Below, piece after piece: positions 1-64,000 of a stretch of 64,000 nt of DNA (positions within the stretch are counted from its first letter, which is position 1; each line of letters opens with the position of its first letter). The stretch covers positions 3,235,501 to 3,299,500 of the forward strand of contig NZ_JAJJMP010000001.1 of NCBI RefSeq assembly GCF_020905415.1. Reading direction: 5' to 3'. Origin of the DNA: Myroides oncorhynchi. Lineage in GTDB: Bacteria; Bacteroidota; Bacteroidia; Flavobacteriales; Flavobacteriaceae. The notes beneath the pieces are model-generated. The model had not been told where the DNA came from, searched no databases, and was given only the letters and a program-made list of their open reading frames with translations. Position numbers and translations under genes: made by a program.

Positions 1-2
1 AG

Positions 3-1304
3 ATATTCTCTCTTATCTCAAGTGAAGATAAGTTAAGTGAATCACCTGATTTTGTCTTCGGAGGACAACCTGATGGAGCTGGTTTTATGAAAAATCCAAA
101 AGGAGAAGGGTTTTTAATGATTACGAATCACGAGATTATGCAATCTGTGTCTCGTGTGACATTAGATAAGAATTTTAAACCTGTAAAAGGAGAATATATT
201 GTAGATGGTATAGGGGGAATCACAAGGTTATGCTCGGCGACACTTGCTAAACCTGAGATTCACGGATTTGGACCTGTATTTTTAACAGCAGGAGAATCTG
301 GACAAGAGAGTATGGTACATGCAGTAGATCCATTAGGGTCAACAGATCTTAAGTCTAATACAGATCGCGTATTGCCTGCATTAGGTAAAGCAAGTATGGA
401 GAATGCTGTGCCATTGCCATCAGATGTGTCTAATGGAAAGACTATTATCTTAATCGGAGAAGATCAAGGGTATAGTTCAAGTCATCAGAGTGCTGGACAG
501 TTGATTATGTATGTAGGAAATAAAGGAGATCTTACTGGAGGTAAACTATATGCGTTAAAACGCAAGACTGGTGGGTATACTGAAATGGATATGGAGAAAG
601 GGAAAGAATATGATGTAGAGTTCGTAGAGATACCTGGTGCTAAAGATATGACAGGAGCACAAATCAATCAAAAGAACATGGATTTAGGTGTAATTCGCTT
701 TTCTCGTGTAGAGGATGTGGATTACAGAAAAGGAGCAGGTAAAGGGAATGAAGTTTACTTCACAGCAACAGGTCAAGCAAGTGGTGGTAATCCTGTAAAA
801 GGATATACAATGTGGGGACGTGTGTATAAACTAGTAATGGATAAGAATGGCATGATGACTGGTAAACTTTCTGTGGCAGCTGAGGGAGATAGTAAGCCAG
901 GTAGAGATTTAATCAACCCAGACAACTTATGTGTAACAGAGAACTATGTATATATCCAAGAAGATGGTGACTCATACTACACTGATGCGAAACATGACTC
1001 GTATATCTGGCAATACAAGATGGCTGATGGATCATATAAACCATGGTTAAATATGAAACACAACCGCGAAGATGCTGAATGGCAAAAGAATTACAATCAA
1101 TCAGGAAACTTACAGAAGTTTGGTTCTTGGGAATTTGGAGCAATGGAAGATATCTCTGATTTAGTGGGTATTCCGAATACATTCTCTGTAAATATTCACT
1201 CTCACACTTGGCAAAAATCAGAATTTGCTAATGCTGATAAAGCAGGAGTAAATAAGAATAAAGAAGGAGGTCAAGTAGTGATTATCCGCAATGTAGAAAG
1301 ATAG
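3..1304 (+). CDS. PhoX-like (DUF839) secreted phosphatase/beta-propeller protein, 5' end outside window
   Basis: The reading frame is open from base 3 and the visible ATG at 87 is internal, so the N-terminus and any signal peptide lie upstream of the window. The 433 visible codons contain TNHE near the beginning, GGITRLCSATLA, and later NPDNLCVTENYVYIQEDGD and NIHSHTW. These resemble the blade motifs of the PhoX/DUF839 phosphatase family (calcium/iron-dependent alkaline phosphatases built as a beta-propeller), where an Asn-His-Glu segment lies near the start and a PDNL blade near the end. Family assignment is from motif memory only; a phytase-like propeller is the main alternative. The gene ends 21 bases before a candidate terminator. 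Substrate and export route cannot be judged from this fragment. Confidence 0.55.
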   Translation: MFSLISSEDKLSESPDFVFGGQPDGAGFMKNPKGEGFLMITNHEIMQSVSRVTLDKNFKPVKGEYIVDGIGGITRLCSATLAKPEIHGFGPVFLTAGESGQESMVHAVDPLGSTDLKSNTDRVLPALGKASMENAVPLPSDVSNGKTIILIGEDQGYSSSHQSAGQLIMYVGNKGDLTGGKLYALKRKTGGYTEMDMEKGKEYDVEFVEIPGAKDMTGAQINQKNMDLGVIRFSRVEDVDYRKGAGKGNEVYFTATGQASGGNPVKGYTMWGRVYKLVMDKNGMMTGKLSVAAEGDSKPGRDLINPDNLCVTENYVYIQEDGDSYYTDAKHDSYIWQYKMADGSYKPWLNMKHNREDAEWQKNYNQSGNLQKFGSWEFGAMEDISDLVGIPNTFSVNIHSHTWQKSEFANADKAGVNKNKEGGQVVIIRNVER

Positions 1305-1325
1305 ATTAGAATATAGTGTTTTGTA

Positions 1326-1368
1326 ACCTCTGGTGGTGTAGTTAATATACTGCTGGAGGTCTTTTTTT
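1326..1368 (+). terminator. GU-rich hairpin with T7 tail, ending at the next start codon
   Basis: ACCTCTGGTGG (1326-1336) can pair with CTGCTGGAGGT (1350-1360) using several G-U pairs, followed by CTTTTTTT (1361-1368). It looks like the terminator of the PhoX-like gene, but the T-run ends exactly at the ATG (1369) of the cytochrome c peroxidase gene, so read-through transcripts would carry the hairpin in the ribosome-binding region. Confidence 0.5.
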
Positions 1369-3165
1369 ATGCCTATGAAGATTTTAAAATATATATCTGT
1401 ATTTGTATTGACCTTGAGTATATTAAGTTGTGCAAACAAAGAGAATAAATATGAAGATATAACGTATAACAACTACTTATTAACTAAAGTAGATAGTCTA
1501 GAGTCCAAAGTAGATCAATTAGTTGAATCTGTAAGTACAGAAAAAGATAGTACATCTGTGCGAACAGCATTTGTCAATAGCAGATTAGCATATAAAGAGA
1601 TAGAATGGGCTGTATCATACTTTTTACCTCATACTAGTAAGGCGATTAATGGTCCTGCTTTAGATCAATTAGATTTAGATGAGAATAAATTTATCCCTGC
1701 AGAGGGATTTCAGGTGGTAGAAGAGTTTCTTTATCCAATATATGACACGACAAGTAGAGAGGACTTACTATTAGAGGTAAAAAGGTTAAAGAGCTTTGTA
1801 CACGCAATGAGAAAGAACTTTGAGGTTATTACTATTTCGGAAGCCCTAGTTTTAGAAGCCTTAAAGATGGAGGTTTTTCAGATTACAGCTTTGGGCATTA
1901 CAGGATTTGATACACCAGCGAGTAAATTGCAATTCGTAGAAGCTACAGCTAGTTTAAAAGGAGTTAAGCAGGCTCTTTTATTAAATAAAACTTGGGCTGA
2001 TAAACCAGTGTATAAGGAAATAACTACTCTATTAGATCAGGCAATCGCTATCTGTGAGAAGAATTCAAGTAAAGATAGTTTTGATTATCTAGATATGATT
2101 ACTAGTTATTTAGACCCTATTTCAATGGGTATTGTGAATTTACAGAGAGTGTTAGGTATTCCATTTAATGATGGTAATCAGGTGGTTAAAGGAAGTGTAG
2201 GGTCGTTTTTTGATAAAGATTTGATTAATCTAAATGCTTTTATGCCAGATTCTACTTATTATTTAACACCAGAGAAAGTAGCTTTAGGAAAGGAACTATT
2301 TTTTGACAAAAAGCTTTCTAAGGACAGTTTTAGAAGTTGTGCTGACTGTCATCATAAGGATAAAGGCTATACAGATGGGTTAAAAACAGCCTTAGACTTA
2401 AAAGGACAACCACTGGTACGCAATACACCATCGTTAAACTACTCTGCTTATTATCATGGACAGTTTTTAGATATGCGCAGTACTACTTTAGAAAGTCAGT
2501 CTTCCGATGTGATTACCAATAAAGATGAAATGCATGGAGATTTAGATCAAATAGTCGCTCATTTAAATGAATCAGATAGATATAAGAAACAATTTAATGC
2601 AGTATTTAAAACAGATAAAGACATCGAGGTATGGCAATTAGAGAATGCTTTAGCTACGTTTATTCGTTCGCTATCTGTTTTTAATTCTCGTTTTGATCAA
2701 TATATGCGAGGAGATAAGAAAGCAATGACAGCGCAGGAAAAGAACGGTTTTAATCTATTCGTAGGTAAGGCACAGTGTGCTACCTGTCACTTTATGCCAC
2801 TGTTTAATGGTACGGTGCCGCCATATTTTACCAATTCAGAGCAAGAGGTTTTAGGCGTTCCTGCTAATAAAGAAGGAACAGTGTTAGATGGGGATTTAGG
2901 ACGATATGTTTATAATACAGATCTTCCACAATTAAAGCATTCCTTTAAAACGACAACTGTTAGGAATATTGGAGAGAGTGGACCTTATATGCATAACGGT
3001 GTTTATACAACATTAGAAGAGGTAATGGATTTTTATAATAAAGGAGGAGGGCTAGGTTTAGGACTTGAGCTAGAGAGTCAAACCCTACCTGAGGATAAAC
3101 TAAATCTGTCAGAACAAGAGATTAAGGATATTATAGTATTTATGAAAGCACTTAGTGATAAGTAA
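1369..3165 (+). CDS. Di-haem cytochrome c peroxidase (MauG/CcpA family) lipoprotein with long N-terminal helical domain
   Basis: The protein has a lipoprotein signal (ILSC, Cys about residue 21) and two haem c sites, CADCH (324-328) and CATCH (470-474), as in bacterial di-haem cytochrome c peroxidases, which reduce peroxide in the periplasm with electrons from small cytochromes. The C-terminal half also contains LVRNTPSLNYSAYYHGQFLDMR and TTTVRNI..GPYMHNG, typical of this family. Residues about 25-250 are extra: a mostly helical segment with AEGFQVVEEFLYP that recalls imelysin/EfeO-like lipoproteins (inference). ATG 1369 and ATG 1375 are both possible; the second gives the more usual MKILKY start and leaves six bases after the upstream T-run. 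A bidirectional terminator follows. Confidence 0.88.
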   Translation: MPMKILKYISVFVLTLSILSCANKENKYEDITYNNYLLTKVDSLESKVDQLVESVSTEKDSTSVRTAFVNSRLAYKEIEWAVSYFLPHTSKAINGPALDQLDLDENKFIPAEGFQVVEEFLYPIYDTTSREDLLLEVKRLKSFVHAMRKNFEVITISEALVLEALKMEVFQITALGITGFDTPASKLQFVEATASLKGVKQALLLNKTWADKPVYKEITTLLDQAIAICEKNSSKDSFDYLDMITSYLDPISMGIVNLQRVLGIPFNDGNQVVKGSVGSFFDKDLINLNAFMPDSTYYLTPEKVALGKELFFDKKLSKDSFRSCADCHHKDKGYTDGLKTALDLKGQPLVRNTPSLNYSAYYHGQFLDMRSTTLESQSSDVITNKDEMHGDLDQIVAHLNESDRYKKQFNAVFKTDKDIEVWQLENALATFIRSLSVFNSRFDQYMRGDKKAMTAQEKNGFNLFVGKAQCATCHFMPLFNGTVPPYFTNSEQEVLGVPANKEGTVLDGDLGRYVYNTDLPQLKHSFKTTTVRNIGESGPYMHNGVYTTLEEVMDFYNKGGGLGLGLELESQTLPEDKLNLSEQEIKDIIVFMKALSDK

Positions 3166-3191
3166 GATTTGGTAGAATTATGTTTTAAATA

Positions 3192-3225
3192 AATAAGGTT
3201 TGCGTTAATAAATGCAAACCTTATT
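3192..3225. terminator. Bidirectional terminator between convergent genes
   Basis: AATAAGGTTTGC (3192-3203) and GCAAACCTTATT (3214-3225) are a perfect 12-bp inverted repeat with a 10-base loop. A/T-rich arms give a terminator-like structure in both directions between the peroxidase gene and the convergent lipoprotein gene. Confidence 0.8.
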
Positions 3226-3239
3226 ATGTTATAAGTAGT

Positions 3240-3794
3240 TTACTTATTTTTAAGCATGTCAATTTTATTTTTAGCATCTGTAAAAGCTGTTTCAATAACT
3301 TTTCCCTCTGAAATAAAAAGAGTATTATCAGAACCAGTGCGTTCTAAAGTTATAAACCAGTTAGCTTTTGCTTCTGATACATAATAACCTACTTGAAACC
3401 CATCAACAGTAACAAATTTATTCTCAGTATAATCTGGATTAGAGATAACATCAGCCTCGACCTCACTAAGTAACACTTTTAAAGCTTTTAAAACTTCGTC
3501 TATATCTGCATATTCAATAGATGCAGTACTCTTATTATATTTACCCTTTGATTCTATTTGATAAAAGTATGCTGTTTCACTGCCATTAGTGATTTTTCTA
3601 ATTCTTGTTTCTGATTTGCTATAACTAGTCTGTAAATTAGGCAAAGTAGTATCTACAAGTTTAACAATACTTCCAGTGTTAGATACTAAGGTTTCTATCT
3701 TTGTTTTGGTTACTTCTGTGTCTTTTACTTCCTCTTGTTTACAAGAAGAAAATAAAAGAATAAGAGTAGACATTAAAAGAATGTTTTTTAACAT
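3240..3794 (-). CDS. Small lipoprotein of unknown function
   Basis: This 184-residue protein starts MLKNILLMSTLILLFSSC, a lipoprotein signal with the lipidation Cys at 18, followed by a charged KQEEVKDTE linker. The rest is soluble, Lys/Glu/Thr-rich and predicted to be mixed alpha/beta, with no cysteines or motif that I recognise. It is transcribed towards the cytochrome c peroxidase gene and shares its terminator; 235 bases separate its start from the next divergent gene, so it is probably a single-gene unit. Membrane attachment in the periplasm is well supported by the signal; function is unknown. Confidence 0.8.
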   Translation of the reverse strand: MLKNILLMSTLILLFSSCKQEEVKDTEVTKTKIETLVSNTGSIVKLVDTTLPNLQTSYSKSETRIRKITNGSETAYFYQIESKGKYNKSTASIEYADIDEVLKALKVLLSEVEADVISNPDYTENKFVTVDGFQVGYYVSEAKANWFITLERTGSDNTLFISEGKVIETAFTDAKNKIDMLKNK

Positions 3795-4029
3795 GATTGA
3801 AGTTTTATAATTTCAGCGAATATAAAGTTACTAAAGCATATTACTTTACGGAAAACCGTAAATACTAATATTATTGATTTTATCTAATTATAATGAGCAT
3901 AGGACTTATGTTTACATAGATATATTGAGTGTTTTTTATTTAAGTAAGACAAAATAGAGTAGTTGTTAATTATCTAAAAAGGTGTATTTTTAACCGATAA
4001 TCCAGTATAATGGATGGAAAGAAAGTACT

Positions 4030-5130
4030 ATGAGTTTTTTAAAAAAGATATTTGGGAAAGAGGTTAAAGAGTCTGCAATAGTTGAGTTAGATATTCAATA
4101 TAAGAATTTCTGGAAGTGGTTTACAGAGAATGAAGCGGTGTTTCTAGAAGTAATAAAGAATAATGCTGGTGTAGTAGAGAAGTTTATTGATGTAGTAGGA
4201 CCTCGCTTAAAAGAGATAAACCCCAACTTCAATATGCTAACAGGAATGAGTAAGGATGGAATGGGAGAATTAATTATCACACCTGATGGCGCATTAAAAG
4301 CATTGCCTTTTGTCGATGATTTAGTTGCTGTAGCACCAGATTTAGCGCATTGGAGATTTATTAGTTGTAAGCCTAGTATGAAAGGGATAGGTTTAGATAT
4401 GAATGGATTCCTGTTAGATGAAGATACCATTTCGTTCATTCCTATTTACGACAAGGATTACCCTGACTATATCCATTTGCGTTTTATTGTTAAAGAGTGT
4501 ACACCTGAGAATGAGAGTGATATTGGTAATGCGCTTTATATGTTTTTAGATAATTACCTAGGAGAAGAAAAAACGATGACGATGATTGATTACTTAGAAG
4601 TAAGTGGGGCTAAAGATATTGAAGGAGAATCTATTGCGGTGACTAAGTTAAGTGATTATTTAAGTTATAGAGAAACAGAGTTTGTAGAAAAATACGATAG
4701 TATTATTCGTGTAAATGGGGCAGATCAGTATTCTATATTAGAGAGTAATAGTGATAATGGACGTTTGATAGTAGTGGTAAACACAACGTTTCTCAATTGG
4801 GATCAGAAGATGTCTTATCCATGGGTGGTTAAAATGTCTATAAGATATGAGGGGAATAAGGATGGCATGCCTTCAACTACTGATTTGTCCATGATGGATG
4901 AGATAGAGGATTTGCTACTAGAGACAGAATTACTTAATAGTGTGGCTAGAGAAACAGGGGCAAACGAGCGTACTTTGTTTTTTGCAACTAAAGATTATAG
5001 AAACGCATCAAGAGAGGTGTTAAAGACAATCAGTCTGTTTACAGATAAATTTGATATAGATTATACGATTTATAGAGATAAGTATTGGATGGGATTAGAG
5101 GTTTATATGAATGCTATTAATAAAGGGTAG
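4030..5130 (+). CDS. DUF695-type cytosolic protein
   Basis: The 366-residue protein has no signal peptide (start MSFLKKIFGKE). An N-terminal region with FWKWFTENE and ELIITPDGALKALPFVDDLVAAP-like text, followed by WRFISCKP, matches a family common in Bacteroidota that carries a C-terminal DUF695 domain. The last 110 residues (MDEIEDLLLE ... IDYTIYRDKYWMGLEVY) look like DUF695 itself. DUF695 is often found near or fused to RraB-like domains, but no reaction is known. The gene stands alone, 235 bases from the divergent lipoprotein gene and before a strong terminator. Confidence 0.7.
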   Translation: MSFLKKIFGKEVKESAIVELDIQYKNFWKWFTENEAVFLEVIKNNAGVVEKFIDVVGPRLKEINPNFNMLTGMSKDGMGELIITPDGALKALPFVDDLVAVAPDLAHWRFISCKPSMKGIGLDMNGFLLDEDTISFIPIYDKDYPDYIHLRFIVKECTPENESDIGNALYMFLDNYLGEEKTMTMIDYLEVSGAKDIEGESIAVTKLSDYLSYRETEFVEKYDSIIRVNGADQYSILESNSDNGRLIVVVNTTFLNWDQKMSYPWVVKMSIRYEGNKDGMPSTTDLSMMDEIEDLLLETELLNSVARETGANERTLFFATKDYRNASREVLKTISLFTDKFDIDYTIYRDKYWMGLEVYMNAINKG

Positions 5131-5173
5131 ATATAAAACATCTTAATCCAATTAGATGAGAAATATAATAGGG

Positions 5174-5227
5174 CAAAAGAGTTGCGTATATATGAAATAG
5201 TATATAGGTAACTCTTTTGTTTTTTTA
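5174..5227 (+). terminator. Intrinsic terminator after the DUF695 gene
   Basis: CAAAAGAGTT (5174-5183) pairs perfectly with AACTCTTTTG (5210-5219). A second A/T inner stem (TATATA arms) extends it, and TTTTTTT follows. Confidence 0.8.
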
Positions 5228-5377
5228 TGTTTATCTGTTTAGTAATGAGTAACATTAACAATTCAAGTGAAATAGAATGTCATAACTTAATTTTTAAGGA
5301 TATTAAAAAATGTGTTAAAACAATTAGAAAACGAGAAAACACAAGCTAGTGAAATATGAAAGTTTAAATAGTTATCC

Positions 5378-5385
5378 TATATTTG
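5378..5385 (+). promoter_or_regulatory. Candidate -7 box (TATATTTG) for yaaA
   Basis: TATATTTG fits the Bacteroidota -7 consensus TAnnTTTG and lies 20 bases before the yaaA start. I see no clear TTG at the usual -33 distance, so this is tentative. The rest of 5228-5404 holds no gene I can support. Confidence 0.4.
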
Positions 5386-5404
5386 GGAAGCTAAAAAAAG
5401 AAAT

Positions 5405-6172
5405 ATGAAAATTTTAATATCACCAGCTAAGAGCTTAGATTATGCTACAGCCGTGCCAGTGGATAAGACTACAAAACCTGTTTTTGTAAAAGAATCAAAA
5501 GTGATTAATGAGGTCTTACAGTCAAAAACGCCTATGGATTTAGAAGCTTTGATGAAGATTTCTAATAATCTAGCAGAGTTAAACTGGAAGAGAAATCAAG
5601 AGAGGACTTTCACTAAGAAAGAGGGAAGAGAACGTGATTTTAGACAAGCTATATTTGCCTTTAATGGCGATGTGTACACAGGTCTAGATGCTTATAGTTT
5701 GACTCCAGAGAAGATAGAAGTATTACAAAATAAATTGAGAATATTATCAGGCCTTTACGGTCTTTTAAAACCATTAGATGAGATAGAGCCATACCGCTTA
5801 GAGATGGGGACTAAAATGAGTATTGGAGAGAAGTCAAACCTATACGAATTTTGGAAGCCAATATTAGTAGAGGCTTTAAATAAAGAGATGAAACAAGATG
5901 AACTATTAGTTAATCTTGCCAGTAATGAGTATTTCAGTTCAATAGAAAAAAAAGCGATAAAAGGAGTACTAGTAACTCCTGATTTTAAAGAGCTACGCGA
6001 TGGAAAGTTAAAGACTATTAGCTTTTATGCGAAAAAAGCGAGAGGGCTTATGGTTCGTTATATTATTGATAATAATATAAATGACATAGATGGTCTTAAG
6101 AAGTTCAATGTAGAAGGTTACGCATGGAGTGAGGCTGATTCTAAAGGAAATAATTTAGTATTTACAAGATAA
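5405..6172 (+). CDS. yaaA: Peroxide stress protein YaaA (DUF328)
   Basis: The start MKILISPAKSLDY and the internal FNGDVYTGLDA, LYGLLKPLD and YRLEMGTKM segments are the hallmark motifs of the YaaA/DUF328 family. The length (255) is normal. In Escherichia coli YaaA lowers intracellular free iron and protects DNA and proteins during hydrogen peroxide stress; it has DNA-binding ability, but its biochemical activity is not settled. The protein is cytosolic. It is followed after 26 bases by hutH with no terminator between them, so the two are probably co-transcribed, though no functional link is known. Confidence 0.95.
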   Translation: MKILISPAKSLDYATAVPVDKTTKPVFVKESKVINEVLQSKTPMDLEALMKISNNLAELNWKRNQERTFTKKEGRERDFRQAIFAFNGDVYTGLDAYSLTPEKIEVLQNKLRILSGLYGLLKPLDEIEPYRLEMGTKMSIGEKSNLYEFWKPILVEALNKEMKQDELLVNLASNEYFSSIEKKAIKGVLVTPDFKELRDGKLKTISFYAKKARGLMVRYIIDNNINDIDGLKKFNVEGYAWSEADSKGNNLVFTR

Positions 6173-6198
6173 AATTTATATACCACCAAAATAAAAGT

Positions 6199-7701
6199 AT
6201 GGAAACAGTACATTATATTTCTTCTGATGTGTTTACAATTGAAAAATTGCAAGAGATTATAACAGAGGGGAAAAAGATACAACTATCTGAAGAGGCGAGA
6301 GCTAATATTGTTAATTGTCGCATGTATTTAGATGAAAAAATGGCTAAGCAGGAAGTTCCTATTTATGGAATTAACACAGGTTTTGGTTCGCTGTGTAATG
6401 TGAAAATTGACAATGAGAATTTATCTCAGTTACAAGAGAACTTAATGAAGTCTCATGCTTGTGGAACTGGAGAGATTGTACCAGAGCAGATTGTTAAGAT
6501 TATGCTATTATTGAAAGTGAAGTCATTGAGTTATGGTAACTCAGGTGTTCAGCTAGAGACTGTAGAGCGCTTAATGGACTTCTTTAATAATGATGTTTTA
6601 CCAGTTGTTTATAATCAAGGCTCTTTAGGAGCTTCAGGAGATTTATCTCCACTGGCACACTTAACACTGCCGTTAATCGGTGAAGGAGAGGTGTTCTGTG
6701 ATGGATTTAGACAACCTGCTAGTAAGGTTTTGGCTAACTTTAATTGGGAGCCAATTAAGCTTAAATCAAAAGAAGGTTTAGCGTTATTAAATGGAACTCA
6801 GTTTATGAGTGCTTATGGATGTTATATTCTTTTAAAGGCTAAGAAATTATCTTATTTGGCTGATGTTATTGGAGCTATTTCTCTAGAGGGATTTGACGGA
6901 AGAATAGAGCCTTTTAATGAGTTAATCCATTATGTAAGACCTCATAAAGGACAAATAGAAACAGCACAATTCTTCAATGAAATATTAGAAGGTTCTGAAT
7001 TAATAAGCCGTTCTAAAGAACATGTGCAAGATCCATATTCATTTAGATGTATTCCACAAGTGCACGGAGCCTCTAAAGATGCGTTAGATTATGTTAATCG
7101 CGTGTTTAAGACAGAGATAAATTCAGTTACTGATAACCCAAATATCTTTTATAAAGATGATATCATTGTTTCGGGAGGTAATTTTCATGGACAACCATTG
7201 GCTTTAGCATTAGATTTCTTAGGAATTGCGTTAGCGGAGTTAGGAAGTATATCAGAACGTCGTACGTATCAGTTAATTTCAGGATTAAGAGGTTTGCCTG
7301 CTTTCTTAGTGTCAAATCCAGGATTAAATTCAGGATTTATGATTCCTCAGTATACAGCAGCAAGTATTGTAAGTCAAAACAAACAATTAGCAACACCAGC
7401 AAGTGTAGATAGTATTGTCTCTAGTAATGGACAAGAAGATCACGTGAGTATGGGCGCTAATGGAGCAACGAAGGCTTTGCGTATTGTAGATAATTTAGAG
7501 CGTATATTAGCAATAGAGTTGATGAACGCAACTCAAGCATTAGAGTTTAGAAGACCAGCTAAATCAAGTGAGTTTATCGAATCTTTCGTTAAGATATACA
7601 GAGAAGAGGTGTCTTTTGTAGATGTAGATAGAATTCTTCATTATGATATAGAAAAATCAATAGTATTCTTAAATTCATTTCAGATAGAAATTGAAGGATA
7701 A
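6199..7701 (+). CDS. hutH: Histidine ammonia-lyase
   Basis: This 500-residue protein converts L-histidine to urocanate and ammonia, the first step of histidine breakdown. The catalytic MIO group forms from A145-S146-G147 in the motif GSLGASGDLSPLAHL, which is intact. YGINTGFGSL near residue 57 and NPNIFYKDDIIVSGGNFHGQP are also conserved in the family, which includes the aromatic amino acid lyases; the QEDHVSMG segment favours histidine ammonia-lyase. No hutU, hutI or hutG is in the window, so either the rest of the pathway is elsewhere or the enzyme serves another purpose. A hairpin with a T-run follows. Confidence 0.92.
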   Translation: METVHYISSDVFTIEKLQEIITEGKKIQLSEEARANIVNCRMYLDEKMAKQEVPIYGINTGFGSLCNVKIDNENLSQLQENLMKSHACGTGEIVPEQIVKIMLLLKVKSLSYGNSGVQLETVERLMDFFNNDVLPVVYNQGSLGASGDLSPLAHLTLPLIGEGEVFCDGFRQPASKVLANFNWEPIKLKSKEGLALLNGTQFMSAYGCYILLKAKKLSYLADVIGAISLEGFDGRIEPFNELIHYVRPHKGQIETAQFFNEILEGSELISRSKEHVQDPYSFRCIPQVHGASKDALDYVNRVFKTEINSVTDNPNIFYKDDIIVSGGNFHGQPLALALDFLGIALAELGSISERRTYQLISGLRGLPAFLVSNPGLNSGFMIPQYTAASIVSQNKQLATPASVDSIVSSNGQEDHVSMGANGATKALRIVDNLERILAIELMNATQALEFRRPAKSSEFIESFVKIYREEVSFVDVDRILHYDIEKSIVFLNSFQIEIEG

Positions 7702-7731
7702 GAATTATAATTTTACACAAATATTATATTA

Positions 7732-7768
7732 AACCGCATCTTTATTTTAAAAAAAGGCGCGGTTTTTT
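7732..7768 (+). terminator. Intrinsic terminator after hutH
   Basis: AACCGC (7732-7737) pairs with GCGGTT (7759-7764), followed by a run of T to 7768. It is short, but the only GC-rich pairing in the gap. Confidence 0.65.
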
Positions 7769-7779
7769 ATATATATTGC

Positions 7780-7787
7780 TATATTTG
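7780..7787 (+). promoter_or_regulatory. Candidate -7 box (TATATTTG) for the HD-domain gene
   Basis: TATATTTG matches TAnnTTTG and lies just after the hutH terminator and 25 bases before the TTG start at 7813. This predicts a very short leader. No clean -33 TTG is visible. Confidence 0.45.
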
Positions 7788-7812
7788 TAAGTGTTTATAA
7801 AAATGTTTTTCA

Positions 7813-9051
7813 TTGGCTAAGCTTAATAAACTTAAAATATTAAATGACCCAATATACGGGTTTATATCTATACCTAATTCATTAGTATATGATCTTATAG
7901 AGCATCCATACTTTCAACGTTTGAGAAGAATTTCTCAGATGGGGGTTTCATATTTAGTATATCCAGGTGCACATCATACCCGTTTTCATCACGCTTTAGG
8001 TTGTATGCATTTAATGCAAAAAGCTGTACAGGTTTTGCGTTTTAAGAATGTATCTATATCTGAAGAAGAAGAAAATGCTCTATATGTAGCAATATTGTTA
8101 CATGATATTGGGCATGGTCCGTTCTCTCATGCAATGGAAGAGAGTATAGTAGAAGGGGTGCACCATGAGGAGATTTCGGTTTTGTTTATGAATCGTTTGA
8201 ATCAAGAATTTGGAGGACAATTAGATTTAGCAATCAAAATATTTAGAGGAGAATATGGTCGCAAGTTCATGTTGCAATTGATCTCAGGACAGTTGGATAT
8301 GGATCGTATGGATTATCTGAAACGAGATAGCTTTTATAGTGGTGTAGCAGAAGGGAATATCAATTCGGAGAGACTTATTCAGATGTTGAACGTAGTTAAT
8401 GATGAGTTAGTAGTAGAAAAGAAAGGAATTTACTCAGTAGAGATGTTTTTAATAGCCCGTAGATTAATGTATTGGCAAGCTTATTTACACAAGACTAGTG
8501 TATGTGCAGAGTTAATATTGGTACGGGTTTTGAAGAGAGCTAAGGAGTTAACTCACAAAGGAGTTACCCTGTGGTGTAGTGAATCATTACAGTTCTTTTT
8601 AAAAAATCAAATAGATCAAGACGATTTTGACAGTACTGGACTAGACAAGTTTGCATTATTAGATGATTCGGATATTTTAGGAGCATTAAAATCATGGCAG
8701 TTTCACAACGACTATATTTTATCTGAATTGAGTAAAATGATTATTAATAGGGAATTATTGCGCATAGAATTTGTTTCAGATAAAGAAGAAACTAAATTAA
8801 AGTTAAATAATATGCTCGATGTAGTGTCTAAAAAATATTCAATTTCTCAAGAGGCAAGTAAATATTTTGTATTCAAAGGTAAAATGGAAAATCAGGCGTA
8901 TAGTAAAGATAAAGAACCAATTATGATATTAAAGAAAGATGGAACGACAAAAGATGTTCTGTCAGTATCAGATGAACTAAACTTAAAATCATTGACGAAA
9001 GTGGTAACAAAGTATTTTGTTTGTTATCCAAAAAACGTTTTTGAAAGTTAA
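7813..9051 (+). CDS. HD-domain phosphohydrolase (COG1078, SAMHD1/dGTPase-like)
   Basis: The 412-residue protein belongs to the HD superfamily of dNTP/nucleotide phosphohydrolases related to SAMHD1. Metal-binding residues are visible: HHTRFHHALG (54-63) and the HD pair in LLHDIGHGPFSH (H97, D98), and DRMDYLKRD further on. Homologues start with DPIYGFI as here. No in-frame ATG exists: the frame is closed by TAA at 7798, so translation must begin at TTG 7813, giving MAKLNKLKILNDPIYG. Substrate is not known for this subfamily. It sits directly upstream of lpxD, a synteny I associate with Flavobacteriaceae. Confidence 0.85.
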   Translation: MAKLNKLKILNDPIYGFISIPNSLVYDLIEHPYFQRLRRISQMGVSYLVYPGAHHTRFHHALGCMHLMQKAVQVLRFKNVSISEEEENALYVAILLHDIGHGPFSHAMEESIVEGVHHEEISVLFMNRLNQEFGGQLDLAIKIFRGEYGRKFMLQLISGQLDMDRMDYLKRDSFYSGVAEGNINSERLIQMLNVVNDELVVEKKGIYSVEMFLIARRLMYWQAYLHKTSVCAELILVRVLKRAKELTHKGVTLWCSESLQFFLKNQIDQDDFDSTGLDKFALLDDSDILGALKSWQFHNDYILSELSKMIINRELLRIEFVSDKEETKLKLNNMLDVVSKKYSISQEASKYFVFKGKMENQAYSKDKEPIMILKKDGTTKDVLSVSDELNLKSLTKVVTKYFVCYPKNVFES

Positions 9052-9068
9052 ATTTCAATTATATTTTA

Positions 9069-9076
9069 TATTTTTG
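9069..9076 (+). promoter_or_regulatory. Candidate -7 box (TATTTTTG) right at the lpxD start
   Basis: TATTTTTG matches TAnnTTTG and ends six bases before the lpxD ATG (9082). If used, the mRNA would begin at or within a few bases of the ATG, i.e. be leaderless. The nearest TTG (9041-9043) is 25 bases upstream, longer than the usual spacing. Confidence 0.4.
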
Positions 9077-9081
9077 CCGTA

Positions 9082-10104
9082 ATGAAAATAGCAGCAGAAC
9101 AAATAGCATCAGTATTAGAAGGAGAGATTGTAGGTAATCCTTCAGTCGAGGTTAGTACATTAGCTAAAATAGAAGAGGGAGCAGAGGGGTCTATTTCCTT
9201 TTTAGCTAATCCTAAGTATGTGCATCATATATATACTACTAAGGCCTCAGTGGTAATTGTGAACAATACATTTGAACCAGAACATCCGGTTTCAGCAACT
9301 TTAATTAAAGTAGATGATGCATATAAAGCATTTTCTAAATTATTAGAGTATTATAATCAGGTTAAATTAATGAAATCTGGTATAGAGCAACCTTCTGTTA
9401 TCTCAGAAGGGGTTGAGTATGGAGATGACTTATATTTAGGTAGTTTTTGTTATATAGGGAAAAATGTTAAAATAGGAAATAACGTTAAGATATATCCTAA
9501 CACTTTTGTGGGAGATAATGTGCGTATTGGAGATAATACAGTTTTATTTGCAGGAGTTCGTATTTATTCTGAAACAGTGATTGGATCAGGATGTACTTTT
9601 CATGCAGGAGTTATAGTAGGTTCAGATGGATTTGGATTTGCACCTAATGCAGATGGAACCTTTAACAAAGTTCCACAAATAGGGAATGTAATTATAGAAG
9701 ATAATGTAGAAATAGGAGCAGCATCTACTATAGATAGAGCGACACTAGGTTCTACTGTTATACGAAAAGGCGTTAAATTAGATAACCAAATACAGATTGC
9801 ACATAACGTTGAGATCGGTGAGAATACAGTAATTGCTTCTCAAACAGGAGTTGCTGGTTCTACTAAGATAGGTCGAAATTGTATGATAGGTGGCCAAGTG
9901 GGCATCGTAGGACATTTAACTATAGGTGATAATGTACGTATACAAGCGCAATCAGGAGTGACAAAGAATTTAGAGAATGGTGTAGCGGTACAGGGAAGTC
10001 CTGCATTAGCACATGGTGATTTTTTAAAGTCATATAGCTATTTTAAGAATTTCGGAAAAATAGTGAATGATATAGAATCAATTAAAAAGAAAATAAACGA
10101 ATAG
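9082..10104 (+). CDS. lpxD: UDP-3-O-(3-hydroxyacyl)glucosamine N-acyltransferase
   Basis: LpxD transfers a 3-hydroxyacyl chain from acyl carrier protein to the 2-amino group of UDP-3-O-acylglucosamine, the third step of lipid A synthesis in the cytosol. The protein (340 residues) has the N-terminal uridine-binding domain (about 1-100) and a long left-handed beta-helix of hexapeptide repeats (about 105-310). The catalytic His is in DNQIQIAHNVEIG (H241). It is the first gene of the lipid A cluster, 29 bases before lpxC/fabZ. A second LpxD-like protein is encoded four genes downstream. Confidence 0.95.
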   Translation: MKIAAEQIASVLEGEIVGNPSVEVSTLAKIEEGAEGSISFLANPKYVHHIYTTKASVVIVNNTFEPEHPVSATLIKVDDAYKAFSKLLEYYNQVKLMKSGIEQPSVISEGVEYGDDLYLGSFCYIGKNVKIGNNVKIYPNTFVGDNVRIGDNTVLFAGVRIYSETVIGSGCTFHAGVIVGSDGFGFAPNADGTFNKVPQIGNVIIEDNVEIGAASTIDRATLGSTVIRKGVKLDNQIQIAHNVEIGENTVIASQTGVAGSTKIGRNCMIGGQVGIVGHLTIGDNVRIQAQSGVTKNLENGVAVQGSPALAHGDFLKSYSYFKNFGKIVNDIESIKKKINE

Positions 10105-10133
10105 CCTTTTAGAATATTTAAAGAGATTTAATT

Positions 10134-11528
10134 ATGGTTAAACAAAAAACCATCCAGAATGAGGTAACTCTTAGTGGTGTTGGATTACATACAGGTCAAC
10201 TGGTAACAATGACTTTAAAGCCAGCTCCTATTAATAATGGGTTTACTTTTGTACGTTTGGATTTAGAGGGACATCCAATTATCGAAGCGGATGCTAATTA
10301 TGTTGTAAATACACAACGTGGTACAAACCTTGAGAAAAAAGGAGTTAAAATACAAACAACAGAGCATGTATTAGCTGCTTTTGTAGGGTGTGATTTAGAT
10401 AATGTTATTATCGAATTAAATGCATCTGAGCCACCTATTATGGATGGATCTTCTAAATACTTTGTAGAGGCTGTAGAAAAAGCTGGTATTGTAGAACAGG
10501 AAGCTGAACGTGATGAGTATATCGTAAAAGAAGTTATTTCTTTTGTAGATGAGCAGACGGGAAGTGAAATTATAGTGATGCCATCAGATAGTTATCAAGT
10601 GACAGCTATGGTTGACTTTGGGACTAAAGTATTAGGAACACAAAATGCAACTTTGAAATCAATGTTTGATTTTAAAGAAGAAATATCTGAAGCGCGTACA
10701 TTTAGTTTCTTACATGAACTAGAAGCTTTATTAGCTAATGGTTTAATAAAAGGAGGAGACTTAAATAATGCTATTGTTTATGTAGATAAAGAGATATCTG
10801 CTCAGACAATGGAGCACCTTAAAAAAGCATTTGGTAAAGACGAGATAACAGTTAAGCCAAATGGTGTCTTAGACAACTTAACTTTACACTATCCTAATGA
10901 AGCTGCACGTCACAAATTACTTGATGTAATAGGGGATTTAGCTTTAATCGGTACTAGAATTAGAGGTAAAGTTATTGCCAATAAACCAGGACATTCAGTG
11001 AATACTAATTTCGCTAAGAAGATGTCTAAGATTATCCGTAATGAAAAGCGCAATCAAGTACCATCTTATGATCTGCATGCAGAACCATTAATGGATGTAA
11101 CCAAGATTATGTCTTTCTTACCTCATAGACCACCATTCTTATTAGTGGATAAGATTTTGGAGATGTCTGATAAACATGTAGTAGGGTTGAAGAATGTAAC
11201 AATGAATGAACCTTTCTTCGTTGGACATTTCCCAGGAGCACCAGTTATGCCAGGAGTTCTAATCTGTGAAGCAATGGCTCAAACAGGAGGGATCTTAATC
11301 TTAAGTACAGTACCAGATCCAGAAAATTATTTGACTTATTTCATGAAAATGGATAATGTTAAGTTTAAACACAAGGTAATCCCTGGAGATACATTGGTAT
11401 TTAAGTTAGAATTAATCACTCCTATTAGGAGAGGTATTTGTCATATGCAAGGATATGTATATGCAAACGGAAAATTAGTAGCTGAAGCTGAATTAATGGC
11501 TCAGATTTCAAAAATAACAAATAATTAG
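10134..11528 (+). CDS. lpxC/fabZ: Bifunctional UDP-3-O-acyl-N-acetylglucosamine deacetylase / 3-hydroxyacyl-ACP dehydratase
   Basis: This is the fused LpxC-FabZ found across Bacteroidota. The LpxC part (about 1-315) is the zinc deacetylase that commits UDP-acylglucosamine to lipid A; H78 in TTEHVLAA and H260/D264 in RHKLLDVIGD are the metal-site residues. The FabZ part (about 320-464) dehydrates 3-hydroxyacyl-ACP in fatty acid synthesis; it shows LPHRPPFLLVDKI (H331), GHFPGAPVMPG (catalytic H365) and the catalytic Glu E379 in CEAMAQ. Both active sites look intact. The fusion couples use of the shared 3-hydroxyacyl-ACP pool. Only five bases separate it from lpxA. Confidence 0.96.
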   Translation: MVKQKTIQNEVTLSGVGLHTGQLVTMTLKPAPINNGFTFVRLDLEGHPIIEADANYVVNTQRGTNLEKKGVKIQTTEHVLAAFVGCDLDNVIIELNASEPPIMDGSSKYFVEAVEKAGIVEQEAERDEYIVKEVISFVDEQTGSEIIVMPSDSYQVTAMVDFGTKVLGTQNATLKSMFDFKEEISEARTFSFLHELEALLANGLIKGGDLNNAIVYVDKEISAQTMEHLKKAFGKDEITVKPNGVLDNLTLHYPNEAARHKLLDVIGDLALIGTRIRGKVIANKPGHSVNTNFAKKMSKIIRNEKRNQVPSYDLHAEPLMDVTKIMSFLPHRPPFLLVDKILEMSDKHVVGLKNVTMNEPFFVGHFPGAPVMPGVLICEAMAQTGGILILSTVPDPENYLTYFMKMDNVKFKHKVIPGDTLVFKLELITPIRRGICHMQGYVYANGKLVAEAELMAQISKITNN

Positions 11529-11533
11529 AAGAT

Positions 11534-12319
11534 ATGAATCAGCCTTTAGCATATGTACATCCTGGAGCTAAAATAGCTAGAAATGTTGTTATTGAACCTT
11601 TTACAACAATTCACAATAATGTTGAAATAGGTGAAGGAACATGGATAGGATCAAATGTTACTATCATGGAAGGAGCTCGTATTGGAAAAAATTGTAAGAT
11701 TTTTCCTGGGGCAGTTATTTCAGCAGAGCCACAAGATTTAAAATTTGAAGGAGAAGTCACAACAGTTGAGATCGGAGATAATACTACTATTAGAGAGTGT
11801 GTAACGATCAATAGAGGTACAAAAGATAGATACAAGACTGTTGTAGGAAACAATTGTTTAATTCAAGCATATAGTCATATTGCCCACGATTGTATTGTTG
11901 GTGATAACTGTATTTTTTCAAACTCTAGTACATTGGCAGGTCACGTAACAATAGGTGATTATGTAGTGTTAGCAGGAATGGTAGCAGTACATCAGTTTTG
12001 TACTATAGGTTCTCACTCTTTTGTAACAGGTGGAACTTTAGTTCGTAAAGATGTACCACCATATATTAAAGCAGCTCGTGAGCCTATATCGTATGCTGGT
12101 ATTAATTCGGTTGGTTTAAGAAGAAGAGGATATTCTCCAGAGAAAATTAGAGAAATACAAGAGATCTACCGTATCTTATATCAAAAGAATTATAATACAA
12201 GTCAAGCGCTTGAAATTATAGAGGCAGATATGGAAGCAACTCCAGAAAGGGATGAAGTTTTAATGTTTATCCGTAATTCATCAAGAGGAATTATGAGAGG
12301 ATATACAGGAATATATTAG
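11534..12319 (+). CDS. lpxA: Acyl-ACP--UDP-N-acetylglucosamine O-acyltransferase
   Basis: LpxA catalyses the first lipid A step, O-acylation of UDP-N-acetylglucosamine with 3-hydroxyacyl-ACP. The 261-residue length is standard. Residues 5-190 are hexapeptide repeats of a left-handed beta-helix; the catalytic His is H115 in AYSHIAHDCIVG, and GLRRRGYS (about 196-203) begins the C-terminal helical domain. The gene is tightly placed between lpxC/fabZ and efp (24 bases), so one transcript is likely. Confidence 0.96.
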   Translation: MNQPLAYVHPGAKIARNVVIEPFTTIHNNVEIGEGTWIGSNVTIMEGARIGKNCKIFPGAVISAEPQDLKFEGEVTTVEIGDNTTIRECVTINRGTKDRYKTVVGNNCLIQAYSHIAHDCIVGDNCIFSNSSTLAGHVTIGDYVVLAGMVAVHQFCTIGSHSFVTGGTLVRKDVPPYIKAAREPISYAGINSVGLRRRGYSPEKIREIQEIYRILYQKNYNTSQALEIIEADMEATPERDEVLMFIRNSSRGIMRGYTGIY

Positions 12320-12343
12320 TAATACTAAATACAATTAAAAAGA

Positions 12344-12910
12344 ATGGCAACAACATCTGATATTAGAAACGGTTTATGTATCCAATTTAACAACGATATT
12401 TATAAAATTGTTGAGTTTTTACACGTTAAACCAGGAAAAGGACCTGCATTTGTTAGAACGAAGATGAGAAGTGTTACTAATGGAAGAGTATTAGAGAATA
12501 CATTTTCAGCTGGTCACAAAATTGATACAGTAAGAGTAGAAACACATAAATTTCAATATTTATATCCAGAAGGTGATCAATTTCACTTTATGAATGTAGA
12601 GACTTATGAGCAAATAACTCTTTTAAAAGATACATTAGATGCACCTGAATTATTAAAAGAAGGAGATACAGTAATGGTTCAGATTAATTCTGATACTGAA
12701 TTACCTTTATCAGTAGATATGCCTGCTTCTGTAATCTTAGAAGTTACTTATGCTGAACCAGGAGTAAAAGGAAATACAGCAACAAATGCTACAAAACCTG
12801 CTACAGTGGAAACAGGAGCAACTATCAATGTGCCTTTATTTATCAATGAGGGTGATAAAATTAAGATAGATACATCAAATGGCGCTTATATGGAGCGTAT
12901 TAAGGAGTAA
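12344..12910 (+). CDS. efp: Elongation factor P
   Basis: EF-P (188 residues) binds stalled ribosomes at polyproline stretches and promotes peptide bond formation. The three domains are as expected, with the modifiable loop VKPGKGPAF carrying Lys at 32 and the C-terminal signature in GATINVPLFINEGDKIKIDT. The Lys at the loop tip is present. I see no modification enzyme gene nearby. Its position between lpxA and the second lpxD-like gene is the usual flavobacterial order. Confidence 0.96.
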   Translation: MATTSDIRNGLCIQFNNDIYKIVEFLHVKPGKGPAFVRTKMRSVTNGRVLENTFSAGHKIDTVRVETHKFQYLYPEGDQFHFMNVETYEQITLLKDTLDAPELLKEGDTVMVQINSDTELPLSVDMPASVILEVTYAEPGVKGNTATNATKPATVETGATINVPLFINEGDKIKIDTSNGAYMERIKE

Positions 12911-12932
12911 TCACTTTTTATAAGTAAAGAAG

Positions 12933-13868
12933 ATGCGTTTTGCAAAAACTCAAGATTTACAGACAATAGCAGAGATTATAGGATGTAAATTTATAGGAGA
13001 TTCAAGTTTTCCAGTTTATGGAATGAACGAAATTCACGTTGTTCAAGAAGGTGAAATCGTTTTTGTTGATCATCCTAAATATTATGATAAAGCGTTAAAT
13101 TCTAATGCTACAATCATCTTAATTAATAAAGATGTAGAATGTCCTGAGGGCAAAGCTTTATTGATTTCTGATGATCCATTTAGAGATTTTAATAAGTTAT
13201 CTAAGTTTTTTAACCCTTTTAAACCTGCTACAGAAGTTCGTGCAAAAGATGCTGTTATAGGAGAAGGTACTGTAATACAACCTAATGTTTTCATAGGACA
13301 TAATGTTGTTATAGGAAAAAACTGTGTAATTCATCCGAATGTAGTACTTTATGATGGTACAGTAATAGGAGATAACGTAGTTATTCACGCTGGTGCTATC
13401 TTAGGAGCAGATGCATTCTATTATAAAAAGAGACCAGAGGGATTTGATCCTTTAGTATCATGTGGTAGAGTCGTTATTGAAGATAATGTAGGTATCGGCG
13501 CTTTATGTACTATAGATAGAGGGGTTACAGGAGATACAACTATTAAAGAAGGAGCTAAAATAGATAATCAGGTTCACATTGGACATGATACTGTGGTAGG
13601 CATTCGCTCTTTAATTGCAGCACAATGTGGTATAGCAGGGTGTGTTATAATTGAGGATGAAGTTACACTTTGGGGACAAGTAGGTACCACAAGTGGTATC
13701 ACGATAGGAACTAAAGCTGTTGTTCTAGCACAGTCAGGAGTTTCTAAATCACTAGCTGGAGGTAAGGTTTATTTTGGATATCCTGCAGAGGAGTCTAGAG
13801 ATAAATTAAAACAATTGGCTAGTATTAAAAGAATACCTGAATTGATAGCAAAAACAAAAAATCTATAG
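12933..13868 (+). CDS. Second LpxD-like N-acyltransferase (left-handed beta-helix)
   Basis: This 311-residue protein has the LpxD architecture: an N-terminal domain with [17 protein letters not shown] and hexapeptide repeats from about 100 to 285. The catalytic His position is kept in [13 protein letters not shown] (H218). It differs clearly from lpxD at 9082 and is slightly shorter. Paralogues in this place are common in Flavobacteriaceae; whether it acylates a different sugar nucleotide or only a different chain is unknown. It starts 22 bases after efp. No strong terminator follows; a weak TACTACT/AGTAGTA pairing (13885-13911) has no T-run. Confidence 0.88.
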
Positions 13869-13991
13869 TCGTAAAGATTATAGTTACTACTGGGTTTACA
13901 GCGAAGTAGTATAAAATGAAAAATGTTATTAATTAATCAATTAAAGTTATTTATAAGAGGGTAAAAAATTTTAATACTAATTAGAATTGTT

Positions 13992-13999
13992 TATTTTTG
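13992..13999 (+). promoter_or_regulatory. Candidate -7 box (TATTTTTG) for sucD
   Basis: TATTTTTG matches TAnnTTTG, 33 bases before the sucD ATG. A -33 TTG is not obvious. It suggests sucD has its own promoter after the lipid A cluster. Confidence 0.4.
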
Positions 14000-14032
14000 T
14001 GTAAGTAAGTTTAAATAAATAAAAACAAGATC

Positions 14033-14905
14033 ATGAGTGTTTTAGTAAATAAAGATTCAAAAATAATCGTTCAAGGATTTACTGGAAGTGAAGGTACTTT
14101 CCATGCTTCGCAAATGATTGAGTACGGAACAAACGTAGTAGGTGGTGTAACTCCAGGAAAAGGAGGATCAACTCACTTAGATCGTCCAGTATTCAACACA
14201 GTTTCAGATGCAGTAGAAAAAGCAGGTGCAGATACTTCTATTATCTTCGTACCACCAGCATTTGCTGCTGATGCTATTATGGAAGCTGCTGATGCAGGGA
14301 TTAAAGTTATCATCTGTATTACAGAAGGTATTCCTGTAGCTGAAATGATCAAAGCTTACGACTACATCAAAGGAAGAGATTGTAGATTAGTTGGGCCTAA
14401 CTGTCCAGGTGTTATCACTCCAGGTGAAGCTAAAGTTGGTATTATGCCAGGTTTCGTATTCAAAAAAGGAACTGTAGGAATTGTTTCTAAATCAGGTACT
14501 TTAACTTATGAAGCTGCAGACCAAGTTGTAAAACAAGGTTTAGGTATTACTACAGCTATCGGAATTGGTGGTGACCCAATCATCGGAACAACAACAAAAG
14601 AAGCTGTTCAATTATTAATGGCAGATCCAGAAACTGAAGCTATCATTATGATTGGTGAAATCGGAGGTCAATTAGAAGCTGATGCTGCTCGTTGGATCAA
14701 AGAAAATGGTAACAAAAAACCTGTTATTGGATTTATCGCTGGAGAAACTGCTCCAAAAGGTAGAACAATGGGGCACGCTGGTGCTATCGTAGGTGGAGCT
14801 GATGATACAGCTGCTGCTAAAAAACGTATTATGGCTGAGTGTGGAATTCACGTAGTTGATTCTCCTGCTGAAATTGGTTTAAAAGTAAAAGAAGTTTTAG
14901 GATAG
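14033..14905 (+). CDS. sucD: Succinyl-CoA synthetase alpha subunit
   Basis: The alpha subunit of the citric acid cycle enzyme that interconverts succinyl-CoA and succinate with nucleotide phosphorylation. The 290-residue protein has the CoA-binding Rossmann fold ([13 protein letters not shown] near residue 13) and the phosphorylated active-site His in GHAGAIVGG (H248). Codon use is richer in C-ending codons than in neighbours, as expected of a highly expressed gene. The beta subunit gene sucC is not in the window, a separation usual in this group. A strong terminator follows. Confidence 0.97.
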
Positions 14906-14929
14906 TCAATATTCTAAATATCAAATAAG

Positions 14930-14961
14930 AAAAGGTCTATGCTGATATGCATAGACCTTTT
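14930..14961 (+). terminator. Intrinsic terminator after sucD
   Basis: AAAAGGTCTATGC (14930-14942) and GCATAGACCTTTT (14949-14961) form a perfect 13-bp stem with a 6-base loop and T-rich tail. Confidence 0.9.
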
Positions 14962-15488
14962 CTATTTTATATGAGTTTTAGTAAGCTTTCAAATTTTCAA
15001 TATTCTGGATTATGATTCATTAATTTTTAAATATAGAAAATATAGAGGGTGTGTTTAGTGTCTTAAGCGAGCTATTTTGCTAGTGGGTTTAGTGAGCAAA
15101 GGGAAAAATAGTGTTCTTGATGTAAAGCAAGTTTTATAAATATATGAGGTATACTGTTTGTGTATTGACTTTGAGTCAAGTTATTTCTTAAAAAGAATTT
15201 GCAAATAGGGTGATATATAGAAGTAAGTGCTCTTAAGTTAAGGTTAAAAATTAGAGTATATTATATGTAAACTATTTTATGATTTAGTTTTTGAGGTAAA
15301 ATTTAACATATAAAGTGTTTAAGTAATTAAAATAACTTAATTATTTGTCTTAATAGAAAACTTCTGTATATTGTAATGCGTTTACTACTGAAAGGATTTG
15401 TATTTATTAACTAAACCAAGTAAACTATCAAATATCGAACCCTAACCAAACTATAATAACTATAACAATTGAAAGATTGTTTTATTTC
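14962..15488. other. Gene-free AT-rich gap
   Basis: Between the sucD terminator and the terminator of the opposite-strand lipase gene I find only open frames shorter than 20 codons, no RNA-like GC-rich fold and no repeat. A small RNA cannot be excluded. Confidence 0.5.
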
Positions 15489-15522
15489 AAAAAAGAGACT
15501 CTAATTTTAGAGTCTCTTTTTT
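15489..15522 (-). terminator. Terminator of the lipase gene
   Basis: A perfect 16-bp inverted repeat (15489-15504 and 15507-15522, core AGAGACTCTAA / TTAGAGTCTCT) with A- and T-runs on both sides. Its outer base reaches the TAA of the minus-strand gene (15522-15524). The two-base loop would open to a larger one in RNA. Confidence 0.85.
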
Positions 15523-16613
15523 TATTTGTTTTTTTCAAGTAGATATAGGTATGCAGGAGGTAAATGATGGGTCATTATATTCTCGGGCTTATGAAATTGT
15601 TCTTGATACTTCTTATCGTGTAATCCATCAAGTATAATCGGATTACTACATCTAGCATAATTACTATTAAGACTATAGATTGGTTCTTTAAGTTCTGGAA
15701 GTTGTTTTTGGATAAATTCAAAAACAAATGATCCTAAATATTTATTGTATTTTTTCACACTCTTTTCTGTTGGATTCTTAATAGAATTAAGGATGTTCTT
15801 TGCAAATATTCTTTTAGGCCATGGGACTTTATTCAATGCTTTTTTAACTTGGTGATCTGCCAGTGGGCTTATTTCATTAAAGTCTCTAAAGGTTTGTGTG
15901 GTAGGAGGGAGTTCCGGTACCCAATCTTGTATATTAATAACAGAGTAACTCCAATTGTTAGCTAACTTTTCATATTGATAACTAAAGTATAGATTCCCTG
16001 GTTTAGGTGGAGCTATTGCATAGGTTTTAAATTGTATATCGGCTGGAATTTTGCCATTTATTTGTTGGTTTATAAGATTAGCTGTAATTAAATAGGCTAT
16101 AGCTGCTCCTTGACTATGTCCTGATATTATAAACTCTTTTTTATTAAGCTTTATTAAGCTATCTAGTTTAGGCTGAATATCTTCCATTAGATACAGCGAT
16201 GCTATAGTCCAACCAGCATGTACAGAAGCTCTAGTATCTGGAGATAGGTTATATTTCCTTTTGGTTTGATTATCTAATTGTATCTCTCCTGATGAAGGTA
16301 TCATTGCAGCATAATAGTTAGCTAGCCAGCTGACTCCTTTATTTACAGATCCTCTAATTACTATTTCGTAAACATTATTCTTATCATTAAGATATAATCC
16401 CCACATATTAGTAAGTCCCACTTCTGGTGATTTATAAAGACTCTTGTAGTGCGTTAAAGAATAAAGAGAGTCTACAGGATAAGCTTTTTGTATATCTGAG
16501 GCTAACTGTAAACTATTGTAAATTTCAGTTTTATCTGCAATTGGTTTTAGAGTAGACTGTGCGTATCCGATAGCATTAGAACACAGTAGAAGTAGAAAGA
16601 TTCTTTTAATCAT
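15522..16613 (-). CDS. Secreted class 3 lipase-family hydrolase
   Basis: The 363-residue protein begins with a signal peptide (MIKRIFLLLLCSNAIGYAQS). The nucleophile elbow GHSQG (165-169, Ser167) in EFIISGHSQGAAIAY and the preceding VYEIVIRGSV segment fit the class 3 lipase fold, in which such a strand supplies the oxyanion hole. INIQDWVPELPP probably carries the acid residue and HHLPPAYL the terminal His. Substrate (lipid, ester) cannot be told. It is transcribed alone, divergent from the DUF308 gene, with its own terminator. Confidence 0.85.
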   Translation of the reverse strand: MIKRIFLLLLCSNAIGYAQSTLKPIADKTEIYNSLQLASDIQKAYPVDSLYSLTHYKSLYKSPEVGLTNMWGLYLNDKNNVYEIVIRGSVNKGVSWLANYYAAMIPSSGEIQLDNQTKRKYNLSPDTRASVHAGWTIASLYLMEDIQPKLDSLIKLNKKEFIISGHSQGAAIAYLITANLINQQINGKIPADIQFKTYAIAPPKPGNLYFSYQYEKLANNWSYSVINIQDWVPELPPTTQTFRDFNEISPLADHQVKKALNKVPWPKRIFAKNILNSIKNPTEKSVKKYNKYLGSFVFEFIQKQLPELKEPIYSLNSNYARCSNPIILDGLHDKKYQEQFHKPENIMTHHLPPAYLYLLEKNK

Positions 16614-16732
16614 AGGTGATATATGTATTTTTGAAACTTTAGCAAAGTATAATGTATTTCAAAGTTAATCTTTTAAATTTTTTAATAAGATTTAAAAGTT
16701 ATAAATTAGATATAAACTTTAAAAATAGAAAT

Positions 16733-17377
16733 ATGGGTAATTCTTTTGTAAAGACAGTTAAGAGTAGAGTTAAGAATTGGTATATACCAGTTATTGTAGG
16801 TGTCTTATTTATTATTGGAGGGATATATATGTTCACAACTCCTGTAACTGCTTATGCTTCATTGACATTAATATTTAGTTATATGTTCTTGATATCAGGT
16901 GTTTTTGAAATCATATTTGCCTTCTCAAATCACGATCAACTAGATGGGTGGGGATGGCTTTTGTTTTCGGGAATTATTGATATCGTATTAGGTACTATAT
17001 TAATAGGTACACCTACGCTTTCAGCTGTTGTATTACCAATATATGTAGGTTTTGGACTAATGTTTAGATCAATCCGTGGTATGGGAACAGCATTTGATTT
17101 GAAGAATTACGGTGTTAGATCATGGACTAGTTTATTTGTATTTGCACTTTTAGGACTAGTGTTTTCATTCTGTATGTTGTGGAATTTAGAGTTTGGAGCT
17201 TTCACAATAGTATATTGGACAGCATTTTCATTTATATTATTAGGAGTATATAGTACATTGTTTGGATTCTTTTTAAGAAGAATCAAAAAGTACGAAGGAA
17301 AAGTAGATCAAGACTTACTAGATCGTTATGAGCAAGTAAAAGAAGAGGTGCGTAAAAAGCTACATGACGAAGACTAA
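16733..17377 (+). CDS. DUF308/HdeD-family membrane protein
   Basis: The 214-residue protein has six hydrophobic segments in three similar pairs (IPVIVGVLFIIGGIYMF, LTLIFSYMFLISGVFEIIFAF, GWLLFSGIIDIVLGTILIG and so on), the pattern of HdeD/DUF308 proteins of the inner membrane. HdeD is linked to acid resistance in E. coli; the role here is unknown. The frame is open from ATG 16652, but ATG 16733 (MGNSFVKTVKS) is preferred because the family starts just before the first membrane helix and the upstream stretch is Lys/Asn-rich, untypical text. A charged tail (YEGKVDQDLL...) ends the protein. Confidence 0.85.
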   Translation: MGNSFVKTVKSRVKNWYIPVIVGVLFIIGGIYMFTTPVTAYASLTLIFSYMFLISGVFEIIFAFSNHDQLDGWGWLLFSGIIDIVLGTILIGTPTLSAVVLPIYVGFGLMFRSIRGMGTAFDLKNYGVRSWTSLFVFALLGLVFSFCMLWNLEFGAFTIVYWTAFSFILLGVYSTLFGFFLRRIKKYEGKVDQDLLDRYEQVKEEVRKKLHDED

Positions 17378-17439
17378 ATGTTTTCTTAAAATAAATTTTA
17401 AGTAGAAAATATTTTATACTTTGCACAGAACTAAATAAA

Positions 17440-18051
17440 ATGATTATGAAAAAAATTGCAATGTTATTCGCTTTTGTAGCTAGTTCACTTTTAATAGCTG
17501 GATGTGAGGGATCTACTGGTCCACAAGGACCTCCAGGGCAAACAATGTATCCTTTTGTTGAAGATATAAGAGTTTCTTTTGATACGAATCTAAATAGCTT
17601 TAGCCAAACCTATACACATAAGAATAACCCTAAAGTAAAAGTATATGATGGGGATGTAGTGTTGGTTTTTGTAATGGATGGAAATACTAAAGATGGTTTA
17701 CCTATTTGGGCTCCATTACCTAAACGTTTCTTTGTAGATGTAAAAGAAGGGGAAGTTAAAATAGAAAAAGAGTTAGAATACAGTTATACATTTTCACGTT
17801 ATGATGTAGAGATTGATGCTAAAGCAAATGCTGCATTAGGAAACTTTAATGGAGACGGAAAAGATCATCCAGGTTTTCTTAAAAATATGATCTTTAGATT
17901 AGTGTATATACCTGGTAATGATCCTGTAGTTAGTACAAAATCTGTTAAAACTAATAATGATACTAAGAAAAGTGGTAATACTACACTATCATATGAAGAG
18001 GCTGTACGTAAATATAACCTAGAAGATGTGAAAGTAGTTAAGAATTACTAG
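17440..18051 (+). CDS. Lipoprotein with short collagen-like motif
   Basis: The 203-residue protein has a lipoprotein signal (SLLIAGC, Cys about 22) followed by EGSTGPQGPPGQT, a short Gly-Pro-rich linker resembling one collagen-like turn. The remainder is soluble with many beta-prone segments and no motif I recognise; similar small lipoproteins with a GPQGPPG linker are frequent in Bacteroidota. Start may be ATG 17440 or ATG 17446 (MKKIAMLFAFVASS). It probably sits on the outer membrane or in the periplasm; function unknown. A terminator follows 23 bases after the stop. Confidence 0.8.
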   Translation: MIMKKIAMLFAFVASSLLIAGCEGSTGPQGPPGQTMYPFVEDIRVSFDTNLNSFSQTYTHKNNPKVKVYDGDVVLVFVMDGNTKDGLPIWAPLPKRFFVDVKEGEVKIEKELEYSYTFSRYDVEIDAKANAALGNFNGDGKDHPGFLKNMIFRLVYIPGNDPVVSTKSVKTNNDTKKSGNTTLSYEEAVRKYNLEDVKVVKNY

Positions 18052-18074
18052 TAGTATATTGATAATATAGAACA

Positions 18075-18106
18075 AGGGGTAGGAGCGCAAGTTTCTACCC
18101 TTTTTT
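18075..18106 (+). terminator. Intrinsic terminator after the lipoprotein gene
   Basis: GGGTAG (18077-18082) pairs with CTACCC (18095-18100), followed by TTTTTT. Confidence 0.85.
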
Positions 18107-18192
18107 ATTGGCTTAGGGGTAATGTGTAGAGGGGTATGGATACTTTTTGTATTGTTTTTAAAATAATATGCAAAAAATATAGGGGGTATGCA

Positions 18193-18221
18193 TTGTTTTT
18201 AATCACTTTTATTTAAATTTG
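18193..18221 (+). promoter_or_regulatory. glnN promoter (TTG-N18-TAAATTTG)
   Basis: TTG (18193-18195) and TAAATTTG (18214-18221) are spaced 18 bases apart, matching the flavobacterial TTG/TAnnTTTG consensus. Transcription would start near 18228, giving a leader of about 34 bases to the glnN ATG. Confidence 0.6.
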
Positions 18222-18261
18222 TACTCATAAAACAGGGGGTGACCTCTTAAAACTATTAATT

Positions 18262-20448
18262 ATGTCAACATTTCGTTTTCGAGCAATTGAGAAAGCAGCC
18301 TCTAGAGAAGCTGTAAAGGTAGAAGAACTGGGTAGAAAATCATTGATCTTCGGTGATCACGTATTTAATGACAAGTCAATGCGACAGTTTCTTACTCCTG
18401 AGGCTTATCAGGCAGTGAAGAATGCGCAACTGGGAATTAAGATTGATCGTAAGTTAGCCGAGTACATTGCATTGGGAATGAAAGAATGGGCATTGTCAAA
18501 AGGGGTTAGTCACTATACACACTGGTTCCAACCGCTAACAGGTACAACTGCTGAGAAACACGATGCTTTCTTTGAAACATCTTTTGATGGAGATCCAGTT
18601 GAGAAATTCAATGGAAGTCAATTAGTACAACAAGAATCAGATGCTTCTAGTTTCCCTAATGGTGGAATCAGAAATACATTTGAAGCTAGAGGATATACAG
18701 CTTGGGATCCTACATCACCAGCATTTATCTTCGGTTCTACTTTGTGTATTCCTACTGTATTTATCTCTTATACAGGAGAAGCTTTAGATAATAAGACTCC
18801 TTTATTAAAGGCTATTAATGCTATAGATGATGCTGCAACTGAAGTGGCTAAATTCTTTGATAAAAATGTAAAGAAAGTAACTGTTACTTTAGGATGGGAG
18901 CAAGAATATTTCTTGGTAGATAGCGCATTAGCTGCTTCTAGACCTGATATCCTTACTACTGGAAGAACGTTATTAGGACATACAGCTGCTAAAGGTCAGC
19001 AGTTAGATGATCACTATTTCGGTTCTATCCCAACTAGAGTATTAAACTATATGCACGATCTAGAGAATCACTGTATCTTATTAGGTATCCCAGTGAAGAC
19101 TAGACATAATGAGGTAGCACCTAATCAATTTGAGTTAGCACCTATCTTTGAAGAGGCAAACTTAGCTGTAGATCATAACTCTCTATTAATGGATGTTATG
19201 AAGAAGGTAGCTGAGAAGCATAACTTTAAGGTATTATTCCACGAGAAGCCATTTAAAGGAGTTAATGGTTCTGGAAAACACAATAACTGGTCATTAGCGA
19301 CTGATACTGGAGTTAACTTGCTTAGTCCTAGTAAAACACCTAAGAGTAATATGCAGTTCTTAACGTTCTTTATCAATACGATTAAGGCTGTTAATGATAA
19401 CGAAGAATTACTAAGATCTGCTATTGCCTCTGCTAGTAATGATCACCGTCTAGGAGCGAATGAAGCACCACCAGCTATTATGTCTGTGTTCATTGGACAA
19501 CAATTGACTAAAGTGCTGAATGAACTTAAAGAAGTTACAGACGGTAAGCTTTCTCCAGAAGAGAAGACAGATCTTAAGTTAAATGTAGTAGGGAAGATTC
19601 CAGATGTATTATTAGATAACACAGATAGAAATAGAACTTCTCCATTCGCTTTTACAGGTAATAAATGGGAATTTAGAGCAGTAGGATCTACAGCTAACTG
19701 TGCTGGACCGATGACTGTATTAAATACGATCGTAGCAAAACAATTAAAAGACTTCAAAAACGAAGTAGATGCACTAGTTGAGAACGACGGATTAAAAAGA
19801 GATGAAGCGATTTTTAATGTATTAAGAGAATATATTAAAGACAGTGAAAGAATCCTTTTTGAAGGAGATGGATATGGAGATGAATGGGAAAAAGAAGCTG
19901 CTAAACGTGGATTAAGTAATAACAAAACAACTCCATCTGCTTTAAAAGCTAAGATTGATCCTAAGGCTATTGCTACATTTGAAGAGATGGCAGTAATGTC
20001 AAGTGTTGAGATTCACGCTAGATACGAGATTGAATTAGAAGAGTATGTTAAGCGTATTCAAATAGAGGGACGTGTATTAGGTGATATCGCTAGAAACCAC
20101 GTAATACCAACAGCTATAAGATACCAAAACTTAGTAATCGACAACGTTAAAGGTCTTAAAGAGATATTTGGCAATGAAGAGTTTGCGACAATTGCAGCTG
20201 AGCAATTACAAATGATTAAGAAGATCTCTCATCACATTGAGCAAATCAATGTGAAGGTAACTGAGATGACTAATGAGCGTAAAAACGCAAATAATATCGA
20301 AGATGTTGAACAACAAGCGCACGCTTATTGTGATAAAGTGAAACCTTATTTTGATGTTATCCGTTACCATAGTGATAAATTAGAAATAATGGTAGATAAC
20401 GAACTTTGGACATTGACTAAGTACAGAGAATTATTGTTTACAAACTAA
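18262..20448 (+). CDS. glnN: Glutamine synthetase type III
   Basis: This 728-residue enzyme is the large GSIII form typical of Bacteroidota, which makes glutamine from glutamate, ammonia and ATP. Visible GSIII features are FNDKSMRQFLT near the start, the glutamate/metal region TLGWEQEYFLVD (about residue 212), HNEVAPNQFELAPIFEEAN, GSGKHNNWSLAT and DRNRTSPFAFTGNKWEFRAVGS. The C-terminal 160 residues (VEIHARYEIELEEYVK ... SDKLEIMVDNELWT) are the GSIII-specific helical extension. It is a single-gene unit with its own promoter and terminator. No PII or glutamate synthase gene is close. Confidence 0.97.
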   Translation: MSTFRFRAIEKAASREAVKVEELGRKSLIFGDHVFNDKSMRQFLTPEAYQAVKNAQLGIKIDRKLAEYIALGMKEWALSKGVSHYTHWFQPLTGTTAEKHDAFFETSFDGDPVEKFNGSQLVQQESDASSFPNGGIRNTFEARGYTAWDPTSPAFIFGSTLCIPTVFISYTGEALDNKTPLLKAINAIDDAATEVAKFFDKNVKKVTVTLGWEQEYFLVDSALAASRPDILTTGRTLLGHTAAKGQQLDDHYFGSIPTRVLNYMHDLENHCILLGIPVKTRHNEVAPNQFELAPIFEEANLAVDHNSLLMDVMKKVAEKHNFKVLFHEKPFKGVNGSGKHNNWSLATDTGVNLLSPSKTPKSNMQFLTFFINTIKAVNDNEELLRSAIASASNDHRLGANEAPPAIMSVFIGQQLTKVLNELKEVTDGKLSPEEKTDLKLNVVGKIPDVLLDNTDRNRTSPFAFTGNKWEFRAVGSTANCAGPMTVLNTIVAKQLKDFKNEVDALVENDGLKRDEAIFNVLREYIKDSERILFEGDGYGDEWEKEAAKRGLSNNKTTPSALKAKIDPKAIATFEEMAVMSSVEIHARYEIELEEYVKRIQIEGRVLGDIARNHVIPTAIRYQNLVIDNVKGLKEIFGNEEFATIAAEQLQMIKKISHHIEQINVKVTEMTNERKNANNIEDVEQQAHAYCDKVKPYFDVIRYHSDKLEIMVDNELWTLTKYRELLFTN

Positions 20449-20470
20449 GATAGAGTGATAAAGTAATTTT

Positions 20471-20507
20471 AAAGTGATCTTGCTGCAAAGTAAGATCACT
20501 TTTTTTG
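20471..20507 (+). terminator. Intrinsic terminator after glnN
   Basis: AAGTGATCTT (20472-20481) pairs perfectly with AAGATCACTT (20492-20501), followed by a T-run. Confidence 0.9.
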
Positions 20508-20704
20508 TACTTATTAGTTTCTTTTTTGTCATTTAGGTAAAGACTTAATTTACTTATAGAGGTGTATTATTTGGTTAATGCAAACTCGGTTTTAGAATGG
20601 TATATAATCACTTAAGTAACTTTATCACCTAGTGTTATTTTCTGTATGGAAGACTCGCAAATCATAATACTTTAAAAAAAAGACTCGTTTATTAAAAAAA
20701 ATTC

Positions 20705-20712
20705 TATTTTTG
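20705..20712 (+). promoter_or_regulatory. Candidate -7 box (TATTTTTG) for the serine hydrolase gene
   Basis: TATTTTTG matches TAnnTTTG, 90 bases before the ATG at 20803. No proper TTG is found at -33. The octamer AAGACTCG occurs twice just upstream (about 20649 and 20679), meaning unknown. Confidence 0.3.
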
Positions 20713-20802
20713 AAATTAGTTGAATGGATTAAAGTTAGTTGTTCTAAGATTCTATCTCTATGAAATTCTATAAAAGAGTGCTTTTAATTAACAGTTAGAA
20801 AA

Positions 20803-22389
20803 ATGACACTAAAAAAAAAGATACTATTAGCATTTGTAGCTATTCCTTTGACAGGGTATGCACATATGATATTACCAACTAATAAAAGTATATTAGAGCA
20901 TTGTCATTACACAGAAGTATTGACTCTGAATACAATCAATGAGAAAGTTAATCCAAAAGATTTAAATATAGATAAACAAGACGTAAGTAAGCTATTTAAA
21001 GAATTGAGTCAGGTTATTGATCAATATGCTCAAAGTACATTGAAAAAAGGTAATATAAATTCGTTAGCAATTACTATTTATAGAGATGGAGAGACTTATC
21101 AGCAATATTATGGTGAGTTAGATAAACAAGGAAAACAAAAAGCAAGCGATAATACGCTTTTTGAAATTGCTTCAATTTCAAAAACATTTGTTGGTTCTCT
21201 CGCCGCTAAGGCAGTTTTAGAACAGAAGATAAAGTTAGAAGATGATGTTAGAGTATATCTAAAAGATGAGTACTCTAACCTACAGTTTAAAGGAACTCCT
21301 ATTACGATTAAAGATCTACTTACTCATACTTTAGGACTTAAGAATAAAGCTCCTAAAGAATTAGAACAAGTATATCAAAAAGTAAGAGAAGGGTATTATG
21401 AAAATAGAGCTTTTGACTATGCTATGACTGATCTATTAGAGGAGTTAAAAACAGTAGAATTAGATAAAAAACCAGGAACGGTGTATGAATATAATTCAGT
21501 AGGACCTGAGTTAATGGCATATATTTTAGAACAGGTATATCACAAGTCGTATAAAGAATTGTTACAATATTTTTTATCAGAAACAGATTTACAGCATACC
21601 TACTTATATGAATATGAAAGGTATAAAAGCCAATTAGCGATAAGTTTTGATGAAAATAACAATATTGCTCCTTTACTTAAAAATCCTTTATTAGGAGGCT
21701 CTCATGGGATGATTAGTACATTACCTGATTTGACTAAGTTTATGCAATTTCAGCTAGAGAGTAATAATCCATTAATTAAAGAATCTACACGCTTATTGTT
21801 TAAAGACCTACAAGATGGTGATGATAAAGGATACTTATGGGATGTAGGATATGGTCAGAAAGAAGGAGCTTATTATGGAAAAACAGGAACGTCTAATGGC
21901 GTTCAGAGCGGTATATTGATTTGTCCAGATTCTAAGTATGGGATGATTTTAATTATGAATAACAATTCAGAGGAAGCCCAAAATGATTGGAGTCATTTAT
22001 ATAATAAGATTGAGACAGAGTTAATCATGTACCCTAAAATCAACTTAGTGTCCTTGTTAACAAAGGATTTTCTAAGTGATTTTAAACTTGCAGCTGTAAA
22101 GTATAAGGAATTAAAACTAGATGAAACGCATTATCTATCTGGATCCTTTTATTTAAACAATTTAGGATATGAGCTTATTAATAGTAATCAAATAGACAGA
22201 GCAATTGAAATATTTGAATTAGCCATTTCAGAGGATCAGAATAATGCTAATCTATATGATAGTTTAGGAGAGGCTTATTTTTTGTCTAATAATAAGAAAA
22301 AAGCATTACTTAATTATCAAAAGTCTCTTGAACTTGATCCAAAAAATAAAAATGCAAAAGCAGTATTAGAAAAGAATAAAAAACTATAA
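20803..22389 (+). CDS. Secreted serine hydrolase (beta-lactamase/CubicO fold) with C-terminal TPR
   Basis: The 528-residue protein starts with a signal sequence (MTLKKKILLAFVAIPLTGYA). It has the serine penicillin-recognising fold: S124-I-S-K127 (SxxK), a Tyr-containing motif Y230-N-S in place of the usual YxN, and K360-T-G. Residues from about 445 form TPR repeats (YELINSNQIDRAIEIFELAISEDQNNANLYDSLGEAYF). This class C-like family contains peptidases, esterases and few true beta-lactamases; the TPR tail argues for a housekeeping or cell-envelope role. It ends 21 bases from the convergent EIIC gene, with no clear terminator between them. Confidence 0.88.
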   Translation: MTLKKKILLAFVAIPLTGYAHMILPTNKSILEHCHYTEVLTLNTINEKVNPKDLNIDKQDVSKLFKELSQVIDQYAQSTLKKGNINSLAITIYRDGETYQQYYGELDKQGKQKASDNTLFEIASISKTFVGSLAAKAVLEQKIKLEDDVRVYLKDEYSNLQFKGTPITIKDLLTHTLGLKNKAPKELEQVYQKVREGYYENRAFDYAMTDLLEELKTVELDKKPGTVYEYNSVGPELMAYILEQVYHKSYKELLQYFLSETDLQHTYLYEYERYKSQLAISFDENNNIAPLLKNPLLGGSHGMISTLPDLTKFMQFQLESNNPLIKESTRLLFKDLQDGDDKGYLWDVGYGQKEGAYYGKTGTSNGVQSGILICPDSKYGMILIMNNNSEEAQNDWSHLYNKIETELIMYPKINLVSLLTKDFLSDFKLAAVKYKELKLDETHYLSGSFYLNNLGYELINSNQIDRAIEIFELAISEDQNNANLYDSLGEAYFLSNNKKKALLNYQKSLELDPKNKNAKAVLEKNKKL

Positions 22390-22410
22390 TAGGTATAACG
22401 AAGTTTGTGA

Positions 22411-23427
22411 TTAAAATAATTTCATATCTCCGTCTTTTATCCACTGTTTCTTCTTCATAATAAAGTAGATTAGGTAAGATAAAATCATAGGTAATATAAT
22501 TTGAAGGCATAATATAGCCCATATAATATAGGAAGTAGAGTAAGTTTCTTTCATAGCATTAAATGTTCCTATTTGACCGACAAGTCCACAACTTCCCATC
22601 CCAGATTCTAATGCGGTGTTTTGCATGTCAAAAAATAAGATTGCTATTGGGCCAAGTATCGCAGATGCTAATGTTGGCGGAATCCATATTTTCCAGTTCT
22701 TATAAATATTAGGTACTTGTAACATACTTGTTCCTATACCTTGTGCCAATACTCCTTTTATACCATTATCTTTATAACTGATGGTGGCAAAACCAATCAT
22801 TTGAGCACAACATCCTATGGTAGCCGCACCTGCAGCCAAACCGTCCAATTGTAACATCAAACACAAAGCTGCTGAGGAAATAGGTAATGTCAAGACCATG
22901 CCAACTACTACTGCTATAACTATCCCCATAATTAGGGGACTAGATTCTGTGGCAAGTATGATAATCTGACCTATCCATTGCATAAGTTGATTAACACTAG
23001 GACCTATCCATTGCGCTAAAGCTACACCAGTTAAAACAGTGACTATTGGAGTAATCACAATATCTATTCTTGTCTCACCTGCTACCGCTTTTCCGATTTC
23101 AACTGCAATAATGGTAGCCATAAAGACACCTAACGGACCTCCTAATTGATAAGCCGCTACTCCTACGGCTGCAGAAGAGAATAAGACTAACTGTGGCGCT
23201 CTTAGACTATAAGCGATAGCAAGTGCTATTACTGGACCTGTAGCTTGATTAGCAAAAGGCCAAACGACTTCTTTTAAAAAGGGAATGTTACATTCTTCTC
23301 CTATTGTTTTTAGGATGGTTCCGACTAATAAAGTTGCAAATAATCCATAGGCCATAGCTCCCATAGCATCAATAAAGTATCGCTTACTTGATATCTGTAT
23401 ATCTTTCCTTAGAAGAAATTGTTTCAT
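22411..23427 (-). CDS. PfoR-like PTS EIIC-domain membrane protein
   Basis: The 338-residue protein has about nine to ten hydrophobic segments and Gly-rich loops (GPLGVFMATIIAVEIGKAVAGETRIDIVITPI) of the EIIC_2 family that includes Clostridium perfringens PfoR. Members are annotated as phosphotransferase-system sugar permeases, but PfoR was described as a regulator of toxin genes. No EIIA, EIIB, HPr or enzyme I gene is near, and the PTS is generally scarce in Bacteroidota, so a phosphorylation-coupled transport role is doubtful. It forms a single-gene unit on the minus strand. Confidence 0.8.
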   Translation of the reverse strand: MKQFLLRKDIQISSKRYFIDAMGAMAYGLFATLLVGTILKTIGEECNIPFLKEVVWPFANQATGPVIALAIAYSLRAPQLVLFSSAAVGVAAYQLGGPLGVFMATIIAVEIGKAVAGETRIDIVITPIVTVLTGVALAQWIGPSVNQLMQWIGQIIILATESSPLIMGIVIAVVVGMVLTLPISSAALCLMLQLDGLAAGAATIGCCAQMIGFATISYKDNGIKGVLAQGIGTSMLQVPNIYKNWKIWIPPTLASAILGPIAILFFDMQNTALESGMGSCGLVGQIGTFNAMKETYSTSYIIWAILCLQIILPMILSYLIYFIMKKKQWIKDGDMKLF

Positions 23428-23586
23428 TAATTGTTAGGTTTAATAGAAGGTAATAAGTTTCTTGTAATGCAAATCAAATGATGATTATAACGTATGCGAA
23501 ATTATCAATAATTATAGTATAAATGAACTGTTTTTAAAATGATAATATATTTCTTAAATTAGTATATTCATTAACAAAATTTATAA

Positions 23587-24942
23587 ATGAACACTTATTA
23601 TACCTTCATTAAAGCTATTAAATCTCTAGTTTTAATACTTGTCATGTTCTTTACTTCTGATATAATGGCTCAGTCACCCACTGTATTAGATAAGCTTACT
23701 TCATTAGAAAGTTATAAAAAGCTCTATGAAGCAAATTCGTTTGATCATAATAATAGCTACTTTAAATCTAATGACAAAGGGCTGTGGAATAATGTACCTG
23801 TGGTGGACGTTTACTTTTATGAGGATAATTTTATGTGTTCTAATGATACCTCAGTTAAGAATTCTACCAGTCAGATAGTTGCTTATTTAGAAAAAACATA
23901 TCCAAATAATTTAACCATTGAGAATGATTATTCTGAGATGTTTTATAATGTTGCTACACGTGATTTTACTTTGGAGTTTAAAGTGCGAGCAAAAACCAAA
24001 GCAGCAATAGATGAGAATACAAAAGGAAGGATGGAAATAAAGTTTGCCAAAGTAGTTGATAACCCTATTGCGAATTTGTCAGAAGAATTAAAGATTAATA
24101 AAGATGGCTTAACGTGCAAACTAAAAGTAGAATGTTATAATGTTGTGCCGACTGTCCTATTAGATGGTATTCCTATATTAGGTAAAAAAAAAGAGGATAA
24201 ATATTCGAGTTATGAAACGGTGATACTTAATAAGTATATTCTTAATCCAGAGACACCTATTAACTTGTCTTTTGTCTTAACTCCAGGTATTGATGATAAA
24301 GGTAATATTATGCCTAAGATTCCTAAAAATTCTTATGCTAAGATCGGTGTTGAGTACGTAAATGCTAAAGGAGATCTTATAAAGAAGATTAATTTGTTTA
24401 ATAATGAGGCTTATGTTACTGATACAATAGTAGATAATGGAAGAACGAGATACTCATCTTACCCAGGTACAAATGATTATACAAAAAAGGATATCCGATT
24501 TAATCACCAACTAGAAATACCTGTAGATTATAAATTAACTGGGTGGTCTAATGGTAAAGATTTGCACAAAGAAAAGAAAGTTGAAGAGCGAATCAGACAA
24601 TTCTATACAGATTATGCTGCTTTGATCTTGAGTAAAGATATCAAACAAATAACCCAACTGTTGTATAATTCTTACCTAGAGAAATATACTTATAACTACA
24701 ACAGTACTGAGCAGAAATCATATCATGATTTTGATGAGTTAGAATATATGCTTGAGAACTCCTTAAAAGTAGTGACAGCCAAAGAAACTAAACTTCATAT
24801 CAGTAGTAATGGGCAGTTAGCTTACTTAGAAGCGATAGATAAGACGTCCTATCTAAAAACAGTAGGTAGGAGTTACTTAGATAATATTTCTTTTATTTTC
24901 TACATAGATAAAAATACAAACGAATTAAAAATCATCCGATGA
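23587..24942 (+). CDS. Secreted protein of unknown function, coupled to WG-repeat gene
   Basis: The 451-residue protein starts with a hydrophobic segment and a likely cleavage site after IMAQ (about residue 29). I recognise no domain. The middle is beta-rich; the C-terminal 120 residues (ERIRQFYTDYAALILSKDIKQITQLL ... FIFYIDKNTNELKIIR) resemble a small NTF2-like or SnoaL-type cone fold in shape only. Its stop overlaps the next start (ATGA at 24939-24942), so translation of the two is probably coupled and the products may act together outside the inner membrane. Confidence 0.75.
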   Translation: MNTYYTFIKAIKSLVLILVMFFTSDIMAQSPTVLDKLTSLESYKKLYEANSFDHNNSYFKSNDKGLWNNVPVVDVYFYEDNFMCSNDTSVKNSTSQIVAYLEKTYPNNLTIENDYSEMFYNVATRDFTLEFKVRAKTKAAIDENTKGRMEIKFAKVVDNPIANLSEELKINKDGLTCKLKVECYNVVPTVLLDGIPILGKKKEDKYSSYETVILNKYILNPETPINLSFVLTPGIDDKGNIMPKIPKNSYAKIGVEYVNAKGDLIKKINLFNNEAYVTDTIVDNGRTRYSSYPGTNDYTKKDIRFNHQLEIPVDYKLTGWSNGKDLHKEKKVEERIRQFYTDYAALILSKDIKQITQLLYNSYLEKYTYNYNSTEQKSYHDFDELEYMLENSLKVVTAKETKLHISSNGQLAYLEAIDKTSYLKTVGRSYLDNISFIFYIDKNTNELKIIR

Positions 24943-26735
24943 AAACATATCTAAATACACTTGTATTATTATTAATCACTCAAATTGCTTTTGCACAAGT
25001 TGATTTAAAAAAGTACAATGCCGCTGCTACAAATCAAGAGTATGTAGATTTACTTAAAAGTGATTTAAAAGGACTCAAAGGGTTTGTGAATTTATTTAGT
25101 GAAAACAAATTTAAACCAAGTAAACCATCAGAAGTAGCCCCTCTAAAGATAACGTTTAATCAACAAGAATATGATGCGAATATAGAGCGGTTAGCACAAG
25201 CTAATTTTTGTTTTACAGATTTTATAGCGGATTCTCTTGTTGCGGTACAGTTGATTAAAGACCATGCTGTTTATAGTTCTCTAGAGGATATTAAGGTACC
25301 TATCTATGTAAAAAAGGTATATTATCACGATGGTACAACCCAAGATATGAAAGTATGGAAGAATGTCAATACACACTTTACTACTGAGCTTAACCTGGCT
25401 AAGGCTGTAGATAAAATAGATGTAGAGATTGCGTTCTCGACTATACAAAAACTTGATAGTATCATACTTCCTGCTGTAGTTCATCAAAAAAAGACTTACG
25501 ATGGAGTAGATATAGAGGTGGTGGAAGTATCTGATAAAGGAGTATTGCTGAAAGTTTTATCTAATGAAATAGATTTTGATGAGATACATGGTATTCTAAA
25601 GGATAAAAGACGTGTGAAGAGTTATAGTTTTCAGCAATCTGCGATGCATCCAGATCAGTTTAATAAGTTTACAGAGACCTGTATTAAGCGAATCGGAGAT
25701 ATATTAAGTTTTTCTGAATCTAATCTATCTATGGAGCACTCCCAATTTAAAAAGGTCATAGGAGCTAAGCTTACTGATTTAGAAACACAATTATCGACTG
25801 AGTTTAATACATCAAAAAATGTTTATTATATGAGCTATGGGTTTGGAGAGCCTATTGATAAAGTTATTCTTTATAAGAGAAGCGAAACTTATAAGAAATA
25901 CATCACTAAGACATTGACTAATCAAGAGCCTAAATCTCGTTTTATTGACTATAAAGACAATAAAACACTGATATATAACAAGGATCTGAAGCTATTAAAG
26001 GAGTTTGGGGAGAAATATCATACTGTTAATAACACTTACTTTGAAACACGATTACAATATTTTAATTTAAATGACAATCTACAGATGCAACCACTGCTGT
26101 ACTATAAGTTAACTAATGTCTTAAACAACTATGTGATCATACAGGAAGATGATGAATCACCTGAGGAGTTAGTAGATCCGACGAATAAGAAGATTATGAA
26201 GGTGGATGGTTATGAGGTAAATGATAAGTATAACTATGCCTTAATAAAGTCGAATAATTCATATTATCTCCTAAATAGTAGTACACTAGTACCCAAAAAA
26301 ATCACCAATGTAGATAAGGTTTCTGTTGCTGATAAGGGATATTTCATAGTAGAGAAGAATAATAAATACGGCTTTATGAATATAGAAGGGGAGATCATTA
26401 TACCTATTCAATATGACGATGTAAACGCCTTTAATGATAAGACAGATTTGCTGCCAACAGATTTGTTATTTGCTGTAAAACAGAATGACAAATGGGGATT
26501 CGTTGATATAAAGAATAAAATTGTTATTCCGTTTATGTATGATGGTGTTAATGGGCCTTTTTCTTATGGTATTGCCCCTGTATATTTAGATGGAGCCTTA
26601 GGGTTAATCAACCTGAAGAATGAAAAGAAGTCTAAGTTTGTAAATAAGAATTATAGTCAATCAACTAACTTTGGAAAAAGAACACTGGGGTTAAGTGATG
26701 GTACCTATAATCATAAAGGAGAAAAAGAAAAGTAA
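24939..26735 (+). CDS. Secreted WG-repeat protein
   Basis: The 598-residue protein has a signal peptide (cleavage after IAFAQ, about residue 20). The last 130 residues contain WG-type repeats: KYGFMNIEGEIIIPIQYDDV (from 476) and KWGFVDIKNKIVIPFMYDGV (from 518), plus a degenerate one before and one after. WG repeats are a beta-rich, presumably binding, module widespread in Bacteroidota. The N-terminal 450 residues are unknown. The start overlaps the upstream stop by four bases. Its location is periplasmic or outer-membrane by inference. Confidence 0.8.
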   Translation: MKTYLNTLVLLLITQIAFAQVDLKKYNAAATNQEYVDLLKSDLKGLKGFVNLFSENKFKPSKPSEVAPLKITFNQQEYDANIERLAQANFCFTDFIADSLVAVQLIKDHAVYSSLEDIKVPIYVKKVYYHDGTTQDMKVWKNVNTHFTTELNLAKAVDKIDVEIAFSTIQKLDSIILPAVVHQKKTYDGVDIEVVEVSDKGVLLKVLSNEIDFDEIHGILKDKRRVKSYSFQQSAMHPDQFNKFTETCIKRIGDILSFSESNLSMEHSQFKKVIGAKLTDLETQLSTEFNTSKNVYYMSYGFGEPIDKVILYKRSETYKKYITKTLTNQEPKSRFIDYKDNKTLIYNKDLKLLKEFGEKYHTVNNTYFETRLQYFNLNDNLQMQPLLYYKLTNVLNNYVIIQEDDESPEELVDPTNKKIMKVDGYEVNDKYNYALIKSNNSYYLLNSSTLVPKKITNVDKVSVADKGYFIVEKNNKYGFMNIEGEIIIPIQYDDVNAFNDKTDLLPTDLLFAVKQNDKWGFVDIKNKIVIPFMYDGVNGPFSYGIAPVYLDGALGLINLKNEKKSKFVNKNYSQSTNFGKRTLGLSDGTYNHKGEKEK

Positions 26736-26865
26736 TTTAATGTTACAACCACTGATAAACAGATAAATCTAAATAAATCATATAAAATAAGCCTAAAGTA
26801 GGCATAAGCTTATAGTGATAAAGTATTATTGGTTAGGTGATTTTGGATATAACTAAAACTAATGT

Positions 26866-26909
26866 CTTTATAATTTCCCTAATTCAACATTATCAGGGAA
26901 ATTATAAAG
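26866..26909. repeat. Perfect 15-bp inverted repeat downstream of the hydrolase pseudogene
   Basis: CTTTATAATTTCCCT (26866-26880) and AGGGAAATTATAAAG (26895-26909) are exact inverted copies around a 14-base loop. It lies eight bases beyond the TAA of the minus-strand pseudogene, so it is best read as its terminator, although no T-run follows on either strand. A shorter GCCTA-aag-TAGGC hairpin lies about 65 bases upstream, near 26790. Confidence 0.6.
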
Positions 26910-26916
26910 TGAAATC

Positions 26917-28002
26917 TTACTTAATTAATTTATTCTTTAATAAGAATGTTTTAATGTCATTAACTACTTTTTCTGGATGTTCATCTTTTACGCCATGCCC
27001 TGTTTTTTCATATACCTTATGAATAATAAAAGGTTTGTGTTCATTGGCAAGTTTATTATTCTCTTCTTCAAAATCAAACCAATCATATTTACTAACAGGA
27101 TCAAAAATGAGTATAGGTTTGTTTATATTTCGATAAATAATTTTAGGATTTAATTGATGTGTTGAGGCACCGAAAGCCGTTTCAGAAGTAAAGGGAGTAT
27201 AAATAATTGCAATGTTTTCTTTAGCAGAATTCTCACCTGTAAGTACTTCTGCACCTGGGTTTATTTCATATTTCCCAAAGGTATTTTGTTTTATTCTGGC
27301 ATAAGAAGTAAAAATATCTTTCTTTAGTTTTGTGTTTTCTTTCCCTTTTATCCCCCAATTATTATATATAAACCAATATGCATCAAAATCATTATCAAAA
27401 ACCATCGGTTTCTTGTTGCTATAATATTCCTTGGTTTCTGCTATGTCTTTTTCGATGTTAGCTGACTGCATCTGAAAGTCCCAAGCAACAGAACCGCCGT
27501 CTTCTAGAATAAGAGCTTGAACCATTTCTGGGTATGCATTATAAAATGCTGAACTTATAGTGCCACCTCTTGACCAACCACCGATAATTGCTTTTTTGAT
27601 ATTCATTCTGTCTAAAAGAAATTTGATGTCATCAGCAACATGTTATATTGAGAGGTCTTTTGAAGAAATTGGAGTAAAACCATGTCCGTAATAATCAATG
27701 GCAATGATGTGCAAATTCATGTTTATCAATTGATCTATAATTTCGTACAATTCATATCCATTGCTATAAGTTCCGTGAATCCATACAAGTGTAGGATTCT
27801 TTTTATCTCCCCATTCTAGATAATGCATATTTACATTATTTGTTTGAATGTAATTACCATGTTTCTTTTCGTATTCCTTAAACTCGGATTTTAGGTTTAA
27901 GAACAAATCTCTTTGTGCTATCGAATCTGAAGAAGTGCCTATTTGTGCTTGTACAGATAAGTATAACATAGAAAAAAAGAATAGAATGAGTTTGTTTTTC
28001 AT
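26917..28002 (-). pseudogene. Secreted alpha/beta hydrolase interrupted by one in-frame TAA
   Basis: Read on the minus strand, the frame runs from ATG (28002) with a signal peptide (cleavage after SVQA), through the oxyanion motif WIHGTYSNG, to a TAA at 27643-27645 after residue 119. Without any shift it continues as HVADDIKFLLDRMNIKKA, the nucleophile elbow GGWSRGG, and GHGVKDEHPEKVV with the likely catalytic His, to a normal stop at 26917. Together 361 codons form one complete alpha/beta hydrolase. The stop replaces what is probably a Tyr codon (TAT or TAC). An internal start at 27606 would make a protein lacking the oxyanion strand. Likely a recent pseudogene; read-through or a sequencing error are alternatives. 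Confidence 0.85.
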
Positions 28003-28863
28003 GATTAGTAGATTTATAGTATTGTTGTTTATGGTTGGAGTAATTATATTCCGAAAATATTAAAAAGCAATGTAATAAACAATATGATTTGTTCAGTATT
28101 CTATAGTTGTGGAGTCGCCGATTAAGATTTCATATTGTTAAAAATATGGATATATACTAAAGATATAAAATGTGTGAATTTTGGGAATAATTTTATACTT
28201 TATTGAAATTAACTAATGGCTCTGTACTGTGTGGTTTAGCTGTTTATTGACGTTTCTAAAGAATCTTTATTCTCTCTTTTTCTAGGGTTTAAAGTGCTTT
28301 TTTTGCCATTTTTTAGGTGAGTATTATTTTGTTTTTTTATAAATATGATGATTTTAATTTATTGTTGCTACATATATAGGGAAGTACTATAATTCAATGT
28401 TTGAAACAAAGAAGAGTCCATTTTGATTAAATATTTTGTGGGGTTATCTCAAAATATTTTATTCTAAAGGTTTAATTACAATTATAACTTTTTAAGATAA
28501 TTGAGTTATAAAGTATAATTTATTTTCTTTTAGTTAAGGGATGTTATTTTAACTTCTATAAAGAAGAAGACTATGTTTCAATTTATTGTAAAAAGTATTC
28601 ATAATCATGTAGAATAGAGTAGGGTATGTTAAAAAATAAAATTAACATTTTTTATTTATTAGCATAGTTTTTTATTATTTATACTACATTTTTTTTTGAA
28701 GTTTTACTTTAAGGAGACTATTTGAATTTAAGTAGCTTCATTTTAAGAGTTTTTATAATATTATAGATGTATATATAACTTAATTGATTCACTAAATGAG
28801 AATAATCACAATATTAATTGTTTTAAAATCACAAACTTTGTAATGCTGTTTTAAAATAATGTG
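28003..28863. other. 860-base AT-rich gap without a recognisable gene
   Basis: The stretch between the hydrolase pseudogene and the next membrane protein is very AT-rich with many stops in all frames. I see no RNA fold, repeat or promoter that I can support, although regulatory sequence for the downstream surface locus may lie here. Confidence 0.5.
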
Positions 28864-29436
28864 ATGAGAGAAAAAATACTTTTTTTAAAGGTTAAGTTAC
28901 CTTGGGAATACTTGAATTTAATTTATTCTATGCTACTATTTACTACAGCCTTCTATTTTCTGTTATTTAGTGATATTAGTTTTGTTATGTTGCCTTTTAT
29001 TTCATTGTACATCTTATTTAACGTATATGTAAATCAAGACGATTACTTTCTTAAGTATGAAACAATGATGCTTATAATACTGAATTTAATAATTTGCTTT
29101 GTTGGATTTTATGATGTTGTAAAGTGGTTGAACTTTTCAATACATATTTTCTTTACAATAGTTTTTAGTTTATTTATAGGACTAAGAATTACTTTGTTAA
29201 ATTATTTTATAGGCTTTAGAGAGTTAACTAATATGGTTGTTGTTCTACTTGTTCTTAATAGTATATTAGTTGCTTTACAGGGTGTTGTTTTTAAATTTAG
29301 GTTGAATTATTTTGAATTATTTATTTCTAAATTCATTTCCTTAATTGAGGTTGTCGCTTTTATAGTATTTTCTGTAAGTACTCTGATTTATCTTGTTTTT
29401 TACTTTAAAAAAGAAAGTTCAGCTAAAGATTTTTGA
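28864..29436 (+). CDS. Small multi-pass membrane protein of unknown function
   Basis: The 190-residue protein has about six hydrophobic helices (LIYSMLLFTTAFYFLLF, FVMLPFISLYILFNVYV, TMMLIILNLIICFVGFYDVV and others) separated by short loops, and a Lys-rich C-terminus. No family is recognised. ATG 28864 is preferred over GTG 28861. It lies 54 bases before the AraC-type membrane regulator, in the same direction, and could form a sensor unit with it; that is inference from position only. Confidence 0.65.
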   Translation: MREKILFLKVKLPWEYLNLIYSMLLFTTAFYFLLFSDISFVMLPFISLYILFNVYVNQDDYFLKYETMMLIILNLIICFVGFYDVVKWLNFSIHIFFTIVFSLFIGLRITLLNYFIGFRELTNMVVVLLVLNSILVALQGVVFKFRLNYFELFISKFISLIEVVAFIVFSVSTLIYLVFYFKKESSAKDF

Positions 29437-29490
29437 TGTAGTCTATAATCTATTTTGCCTTAAAAGGATTAGTTACTATAATTTATCTAT

Positions 29491-30597
29491 ATGTTTTTTA
29501 TTATTTTATTTATTCTGCTAGTGGGACTTTTCTTACTAAAGAATAGTGGTTTTTATCATAAGTATGATAGAAGGTTCATTGAGGTTAGTTTCTTTATGTC
29601 GATTAACCTGCTACTAGGTGTTTTGTATAATTATTTTTCCTCTACAGACTTGCTCTTTATGTCTGTGCTTTTAAGTTTGTTTAATGGCCCATTATTGTAT
29701 TATTTATTATTTGATAAATCTAAGTTTTTGTTCTATCAATTATATGTCATGATTCTGTTGGTTTTTGTTTATATAATTGGATATTCATTTTATGTAGATA
29801 AAGAAGAGAGTGATCTTATAACTTTCAATTGCTATAGCGCTTTGATAGGTGGAAGTATTGGACTTACTTATCTTGTTAGTTGCTATTATTTCTTTGTTCA
29901 AACTTCTAAAGGAATTTATAATGAGAAGATAGTTGTGATCTTTATAGTAATCTTCTTGATTGAATCACTTCTTATTATTCCAGACTTTCGAAGTGGTATT
30001 TTTGATATTAACCCATTATTAGGTTTTGTTGGCTGTTCACTTGTACTAGTGGTTGTGAGTCAAATTTATTTGTTGAATAAATATTTCCAGAAACAATTCT
30101 GTATAACTAAATCTAATGAAGATCTTTTGTTTTTAGAGCTAAAGAACTCAATTGTGTATGATCTACCAGATATTATTGATGTAGATCATGAAGTTTTAGT
30201 TAATGAAGTGCTAAGTATTAATACTAATGTAGCAACTTCTGATTCGTTAGTTGATGAGACGGAATTATTAGTTATTAGTTCTGTTTTAAATGATGTTCTT
30301 ATAGATAACAAGCTTTTTTTAGATCCAAATTTGACACTTCAAAAACTATCAAAGAGAACCGATATTTCAAGGGGAAGATTAACGGCATATTTTAAAAGTA
30401 GTGAGGCATCTAATTTTAGCAAGTACGTAAATCGTTTAAGAATAGAGTATGCTGTTATTTACTTACACGATAGTAGTAATGATGATTTAAGCATTGAAAA
30501 ATGGGCATTGTTATCAGGCTTTAATTCAAGAGTTACTTTTTATAGGTCTTTTGTTGGAATTTATGGATTCGCACCATCAGAATTATTAAAAAAATAG
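29491..30597 (+). CDS. Membrane-anchored AraC-family transcriptional regulator
   Basis: The 368-residue protein has seven hydrophobic segments in residues 1-200, a linker, and a C-terminal AraC-type double helix-turn-helix (about 270-368): LTLQKLSKRTDISRGRLTAYF is the first HTH and IEKWALLSGFNSRVTFYRSF the second, ending GFAPSELLKK. This 7TM-AraC layout is common in Bacteroidota and implies sensing in the membrane with DNA binding in the cytosol. It lies immediately upstream of the surface-protein operon at 30977, and a 21-base-spaced direct repeat in between is a candidate site for it. Confidence 0.88.
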   Translation: MFFIILFILLVGLFLLKNSGFYHKYDRRFIEVSFFMSINLLLGVLYNYFSSTDLLFMSVLLSLFNGPLLYYLLFDKSKFLFYQLYVMILLVFVYIIGYSFYVDKEESDLITFNCYSALIGGSIGLTYLVSCYYFFVQTSKGIYNEKIVVIFIVIFLIESLLIIPDFRSGIFDINPLLGFVGCSLVLVVVSQIYLLNKYFQKQFCITKSNEDLLFLELKNSIVYDLPDIIDVDHEVLVNEVLSINTNVATSDSLVDETELLVISSVLNDVLIDNKLFLDPNLTLQKLSKRTDISRGRLTAYFKSSEASNFSKYVNRLRIEYAVIYLHDSSNDDLSIEKWALLSGFNSRVTFYRSFVGIYGFAPSELLKK

Positions 30598-30660
30598 TTC
30601 ACATAGTACAAGGGAAATATTTATCTACTTTGTGTTTTTCTCATTTTGCAATCTGTTTTG

Positions 30661-30692
30661 TGTTTCAAAATCTGATATAGTTGTTTCAAAAT
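30661..30692 (+). promoter_or_regulatory. Direct repeat TGTTTCAAAAT x2, 21 bp apart: candidate AraC-regulator operator
   Basis: TGTTTCAAAAT occurs at 30661-30671 and 30682-30692, i.e. exactly two helical turns apart on the same face of the DNA, as AraC-family dimers prefer. The gap 30598-30976 between the AraC gene and the giant surface-protein gene holds no ORF; a standard TAnnTTTG promoter is not clear in it. Confidence 0.45.
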
Positions 30693-30976
30693 GATGTTTT
30701 AGGTGAAATATCGTAAAATTCTCATAAATAAAGCAAAAGTTATTTATAGTAATATCATTTGTTTAAGAACTGCCAGTATTGTTTAATAGAAGCATTTATA
30801 AGCACGAATTTTTGCAAATGAATAGCTATCAAGTTGATGTTAAATATTTGATGCAATTATCTAATAGTCACGTATGGTGATTTTTATATACCACAATTAA
30901 CTTTGAGTAATAGTAGTTTTGACCATGTTTTTAAAACGAGATATCAATGTAATATCTCAAATCAAAAAAAGGAAAT

Positions 30977-33900
30977 ATGAAAAAAAGAGTACTATCTGTT
31001 GCAGCATTGCTTTTTGGAAGTGTCGCTGTTAATGCACAAGTAGGTATAGGTACTATTAAGCCTAACAAATCTGCTGAGTTGTTAATTGAATCTGCTAATA
31101 GGGGATTGCTAATACCTAATGTAGCTTTATTGGATACAAAAGACAAAACAACTATTTCAAATGGAAATGTTGAGAGTTTAATGGTTTTCGCAACTAAGTC
31201 TCAAGGAGATGTTACTCCTGGGTACTATTATTGGAATATTAATAAGTGGGTGCGTTTAACTGCAGATAAAGATATTCCTGGTATTGTCGTAAATAACTTT
31301 CAGGAAATTGTCAATATGGAAGGTGATAAAGTTCAAAATATCATTAAAAATATTGTTAGAAATACAGAGGGAAATGTTATCTATGAGGGGGATAAATTTT
31401 ACCAAGTAATTAATAAGGATGGGAACATTATTAAACAAGAAATCACTGACAAAATAACTCATATTGAATATGATGATTTAACAGGAGATTATATCTATTA
31501 TAATGAAAATGCTGTCGATCGTCAAGGCAACATAGATAAAAACAAAGGAGTACGTATTCAAGTTAAACAAACTGTTATTAATAAATTTAAGGATATTATT
31601 AATGATCAAACTGTTCAGCAACATATTAATAATTTTTTAGAAGGAACTTATGTTGGTGGAAATGTTTATTATGATGGAACAAAGTTTACATATGTAACTA
31701 AAGCTGGGGAGACTAAAGAAATTACAATTAAAGAGATAGTAACTGCAAATGAAACAGTAACTACTTTAGTGAAAAATGGGGATGGTACTTATACATATAC
31801 AAGTGAAAATAATACTAAAACTATTATTGATATACCATCTGAATTTGTAGAGCATTTTGAAAAAATAATTGAACAACCTGTAACAGTTGATGGAAGAACG
31901 TTTACTACAATAAATGATTATATTAAGTATATTACAGAGAGTAAAGGTGGTTTCACAAAAATCGTATACAATAAAGATGGAGATGTTATATTTCAAGAAT
32001 GGAATGAAACTAAACAAGAATGGGTAAATGTTGATAATTCAAAATTTACAACTATTGTTAAGTCTAATGAGACAGTCACTCTACTAGTTCCAAACGCAGA
32101 TGGTACGTTTACTTATTATAACGAAAAACAAATCGGCGCGGATGGTCAACCTAAAGCAGGAGAGACAGGAGTAACAATAGATCCAAAAGAAGTATCAGTA
32201 GCTTTAAATACAACGTCAAACAAATATGAGTTTAAAAACTCAAAAGGAGATGTAATTGGTGAGATTGATGCCAATGCAAATGCAATTGTCTACAACGATA
32301 ATTCAACAAACTTAGGAGTAACAAATGTTCAAGAAGCTATCGAAAAGTTATTACAAAAGATAATAGAAGTAGCAGGAACAACAGGTGATTTATCAGTAGC
32401 AGGCGGACTTGAGTTTACAGGTGGAACTAACGGTACAACGAAGTTACTATCAGATGCTGGTATTCAAATAGCAGATAAAGGAGTAACGAGTGAGAAGTTA
32501 AACGCAGGAACAGGCGATGCTGACCGTGTAGGAGTAGCAGATAAAGATGGAAATGTAGTTTACAAAACACTAGACGAAGTAGTGAAATCTAATGAGACAG
32601 TCACTCTACTAGTTCCAAACGCAGATGGTACGTTTACTTATTATAACGAAAAACAAATCGGTGCAGATGGTCAACCTAAAGCAGGTGAGACTGGAGTAAC
32701 GATTGATCCAAAAGAAGTATCAGTAGCTTTAAATACAACGTCAAACAAATATGAGTTTAAAAACTCAAAAGGTGATGTTATAGGAGAAATTGATGCCAAT
32801 GCCAATGCAATTACGTTTAATAATACAACTAATGGATTTACATCAACTAATGTACAAGACGCATTAGAAGAACTTAAAAACACTATTGATGCTAATAAAG
32901 GTGATTTATCAGTAGCAGGAGGGCTTGAGTTTACAGGTGGAACTAACGGTACAACAAAGTTACTATCAGATGCTGGTATTCAAATAGCAGATAAAGGAGT
33001 AACAAGTGAGAAGTTAAACGCAGGAACAGGAGATGCTAACCGTGTAGGAGTAGCAGATAAAGATGGAAATGTAGTTTACAAAACACTAGACGAAGTAGTG
33101 AAATCTAATGAGACAGTCACTCTACTAGTTCCAAACGCAGATGGTACGTTTACTTATTATAACGAAAAACAAATCGGTGCAGATGGTCAACCTAAAGCAG
33201 GTGAGACTGGAGTAACGATTGATCCAAAAGAAGTATCAGTAGCTTTAAATACAACGTCAAACAAATATGAGTTTAAAAACTCAAAAGGTGATGTTATAGG
33301 AGAAATTGATGCCAATGCCAATGCAATTACGTTTAATAATACAACTAATGGATTTACATCAACTAATGTACAAGACGCATTAGAAGAACTTAAAAACACT
33401 ATTGATGCTAATAAAGGTGATTTATCAGTAGCAGGAGGGCTTGAGTTTACAGGTGGAACTAACGGTACAACAAAGTTACTATCAGATGCTGGTATTCAAA
33501 TAGCAGATAAAGGAGTAACAAGTGAGAAGTTAAACGCAGGAACAGGAGATGCTGATCGTGTAGGTGTAGCAGATAAAGATGGAAATGTAGTTTACAAAAC
33601 ACTAGATGAAGTAGTGAAATCTAATGAGACAGTAACTCTACTAGTTCCAAACGCAGATGGTACGTTTACGTATTATAACGAAAAACAAATTGGCGCGGAT
33701 GGTCAACCAAAAGCAGGAGAGACTGGAGTAACAATAGATCCAAAAGAAGTATCAGTAGCTTTAAATACAACGTCAAACAAATATGAGTTTAAAAACTCAA
33801 AAGGTGATGTTATAGGAGAAATTGATGCCAATGCCAATGCAATTACGTTTAATAATACAACTAATGGATTTACATCAACTAATGTACAAGACGCATTAGA

Positions 33901-36900
33901 AGAACTTAAAAACACTATTGATGCTAATAAAGGTGATTTATCAGTAGCAGGAGGGCTTGAGTTTACAGGTGGAACTAACGGTACAACAAAGTTACTATCA
34001 GATGCTGGTATTCAAATAGCAGATAAAGGAGTAACAAGTGAGAAGTTAAACGCAGGAACAGGAGATGCTAACCGTGTAGGAGTAGCAGATAAAGATGGAA
34101 ATGTAGTTTACAAAACACTAGACGAAGTAGTGAAATCTAATGAGACAGTCACTCTACTAGTTCCAAACGCAGATGGTACGTTTACTTATTATAACGAAAA
34201 ACAAATCGGTGCAGATGGTCAACCTAAAGCAGGAGAGACTGGAGTAACGATTGATCCAAAAGAAGTATCAGTAGCTTTAAATACAACGTCAAACAAATAT
34301 GAGTTTAAAAACTCAAAAGGAGATGTAATAGGAGAAATTGATGCCAATGCCAATGCAATTACGTTTAATAATACAACTAATGGATTTACATCAACTAATG
34401 TACAAGACGCATTAGAAGAACTTAAAAACACTATTGATGCTAATAAAGGTGATTTATCAGTAGCAGGAGGGCTTGAGTTTACAGGTGGAACTAACGGTAC
34501 AACAAAGTTACTATCAGATGCTGGTATTCAAATAGCAGATAAAGGAGTAACAAGTGAGAAGTTAAACGCAGGAACAGGAGATGCTGACCGTGTAGGAGTA
34601 GCAGATAAAGACGGAAATGTAGTTTACAAAACACTAGACGAAGTAGTGAAATCTAATGAGACAGTCACTCTACTAGTTCCAAACGCAGATGGTACGTTTA
34701 CTTATTATAACGAAAAACAAATCGGCGCGGATGGTCAACCTAAAGCAGGTGAGACAGGAGTAACAATAGATCCAAAAGAAGTATCAGTAGCCTTAAATAC
34801 AACGTCAAACAAATATGAGTTTAAAAACTCAAAAGGAGATGTTATAGGAGAAATTGATGCAAATGCCAATGCAATTGTTTACAACGATAATTCAACAAAC
34901 CTAGGAGTAACAAATGTTCAAGAAGCTATCGAAAAGTTATTACAAAAGATAACAGAAGTAGCAGGAACAACAGGTGATTTATCAGTAGCTGGTGGACTTG
35001 AGTTTACAGGTGGAACTAACGGTACAACAAAGTTACTATCAGATACTGGTATTCAAATAGCAGATAAAGGAGTAACAAGTGAGAAGTTAAACGCAGGAAC
35101 AGGAGATGCTGACCGTGTAGGTGTAGCAGATAAAGACGGAAATGTAGTTTACAAAACACTAGACGAAGTAGTGAAGTCTAATGAGACAGTGACTCTACTA
35201 GTTCCAAACGCAGATGGTACGTTTACGTATTATAACGAAAAACAAATCGGCGCGGATGGTCAACCTAAAGCAGGAGAGACAGGAGTAACGATTGATCCAA
35301 AAGAAGTATCAGTAGCTTTAAATACAACGTCAAATAAATATGAGTTTAAGAACTCAAAAGGAGATGTTATAGGAGAAATTGATGCCAATGCAAATGCAAT
35401 TACGTTTAATAATACAACTAATGGATTTACATCAACTAATGTACAAGACGCATTAGAAGAACTTAAAAACACTATTGATACTAATAAAGGTGATTTATCA
35501 GTAGCAGGAGGGCTTGAGTTTACAGGTGGAACAAATGGAACAACGAAGTTACTATCAGATGCTGGTATTCAAATAGCAGATAAAGGAGTAACAAGTGAGA
35601 AGTTAAACGCAGGAACAGGAGATGCTGACCGTGTAGGAGTAGCAGATAAAGATGGAAATGTAGTTTACAAAACACTAGACGAAGTAGTGAAATCTAATGA
35701 AACAGTGACTTTACTAGTTTCAAACGCAGATGGTACGTTTACGTATTATAACGAAAAACAAATCGGCGCAGATGGTCAACCTAAAGCAGGTGAGACTGGA
35801 GTAACAATTGATCCAAAAGAAGTATCAGTAGCCTTAAATACAACATCAAACAAATATGAGTTTAAAAACTCAAAAGGAGATGTAATTGGTGAGATTGACG
35901 CCAACGCCAATGCCATTACGTTTAATAATACAACTAATGGATTTACATCAACTAATGTACAAGACGCATTAGAAGAACTTAAAAACACTATTGATGCTAA
36001 TAAAGGTGATTTATCAGTAGCAGGCGGACTTGAGTTTACAGGTGGAACTAACGGTACAACAAAGTTACTATCAGATGCTGGTATTCAAATAGCAGATAAA
36101 GGAGTAACAAGTGATAAATTGGGTGCAAAACCTGAAGAGCAAGGAAAAGTAGCAACAGTTAATTCTGATGGTTCAGTAAGTTATAAAGCAATCAAAGTAA
36201 CAGATATTACAGAAGCAAAGGCAATGTTTTCAACTAGTATTACTATAGATGATGGAGGTGTTGGAGCAACTTTAAAAGATGTTAACCTAGAAATAAAACC
36301 TGGTAATGCAGGTCAAGTAATGATTACTGGTACTGATGGAAAAACTACTTGGGTAGATCAATCTGTAATTTCACCAACAACTAACTCATTGACTTCAGAT
36401 AAAAATTTAATGACTTCAGATGTTAATGGTGTTGCTAAAACAGCAAATATTATTAATTCAGTTGAAAATACTTTAGATGCTAATAATAATATGGTTACCA
36501 TGGTTAATGGCATAGCAAGTAATCCTTTAGATTTAACTACTGCTGTTCAACAAGGACAGAAGAATACTTATGTAGAGCAAGGTACTGGTATAACAGTTAG
36601 CAAGACTGTGTCAGTTGATGGAAAAGAAACAACATATACTATTGCATCAAATCCATCTGAGATTACGCTAGGTGGAGACGTAACTGGTACTGCTAGCACA
36701 TCTGTTGTCGAGGCTATCCAAGGGACTAAGGTTAGTAATGTTAAACCTGACAGTGAAGGACAAGCTCTTGTATATGATGCTAAACTAGGTCAATGGAAAC
36801 CAGGAATACCTAAAGTTGACGTTACTGATATTACAGATAAGAAGAATCTTACTGCTGCCAATGGATTAGAAGCAACCATTGAGGTTGTTACTGGAGGTAC

Positions 36901-37645
36901 TAATGCTGTACTGGTAGAAACTAGCTTAAGGGTAAAAGAGGAGTCAATCACATCAAAGGAGATCAAAAATGGAACGATAAAACCTGAGGATATTGCTATA
37001 GCGGGTAATAATCAAGTGTTGGTTACAAATGAATCAGGTATTCCAACGTGGTCAAATCAGTCAGATTTAGGTAAGGTTATTACTTCAGATAACGGATTAA
37101 CAAAAACAGATAATAATATTCAACTTGGAGGAATCTTAACTAAGGCAACTGTTATTACTACTGTTGCTAATAATACATTAGCTTTAAAAGGCTTAGATAA
37201 AACAAAGACTCAAGCTGTAAGTAAGACAGATGGTATAACACAACATTTACTAGCAATTGACAAAAATGGTGATATCATAAAAGCTTTAAAAGCTGCGATG
37301 CCTAAGTTCTTCTATATGCCTTCAGTTTTAGTTCCTACTGCTGAGAGTCAAGTAACTCAGACTGGGGTTTCATATAATAATGCTACTCGTACGGGAAGTA
37401 TTAATTTATATAGCATTTATCAAAGTCAGTTTGGAACACCAGTTAAAAGTAGCGTAGGAGCAACTCCGCTTCCTGTATTACCAGTATCAGAATTAGGTTT
37501 CCATATTACATATGCAACTGAAGGAGTATTTACAATTGAGAGTATTACTGCAGAGGGACTTATGACATATAAAGTTAGTTCGACGGCAAATGTTAATGGT
37601 GGAAGTTTTATAAACATTGTATTCTCAGTAAAAGAAGATAATTAA
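30977..37645 (+). CDS. Giant repetitive secreted surface protein (2222 residues)
   Basis: After a signal peptide (cleavage after SVAVNAQ, about residue 21) the protein has a Bacteroidota-type N-terminal head (VGIGTIKPNKSAELLIESANRG followed by GLLIPNVALL). A diverged region follows, then seven complete and one partial near-identical repeats (residues 363 to about 1714) and a non-repetitive C-terminal 500 residues ending SFINIVFSVKEDN. Each repeat carries SNETVTLLVPNADGTFTYYN and a helical TNVQDALEELKNTID motif recalling trimeric fibre proteins. No T9SS C-terminal sorting domain is recognisable. Neighbours (CHU_C protein, PorP/SprF, PorE-like) resemble the Flavobacterium sprB gliding-adhesin region, so a role as adhesin or fibre is inferred. 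Synonymous differences among repeats are few, which indicates recent amplification. Confidence 0.85.
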   Translation: MKKRVLSVAALLFGSVAVNAQVGIGTIKPNKSAELLIESANRGLLIPNVALLDTKDKTTISNGNVESLMVFATKSQGDVTPGYYYWNINKWVRLTADKDIPGIVVNNFQEIVNMEGDKVQNIIKNIVRNTEGNVIYEGDKFYQVINKDGNIIKQEITDKITHIEYDDLTGDYIYYNENAVDRQGNIDKNKGVRIQVKQTVINKFKDIINDQTVQQHINNFLEGTYVGGNVYYDGTKFTYVTKAGETKEITIKEIVTANETVTTLVKNGDGTYTYTSENNTKTIIDIPSEFVEHFEKIIEQPVTVDGRTFTTINDYIKYITESKGGFTKIVYNKDGDVIFQEWNETKQEWVNVDNSKFTTIVKSNETVTLLVPNADGTFTYYNEKQIGADGQPKAGETGVTIDPKEVSVALNTTSNKYEFKNSKGDVIGEIDANANAIVYNDNSTNLGVTNVQEAIEKLLQKIIEVAGTTGDLSVAGGLEFTGGTNGTTKLLSDAGIQIADKGVTSEKLNAGTGDADRVGVADKDGNVVYKTLDEVVKSNETVTLLVPNADGTFTYYNEKQIGADGQPKAGETGVTIDPKEVSVALNTTSNKYEFKNSKGDVIGEIDANANAITFNNTTNGFTSTNVQDALEELKNTIDANKGDLSVAGGLEFTGGTNGTTKLLSDAGIQIADKGVTSEKLNAGTGDANRVGVADKDGNVVYKTLDEVVKSNETVTLLVPNADGTFTYYNEKQIGADGQPKAGETGVTIDPKEVSVALNTTSNKYEFKNSKGDVIGEIDANANAITFNNTTNGFTSTNVQDALEELKNTIDANKGDLSVAGGLEFTGGTNGTTKLLSDAGIQIADKGVTSEKLNAGTGDADRVGVADKDGNVVYKTLDEVVKSNETVTLLVPNADGTFTYYNEKQIGADGQPKAGETGVTIDPKEVSVALNTTSNKYEFKNSKGDVIGEIDANANAITFNNTTNGFTSTNVQDALEELKNTIDANKGDLSVAGGLEFTGGTNGTTKLLSDAGIQIADKGVTSEKLNAGTGDANRVGVADKDGNVVYKTLDEVVKSNETVTLLVPNADGTFTYYNEKQIGADGQPKAGETGVTIDPKEVSVALNTTSNKYEFKNSKGDVIGEIDANANAITFNNTTNGFTSTNVQDALEELKNTIDANKGDLSVAGGLEFTGGTNGTTKLLSDAGIQIADKGVTSEKLNAGTGDADRVGVADKDGNVVYKTLDEVVKSNETVTLLVPNADGTFTYYNEKQIGADGQPKAGETGVTIDPKEVSVALNTTSNKYEFKNSKGDVIGEIDANANAIVYNDNSTNLGVTNVQEAIEKLLQKITEVAGTTGDLSVAGGLEFTGGTNGTTKLLSDTGIQIADKGVTSEKLNAGTGDADRVGVADKDGNVVYKTLDEVVKSNETVTLLVPNADGTFTYYNEKQIGADGQPKAGETGVTIDPKEVSVALNTTSNKYEFKNSKGDVIGEIDANANAITFNNTTNGFTSTNVQDALEELKNTIDTNKGDLSVAGGLEFTGGTNGTTKLLSDAGIQIADKGVTSEKLNAGTGDADRVGVADKDGNVVYKTLDEVVKSNETVTLLVSNADGTFTYYNEKQIGADGQPKAGETGVTIDPKEVSVALNTTSNKYEFKNSKGDVIGEIDANANAITFNNTTNGFTSTNVQDALEELKNTIDANKGDLSVAGGLEFTGGTNGTTKLLSDAGIQIADKGVTSDKLGAKPEEQGKVATVNSDGSVSYKAIKVTDITEAKAMFSTSITIDDGGVGATLKDVNLEIKPGNAGQVMITGTDGKTTWVDQSVISPTTNSLTSDKNLMTSDVNGVAKTANIINSVENTLDANNNMVTMVNGIASNPLDLTTAVQQGQKNTYVEQGTGITVSKTVSVDGKETTYTIASNPSEITLGGDVTGTASTSVVEAIQGTKVSNVKPDSEGQALVYDAKLGQWKPGIPKVDVTDITDKKNLTAANGLEATIEVVTGGTNAVLVETSLRVKEESITSKEIKNGTIKPEDIAIAGNNQVLVTNESGIPTWSNQSDLGKVITSDNGLTKTDNNIQLGGILTKATVITTVANNTLALKGLDKTKTQAVSKTDGITQHLLAIDKNGDIIKALKAAMPKFFYMPSVLVPTAESQVTQTGVSYNNATRTGSINLYSIYQSQFGTPVKSSVGATPLPVLPVSELGFHITYATEGVFTIESITAEGLMTYKVSSTANVNGGSFINIVFSVKEDN
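32063..36118 (+). repeat. 7.5 tandem coding repeats of 516/525 bp
   Basis: Unit starts (TCTAATGAGAC) are at 32063, 32588, 33104, 33620, 34136, 34652, 35177 and 35693. Units 1 and 6 are 525 bp (175 residues, with IVYNDNSTNLGVTNVQEAIEK); units 2-5 and 7 are 516 bp (172 residues, with ITFNNTTNGFTSTNVQDALEE); unit 8 breaks off near 36118 at SDKLGAKPE. The GDADRVG/GDANRVG variant alternates D,N,D,N,D,D,D, which suggests that a pair of units was duplicated. A degenerate half unit (ANETVTTLVKNGDGTYTYT) precedes the array near 31740. Confidence 0.95.
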
Positions 37646-37647
37646 TT

Positions 37648-38151
37648 ATGAAAGATCTATTCAAATATTTAATAGTAGTTTTTGTCTTGTGTTTTGGTAT
37701 CAAAACACAAGCTCAAACCACTATTGAGCACTATCAAGATAAGAAAAGTATTTTATCAAGTCAAGAATTTCAAAAACTTGATTACTTAGTTAATGGAGGT
37801 GATAGCCATATGCTTGTAGACAGTGATAATAAAACTATAGTTTATAATAAACTTGAAAGAGTTATTAGAATGAGTATTAAAAAATCATCTGATTTTGAGG
37901 TATTAGTAAAATCTTTAAAGAATGATTTAGGAGGTGTTGTAATTATTAATATAGAGTGGGATGGAGCTGAAGAATTTCTGATTCCTGATGATTTATTTTC
38001 AAAATTAAGTAGTTTGAAATATGTCTATATACGTTCATACAAGACTATGTCAAAGGATATTGTTCACAAGCATTTTAAAAATATAATAGAAAAACTAAAG
38101 AATTATAAAGAAGTAGTTATTCTATATCAGACAATGGAACAACCAAGTTAA
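37648..38151 (+). CDS. Small secreted protein of unknown function in the surface operon
   Basis: The 167-residue protein has a signal peptide (MKDLFKYLIVVFVLCFGIKTQAQ) and starts two bases after the stop of the giant gene, so it is surely in the same operon. The mature part alternates hydrophobic and charged segments (GGVVIINIEWDGAEEFLIPDDLFSKLSSLKYVYIRS), somewhat like a single alpha/beta leucine-rich unit, but I do not recognise a family. It may be a periplasmic partner for export or assembly of the giant protein; this rests on gene position only. Confidence 0.7.
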   Translation: MKDLFKYLIVVFVLCFGIKTQAQTTIEHYQDKKSILSSQEFQKLDYLVNGGDSHMLVDSDNKTIVYNKLERVIRMSIKKSSDFEVLVKSLKNDLGGVVIINIEWDGAEEFLIPDDLFSKLSSLKYVYIRSYKTMSKDIVHKHFKNIIEKLKNYKEVVILYQTMEQPS

Positions 38152-38162
38152 TAGAAAAGGAT

Positions 38163-40700
38163 ATGATAAAGAATATAAAAATAACGAGTACTTTTCTTAT
38201 TGCTGTATTGGTTTATAGTATTGTATTATTAAGTTCATTTACTACTAGTGCTCAAGTTCGAAAAACTTTTACACCTAGAGTCTCATCTGAAGTGCTCGCT
38301 CCATATACTAACGTTAAGAATTATAATCTACAAGGAGATTTCCTAATGCTTGGAAATACTAGTATGACTCTAGATCCTTATGTTTTAGATAAAGATAACA
38401 GTAATAATTATATGAAGTATGTAGATATCGATAATGATAACTCTACTGTAAACTCTTCGTCAGCAGAATTAGTATTACCTGGGGGAGATTGTACCGAGAT
38501 TATATATGCTGGACTTTATTGGTCTGGAAGAGCACATGATGGAGGGAATTCTAATGAGGAGTTCTTAGTAAATGGAAATCATCGATTAAATAAAAGAAAA
38601 GTAAGATTAAAGAAACAAGGTGACTCTTATCGTGATATTTGGGCTAATTCAACAGATCTTTATTATCCAAGTAATACAGATGGTAATATGTATTCTGCTT
38701 ATGCAGATATTACTTCTTATGTTAGAGAAAAGGGAGCAGGTAATTATACAGTTGCTGATCTTGCTTTGATTGAAGGTAATGGTGGAGGAACTGGTTTTTA
38801 TGGTGGTTGGGGAATGGTTATTATCTATAAAAATACTTCAATGAAGTGGAGAGATATTACTGTTTTTGATGGACATGCATATGTAGCTGGTGGAAATTAC
38901 AGCTATGAATTACCAATTTCAGGATTTAAAGCTACTCAACACGGTAATGTTAATGTTACTCTTGGTTTAATGGCGGGAGAAGGAGATAGGATGATTCAAG
39001 GAGATTATTTTGAAATCAAAAGAGGTAGTAGTTTCGATAAACTAAAGCATAATAAAAATACAACAGGAAATTTCTTTAACTCTTCCATTGCTGTAGGAGA
39101 CACCCCTAGAAGCCCAAATCTTGTAAATAATACAGGATATGATATAGCTAAGTTTGATTTAGACAACTCAGGTAATAAATACATTGCAAATAATGCCACT
39201 AATGCAACTTTTAGATATGGTAGTACACAAGATACTTATGTAATTTATAATATAGTTTTTGCTGTCGATGCATATGTTCCTGATATAGTTGGAGAGAATA
39301 AACCAGTAGAGACTAATGGAAAAAAGCCTACTCATAATGGTAATGTAGAACCTGGGCAAGAGTTAGAATTTGAGTTAGATGTTTACAATAAAGGAACTGA
39401 AGCTGTAAATAATTCAATAATAGAAATTCCAGTTCCATTTAACTTGCATTATAATGGTGCAACTATAAAAAATGGATTACCAGTATCAGGTAATGTTTCA
39501 TGGAGACCTCCAGTGGGAGGAAGTAATGACCCTTCTGTAACTGCTGGAGGAACAATTATTTGGAATATTGGAAGTCTGCCTGAAGATCAGACTAAAGAAC
39601 TTTTATTAGCACAATTAAAATATCGTTTTAAAGTATCTGATAACTGTATTTTATTATCTACTAATGTTTGTGGATTAGGAATCAAAATTAATGGTAAAAT
39701 ATCAGGAGTAGGTGCTACATCAAATACTCAAGTAAATTCTGATTTAGTTAGAGATTATGGAAATGGTCTTTGTGCAGGACCAGTTTACGATGATTTTGAA
39801 TCTATAATTGAAGTAAGTACAGCTTTTAAACAGAATTGTAATCCACCTGTTGAAGATGGTATTATGCAGTTTAAAGCATTCTGTAGTGTTCCTGTAACAG
39901 GATTTAATAGAGATGAAATTATAGCTCAGTATCCAATAGGTTCTAAGTTTTATAATGTAATTCCTAGTTCATATAATTCAACTGTTGGTTTAGTCTCAGG
40001 TAACTTTGCTGTAAATGCTGATGGAAGTAAGAAGATGTACTTCGTTATGGTTCCTGGAATGGAAGCTGGATGTTATGCAAAACTTGAAATAAGTGTTGAA
40101 AGAGTTACATCAAGTCCTTTGGTAAAAAACCTTGTGTTTTGTCAGACAGATGAAATTATTCTTGAAAATCAATTGTCATTAGTAGGAGTAGAAAAAAGTT
40201 ACAATCTATATTATTTTGATCTTGAGAACAATTTGTTGAGTCAAGAGCCTAAACCTTCGACAATAGGTACTCATAAATATTTAGTTGCAGAGGGAAAAGA
40301 TGGCTGTTTTGGTCCCAAAGTTCCATTTCAAATTACCATCAATCAAGTTCCTGAGGTTAGTAAAACGGTTGGAAATATTGTTTTATGTGAGAATTTTGAT
40401 CAAAAGCAAATTGTTACCACTACAACCACTGGAGTAAATTTTAAATGGGAATACAACTCAACAAGTGTAGGGGGAAGTTGGCAAGAACTAACAAATTCGT
40501 CATTTACTAATGTTATTAGAGTTGAGGATAATAAACTTGAAGTTAATCATGCGACAAAGCAAATTAACGGACTAAGAATAAGATTAAAAGTAACTAATAC
40601 AAGTAAGTGTTCAGATTTCTCAAATGAATTCTCAATTCGTGTTGAGGATTGCTCTGCAGTTACTAATCCAATGTTGTTAAACCCTGGATTAAGTAAATAA
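38163..40700 (+). CDS. Large secreted surface protein with DUF11-like domain
   Basis: The 845-residue protein has a signal peptide (cleavage after FTTSAQ, about residue 31). Residues 60-360 contain TEIIYAGLYWSGR, an adhesin-type beta domain often seen in Bacteroidota surface proteins, and YVREKGAGNYTVADLALIEG. Residues about 385-510 (NGNVEPGQELEFELDVYNKGTEA followed by IIWNIGSLP) look like a DUF11/repeat domain of the Ig fold. Two pairs of Cys in the last 280 residues could form disulfides. The gene sits 11 bases after the small secreted protein and 20 before the CHU_C protein. I do not see a C-terminal sorting domain. Surface location is inferred. Confidence 0.7.
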   Translation: MIKNIKITSTFLIAVLVYSIVLLSSFTTSAQVRKTFTPRVSSEVLAPYTNVKNYNLQGDFLMLGNTSMTLDPYVLDKDNSNNYMKYVDIDNDNSTVNSSSAELVLPGGDCTEIIYAGLYWSGRAHDGGNSNEEFLVNGNHRLNKRKVRLKKQGDSYRDIWANSTDLYYPSNTDGNMYSAYADITSYVREKGAGNYTVADLALIEGNGGGTGFYGGWGMVIIYKNTSMKWRDITVFDGHAYVAGGNYSYELPISGFKATQHGNVNVTLGLMAGEGDRMIQGDYFEIKRGSSFDKLKHNKNTTGNFFNSSIAVGDTPRSPNLVNNTGYDIAKFDLDNSGNKYIANNATNATFRYGSTQDTYVIYNIVFAVDAYVPDIVGENKPVETNGKKPTHNGNVEPGQELEFELDVYNKGTEAVNNSIIEIPVPFNLHYNGATIKNGLPVSGNVSWRPPVGGSNDPSVTAGGTIIWNIGSLPEDQTKELLLAQLKYRFKVSDNCILLSTNVCGLGIKINGKISGVGATSNTQVNSDLVRDYGNGLCAGPVYDDFESIIEVSTAFKQNCNPPVEDGIMQFKAFCSVPVTGFNRDEIIAQYPIGSKFYNVIPSSYNSTVGLVSGNFAVNADGSKKMYFVMVPGMEAGCYAKLEISVERVTSSPLVKNLVFCQTDEIILENQLSLVGVEKSYNLYYFDLENNLLSQEPKPSTIGTHKYLVAEGKDGCFGPKVPFQITINQVPEVSKTVGNIVLCENFDQKQIVTTTTTGVNFKWEYNSTSVGGSWQELTNSSFTNVIRVEDNKLEVNHATKQINGLRIRLKVTNTSKCSDFSNEFSIRVEDCSAVTNPMLLNPGLSK

Positions 40701-40720
40701 GTAATCAAAAATTGAAAACT

Positions 40721-42013
40721 ATGCAATCAAGAAAATTATATAAATCAGTTGCCTTATTGGGTCTAGCGTTGCCAGCTACAGTAGTAGCTCAGCAAGCTAA
40801 GAAAGATCAAGTAATGGTAAACCAAGGAAAGATTTCGGTAGCAGAAGGTGGAGTAATGTCAACAATCTATGATTTTGATAATACGAAAGAAGGTTATGTG
40901 AAGAATGATGGAACGGTTTATTACTACAGTAACTTCAACAATGATAATTTATACGAGCACAGCGCCAATAGTAAAAGTTCAAAAGCGGTATTTACGCCAT
41001 TTGAACAAGCAACAGGTGCGCAAGCTATCACAGGAAGTCAACCATCAAACTTCTTTGATGTTGTTTTAGACAACCCAACAAAGGACATGGCTTTTGATCT
41101 AAAGAACGAAGCAAATGTACGTGGAAGTGTAGACTTTAAAGACGGAATTATCAAGGTAGATTCTTTAGTAGGTATGCTTACTTTTCACCAAGGAGCTAAA
41201 GCATTAAAGCCAACAGATAGAAGTCACGCAGAGGGCTATGTAGAGAAGATCGGAAAAGAAGAGTTTCAATATCCTAAGGGAGACAAAGGGCTTTATCGCT
41301 ATGCTAGAATCACTGCCCCTGAAAATGTAAAAGATGCTTACCAAGGGAAGTATAACCTAGATGATAAGAACTTCTTTAAGGCGCGTGCTACTAAGTCAGG
41401 TGTGATTAATCTACTGGATACTCGTGAGTATTGGACCATTGATAAAGGTAATGACAATAGTCAAGGAGATATTATGCTAACGTTAAGTTGGGATGAGCGT
41501 ACTACCCCTAAAGAGCTTTTAGCTAATCCCGAGAAAGAGTTACACATTGTACGTTGGGATGCCAAACAACAACTATGGGTAGACGAAGGTGGAGTAGTCG
41601 ATTTAGATAAAAAAGAGATTACAACTCCTACTAGTGTAAGAGGTTATGGGTTTTTTACGCTAGCGACAGTTAACACGGATCTAATCTTAGATGGAGACAT
41701 TGTTATTTACAACCTTGTAACCCCTGATGGAGATGGTAAGAATGATTACTTTATCATTGACAACATTACTAAGTTTCCAAATAACACAGTGGAAGTTTAT
41801 AACCGCTGGGGAGTTAAGGTTTATAATACAAGTAATTATGACAGTGCAGGAAATGTATTTAGAGGGTATTCGGATGGTCGTGTGACAATCAATAAGAACG
41901 AAAAACTACCAAGTGGAACGTATTATTACATTGTGAACTACGAGTATAAAGATGCCAAAGGTTCACGCATGATTAAAAAATCAGGTTATCTACAATTAGA
42001 AAGCAATAAGTAA
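40721..42013 (+). CDS. T9SS type B (CHU_C) sorting-domain protein
   Basis: The 430-residue protein has a signal peptide (MQSRKLYKSVALLGLALPATVVAQ) and a C-terminal gliding-motility-associated domain (CHU_C, T9SS type B): NLVTPDGDGKNDYFIID, VEVYNRWGVKVYNT, LPSGTYYYIVNYE and a terminal strand. Such domains direct export through the type IX system with the help of a PorP/SprF protein, which is the next gene (8 bases). The middle part has no known domain. TTG 40712 extends the frame by three codons, but ATG 40721 gives the proper signal peptide. It may be the surface anchor or shuttle for the preceding proteins (inference). Confidence 0.88.
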   Translation: MQSRKLYKSVALLGLALPATVVAQQAKKDQVMVNQGKISVAEGGVMSTIYDFDNTKEGYVKNDGTVYYYSNFNNDNLYEHSANSKSSKAVFTPFEQATGAQAITGSQPSNFFDVVLDNPTKDMAFDLKNEANVRGSVDFKDGIIKVDSLVGMLTFHQGAKALKPTDRSHAEGYVEKIGKEEFQYPKGDKGLYRYARITAPENVKDAYQGKYNLDDKNFFKARATKSGVINLLDTREYWTIDKGNDNSQGDIMLTLSWDERTTPKELLANPEKELHIVRWDAKQQLWVDEGGVVDLDKKEITTPTSVRGYGFFTLATVNTDLILDGDIVIYNLVTPDGDGKNDYFIIDNITKFPNNTVEVYNRWGVKVYNTSNYDSAGNVFRGYSDGRVTINKNEKLPSGTYYYIVNYEYKDAKGSRMIKKSGYLQLESNK

Positions 42014-42021
42014 GAGAATAT

Positions 42022-42966
42022 ATGAATATTCAACAAAATATCAAGAAAATCGGAATCAGCCTAATCGCCTTAGGCTGCTTCTCACAAATGCAAGCGCAAC
42101 AAGACCCGCAATACACCCAGTATATGTATAACACCAATATGGTTAACCCAGCTTATGCAGGAAGCAGAGGAACGTTAAACGTATTTGGGATGTACCGCAC
42201 ACAGTGGGTAGGATTAGATGGAGCCCCTAAGACAGCGAATGTATCTGTATCTACACCATTAGGTGAGAGCGGACTAGGGTTAGGTGTAAACTTTACCAAT
42301 GATCGTTTAGGAGCGATGGATGAGAATAATATCTCAGTAGATTTATCGTATGCAATTGATTTGAACGCAGATTATAAATTAGCTTTTGGATTAAAAGGGA
42401 CAGCTAATTTACTGAACGTGGATTATACAAAATTAAACATCCACAATCCATCCGATCCACACTCACAGGAGAATATCAACAATAAGTTTAGTCCAAATAT
42501 CGGAGCAGGAGTTTACTTATATTCAGACAAAGCGTATGTGGGGTTATCAGTACCTAACTTCTTAACACAGAATAGATACGATGATAACGAGCGCAATACA
42601 GATCTAACAGTGATGCGTCAAAAAGCACACTTCTACCTAATGGGGGGGTATGTATTTGATGTTAGTGAGAATGTATTGTTTAAACCAGCAGCATTAGTAA
42701 AAGCAGTAAGTGGAGCACCCTTACAAGTGGACTTGACAGCTAATGTATTGTTGTATGATAAATTTACATTAGGGGCAGCTTATCGTTGGGATGCAGCAGT
42801 CAGTGCACTGGCAGGCTTCCAAATAAACGACAATATGTTTATTGGATATGCTTACGATTTTGATACTACTAAATTGCACAACTACAACTCAGGATCACAT
42901 GAGATCTTTATGAGATTTGAGTTATTTAACCGTCGTAGTACGATTAATGCGCCTCGATTCTTCTAG
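42022..42966 (+). CDS. PorP/SprF-family T9SS outer-membrane protein
   Basis: The 314-residue protein starts with a signal peptide and the family hallmark QQDPQYTQYMYNTNMVNPAYAGSRG, then continues as an outer-membrane beta-barrel (alternating YKLAFGLKGTANLL and YVFDVSENVLFKPAALVK strands) to a C-terminal FMRFELFNRR segment. SprF of Flavobacterium johnsoniae is needed for secretion of the gliding adhesin SprB, and PorP-like proteins attach type B cargo. The gene directly follows the CHU_C protein, so it is probably that cargo's dedicated partner. Confidence 0.93.
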   Translation: MNIQQNIKKIGISLIALGCFSQMQAQQDPQYTQYMYNTNMVNPAYAGSRGTLNVFGMYRTQWVGLDGAPKTANVSVSTPLGESGLGLGVNFTNDRLGAMDENNISVDLSYAIDLNADYKLAFGLKGTANLLNVDYTKLNIHNPSDPHSQENINNKFSPNIGAGVYLYSDKAYVGLSVPNFLTQNRYDDNERNTDLTVMRQKAHFYLMGGYVFDVSENVLFKPAALVKAVSGAPLQVDLTANVLLYDKFTLGAAYRWDAAVSALAGFQINDNMFIGYAYDFDTTKLHNYNSGSHEIFMRFELFNRRSTINAPRFF

Positions 42967-42992
42967 AAGAATAAGAGGAAAAAGACACAATT

Positions 42993-44951
42993 ATGAGAAA
43001 AGAGCTATTGAAAATAAGCTTATTTGGTATGTTACTTTTAGCGGGAGTGAATACTCAGGCTCAGAAAGTAGCAGAGAAGAAAGCGGATAAAGAATATCAA
43101 ACCCAGGCGTATGTCGATGCAATCAAGATTTATGAGCGCATCGCTAACAAAGGGTACACAAACGCAGATATGCTAAAGAAATTAGCAGATGCGTATTACT
43201 TTAATGGAAAGTTACCAGAGGCCAATAAGTGGTATGAACAGTTGTTTGATGGAGAGTACGGCGATAAAGGTAAAGAGGCTATCTCATCAGAATATTACTA
43301 TCGCTACGCTCAGACGCTAAAATCTCTAGAGAACTACGATAAGTCAGATCAGATGATGCAGGAGTTCTCTAGATTAGAAAGTACAGATTCTCGTGCTCAG
43401 TTATTTGAACAAGACAAAGATTACTTGCAAAAGATAGAAGATAAGAAGGATCTGTATGATATACAAGCTTTGGGTATTAACACAACGTTTTCGGATTATG
43501 GAGCAACTATTTTAGGTAATAAACTCGTGTTTACTTCTGCAAGAAATCAAGATGTAAATAAGTCTATACACGAGTGGACTAATGAGAGCTTTACTGCTCT
43601 TTATAGTTCGGATATAAATACCGATGGGACCTTCTCAGAACCAGTACAACTTGCTAAAGAGATAAGCTCTAAAGTTAATGATGCAACAGCCGTATTTACT
43701 AAGGATGGCAATACGATGTATTTTACACGTAATAATTCAAGTGAAAAAGGGAAAAGAAGAAACAATAAAGACAAATCATCTTTATTAAAAATATATAAGG
43801 CCACTAAGAACCAGGATGGCTTGTGGGGACAAGTGTTAGAGCTTCCGTTTAACTCGGATTATTTTAATACAGCCCATCCTAGTTTGACACCTGATAATAA
43901 GTGGCTTTATTTTTCTTCAGATAGAAAAGGAACACTTGGACAGTCAGATATCTTTAGAGTAGCTATTTATCCAACGGGAGAGTACGGAAGTGTTGAGAAT
44001 ATTGGAAGTAAAGTTAATACATCAGGACGTGAAACATTTCCATTTATCTCAGCGGATAACTTCTTGTTCTTCGCCTCAGATGGACATCCAGGACTTGGAG
44101 GATTAGATATGTTTGTGGCTAAAATTAATGTAGATGGATCTATAGGACAAGTAGCCAATATGGGAACCCCTATTAATAGTCCATTTGATGATTTTAGTGT
44201 TTATATAGATAGTAAATCTCATAAGGGATTTGTGAGTTCAAATAGACCAGGGGCAAGTGGAGGAGATGATATCTATTTCTTTAAAGAAAAACCGTGTAAA
44301 CAAGCTCTTGAAGGTATAGTGTATGATAAGAATACAAAAGAGCCACTTGCTAATACAAGGGTGGTAATATCTGACGCATTATATCAAAAATCGGACACGA
44401 TTATGACTGATGCAAAAGGATACTACTTATCAGAGTACTTAGACTGTGGAGGGAAATACCGCATCAAGGCAGAGAAACAAGATTATAATACTGTAGAAGT
44501 GGTATTTGTGGTAGAACGTCAACAAGGAATAAAACGAGTTGATATAGGGCTTGAGAAAACATTAGAACCTATCCAGAAGGATGATGATTTGTTTAAGAAG
44601 TTAAAACTTAATCCTATTTACTTTGATTTTGACAAGTCTAATATACGACCTGATGCAGCGGCAGAGTTAATCAAAGTAGTAGAGGTATTAAAAGAATACC
44701 CAACAATGAAGATAGATGTGCGTTCACATACAGATAGTAGAGGAAATGATGCGTACAACCTTAAGCTTTCAGATCGCAGAGCTAAATCCACAATAGAGTG
44801 GATGGTTACTCAAGGAATTCACAGAAACAGATTAACAGGTGATGGTTATGGAGAGACTAGGCTTTTAAACAAGTGTAGCAACTCAGTACCATGTACAATT
44901 GAGGAACATCAGTTAAATAGACGAAGCGAGTTTATTATTACAGAACTATAG
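42993..44951 (+). CDS. PorE-like OmpA-family protein (TPR, PD40 propeller, CRD, OmpA_C)
   Basis: The 652-residue protein has a signal peptide (cleavage after VNTQAQ), TPR-like helices (about 30-140), a PD40/WD40-like propeller (about 160-430; blades with TLSPDNKWLYFSSDRKG-type text and LFFASDGHPGLGGLDMFV), a carboxypeptidase-regulatory-like domain (about 435-520) and a C-terminal OmpA peptidoglycan-binding domain (YFDFDKSNIRPDAAAEL to NRRSEFII). This order is that of Porphyromonas PorE, which links T9SS components to peptidoglycan. It is the last gene of the surface operon, 26 bases after porP/sprF. Confidence 0.9.
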   Translation: MRKELLKISLFGMLLLAGVNTQAQKVAEKKADKEYQTQAYVDAIKIYERIANKGYTNADMLKKLADAYYFNGKLPEANKWYEQLFDGEYGDKGKEAISSEYYYRYAQTLKSLENYDKSDQMMQEFSRLESTDSRAQLFEQDKDYLQKIEDKKDLYDIQALGINTTFSDYGATILGNKLVFTSARNQDVNKSIHEWTNESFTALYSSDINTDGTFSEPVQLAKEISSKVNDATAVFTKDGNTMYFTRNNSSEKGKRRNNKDKSSLLKIYKATKNQDGLWGQVLELPFNSDYFNTAHPSLTPDNKWLYFSSDRKGTLGQSDIFRVAIYPTGEYGSVENIGSKVNTSGRETFPFISADNFLFFASDGHPGLGGLDMFVAKINVDGSIGQVANMGTPINSPFDDFSVYIDSKSHKGFVSSNRPGASGGDDIYFFKEKPCKQALEGIVYDKNTKEPLANTRVVISDALYQKSDTIMTDAKGYYLSEYLDCGGKYRIKAEKQDYNTVEVVFVVERQQGIKRVDIGLEKTLEPIQKDDDLFKKLKLNPIYFDFDKSNIRPDAAAELIKVVEVLKEYPTMKIDVRSHTDSRGNDAYNLKLSDRRAKSTIEWMVTQGIHRNRLTGDGYGETRLLNKCSNSVPCTIEEHQLNRRSEFIITEL

Positions 44952-45046
44952 TTCTATAAATTTAATAGCTGTTTTGAACAAAACAACAAATCAATTTTTT
45001 TTTTCGACCGATCTCACTGTTGATCTAAAACGACAGTATTAGCCAG

Positions 45047-45075
45047 AAAGAGCCACCCCTAGGGGTGGCTCTTTT
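45047..45075 (+). terminator. Terminator of the surface-protein operon
   Basis: AAAGAGCCACCCCT (45047-45060) and AGGGGTGGCTCTTT (45061-45074) form a perfect 28-base palindrome followed by T's; in RNA the middle bases open as the loop. It is the strongest GC-rich hairpin in the window. Confidence 0.9.
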
Positions 45076-45444
45076 GTTTGGTATAATCTTAAATATAAAT
45101 CAGCAATGCTGAAAAAATCACCTTAAACAAACAAAGAGTTAAATAAACTTCATTTCTAAAATTGTTAAAAAAGAAAGCAAACTAATAAGTAGTAAAAGAA
45201 AGAATTACATATTCTTAACATTGGCTTGTTAGCATACTCTTTTAAAAACTTCGTTTTAAATATCTAAAGACAGTATACTTAATGCTTGGCGGCTAATTTC
45301 CTATTTTGATTGTATATAGTGATTAACATTAGAGTAATCTAATGCCTCATTTTAATCAGTAGTTCTAATAATTAAGTAACGATTTGATAACCTTGCTTTT
45401 TAGGGGTAAAACCAAATATTTCACTCCTTTAATAAACAATAAGT
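45076..45444. other. Gene-free regulatory gap before fecR
   Basis: No ORF is supported here. CATTAGA-gtaa-TCTAATG (45327-45344) is a perfect 7-bp inverted repeat about 100 bases before the fecR start and might be an operator or a hairpin. I see no standard TAnnTTTG box, which fits control by the ECF sigma factor encoded downstream, but this is speculative. Confidence 0.4.
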
Positions 45445-46395
45445 ATGGATGAAAATTTCCAAGAGGACAAATATATAAAGCGTTGTTTGATGTATTTAAA
45501 TAAGGAATTAACATTAGAACAGCGAACTGATTTTGAGATTGACTTACTCATAGATGATCAGTTACAGATAGTATATCAGAGATATCGCACGCTGTGGAGA
45601 GTTTATCCTATGAATACACAATTAATAGATCAATATACTAGTAAAGCAATAAAGATTCACAAGAAGAAAAGGTCATTGAGTTATACGATATTGGGATGGG
45701 CATGTGGACTATTATTACTGATTAGTTTAAATATTGTCTTTTGGTCCTCTTTTAAATCTACTGAAGATTCTCATATCTATGAATACACCAATATCAAAGG
45801 ACATCGTTCTACTGTTTTTCTAACAGATGGTTCTAAAGTTATATTAAATGGTGATTCTAAAATCAAATACAGATTAGAAAATACCGTTCGGAAAGTTTAT
45901 TTGCAAGGTGAGGCGTTTTTTGAGGTTGTACATATGTCAGATAAAAAGTTCATAGTAGAACACAACAATCTACAAGTAGAAGTGTTAGGGACTAAGTTTA
46001 GTGTCAATACTCAGAATACTATAAAGGAAGTATTGTTATTATCAGGTAGTGTTCTTGCTAGGTTTAATAACAATGAGCAGTTATATCTAAAACCAAATGA
46101 GAAACTACTCTATAATAGTTCCACAGGAGAAGTGGCTAGAGAGAAGCGAGATGCAAGTATAGAACTGCAATGGAGAAACAACATTTTAGTATTTAAAAAT
46201 GAACCTCTACAAGATGCTCTTTTAAGAATCCAACAATTTTACGGATGTAAGTTTAGTGTGAAAAACACTGCATTGCTAAAGGCTAGAATTACAGGAACAT
46301 TTGAACAGCAAACAATAAGTGAATTTGTGAAGTCATTGTCCTTTGTCACAAATTGCAATATTTCATTAGAAGGTTCTGTATATATAATTAATTGA
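45445..46395 (+). CDS. FecR-family anti-sigma factor
   Basis: The 316-residue protein has a cytosolic N-terminal part (about 1-70), one membrane helix (about 73-96, SYTILGWACGLLLLISLNIVFW) and a periplasmic FecR domain (YTNIKGHRSTVFLTDGSKVILNGDSKIKY, LQGEAFFEVVH, VLGTKFSVNT, WRNNILVFKNEPLQDALLRIQQFYGCKF). FecR proteins relay a signal from a TonB-dependent receptor with an STN domain to an ECF sigma factor. Both partners follow directly. The order fecR before sigma is the reverse of the usual one. The terminal FVKSLSFVTNCNISLEGS is the FecR C-terminal DUF4974-like domain. Confidence 0.92.
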   Translation: MDENFQEDKYIKRCLMYLNKELTLEQRTDFEIDLLIDDQLQIVYQRYRTLWRVYPMNTQLIDQYTSKAIKIHKKKRSLSYTILGWACGLLLLISLNIVFWSSFKSTEDSHIYEYTNIKGHRSTVFLTDGSKVILNGDSKIKYRLENTVRKVYLQGEAFFEVVHMSDKKFIVEHNNLQVEVLGTKFSVNTQNTIKEVLLLSGSVLARFNNNEQLYLKPNEKLLYNSSTGEVAREKRDASIELQWRNNILVFKNEPLQDALLRIQQFYGCKFSVKNTALLKARITGTFEQQTISEFVKSLSFVTNCNISLEGSVYIIN

Positions 46396-46397
46396 TT

Positions 46398-46985
46398 ATG
46401 AATGATTCAATAGATATAAAAGTATATAAAGAGAAGGGTGAAGATATTCAACTTTTCGAACAAATAGCCTTAGGGAGTAAGAGAGCTCTAGAACATTTTT
46501 ATGTTAAATATTATAAGTACTTATCAAGGTTTGCGGCAAGTTATGAATCAGATTCTTATTTAGTAGAAGAGAAAATTTCAGATGTTTTTTTATATCTATG
46601 GGAAAATAGAGAGACTTTATTAGAGATTAATTCTCCCAAAGTATATGTATTTACGATGCTTAAAAACATGTTATTTCAGCATAAAAAGAAACTTAAAACA
46701 AAAGCGATAAGCTTTGATTATGCTGTTTTTCAAGACAAGTATTATTCAGAGAATATAGAAGAGCAAATTATTTTGAACGAGCAAGAGCACCAACTTCAAA
46801 AAGACTTATTGCTAATCATTAATAAAATACCAGCAGGCTCTCGTCGAATATTTGAAATGAATAGAGTAGATGGATTAAGATATAGACAAATTGCTGAAAT
46901 ATTAAATATATCAGTTAGGACAGTCGAGAATCATATGTCTATAGCCCTACGCACTATAAATAAGATACTTATTCAAAGAAAATAG
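46398..46985 (+). CDS. ECF RNA polymerase sigma factor (SigI/FecI-like)
   Basis: The 195-residue protein has sigma region 2 (LEHFYVKYYKYLSRFAASY, EEKISDVFLYLWENRE) and region 4 (INKIPAGSRRIFEMNRVDGLRYRQIAEILNISVRTVENHMSIALRTI), the Bacteroidota ECF type that pairs with FecR. ATG 46398, two bases after the fecR TGA, is preferred over the TTG at 46392 that would overlap fecR. It probably activates the susC-susD-phosphodiesterase genes that start 31 bases downstream, and perhaps its own operon. Confidence 0.92.
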   Translation: MNDSIDIKVYKEKGEDIQLFEQIALGSKRALEHFYVKYYKYLSRFAASYESDSYLVEEKISDVFLYLWENRETLLEINSPKVYVFTMLKNMLFQHKKKLKTKAISFDYAVFQDKYYSENIEEQIILNEQEHQLQKDLLLIINKIPAGSRRIFEMNRVDGLRYRQIAEILNISVRTVENHMSIALRTINKILIQRK

Positions 46986-47016
46986 AAACTAAAAACAACA
47001 TAAATTCCCTCAATCA

Positions 47017-50000
47017 ATGAAAAAAAAGTATTTAATTGCACTGGTTTGCTATGCTAACTTAGTTAGTCTTCATGGATATAGCTCAGTGTCTGAAAGGCAT
47101 GATGTAAATAGTACATCAAAAGTTAAAAGTAGTAAGATTAAGTTCACCAGTTTGAATCTTTCATTAGAAGAAATATTCGCTAAAATAGAAAAATCTTCTT
47201 CGTTGAGATTTGTCTATATCTTAGAGAATGTACCTTTAAATAAAAAGATTCAGGTACTAGAGAGTTATGATTCTATTGATGATTTGTTAAATGATTTGCA
47301 GTCTAAGACTACTCTTGACTTTCAGATTAATAATAATCAAGTGCTAGTTAAACCAGTTTCTTCTCAAGAAAAAACAAGCCAGATTATTGAGTTAAAAGGG
47401 GTAGTTGTTGATGATTTACAAATGCCTTTAATGGGAGTAGATATTAGGGATTCTAATAATGAATTTATCACAACAACTAATGATAATGGGGAGTTTTCGA
47501 TAACAATTACACATACACCTGTGGTAATGTCATTTTCCTATTTAGGGTATAAAACCAAAGAGCAAACTTATTCTAAGAATAATAAGAATATCTTAATAAA
47601 GCTAGATCAACAGGATCAAATGTTAAATGAGATTGTTGTTACTGGACAGGGAGCAGATGTACAAAGAAAAAGACTGTCTAATAACGTTACAGTACTTAAA
47701 GCTAGTGAATTAGACAAAGTTCCAGCCCAGCGTATAGATCAGTTATTATCAGCCAAGTTACCCAATGCTCAAATTAACTTAACAGGTGGACAGGCCGGAG
47801 CCACTTCTTTAATACGTTCAAGAGGTGTAAACTCTGCATTTTTAAGCAGTACACCTATAATCTATATTGATGGAGTACGTTTGGACAATAACAATACACG
47901 TACAACAATAGGAGGTAGCTCTCAAGGATCATCTATGAGTTCTATTGGTGATATACCAATGGATAATATTGAGAAGATTGAGTTTATCAATGGTGGTGCA
48001 GCTACTACTTTATACGGATCAGATGCTGCTAACGGTGTAATTCAAATTTTTACAAAGAAAAAAGGAATGCCTGGAACAAATGTGAATGTTACAGCTGAGT
48101 TAGGAGCAGAAACTCCTACAACTGATTTTTTGTATTTTGATAGAACTAAAAATATTTTGTTTCAAAACGGATTGTATCAAAAGTACAGACTTAATTTAAA
48201 TGGAGAGTCTGACAGTGGCTTTGGATATAATTTTTCTACTAGCTATCAGAATTCAACAGGAGTTCAATTACACAATCAGAATCAAAACCAAAAGCTCGAT
48301 TTAAGCTCAGGATTTCACGCTAAATTATCAGACAAGGTAGTTTATGAAAGTTCATTCTCTTATTTACACAATAAATACAATCGAAATAGAAATGGAAACC
48401 AAGGAGGCTATACTGGACTTTGGTTTGCAGAATCTGGAGCATCTAAAATTACTGGACCAGGATTTAATAATCGTTTAGATGAGCTTAATGATGCTGAGTT
48501 TGCGAAGATGAAAACTTTTGTAGACAATGCAGAACGTTTACAAGATAATGGAATCAAAATTAATCGCTTTACAACATCACAGCAGTTTAAGTACAATCCT
48601 TTAGAGAATTTATCTTTTAAATTGGTAGGAGGATTAGATTATAGAATCCAAGATCAGGAAAATATAGAAACCAATGAATATCTTTCAGCTACCAAAGGAC
48701 AATTGATCAAAGATCAAGGAAGTATTCAAAAAATCCAACGTAAATATATGGGATTAACGTTAGAATTCAACGGTCAGTATAGTGCTAATATTAAGGATTT
48801 CTCTTTTATAACTACAGCTGGAGGGCAATTGTTTAGAAACTCAGATAATCAGACTTTAGTAGAAGGACGTAACATAAGAGATGGAGCACATTCAATTTCA
48901 GAGGCAGCAATAAGAACTAGTGATGAATATATAGCAGAGGTCTTAAACTATGGTTTTTATGTTCAGGAAAATATTGGATATAAGGATAAGTTGTTTTTAG
49001 ATTTAGGTGTACGTGGTGACAGAAATCCATCATTTGGTAAGAATATTGGTGTACAATATTATCCAAAGGTAGGTGGGTCTTATATGTTATCTCAAGAAAA
49101 GTGGTTTGAAAATAAAGTAGTTAATTCTTTAAGATTAAGATCTAGTTATGGTGTAGCAGGTAATTTACCACCAGCTTATGCCAATGAAAAAACGGTAGCT
49201 TTTGATGGCTTTTTAGGGGAACAAGCATCTTCTTTTGCTCAACCAGGTAATGAGGACTTAAAACCAGAAAAAACCCATACATGGGATATAGGTATGGATA
49301 TGACTTTTTTTAATAATAGATTAAACTTAACTGTTGGTTATTATTACTCTAAAACTAAAGATGCTTTGTTTTATGTACCACCAACTCCATCTAGTGGGTA
49401 TACTAAGAGTCAATTATATAATATAGGCGAAATAGAGAATAAAGGGTTTGAGATGAACTTCTCTTTAACGGCTATTGATCTACACGATTGGACTCTTACA
49501 CTAACAGGTTCATTAAATACACTTAAAAACAAGGTGTTAAGTACAGGGGGAGCGCCAGCATTTAATATTAATGGTTTTAGCTCTAGAACATTACAGACTG
49601 TTGTAGAACAGGGCAGACCTGTAGGTTTTATACGTGGGAATTATGGTGTGATGGCAGAAGATGGAACTCTTAAAGAGACAACGCCTCAATCTTATTTAGG
49701 AACTACTATTCCAGACTTATTTGGGAATCTAGGTTTTAACCTAAGATATAACAATTGGAGCATGTTTGCCGACGCTAATTACCAAACAGGAGGGTATGCT
49801 GCAAATTGGGACGCACAATTTAGATATTTCTATGGAGCATCTGATGCCCACGTACCTATGGCAGAGATAGAGAAAAATGGGAGAAACAACTGGCTAAATA
49901 TCACCAACCTATTTGTTGAAAAAACGGACTATTTAAAGGTTAGAAATATAGGTATCAGTTACTACTATAGACCAACAAACAAGAGTTTTTATAACTCAAT

Positions 50001-50175
50001 GACATTTAGTTTTAACGTTGTTAACCCATTTAGTTTTACTAGTTCTTCTTTTGATCCAGAGGCTACCATAAGTGGTTCTGCTCAAGGACAAGGTGGAGCT
50101 TCAACAGGTGGAATTGTCTATGCTACTTACTCAGCACCTAGACAATTCTTAGGTTCTATTAAAATCAATTTTTAA
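47017..50175 (+). CDS. SusC/RagA-type TonB-dependent transporter with STN signalling domain
   Basis: The 1052-residue outer-membrane protein starts with a signal peptide, then an STN (secretin/TonB N-terminal) domain (about 40-115; LSLEEIFAKIEKSSSLRFVY), a carboxypeptidase-regulatory-like domain (about 125-198; LKGVVVDDLQMPLMGVDI), a TonB plug (about 200-345; NEIVVTGQGADVQRKRL) with YIDGVRLDN and LYGSDAANGVIQI, and a large beta-barrel ending in FLGSIKINF. STN domains contact FecR-type anti-sigma factors, so it is both importer and sensor. SusD follows after 20 bases. Substrate unknown; the downstream phosphodiesterase suggests a nucleotide or other phosphodiester compound. Confidence 0.93.
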   Translation: MKKKYLIALVCYANLVSLHGYSSVSERHDVNSTSKVKSSKIKFTSLNLSLEEIFAKIEKSSSLRFVYILENVPLNKKIQVLESYDSIDDLLNDLQSKTTLDFQINNNQVLVKPVSSQEKTSQIIELKGVVVDDLQMPLMGVDIRDSNNEFITTTNDNGEFSITITHTPVVMSFSYLGYKTKEQTYSKNNKNILIKLDQQDQMLNEIVVTGQGADVQRKRLSNNVTVLKASELDKVPAQRIDQLLSAKLPNAQINLTGGQAGATSLIRSRGVNSAFLSSTPIIYIDGVRLDNNNTRTTIGGSSQGSSMSSIGDIPMDNIEKIEFINGGAATTLYGSDAANGVIQIFTKKKGMPGTNVNVTAELGAETPTTDFLYFDRTKNILFQNGLYQKYRLNLNGESDSGFGYNFSTSYQNSTGVQLHNQNQNQKLDLSSGFHAKLSDKVVYESSFSYLHNKYNRNRNGNQGGYTGLWFAESGASKITGPGFNNRLDELNDAEFAKMKTFVDNAERLQDNGIKINRFTTSQQFKYNPLENLSFKLVGGLDYRIQDQENIETNEYLSATKGQLIKDQGSIQKIQRKYMGLTLEFNGQYSANIKDFSFITTAGGQLFRNSDNQTLVEGRNIRDGAHSISEAAIRTSDEYIAEVLNYGFYVQENIGYKDKLFLDLGVRGDRNPSFGKNIGVQYYPKVGGSYMLSQEKWFENKVVNSLRLRSSYGVAGNLPPAYANEKTVAFDGFLGEQASSFAQPGNEDLKPEKTHTWDIGMDMTFFNNRLNLTVGYYYSKTKDALFYVPPTPSSGYTKSQLYNIGEIENKGFEMNFSLTAIDLHDWTLTLTGSLNTLKNKVLSTGGAPAFNINGFSSRTLQTVVEQGRPVGFIRGNYGVMAEDGTLKETTPQSYLGTTIPDLFGNLGFNLRYNNWSMFADANYQTGGYAANWDAQFRYFYGASDAHVPMAEIEKNGRNNWLNITNLFVEKTDYLKVRNIGISYYYRPTNKSFYNSMTFSFNVVNPFSFTSSSFDPEATISGSAQGQGGASTGGIVYATYSAPRQFLGSIKINF

Positions 50176-50195
50176 ATCTAAAACTACTTTTTAAA

Positions 50196-51611
50196 ATGAA
50201 AAAAACACTTATATCAGGTTTGTTATTGATTACACTATCCACTACAGTGAGTTGTGTAGATAATCCTTATGTTACAGAAGATAACTATTTAGATAAACCC
50301 AATGCAGGTAGTAGTTGGATTATAGGTTTACAAAAACAGTTAGCACTTACAACAAATATTGTTGTAATTAATACTGAAATAACTTCAGATAATTATTTTA
50401 ATAATTATACGCAGTATACTAAAATTTTTGATATTCCACAGATTGATTACTTTGATCCAGATGTGAATAATTTACAAAGTACTGTACAGACACTTAGAGA
50501 AATGGCTGTTTATGGACTTAATACTGTTGCCCCCAAGGATAGTACACTAAAACCTTCAGATTTAGCGTTTATGCATTTTTGTTTAGGGTATTCTTCTTTA
50601 TTATCAGGAGAATTATTTGTGGCTTTACCAGAATCGAAGCTAGGTAAAGTAATTGAATCAAGAACTTTCCTAACCCTAGCAATACAAAGCTTTGAAAAAG
50701 CGTATGCATTGGAGACCGACACAAAAATGAAAAATGTATATGCCCTTTTACAAGCTAGAGCATACTATCGTTTAGGCGATAAAAATAAGGCTAAACAGCA
50801 AGCTACACTAGCTTTATCAGACCCTAAAATGTTATATAATGTTAAGTTTGATGGAAAAAACAATGTACCCAATGAGATGCAAAATGCAGTTTATGATGCT
50901 TTACCTAATCGATTAGCACCACTACCTCGTTTGGATTATTTAGACCCAAAGTTCTTTTCTGTAGGAACTCCCCAAAATGATCAGAAACCCTTAGCTTTAG
51001 TTAAGGTAGAGGAAGCTTATTTAATTCTATCAGAAGTAGCTTTAGCAAGCAATCAATTAGCACAAAGCAAAGATTTCTTATATCAACTACTTGACTTAGT
51101 AGCACAGCGACCAGTAGAAATGGTGGATGATAAAAAGGAAACTAGAAATGGAGGAAAGAGAATAGACTATCCTTTAAAGGCAGTGGGAGTAAAGTTTTCT
51201 TCTGATCAGCCTGTTTTACAGGGGTATGTTTTAGACCGTCAACAAGGCAAAGTACCTGTTTATATGATATCAGGTACTAAAGTTACAAAAGCTCAAGTTG
51301 CTCAAGTAACCTCTGAAAATGAATTGTTGTATTTAATCTATTTATTAAGGCAAGAAATCTTCTTTGCAGAGGGTAGGCGTTTAACAGATTTAGGGATTAA
51401 ATTTCCTATTTCACAGATAGAGCAAGGGAATAACCCAAATGTGAAAGATGAACATACTAAGGCTTTAATACCAAGTTTTATACCTAATAAATTGCAGATG
51501 GATGATTTTACGGTTGATAAAGTAACAGGAGTAGTGACTATGAAGTACGATATGAATCGCGTACTAATACAAAATAAAACAGATAAAAACATATTACCAT
51601 TATTTAAATAG
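50196..51611 (+). CDS. SusD/RagB-family substrate-binding lipoprotein
   Basis: The 471-residue protein has a lipoprotein signal (TLSTTVSC, Cys about 20) and the helical TPR-like scaffold of SusD proteins (AVYGLNTVAPKDSTLKPSDLAFMHFC, AYYRLGDKNKAKQQA, YLIYLLRQEIFFAEGRRLTDLGI). SusD forms a lid over its SusC channel on the cell surface and captures the substrate. It is at the short end of the family and diverged, and the pair with the upstream SusC is sure by position. The stop is directly followed by the ATG of the phosphodiesterase gene. Confidence 0.9.
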   Translation: MKKTLISGLLLITLSTTVSCVDNPYVTEDNYLDKPNAGSSWIIGLQKQLALTTNIVVINTEITSDNYFNNYTQYTKIFDIPQIDYFDPDVNNLQSTVQTLREMAVYGLNTVAPKDSTLKPSDLAFMHFCLGYSSLLSGELFVALPESKLGKVIESRTFLTLAIQSFEKAYALETDTKMKNVYALLQARAYYRLGDKNKAKQQATLALSDPKMLYNVKFDGKNNVPNEMQNAVYDALPNRLAPLPRLDYLDPKFFSVGTPQNDQKPLALVKVEEAYLILSEVALASNQLAQSKDFLYQLLDLVAQRPVEMVDDKKETRNGGKRIDYPLKAVGVKFSSDQPVLQGYVLDRQQGKVPVYMISGTKVTKAQVAQVTSENELLYLIYLLRQEIFFAEGRRLTDLGIKFPISQIEQGNNPNVKDEHTKALIPSFIPNKLQMDDFTVDKVTGVVTMKYDMNRVLIQNKTDKNILPLFK

Positions 51612-52925
51612 ATGAAAAAGATATTTGTAATTTTTAGCTTACTGATAGGATTTAGTTCGCTTGGACAGAAAGTCAAACATGTTGTTTTGGTAAGTATTGA
51701 TGGTTTTAGGCCAGATTTTTATACTGAAAAGCATTGGGCTACACCTAATTTAAAGTATATGGCAGATAATGGAGTAGTAGCTAAAGGGGTTAAGACTATT
51801 TTCCCTTCAGTTACTTATCCCTCACACACAACCTTATCTACAGGAGTGTTACCAAACAAGCATGGAGTATATTATAATACTAATGTAGAATTAAACACAA
51901 GTAAGGCTCAATGGGTTTATCATTCAAGTCAGGTTAAGTCGTCTACAATTTGGCAATGGGCTAAAGAAAAAGGACTGATTACAGCATCTGTTTCTTGGCC
52001 TATTACATTAGATAATGCTTATATAGATTATAATTTACCTGAGATATGGGACTTTAAAAATCCATCAGATAGGATAAAAGCAACCTTAGATAGTGCCATT
52101 CCTAAGGGGTTATTTGAGGAAGTTTTAGACAAGGCTGTAGGAAAAGTAACTAGTGATGAGTTTAATTTATCAAGCCTAGCAATGGATGAGAATTTAGGTA
52201 GAAGTGCGGCATATATTTTAAAGACTTATAAACCTAATTTGTTGACATTACATCTACCTAATACCGATGGAGCTCAGCATAGCTATGGTAGAGAGCATTA
52301 TGAGGTGCAACGCGCTGTAGCAGGAGCAGATAAGATAGTTGGTAATCTATTAGATGCTATACAAAAGGCAGGATTGGAAGATGATACTGTGATTATTGTA
52401 ACAGGAGACCATGGATTTGTGACTACAGATTTTGCGCTATCGCCTAATATATGGCTTAAAGAAAATGGACTTTTTGATAAAGCTTATTTCTTTAGTTCTG
52501 GAGGTAGTACATTACTACATTTATATGATTATAACGATACTAAAATTGTAACTAAGGTAAAAGAAGTTTTAGATAAATTACCACAGAAATACAAAGAAGG
52601 TTTTGAGATAATTAGTGAACAACAGATACAACTTCGTGGAGCTGATCCAAGGGTTAAACTTGCTTTAAGTGGTAAATTAGGGTATAGTTTTACCAATAAT
52701 TTTACAGGAGAAGTTCTAACTAGTTCAAAGGGAGGTAAGCATGGTTATTATCCAAGTTTTCAACAAATATATACAGGTTTTGTAGCCTATGGTAAACCTG
52801 TAAAAAAAGGTTTAGTGATCAATACTTTAAATCTAGAAGATATACCAGTAATAATTGGTAAAATGCTAGACCTATCTCTTCCTGATGTTGATGGAGTAGC
52901 ACTTCCAATTACAAATGAAAAGTAG
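51612..52925 (+). CDS. Secreted nucleotide pyrophosphatase/phosphodiesterase (ENPP-like)
   Basis: The 437-residue enzyme has a signal peptide (MKKIFVIFSLLIGFSSLGQ) and the two-zinc site of the alkaline-phosphatase superfamily NPP branch: D30 (VSIDGFRPD), nucleophile T68 (FPSVTYPSHTTL), D219 and H223 (NTDGAQHSYG), D266 and H267 (GDHGF), H377 (GGKHGYYP). NPP enzymes cleave nucleotide pyrophosphates and phosphodiesters such as NAD, nucleoside triphosphates or nucleotide sugars. Start ATG touches the susD stop, so translation is coupled. It presumably processes the compound taken up by SusCD. Confidence 0.92.
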   Translation: MKKIFVIFSLLIGFSSLGQKVKHVVLVSIDGFRPDFYTEKHWATPNLKYMADNGVVAKGVKTIFPSVTYPSHTTLSTGVLPNKHGVYYNTNVELNTSKAQWVYHSSQVKSSTIWQWAKEKGLITASVSWPITLDNAYIDYNLPEIWDFKNPSDRIKATLDSAIPKGLFEEVLDKAVGKVTSDEFNLSSLAMDENLGRSAAYILKTYKPNLLTLHLPNTDGAQHSYGREHYEVQRAVAGADKIVGNLLDAIQKAGLEDDTVIIVTGDHGFVTTDFALSPNIWLKENGLFDKAYFFSSGGSTLLHLYDYNDTKIVTKVKEVLDKLPQKYKEGFEIISEQQIQLRGADPRVKLALSGKLGYSFTNNFTGEVLTSSKGGKHGYYPSFQQIYTGFVAYGKPVKKGLVINTLNLEDIPVIIGKMLDLSLPDVDGVALPITNEK

Positions 52926-52943
52926 TTTTCGTCTGTTTTTTTC

Positions 52944-52978
52944 AATAAGGGAATTCTTTTTAAGAGCTCCCTTGTTTT
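52944..52978 (+). terminator. Terminator after the SusCD/phosphodiesterase operon
   Basis: AAGGGA (52947-52952) pairs with TCCCTT (52968-52973), with an inner TCTT/AAGA stem, followed by GTTTTA. The following 300 bases to the cys promoter contain no supported gene. Confidence 0.75.
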
Positions 52979-53275
52979 ATTTAATGTATCTCCGTTTAGT
53001 GTCATACTGATAATTTATAGGTTAAAGGAACTGATCATGTAAACAAGTAACTAGTTAATATACAGTAATTGTAAAAATTGGTATTATCTAGTTTAATAGG
53101 ATAATTATAACATTACACCCTCTTATTAAATCAAACAGACATACATATTTTATTTATAATTGAAATAAGAATACAAAAGAAATGCATACGCTTGTTAATC
53201 AGTATTTTGAAAATTTATTTTTTTCTTATTTTAACCTTAGGAATATTTTTATCTTAAAAAAAACAAAAAAAAAGA

Positions 53276-53305
53276 TTGTCTATTAAAATATAATTCTTTC
53301 ATTTG
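53276..53305 (+). promoter_or_regulatory. Promoter of the cysteine/sulfate operon leader
   Basis: TTG (53276-53278), a 19-base spacer, and TTCATTTG (53298-53305), a one-mismatch version of TAnnTTTG. Transcription would begin near 53312, 16 bases before the ATG of the Cys-rich leader frame at 53328. Confidence 0.55.
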
Positions 53306-53327
53306 TAGAAGAATTAAAAATAAAAAA

Positions 53328-53390
53328 ATGAGAATTTATAATTTAATTATGGTAATGTGTATGTGTCAATGCTTTTCAAAAGAGGAGTAG
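53328..53390 (+). CDS. Cys-rich leader peptide (20 codons) of the sulfate-assimilation operon
   Basis: ATG 53328 opens a 20-codon frame, MRIYNLIMVMCMCQCFSKEE, ended by TAG (53388-53390). Cys codons are TGT (53358), TGT (53364) and TGC (53370), i.e. three in five positions, very unusual in an AT-rich genome where Cys is rare. It lies between a good promoter and an intrinsic terminator directly before a cysteine-synthesis operon. In analogy to his and trp leader peptides, ribosomes short of Cys-tRNA would stall here. The segment GAGGAGT (53382-53388), spanning its last two codons and stop, is complementary to the 5' arm of the terminator, giving an antiterminator. The peptide itself need not have a function. 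Confidence 0.7.
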   Translation: MRIYNLIMVMCMCQCFSKEE

Positions 53391-53432
53391 TGAATGTGTA
53401 TGTTATATATTTAAATTAAACATTATACTTGA

Positions 53433-53467
53433 AACTCCTTATTAAATAAATAAGGAGTTTTTTTTAT
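53433..53467 (+). terminator. Attenuator terminator before the Rrf2-cys operon
   Basis: AACTCCTTATT (53433-53443) pairs perfectly (11 bp) with AATAAGGAGTT (53449-53459), followed by TTTTTTT; the T-run ends 16 bases before the Rrf2 gene ATG (53483). No gene other than the Cys-rich leader frame precedes it, so its purpose must be leader transcript control. ACTCCTT (53434-53440) can instead pair with GAGGAGT (53382-53388), 7 bp with one G-U, which would prevent termination. Confidence 0.8.
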
Positions 53468-53482
53468 ACTAAAATTAAAATT

Positions 53483-53899
53483 ATGTTATCAAAGCGATGT
53501 AAGTATGCTTTAAAAGCGATGGTATGTTTAGCTAGAGTTTATCAAAATGGACATTTGACTATTGGAACTATCGCCGAGACTGAAAATATACCTAAGAAGT
53601 TTTTAGAACAGATTTTATTGGAGCTAAAACGAGTAAAATTAGTCAATAGTAAAAAGGGCTTAGCAGGTGGGTATTACTTGATTAAAGACCCTAAGGATGT
53701 ATCGGTAGCAGATTTATACCGAATATTTGATGGACCTATTGCACTTACACCATGTGTCTCATTAAATTATTACGAGCCATGTGATGATTGTTTAGATGAA
53801 GAAAATTGTTATTTAAGAAAACAATTTATTGAGATAAGAGACAAAACACGTAAGAGTATGTCTGAGGCAACACTTCAGCGTTTTATAGATAACGAATAA
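53483..53899 (+). CDS. Rrf2-family transcriptional regulator with four clustered cysteines
   Basis: The 138-residue protein is a winged-helix Rrf2 regulator: MLSKRCKYALKAMVCLARVY is the N-terminal helix, TIGTIAETENIPKKFLEQILLEL the recognition HTH and KKGLAGGYYL the wing. C91, C100, C103 and C109 (C-x8-C-x2-C-x5-C) lie where IscR and NsrR bind a 2Fe-2S or 4Fe-4S cluster, so a metal or redox site is likely. Rrf2 members include CymR, which represses Bacillus subtilis cysteine genes in complex with CysK; cysK is five genes downstream here. As first gene of the operon it probably regulates the genes behind it (inference). Confidence 0.92.
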   Translation: MLSKRCKYALKAMVCLARVYQNGHLTIGTIAETENIPKKFLEQILLELKRVKLVNSKKGLAGGYYLIKDPKDVSVADLYRIFDGPIALTPCVSLNYYEPCDDCLDEENCYLRKQFIEIRDKTRKSMSEATLQRFIDNE

Positions 53900-53962
53900 T
53901 TTTTTCACCCTAATAACTACTAAAATGATAGATATTGTAGTTTTTAAAATTTTGATATAATT

Positions 53963-54673
53963 ATGAATCTAAAAGAAAGCTTTGAATACTTGATATTAAG
54001 AGATATACAGGCATTATCATTCAATGATCAAATGCTATATCTACAGCAACATTTTAATTCTATTTGTTTTTCAACAAGCTTTAGTTATGAAGATCAGGTG
54101 ATCACTCATATGTTAAAAGACTTTAAGGATGTAGCCTTTTTTACTCTTGATACAGGGCGTTTATTTGAACAGACATATGATACTTGGAATTTAACCATAG
54201 CTAAGTATGGTCTTAAAATTACAAGTTATTTTCCTGAGAGTACATCAGTTGAAGAGTTTGTGAATACCAATGGACCAGATAGTTTTTATAAATCTGTAGA
54301 ACTGCGTAAAGAGTGTTGTTTCATTAGAAAGGTTTTACCCTTAAAAAGAGCCTTAGATCAAAAGCAGATTTGGATAACAGGTTTAAGAGCAGAACATTCA
54401 ATCAATAGACAAAATATGAGCCCATTTGAGTGGGATGAGCAAAATCAAATTATCAAGTTTCATCCTTTACTACTTTGGACAACGCAGCAGGTTATTTCTT
54501 TTGTAGAAGAAAACCAAATTCCTTACAACCCTTTACACAAGCAAGGCTATATCAGTATAGGTTGTAGTCCGTGTACAAGAGCAATTAAGCCAACAGAAGA
54601 CTTTAGAGCTGGTAGATGGTGGTGGGAAGATGCTTCTAAAAAGGAGTGTGGATTACATTTAAAAACAGAATAA
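53963..54673 (+). CDS. cysH: Adenylylsulfate (APS) reductase, CysH family
   Basis: The 236-residue protein reduces activated sulfate to sulfite in the cytosol with thioredoxin. It has the PAPS-reductase fold with FSTSFSYEDQVITHML, C118-C119 in RKECCFIRK, C201 and C204 in GCSPCTRAI, and the catalytic C-terminal Cys C229 in KECGLHLK. The CC...CxxC set binds a 4Fe-4S cluster and marks the APS-using type, in contrast to E. coli CysH which uses PAPS. The absence of an APS kinase gene (cysC) in the operon agrees. Confidence 0.93.
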   Translation: MNLKESFEYLILRDIQALSFNDQMLYLQQHFNSICFSTSFSYEDQVITHMLKDFKDVAFFTLDTGRLFEQTYDTWNLTIAKYGLKITSYFPESTSVEEFVNTNGPDSFYKSVELRKECCFIRKVLPLKRALDQKQIWITGLRAEHSINRQNMSPFEWDEQNQIIKFHPLLLWTTQQVISFVEENQIPYNPLHKQGYISIGCSPCTRAIKPTEDFRAGRWWWEDASKKECGLHLKTE

Positions 54674-54688
54674 TTATTATTAACTGAC

Positions 54689-55591
54689 ATGATACAAAAC
54701 AATTATTTAGAAACTTTAGAGCAAGAGGCAATCTATATACTTAGAGAAACAGCTGCTCAATTTGAGAAACCAGCTTTGCTTTTCTCAGGAGGAAAAGACT
54801 CTATCGTTCTTGTTCACTTGGCACTAAAGGCCTTTAGACCAGGGAAGTTCCCGTTTCCATTAGTACATATTGATACAGGGCATAATTTCCCTGAAGCAAT
54901 AGAATTTAGAGATAAATTGGTTGAAGAAATTCAAGAAAAGCTTATCGTATCAAATGTAGAGGATAGTATTAAGAAGTATAACTTAAAAGAAACGCAAGGG
55001 AGATTTGCCTCTAGAAACTCTTTACAGGCCTATACTTTATTAGATACTATTCAAGAACACGAGTTTGATGCTTGTATAGGAGGAGCAAGAAGAGATGAAG
55101 AGAAGGCAAGGGCTAAGGAGAGAATATTTTCTTTAAGAAGTGATTTCGGACAGTGGGACCCAAAACTTCAACGTCCTGAGCTATGGGATATTGTCAACGG
55201 AAATATGCAAGCAGGTCATAACACAAGGGTATTTCCTATTAGCAACTGGACTGAATTAGATATCTGGAATTATATCAAAGCTAACAATATAGAGTTACCA
55301 GGACTATATTTTTCACATCAAAGAGAGTGTATACAATATAACGATAAACTAATTGCTGTGTCTGATTTCACAACTGCATTAAACCACGAGCAAGTAGTAA
55401 CTACCTCGGTGCGTTATCGTACAGTAGGAGATATGACCTGTACGGCAGCGATTGCTTCTAAAGCAGAGACAGTAGATGATATTATTGAAGATATCAAAAA
55501 CTCTAGAATAAGTGAAAGAGGTCAAACCAGGCTTGATGATCTGTTGTCAGAATCAGCGATGGAAGATCGAAAAAAGAAAGGATATTTTTAA
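54689..55591 (+). CDS. cysD: Sulfate adenylyltransferase subunit 2
   Basis: CysD (300 residues) adenylates sulfate with ATP to form APS, together with the GTPase CysN. The PP-loop FSGGKDSIVLVHLA (SGGKDS 33-38), HIDTGHNFPE, FDACIGGARRDEEKARAKERIFS and the C-terminal SERGQTRLDDLLSESAMEDRKKKGYF are complete. It lies 15 bases after cysH and 19 before cysN, clearly in the same operon. Confidence 0.96.
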   Translation: MIQNNYLETLEQEAIYILRETAAQFEKPALLFSGGKDSIVLVHLALKAFRPGKFPFPLVHIDTGHNFPEAIEFRDKLVEEIQEKLIVSNVEDSIKKYNLKETQGRFASRNSLQAYTLLDTIQEHEFDACIGGARRDEEKARAKERIFSLRSDFGQWDPKLQRPELWDIVNGNMQAGHNTRVFPISNWTELDIWNYIKANNIELPGLYFSHQRECIQYNDKLIAVSDFTTALNHEQVVTTSVRYRTVGDMTCTAAIASKAETVDDIIEDIKNSRISERGQTRLDDLLSESAMEDRKKKGYF

Positions 55592-55610
55592 TTGTAGTAA
55601 ATAAAAAGAA

Positions 55611-56846
55611 ATGCAAACATTAAAGTTTATAACAGCGGGGAATGTTGATGATGGTAAGAGTACTTTAATAGGTAGACTATTATATGACTCTAATAGTATA
55701 TCAACAGATCACCTTGGCGTATTGGCAAGTAAAAGTGAGATAGGAGAGGATACAATAGATCTAGCATTAATTACAGATGGCTTAAGAGCAGAGCGCGAAC
55801 AAGGAATCACAATTGATGTTGCTTATAAGTATTTTTCTACTGCGAGTAGAAAATTTATTATAGCCGATTCTCCAGGGCACCAACAGTATACTAAAAATAT
55901 GATAACGGCTGCTTCTGTTTCTGATTTGATAATAATCCTTATTGATATTAGAAAGGGAATTACTGAGCAAACAAAACGACATGCTTCTATTGCCTCTTTA
56001 ATGGGCATTAAGAAAGTGATTGTAGCTGTCAATAAAATTGATTTGGTTCAGTATAGTCAAGAGCAATATGAATTAGTTAAAACTGAATTTGACATATTAA
56101 AACAACAGCTAGACTTTACAGAGGTTTTATATATTCCAATAAGTGCACTTGAGGGTGATAATATTGTAAATCATTCTATTTTAACACCTTGGTATAAAGG
56201 AAAGACATTGCTAGGTATTCTAGAAACAATTCAGATCGAAACTCAGCTTAGAAATGTATCTCGTTTTCAGGTACAATTAATTATTAGGCCTCAAACAAAA
56301 GAGTATTTAGACTATAGAGGATACGCTGGACTTGTTTTAAGTGGTCAATATAAAGTAGGTGATAGAGTTAGAGTACTTCCTAGTGATATATCAGCTACTA
56401 TTATCAAATTAGAAAAGAATCTACAAGAAGTCAATCAGGTTGTCACAGGCGATAATATAGTGATGCATTTTGATTCAGATATTGATATAAGTAGGGGAGA
56501 CACCATTTATCTTGAAGATCAGAAATCTCCTGAGATTTCAAATAAGCTAACCTCGTGGATAAGCTGGCTTGATACGGAAGACCTTCACCTAGGAAAAACC
56601 TATATATTGAAGCATCGTTTTCATAGTGTAAGAGTTAAAATCAAATCCATTGATCGAAAATGGGATATTAATAAGTTAGAATTTCATCAAGGAGATAAAG
56701 TTAGCCTGAATGATATTGCTCAGGTTAGTCTACAGACAAGTCAGAGTTTAAATTATGACCCTTTTATTGAAAATTCTAAAACAGGAAATGCCATATTAGT
56801 TGATGAAACGTCTTACAACACTGTTGGGGCTTTAATGTTTTTATAA
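55611..56846 (+). CDS. cysN: Sulfate adenylyltransferase subunit 1 (GTPase)
   Basis: CysN (411 residues) is an EF-Tu-like GTPase that drives sulfate adenylation by CysD. G1 GNVDDGKST (10-18), G3 DSPGH, G4 NKID and an EF-Tu-like beta-barrel C-terminal domain are present. The length shows that no APS kinase domain is fused, unlike CysNC proteins, which fits the APS-type CysH. Fourteen bases separate it from cysE. Confidence 0.95.
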   Translation: MQTLKFITAGNVDDGKSTLIGRLLYDSNSISTDHLGVLASKSEIGEDTIDLALITDGLRAEREQGITIDVAYKYFSTASRKFIIADSPGHQQYTKNMITAASVSDLIIILIDIRKGITEQTKRHASIASLMGIKKVIVAVNKIDLVQYSQEQYELVKTEFDILKQQLDFTEVLYIPISALEGDNIVNHSILTPWYKGKTLLGILETIQIETQLRNVSRFQVQLIIRPQTKEYLDYRGYAGLVLSGQYKVGDRVRVLPSDISATIIKLEKNLQEVNQVVTGDNIVMHFDSDIDISRGDTIYLEDQKSPEISNKLTSWISWLDTEDLHLGKTYILKHRFHSVRVKIKSIDRKWDINKLEFHQGDKVSLNDIAQVSLQTSQSLNYDPFIENSKTGNAILVDETSYNTVGALMFL

Positions 56847-56860
56847 ATTCCTTTTATAGT

Positions 56861-57643
56861 ATGAGGGATTATATATACAATAAAACTATTAAAAATAAAG
56901 TACCTAATAAGCAGAAGCTAGAAAGCTGGCTGGATCAGTTTTACAATTGGATGTTTACTAACTATAACTATGATTGTTTTGCTGATTTTTTAAATACTGA
57001 AAAGGCCTTAAAAAGCGAATTAGAAAATATTATATCAACTGTTGTCTCAAAAGAAAAAGCAAAGTATAAAACTGTTCTTTTTTTTAATAGTATAGATTCT
57101 TTATATAATTTATTGGAGTCTGATTTACAAAAGTATAATGATAGTAATCTAATTATTCAGTTTAAGTCAGAAGTATTGTCTTGTTATCCTGGTTTTTTGG
57201 CTGTTTTTATATATCGAATATCACATATTTTGGTAGAATTAAATATTCCAATGCTACCAAGAATAGCGTCTTTATATGCTTATCGTTTAACAGGTATAGA
57301 TATAGATCCTCATGCTAAAATAGGAAGTCAATTTATTATTTTTCACGGACTAGGGGTAGTTATAGGCAGTACAACAATTATTGGTAATAATGTAAAGATT
57401 TACCAAGGAGTAATTCTAGGAGAGTCTCAAACCAATTTAAAACAGACACAAAAAAGGCACCCAACTATTGAGGATGATGTTATTATTTGTGCTAATGCAT
57501 CTGTTTTAGGAGGGAAAACAAGAATAGGAAGACAGTCAATAATAGGACATAATGTTGTGATAACAAGTTCAATTAAAGAGAAGTCTATTGTAGAATTAAC
57601 TTCTAGCTATAGTATTAGAATAAAAGATGAATTAACCAAATGA
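56861..57643 (+). CDS. cysE: Serine O-acetyltransferase
   Basis: The 260-residue protein has a helical N-terminal domain (1-125) and a hexapeptide left-handed beta-helix (about 140-245). LTGIDIDPHAKIGSQFIIFHGLGVVIG carries the active-site His (H162), matching the serine acetyltransferase pattern IDIHPGA..G....IDHG.GVVIG with FHG in place of DHG. It makes O-acetylserine from serine and acetyl-CoA, the carbon skeleton for cysteine. Position between cysN and cysK supports the call. E. coli CysE is inhibited by cysteine; whether this form is cannot be told. Confidence 0.9.
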   Translation: MRDYIYNKTIKNKVPNKQKLESWLDQFYNWMFTNYNYDCFADFLNTEKALKSELENIISTVVSKEKAKYKTVLFFNSIDSLYNLLESDLQKYNDSNLIIQFKSEVLSCYPGFLAVFIYRISHILVELNIPMLPRIASLYAYRLTGIDIDPHAKIGSQFIIFHGLGVVIGSTTIIGNNVKIYQGVILGESQTNLKQTQKRHPTIEDDVIICANASVLGGKTRIGRQSIIGHNVVITSSIKEKSIVELTSSYSIRIKDELTK

Positions 57644-57670
57644 ACAATTTTAAACCAAAATAATATAAAA

Positions 57671-58582
57671 ATGAAAGTAGAAAGTATTTTAGAAACCATT
57701 GGAAATACGCCTGTACTAAAGTTAAATAGGTATTTTTCAGACCAAGATAATGTATGGATAAAACTAGAAAAAGCAAATCCAGGAGGGAGTATTAAAGATC
57801 GCATTGCATTGGCAATGATAGAGGATGCCGAGGCTAAAGGTTTATTAAAACCCGGAGGAGTAATTATTGAACCAACCTCAGGTAATACAGGTATTGGTCT
57901 TGCCTTAGTTGGAGCTGTTAAAGGATATAAGGTGATTGTTGTAATGCCTGAATCTATGAGCGTTGAAAGAAGAAAATTAATGCAAATCTATGGCGCTAAC
58001 TTTGAGTTAACCCCAAAAGAAAAAGGAATGAAAGGGGCTATAGAAAAAGCAGAGGAACTAGTAAAACAGATTCCTAATGCTTGGTCGGCTAGACAGTTTA
58101 ATAATCCAGTGAATGTAGATATTCATGCTAGAAGTACTGCTTTAGAAATTATTAAGGATTTTCCACAAGGATTAGATTATTTAGTTACAGGAGTGGGAAC
58201 AGGAGGACATATAACAGGAGTCTCTAAGGTTTTAAAGCAAAAATTTCCTAATCTTAAGGTAATAGCTGTCGAACCTGATGCTTCGGCTGTACTTAGCCTT
58301 GAAGCATCAGGACCTCACGCTATCCAAGGTATTGGAGCAGGATTTATTCCAGAAATTCTAGACACTACATTATTGGATGGTATAATTAAAATCTCTAAAC
58401 AAGAAGCTTTTGTGGGGGCTAAAAACCTTGCTTTGCAAGAAGGGCTTCTAGTAGGAATATCAACAGGAGCCTCTGTAGCAGCAGTGGCAAAATTATTGCC
58501 AAGTATAGATAAAGCAGCTAGAGTACTTACGTTTAACTATGATAGTGGTGAGCGCTACTTATCTATAGAAGACTTGTTTTAA
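57671..58582 (+). CDS. cysK: Cysteine synthase A (O-acetylserine sulfhydrylase)
   Basis: The 303-residue PLP enzyme joins sulfide and O-acetylserine to cysteine. The PLP lysine is K42 in [24 protein letters not shown] binds the substrate and [14 protein letters not shown] the cofactor phosphate; the end is [11 protein letters not shown]. All are standard for CysK. CysK proteins can also bind the CysE C-terminus and, in B. subtilis, the Rrf2 regulator CymR; both partner families are in this operon. It starts 27 bases after cysE. Confidence 0.95.
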
Positions 58583-58593
58583 TACCAAGGATT

Positions 58594-59406
58594 ATGAATA
58601 GTACAAAAGTAATTTTAGCCGGAGCAGGCCCTGGAGATCCAGAGTTAATTAGTCTTAAGGCACTACGTTATTTAAAATCCGCAGATGTGATTTTAATTGA
58701 TCGCTTAGTTTCACCTGAATTAATAGAATTATATGCTAGCAAAACAGCTAGGGTAGTTTATGTTGGTAAACAGTGCTCTAAAGGAATACACACTCCACAA
58801 GAGCAAATAAATGACCTTATGGTTAGTTATGCTCAATTAGGATTAAAGGTGCTTAGATTAAAAGGAGGAGATGTCTCAATATTTTCTAACATATTAGATG
58901 AGTTAACTGTTTTAAAAAAGCATAATATCAATTATGAGATTATACCTGGTATATCAGCAGCTTTAGGAGCTGCAGCTTATAGTGGTATTCCACTTACTGC
59001 TAGAGGATATAGCCGAGCTGTTCGATTTTTAACTCTATGCGATACAGAGAATATTACTAAGGGTACTTGGCAAGATTTAGCACAAACCCAAGATACTTTG
59101 GTTTTTTACATGAGTGGACAAAAGTTAAAATACTTGGTAAATTCTCTAATCAATAATGGAATTGCAGCTGATAAAGGCATTGCTGTGATTCAACAAGCAA
59201 GTACAATATATCAGAGAACTACAGTCTATAGCTTTAAAGATTTACAACAACAGCAGCTTATTGAATTTGAGTATGTACCTACTTTGTTTATAGTAGGAAA
59301 AGTAGTTGAGCTGCACAATAAGTTCTCTTGGAAACAGGAGATTAAAACCCGAGAGATTCATTCTTATTTTGACAATCATATAAAAGAGTTTCAGCATGCA
59401 ATTTGA
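58594..59406 (+). CDS. cobA: Uroporphyrinogen-III C-methyltransferase
   Basis: The 270-residue SAM-dependent enzyme methylates uroporphyrinogen III twice to precorrin-2, the precursor of siroheme for CysI. Motifs VILAGAGPGDPELISLKALRYL (from residue 6), RLKGGDVSIFSN, EIIPGISAALGAAAYSGIPLTARGYSRAV are the SUMT signature. It is separate from the dehydrogenase/ferrochelatase that finishes siroheme, which is encoded at 62966. Its last 11 bases overlap cysJ, so translation of the two is likely coupled. Confidence 0.94.
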   Translation: MNSTKVILAGAGPGDPELISLKALRYLKSADVILIDRLVSPELIELYASKTARVVYVGKQCSKGIHTPQEQINDLMVSYAQLGLKVLRLKGGDVSIFSNILDELTVLKKHNINYEIIPGISAALGAAAYSGIPLTARGYSRAVRFLTLCDTENITKGTWQDLAQTQDTLVFYMSGQKLKYLVNSLINNGIAADKGIAVIQQASTIYQRTTVYSFKDLQQQQLIEFEYVPTLFIVGKVVELHNKFSWKQEIKTREIHSYFDNHIKEFQHAI

Positions 59407-61057
59407 TCAAAAAATAACCAACCTTAAAAAACAGGTCGAGCATTATTCTCGTGAAGAATTAATCTGGTTTAATGGATATCTTTCAGGACTATTAGAACAA
59501 AACCAGATACAATCAAGTAACCAAGAGACTTTAATTGATATTACTGAGATTAAACCTATTATTTTATATGGTAGTGAAACAGGCAATAGTAAAAAACTAG
59601 CATTTGAATTTTTAAAATTATGCAAGCTAAACAAAATTCAAGCAAGAAGTTTTGATCTAGCGACTTATAAAGTAGAGGATTTAAGTAAGGAGAATTTTAT
59701 TGTATTTATATGTAGCACACAAGGTGAGGGAGAACCACCTTTATCTGCTCAGAGTTTCTTTGAAAAATTATCTAAAGTAACACTTGATTTAAGCCAAGTT
59801 AGGTATTGTGTACTAGCGATTGGTGATAGCTCTTATCCGTTTTATTGTAAAGCAGGAGAACAATTAGATGCCTTACTGAAAAAGCAAGGATCTACACCAG
59901 TTATTGCTTTGCAAAAATTAGACGTTGACTATAAAGATCATACTAAGGTTTGGTTTGATACTGTTTTGGAGGCCCTTAGAAATAACACAATAAATAGTCC
60001 AAGAATAGGCACTAGTACTGTTTTACAAACAAATTCAAAAGTCGTCTATCAAGCAGTTGTTAATCACAAGGTACTTTTAAATGATAGAGAATCTAATAAG
60101 AAGACTTATCACCTAGAGCTTAGTTGCGATCAATATATTGATTATCAACCTGGCGATGCCATAGGAGTTTATTCTGTTAATGATAAAACAAGTATGCTAA
60201 AGATTGCTCAGATCTTAGGAGCCAAGAGTAGATTTGAGGAGTTAAAGGATTTGTGTATTACAGGATTAACCAAGACAGTAATCACGCAACTATCAGTTTG
60301 TTTAAAGATAGAAATCTCTCAAAACAGAATAGATCTTTTGGACTTATTGGAACGATACGACTTACAGGCTTCGATTGATTTTGATACAGTCAAAAGCTTA
60401 TTACAACCAATATCGCCAAGACTTTATTCTGTATCTTCTTCACCTCTTGCTCATGATAATCAAGTTCATCTAACAGTAGCTTTAGATCAGTTTGAAACTG
60501 AAAAAGAAAAGAAAACAGGATTGTGTTCTAACTATCTCTCTAGTTTTGAGATTGGACAGCAGATTAGTTTTTATGTTCATAACAATAGTGAATTTTATTT
60601 GCCAGAGCAGGATAAAGATGTCATAATGATTGGTCCGGGCACAGGTATAGCTCCTTTTAGAGCCTTTTTAGAACATCGTGATGCTAGTGGTAGCCAAGCC
60701 AGAAATTGGTTGTTTTTTGGGGAGCAATATTTTGTTTGTGATTTCTATTATCAAACAGAGATACAACAGTGGTTAGAAAGTGGAGTTTTAACTAGGTTAG
60801 ATACTGCATTTTCCAGGGATCAAAAACACAAAGTATATGTACAGGATAGATTAAAACAAAATCAAGAAGAGTTGTGGGCTTGGATACAGGCAGGTGCTAT
60901 AATTTATGTCTGTGGTCAGAAATCTCCAATGAGTGAAGATATAGACTCGACACTTATTGAAATTATTATGAATAACCAAAAGAGTTCTTTAGAGGTAGCT
61001 AAAGCGTATTTAGAACAGATGTTCCTAGATGGACAGTATAAAAAAGATGTGTATTAA
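59396..61057 (+). CDS. cysJ: Sulfite reductase flavoprotein subunit (CysJ-like)
   Basis: The 553-residue protein carries electrons from NADPH via FAD and FMN to CysI. Domains in order: short N-terminal helix, flavodoxin/FMN domain (about 52-195, ILYGSETGNSKKLA and STQGEGEPP), FAD-binding connecting domain (about 215-400, SPRLYSVSSSP) and NADPH-binding domain (about 400-553, MIGPGTGIAPFRAFLEHR, YVCGQKSPMS, QMFLDGQYKKDVY). Length is near that of E. coli CysJ. It overlaps cobA by 11 bases and is followed by cysI after 10. Confidence 0.94.
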   Translation: MQFDQKITNLKKQVEHYSREELIWFNGYLSGLLEQNQIQSSNQETLIDITEIKPIILYGSETGNSKKLAFEFLKLCKLNKIQARSFDLATYKVEDLSKENFIVFICSTQGEGEPPLSAQSFFEKLSKVTLDLSQVRYCVLAIGDSSYPFYCKAGEQLDALLKKQGSTPVIALQKLDVDYKDHTKVWFDTVLEALRNNTINSPRIGTSTVLQTNSKVVYQAVVNHKVLLNDRESNKKTYHLELSCDQYIDYQPGDAIGVYSVNDKTSMLKIAQILGAKSRFEELKDLCITGLTKTVITQLSVCLKIEISQNRIDLLDLLERYDLQASIDFDTVKSLLQPISPRLYSVSSSPLAHDNQVHLTVALDQFETEKEKKTGLCSNYLSSFEIGQQISFYVHNNSEFYLPEQDKDVIMIGPGTGIAPFRAFLEHRDASGSQARNWLFFGEQYFVCDFYYQTEIQQWLESGVLTRLDTAFSRDQKHKVYVQDRLKQNQEELWAWIQAGAIIYVCGQKSPMSEDIDSTLIEIIMNNQKSSLEVAKAYLEQMFLDGQYKKDVY

Positions 61058-61067
61058 TAAGTAGATT

Positions 61068-62711
61068 ATGAATCAAGATAAACTTTCTCCCATAGAGGGA
61101 ATTAAACAAAAAAGTGATGGTTTACGTGGTACTCTTTCTCAGAGTCTGCACGATAACCATACTGGTAATGTACGACCTGATGATGAGGCTTTAATTAAGT
61201 TTCATGGGATGTATGTACAGGATGATCGGGATAGAAGACAAGAAAGAGCTGAAAAGAAGTTAGATAAGCTTTACTCCTTTATGATTCGTCTTCGCATACC
61301 AGGTGGTGTAATCTCTAGTAAACAATGGCTAGCAATTCACGAGATATCTGAACTTTATGGAACAGGTGTTTTAAAGATTACAACCAGACAAACCATTCAG
61401 CTTCATGGATTATTAAAACATCAATTAAGTGATACGATCCAAGGATTTTTACTTGCAAAGTTAGATGCTATTGCAGCTTGTGGGGATGTTAATCGAAATG
61501 TTATTTGTAGTTCACATCCACAGGTATCTGCTGTTTTTGAACAGATTCATAACTATGCCGATAAGATATCTAAGATGCTTTTGCCTAAGACGCAGTCTTA
61601 CTATGAGGTGTGGATTGATAATCAGAAGGTTTATGATAGATCAGTTGAGTCGGACCCACTTTATCAAGATAAATATCTTCCTAGGAAATTTAAGATAGCT
61701 ATTGCTATTCCTCCTACCAATGATGTGGATGTATTTGCCAATGATATAGGTTTAATTGCCATAGTTGAAGATGAAAAATTAATAGGATTTAATATAGCTA
61801 TTGGTGGAGGCCTATCAACAACCCATGGTAATGAGCATACTTATTCAAGACTTGCTACTATTATAGGTTTTTCGGATAATGAGCAAGATATTATGAAACT
61901 TATCTATGAAGTACTTACAATACAAAGAGATTATGGCAATCGCGCTGATAGAAAGTTAGCTCGTTTAAAATATACTATTGATAGATTAGGAGTGGAGAGT
62001 TTTGTGACAGAACTAGAAAAAAGAGCTCAAGTAAAACTACAAGTTCCTAGAGCATATGAATTTACTGAGCGCAATGATAGATATGGTTGGCAACAAGCCC
62101 ATGATAAAAAATGGTATTATACGCTATTTGTTGAAAATGGAGTAGTAGCTACGTATCAGAAGGAGTTTTTACACGACTTATCTAAGTTATGTGTTTCGGA
62201 CTTTAAGTTTACTTGTAACCAAAACCTAATTTTGGGTGAAATCGATCAAGAGGACAAATGGTTAGTAGAAAGACTGATCACAAAGTACAAGATAGAGTTG
62301 CAAAACAGCAAGTTAAGAGAGAGTTCTATGTCATGTGTAGCTATGCCTACTTGTCCATTAGCCTTAGCAGAGGCACAGCGATATTTACCTGAATTAGTTA
62401 CAAAAATAGAGCCGCTATTAGAAAAACACCACTTGACTGACCAAGAGATAAGTATCCGTATGACAGGATGCCCTAATGGCTGTGGTCGTTCATACTTAGC
62501 AGAAATAGGTTTTGTAGGTACTGCCTCACAGGAATATAATTTAATGCTAGGAGGTGATCGTTATGGCACAAGATTAAATAAATTATATAAATCAAAACTA
62601 AAAGAACAAGATATCTTAACAGAATTAGATAGCTTATTTAACCTTTACAAGAAAGAGGCAATAGACAAAGAAACTTTTGGGGATTTTACCCATAGAAAGT
62701 TTTTTGTCTGA
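61068..62711 (+). CDS. cysI: Sulfite reductase haemoprotein subunit (CysI-like)
   Basis: The 547-residue enzyme reduces sulfite to sulfide with six electrons at a coupled siroheme/4Fe-4S centre. The four ligand cysteines are C423 and C429 (SCVAMPTCPLALAE) and C468 and C472 (MTGCPNGCGRSYLAE). Other family features are TTRQTIQLHGLLK, CGDVNRNV and NIAIGGGLSTTHGN. Sulfite rather than nitrite is inferred from the neighbouring genes. A non-coding leader with a second Cys-rich frame separates it from the siroheme synthase gene. Confidence 0.95.
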   Translation: MNQDKLSPIEGIKQKSDGLRGTLSQSLHDNHTGNVRPDDEALIKFHGMYVQDDRDRRQERAEKKLDKLYSFMIRLRIPGGVISSKQWLAIHEISELYGTGVLKITTRQTIQLHGLLKHQLSDTIQGFLLAKLDAIAACGDVNRNVICSSHPQVSAVFEQIHNYADKISKMLLPKTQSYYEVWIDNQKVYDRSVESDPLYQDKYLPRKFKIAIAIPPTNDVDVFANDIGLIAIVEDEKLIGFNIAIGGGLSTTHGNEHTYSRLATIIGFSDNEQDIMKLIYEVLTIQRDYGNRADRKLARLKYTIDRLGVESFVTELEKRAQVKLQVPRAYEFTERNDRYGWQQAHDKKWYYTLFVENGVVATYQKEFLHDLSKLCVSDFKFTCNQNLILGEIDQEDKWLVERLITKYKIELQNSKLRESSMSCVAMPTCPLALAEAQRYLPELVTKIEPLLEKHHLTDQEISIRMTGCPNGCGRSYLAEIGFVGTASQEYNLMLGGDRYGTRLNKLYKSKLKEQDILTELDSLFNLYKKEAIDKETFGDFTHRKFFV

Positions 62712-62760
62712 TTAAACTAAAGAAGATACAACCAATCTAAACACTACAAAATTATATATT

Positions 62761-62802
62761 ATGCAAAGCTGTTGCTGTCCTATTATTTCTAGACTCTTTT
62801 AA
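62761..62802 (+). CDS. Second Cys-rich leader peptide (13 codons, MQSCCCPIISRLF)
   Basis: ATG 62761 opens a 13-codon frame with three consecutive Cys codons TGT TGC TGT (62770-62778), ended by TAA (62800-62802). It lies 49 bases after cysI and 163 bases before the siroheme synthase/transporter fusion gene. Three Cys in a row in such a short frame within a cysteine operon strongly suggests a cysteine-sensing leader peptide. It shares no sequence with the first leader at 53328. The last codons AGACTC lie in the stem of a small hairpin, so a ribosome on the frame would change RNA folding. Confidence 0.65.
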   Translation: MQSCCCPIISRLF

Positions 62803-62915
62803 AGTCTATGTAAAACTACCAAAGACTATGGTGGTTTAAGTATTCTAAAACTTTACGCAAGCTAATTAAAGGTTTATTCTCAAGATAGACCTAGGGTGAC
62901 TATTGTCTTTGTTTT
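62791..62915 (+). promoter_or_regulatory. Candidate alternating leader RNA structures after the MQSCCC frame
   Basis: AGTCT (62803-62807) can pair with AGACT upstream (62791-62795, in the leader frame) or AGACT downstream (62823-62827). AAACTACC (62813-62820) pairs with GGTGGTTT (62830-62837) with one G-U. AAAGAC (62821-62826) is also complementary to GTCTTT (62905-62910), the 3' side of a weak AAGATAG/TTGTCTT hairpin (62882-62909) followed by TGTTTT that might terminate transcription. The choice among these cannot be settled by eye. Confidence 0.45.
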
Positions 62916-62965
62916 AAAGTTTTAGTTTAGTAAATGAGTATTAAATATTTATAATATAGTATATT

Positions 62966-64000
62966 ATGAAAAACACATTGTTTCCAATATTTTTAAAAAC
63001 AAATACCTTTCACTTTTTAATTGTTGGTGGAGGAAATGTTGGATTAGAGAAAACTAGAACACTTTTAAAACAAAACGAGCTTACTAAAATCACTGTTGTT
63101 TCCAATGAATTTAAATCGGAATTCTATAATTTAGAAAGTGCTTATTCTCATTTAGAATTAAAACAAAGAAGCTTTTTGGTAGAAGACTTAAACTATACTG
63201 ATCTAGTTGTGATTGCTACAAACGATCCAATATTAAATCAAGAAATAAAGACTTTAGCTAATAGTAAAAAACTATTGGTAAATGCAGCAGACCAGCCCGA
63301 GTTGTGTGATTTTTACTTGGGATCTATTGTTACAAAAGGAGAGCTTAAAATTGCTATTTCTACCAATGGTAAGTCTCCTGTTTTAGCACGTCGATTAAGA
63401 GAGTATCTAGAACAAGAAATGCCTGATAGCATTGGAGAGAGTATCGCTAATTTAAATGCATACCGCAATACTCATAAAGGAAACTTACGACAAAAATTAG
63501 ATAGTTTAAACAAAGTCACTTCTGTTATTGTAGAGAGAGATCATCAAAAAAAACAATTGCTCACCAAGGTGTTTCGCCTAACTAGTATAGTTCTAATTTT
63601 CTTGTTAGGATATACCTTCTCTAATTATGTCACAATAAATGATATAAAAATTGGACTAGGGTCTATGCCATCAGAATTTTACTATGTTTTAGCTGTTGGT
63701 TTTTTTGCCCAACTAGTTGATGGGGCTTTAGGATTAGGTTATGGTATGACTTCTGCTTCAGCTATGATGGCTATGGGACTTAGTTTGCCAACTATCTCTG
63801 GAAGTATTCACACGGCTGAGATGTTTTCTAGTGCGGTCTCAGGGTACACACATTACAGATTTAAAAACGTCAATAAAAAGTTATTGCTTTGGCTGAGTAT
63901 TCCAGGGGTTATAGGAGCAATATTAGGCTCGTTATTTGTGATTTACATAGGTAGTGAGTATGAGTATATCGCCTATCCTTTTGTAGCCTTATATCTTATG
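62966..64000 (+). CDS. Siroheme synthase (Met8/CysG-N) fused to TauE/SafE (TSUP) transporter, 3' end outside window
   Basis: The visible 345 codons start MKNTLFPIFL and hold two parts. Residues 15-190 are the NAD-dependent precorrin-2 dehydrogenase/ferrochelatase: GGGNVGLEKTRTLL (21-34), LVVIATNDPILNQEI, VNAADQPELCDF and AISTNGKSPVLARRLRE. From about 200 the chain has hydrophobic helices with DGALGLGYGMTSASAMMAMGL and ISGSIHTAEMFSSAVSGYTHYRF, the hallmark of TauE/SafE family anion transporters (sulfite, sulfonate, sulfate). The fusion joins siroheme completion with sulfur-anion movement. It belongs with the cys operon behind its own Cys-rich leader. The C-terminus lies beyond the window. Confidence 0.88.
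   Translation, partial: MKNTLFPIFLKTNTFHFLIVGGGNVGLEKTRTLLKQNELTKITVVSNEFKSEFYNLESAYSHLELKQRSFLVEDLNYTDLVVIATNDPILNQEIKTLANSKKLLVNAADQPELCDFYLGSIVTKGELKIAISTNGKSPVLARRLREYLEQEMPDSIGESIANLNAYRNTHKGNLRQKLDSLNKVTSVIVERDHQKKQLLTKVFRLTSIVLIFLLGYTFSNYVTINDIKIGLGSMPSEFYYVLAVGFFAQLVDGALGLGYGMTSASAMMAMGLSLPTISGSIHTAEMFSSAVSGYTHYRFKNVNKKLLLWLSIPGVIGAILGSLFVIYIGSEYEYIAYPFVALYLM

Follow-up and report, generated by a model that had tools for sequence, protein, structure and literature searches.

A probable cysteine-codon transcription attenuator before the sulfate-to-cysteine operon of Myroides, with related Cys and Met leaders in Flavobacterium

The window analysed here, a stretch of 64,000 nucleotides from Myroides oncorhynchi, contains a 20-codon frame with three cysteine codons shortly before a sulfate-to-cysteine operon, which raises the question of whether this short frame is the sensor of an amino-acid attenuator. 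In the trp and his attenuators of Proteobacteria, a leader ORF with regulatory codons is followed by an antiterminator and an intrinsic terminator that exclude each other, all placed before a biosynthetic operon. An earlier sequence-only reading had proposed the same logic for this locus, and all of the parts that it named were found by inspecting the sequence and by a pattern scan: the promoter-like TTG-N19-TTCATTTG, the frame with Cys at codons 11, 13 and 15, the GAGGAGT/ACTCCTT pairing and a terminator with a T run. The features of the locus are as follows.

53276..53305, plus strand: promoter of the flavobacterial type, called from the sequence (TTG at 53276-53278, 19 nt, TTCATTTG at 53298-53305)
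53328..53390, plus strand: leader ORF MRIYNLIMVMCMCQCFSKEE, 20 codons with stop TAG, from sequence and alignment
53358..53372, plus strand: candidate regulatory Cys codons 11, 13 and 15 (TGT 53358-53360, TGT 53364-53366, TGC 53370-53372)
53382..53388, plus strand: region 2, GAGGAGT, the 5' strand of the antiterminator, which pairs with region 3 and spans two Glu codons together with the initial base of the stop codon
53431..53465, plus strand: intrinsic terminator (regions 3:4) and T run, by pattern scan (13 pairs over 53431-53461, T run to 53465)
53434..53440, plus strand: region 3, ACTCCTT, at once the 5' arm of the terminator and the 3' strand of the antiterminator, by pattern scan, pairing and folding
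53452-53458, plus strand: AAGGAGT, read from the sequence
53483..53899, plus strand: regulator of the Rrf2 family that opens the operon, scoring above the cut-off of the Rrf2 superfamily model, with the CymR and IscR models below theirs
53963..62711, plus strand: cysH, cysD, cysN, serine acetyltransferase (cysE), cysK, cobA, cysJ and cysI, by NCBIfam and Pfam
62761..62802, plus strand: second Cys-codon leader-like ORF, MQSCCCPIISRLF, between cysI and the fusion gene; M. odoratimimus has MKVCCIFITSFLF in the same place
62966-64412: siroheme-synthase-like/TauE-like fusion gene, named by eye, 3' of the second Cys-codon ORF

The promoter call relies on TANNTTTG, which we take to be the flavobacterial promoter consensus. 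The T run of the terminator ends 17 nt 5' of rrf2 (ATG at 53483), and NCBIfam and Pfam models placed rrf2-cysHDN-cysE-cysK-cobA-cysJI directly 3', bearing out the claimed position ahead of a sulfate-to-cysteine operon, with the matches to the cysE/EpsC and cysJ models falling under their curated cut-offs. A search of the window against Rfam 15, including the T-box and SAM riboswitch families, gave nothing above the gathering threshold; the same search across 11 relatives' loci gave nothing at the leaders, the sole match being Flavo-1 in one locus (L016).

We conclude that the element is very probably a ribosome-mediated transcription attenuator that ties the operon to charged tRNA-Cys, the most likely signal, possibly together with Met. 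We infer the transcription start, translation of the leader, stalling and a response to starvation from the arrangement of these parts and from relatives. A ribosome would translate the 20-codon leader behind RNA polymerase. With ample Cys-tRNA, it would reach the stop codon and cover region 2, leaving region 3 free to pair with region 4, and transcription would terminate before rrf2. When Cys-tRNA is scarce, the ribosome would stall on Cys codon 11, 13 or 15 with region 2 just ahead of it, and the exposed region 2 would form a helix with region 3, lengthened by an apical helix, blocking the terminator so that the operon is transcribed. To our knowledge, transcription-translation coupling is little studied in Bacteroidota. 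In the window, positions 53394-53414 also hold a frame MCMLYI at Shine-Dalgarno distance after GAGGAG, which by eye is absent from the other Myroides; Bacteroidota seldom use Shine-Dalgarno starts.

To assess how readily such an arrangement arises by chance, we first considered codon frequency. Cys makes up 0.72% of the 16,553 codons in the larger ORFs of the window, and at this frequency at least three Cys in 19 codons are expected with p = 3.4e-4 per frame. We then scanned the window together with sixty 20-kb pieces of its genome, 1,264,000 bases in all out of 4.16 Mb, for intergenic ATG frames of 6-42 codons lying at most 450 nt before a same-strand ORF, scoring those with at least three Cys or CC and a terminator within 110 nt. 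This yielded 984 short intergenic frames before genes, among which 35 were Cys-rich, 34 had a terminator and one, the window leader, had both; a second Cys leader with a terminator was not found in these 1.264 Mb of the 4.16-Mb genome. A near-identical rule applied to relatives (37 loci around cysD, 594,927 bases) returned 15 Cys-rich frames, 11 of them with a terminator; all 11 head a cys or metY operon, and the other 4 have no terminator. BLAST of the leader against its own genome recovered itself, the reverse complement of its own terminator and 25 weak matches (E 0.001-0.75). The best of the weak matches (L143) was inspected and contained no leader. The second Cys-codon ORF of the window (62761-62802) has no terminator by the scan rule (within 110 nt) and no counterpart at the same place in M. 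pelagicus. A hairpin AAACTACC...GGTGGTTT lies 3' of it.

Taken alone, the 7-bp GAGGAGT/ACTCCTT pairing is modestly unlikely, as 4% of shuffles do equally well or better, and its weight comes from the support of relatives, not from its own statistics. The leader, its Cys codons and the terminator are conserved in all four Myroides species found; the leaders of M. odoratimimus, M. marinus and M. pelagicus, found via Rrf2 searches, are MRINNLNMVMCMCKCFSKEE, MRQNNLNMVMCMCQCFSKEE and MRQNSLDMCMCQCFFKKE, and a leader of the M. marinus type also occurs at locus L138. The alignment is constant at the promoter ATTTGTA (identical in 5/5 aligned leaders), the start region AAAATGAGA, the Cys codons and the terminator, and variable in the linker. 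The terminator of M. odoratimimus carries one compensatory change, from A-U to G-C. In M. pelagicus, two codons are lost in frame, and region 2 has moved to GAGTAAGGA, pairing with TCCTTATTC. The frame and its MCM motif extend to Flavobacterium sp. xlx-214 (L062), whose leader MRKLSLNTKMCMWSFSD entered the set through that motif; it has a weak antiterminator (28% of shuffles are as good), and the 2:3 pairing is absent from its predicted fold. Conservation of the Cys codons, a check proposed with the sequence-only reading, thus came out in its favour, with all three codons present in the four Myroides species found and only the first in xlx-214. Covariation of the pairing, proposed alongside, was likewise supported: the pairing survives the register shift in M. 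pelagicus, and leaders fit their own terminators on average across the 11 terminator types described below, with a weak antiterminator in xlx-214.

Beyond these species, a scan of four sister-clade genomes (G194, G329, G426 and G463) found a Cys frame with a terminator before rrf2 in 0/4, and G194 has an 8-codon MCCNKQQF before rrf2 with no terminator. The same arrangement occurred in none of 67 loci of Chryseobacterium, Elizabethkingia and Soonwooa, drawn from the best 80 of 356, and in none of 52 other rrf2 loci, one of which (L012) offered just 190 nt of upstream sequence. Searching by cysD gave a different set of relatives: among 397 genomes of the genus, 30 outside Myroides matched closely (E ≤ 1e-150), and all of these but one, G064, which has none, carry Cys leaders with a terminator downstream (29 of 30). 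Two leaders stand in series in 23 of the 29 genomes and one stands alone in 6, before cysH in 26, cysD in 2 (G410 and G254) and metY in 1 (G451). In one tandem example, MKNQVLNMMMCMCCSETEGLYATR with a CTCCTC terminator is followed by MNTIIIITTLLTSAACMMMCCCMRNFARGRLLYCLK with a GCCTCTTG terminator; another leader, MNQTICNTCCFMWKTSAEAGIA, goes with CCTCTGC. The window leader aligns to the first leader of three tandem genomes with M1 and MCM invariant and 47-53% identity. Some Flavobacterium leaders lie directly before cysH with no rrf2 between. Outside the genus, loci of about 14.9 kb centred on cysD gave a Cys leader with a terminator in 0/18 family and 0/2 order cases; two Cys leaders with terminators occur in a genome from another family (G672, locus L161).

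To determine if each leader fits its own terminator, we used a stacking-energy helix search for the best helix that the terminator 5' arm can form with the leader sequence 3' of the Cys cluster. We analysed 55 pairs (48 from Flavobacterium, 2 from L161, 4 from Myroides and 1 from xlx-214), leaving out four leaders of G410, G254 and G451. Helices with the own arm averaged -13.5 kcal/mol versus -10.3 (sd 0.34) with arms permuted, and 0 of 20,000 permutations reached the observed value, a test that overstates significance because the sequences are related. With one pair per terminator type (11 types), still none of 100,000 permutations reached it. The leader-terminator fit is therefore specific on average, and the antiterminator is maintained as the sequences change. 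When the 11 types were set against each other (11 x 11), just 4 of 11 leaders had their own arm as the best or a tied partner. The window leader does slightly better with two foreign arms than with its own, and because leaders are GA-rich and arms CT-rich, 65% of the non-cognate pairs that differ in type attain -8 kcal/mol.

We also folded these elements to assess whether a ribosome could control them. In the window, the whole antiterminator hairpin is predicted at -14.7 kcal/mol versus -13.7 for the terminator, which contradicts the earlier claim that the antiterminator is the weaker of the two. Folding from the Cys cluster to the terminator 5' arm paired region 2 with the arm (at least 4 bp) in 54/55 leaders, with means of -15.7 kcal/mol for antiterminators and -15.2 for terminators. 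Region 2 starts a median of 11 nt past the Cys cluster (range 3-21, n = 55), which is approximately the front edge of the footprint of a ribosome stalled there. When bases -15 to +12 around the stop codon, the assumed footprint of a ribosome at the stop, were barred from pairing, the mean antiterminator energy went from -15.7 to -5.2 kcal/mol, with a loss of at least 3 kcal/mol in 55/55 and at least 5 in 54/55; folds at most 1 kcal/mol weaker than the terminator dropped from 40/55 to 1/55. Of the 55 leaders, this ribosome would cover region 2 fully in 16, in part in 23, and leave it clear in the other 16, where it is predicted to break the apical helix instead; region 2:3 pairs (at least 4) survive the masked fold in 21/55. 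In the window, region 2 is wholly covered and the masked hairpin goes from -14.7 to 0, versus -13.7 kcal/mol for the terminator. The modelled spacing is compatible with masking of the antiterminator by the ribosome. The predicted fold of the window also has a 1:2 protector helix of TGCTTTTC with GAGGAGTA; a protector helix of this kind reached the 5% shuffle level in 3/55 leaders, the chance rate, and since it is not general, an untranslated leader might read through. In several Flavobacterium leaders of the CCTCTGC and CCTCTTG types, a small predicted hairpin (GGAA..TTCC or CGAA..TTCG) lies between the Cys cluster and the antiterminator, on which it may stack.

Next, we characterized the codon content of the 55 leaders. 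Cys accounts for 14.0% of residues (19-fold over background) and Met for 11.1% (7-fold); the Cys enrichment is partly built in because frames were chosen for Cys, and the Met figure is free of such selection. Met is concentrated around the Cys cluster, where it takes 134 of the 365 residues other than Cys. With Met codons also enriched, Cys and Met may together form the signal. The leaders maintain their number of Cys but not its spacing, with 24 patterns in 55 leaders, which argues against a fixed metal site.

The control scan of the source genome also revealed leaders of a second kind:

L296 4420-4682 (G000:C1), minus strand: MNTVYTMMMTMMMWRNPQGLLFA and MIYNTNTMMMAMMMMNMMMFTPPYCLKSTS, two Met-codon leaders in tandem, both followed by a terminator

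These precede metY, a metB/metC-like gene, metX and an aspartate-kinase-type (thrA-like) gene. Met/Cys leaders occur at all 17 metY loci of the genus that we examined, 4 in Myroides and 13 in others with mixed Met and Cys. In Myroides, leader codon content matches the pathway: the cys leaders have 12 Cys and 11 Met in 74 residues, and the 204 residues of the met leaders include 64 Met and 4 Cys. Outside Myroides, mixed Met and Cys leaders stand before both cys and met operons; the met-operon frames were selected by their Met plus Cys content. The met-operon pairs likewise showed an own-fit that is specific on average (28 pairs, 0/20,000 permutations), and several second met leaders pair weakly by the helix measure. 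The cys and met leaders of G467, MNFTMCNMCMMMWNNPQRKPVA and MNFTMCNMCMMMWNNPQRKPIA respectively, are one residue apart, suggesting that one operon received its unit as a copy from the other. On balance, we favour a duplicated attenuator module, in which homologous and often tandem units on the cys and met operons of Flavobacterium and Myroides would have been re-specified by exchange of Cys and Met codons. In the Flavobacterium relatives, two switches would often act in series before the cys operon, and Met or Met-plus-Cys switches would stand before the met operon.

A refinement that overlaps with charged tRNA-Cys sensing is that the leader senses both sulphur amino acids through stalling at Met as well as Cys codons. 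The 7-fold Met enrichment concentrated at the Cys cluster points this way, as do the non-Myroides met leaders that mix the two residues (in frames chosen for both) and the near-identical G467 leaders. However, the signals look separated in Myroides, where met leaders are nearly Cys-free Met runs and the cys leader has three Cys, and runs of ATG could be extra start codons; we consider joint sensing possible but somewhat doubtful. A different idea is that binding of a metal or thiol reagent by the emerging peptide, rich in Cys and Met, arrests the ribosome, with no sensing of charged tRNA. Peptide-mediated ribosome arrest has been proposed for copper-sensing uORFs, CxC and MCM motifs bind metal in other proteins, and TonB-dependent-receptor-like genes of Flavobacterium are preceded by short frames ending in MCMC. 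The variable spacing around a stable Cys count, the agreement of the downstream sulphur genes with the codons and the Met runs of the Myroides met leaders, with almost no Cys, make this reading improbable. As for the MCMC frames themselves, 16 loci (L003-L006, L012, L015, L016, L043, L045, L047, L049, L052 and L054-L057) have a short ORF between rrf2 and the next gene whose end, at or close to the stop, reads MCMC or the like; 46-59 nt separate it from that gene, which in two translations resembled a TonB-dependent receptor by eye. No terminator was apparent in the 7 gaps inspected. These ORFs are possibly another Cys/Met or metal-sensing leader.

The remaining alternatives set the leader or its terminator aside. 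If the terminator were constitutive and partial, Rrf2 could be the only regulator and the leader ORF incidental; rrf2 does lead the operon and could repress it, and the pairing statistics of the window leader are modest by themselves. We consider this very improbable given the conserved Cys-codon frames, the average leader-terminator specificity over 11 types and the Flavobacterium leaders that reach cysH with no rrf2 between. Equally hard to credit is an effect of the leader through Rho or translational coupling with the terminator secondary. Such a route has been suggested for the mycobacterial polycysteine leaders, which are without conserved terminator hairpins (PMC1262725), and the second Cys frame of the window (62761) lacks a terminator by the scan rule, but an intrinsic terminator follows the Cys leader in 29/30 close-cysD genomes. 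The attenuator reading, modelled on his and trp, is supported by the leader ORF, the terminator, the exclusive antiterminator and their conservation across relatives.

The attenuator class itself is already known, from trp and his and from Cys leaders in mycobacteria and before cysS in Rhodobacterales. The element resembles trp/his attenuators in its regulatory-codon leader ORF and exclusive antiterminator and terminator, and differs in its Cys (and Met) codons, its occurrence in Bacteroidota, its often serial layout and a protector helix that is not general. The mycobacterial polycysteine leader peptides are reportedly called leaderless in the title of a 2020 paper by Canestrari, cited in PMC13236596. 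The earlier mention of poly-Cys frames in mycobacteria agrees with PMC1262725, which describes Cys-run frames before cys operons and no conserved terminator hairpin; the window shares the Cys-rich frame before a cys operon and differs in that an intrinsic terminator follows this leader, by the pattern scan. In Rhodobacterales, the uORFC-8-2 motif before cysS is a uORF with tandem Cys codons; it too combines a Cys-codon uORF with a terminator-like 3' stem, and differs in its two Cys codons, its cysteinyl-tRNA synthetase gene and its alphaproteobacterial host (PMC8632094). Closer to Myroides, attenuation has been suspected before amino-acid operons of Flavobacterium psychrophilum, and pheA and hisG are among the genes for which conserved 5' elements are named; the main text seen names no cysteine or methionine operon, and its supplement may (PMC9723704). 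The earlier statement that no described flavobacterial case was known holds for Cys within the literature searched, and not for leader-peptide attenuation as such, already suggested in a flavobacterium (PMC9723704).

Within the literature searched (titles, abstract openings and passages, with subscription papers and supplements outside it), no Cys or Met leader attenuator is described in Bacteroidota, and Cys and Met attenuation in this phylum, the tandem layout and the re-specification between Cys and Met appear to be new. The comparisons thus bear out, as comparative evidence, that sulphur metabolism in Bacteroidota may be under attenuation of the classical kind, with Cys and Met as unusual signals among such switches. 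As related units differ in their Cys and Met codons, whether the codons set the signal is directly testable. If the duplicated module is real, these bacteria would have attenuators built on Met codons, a natural series of codon swaps and a sulphur-amino-acid switch in two stages.
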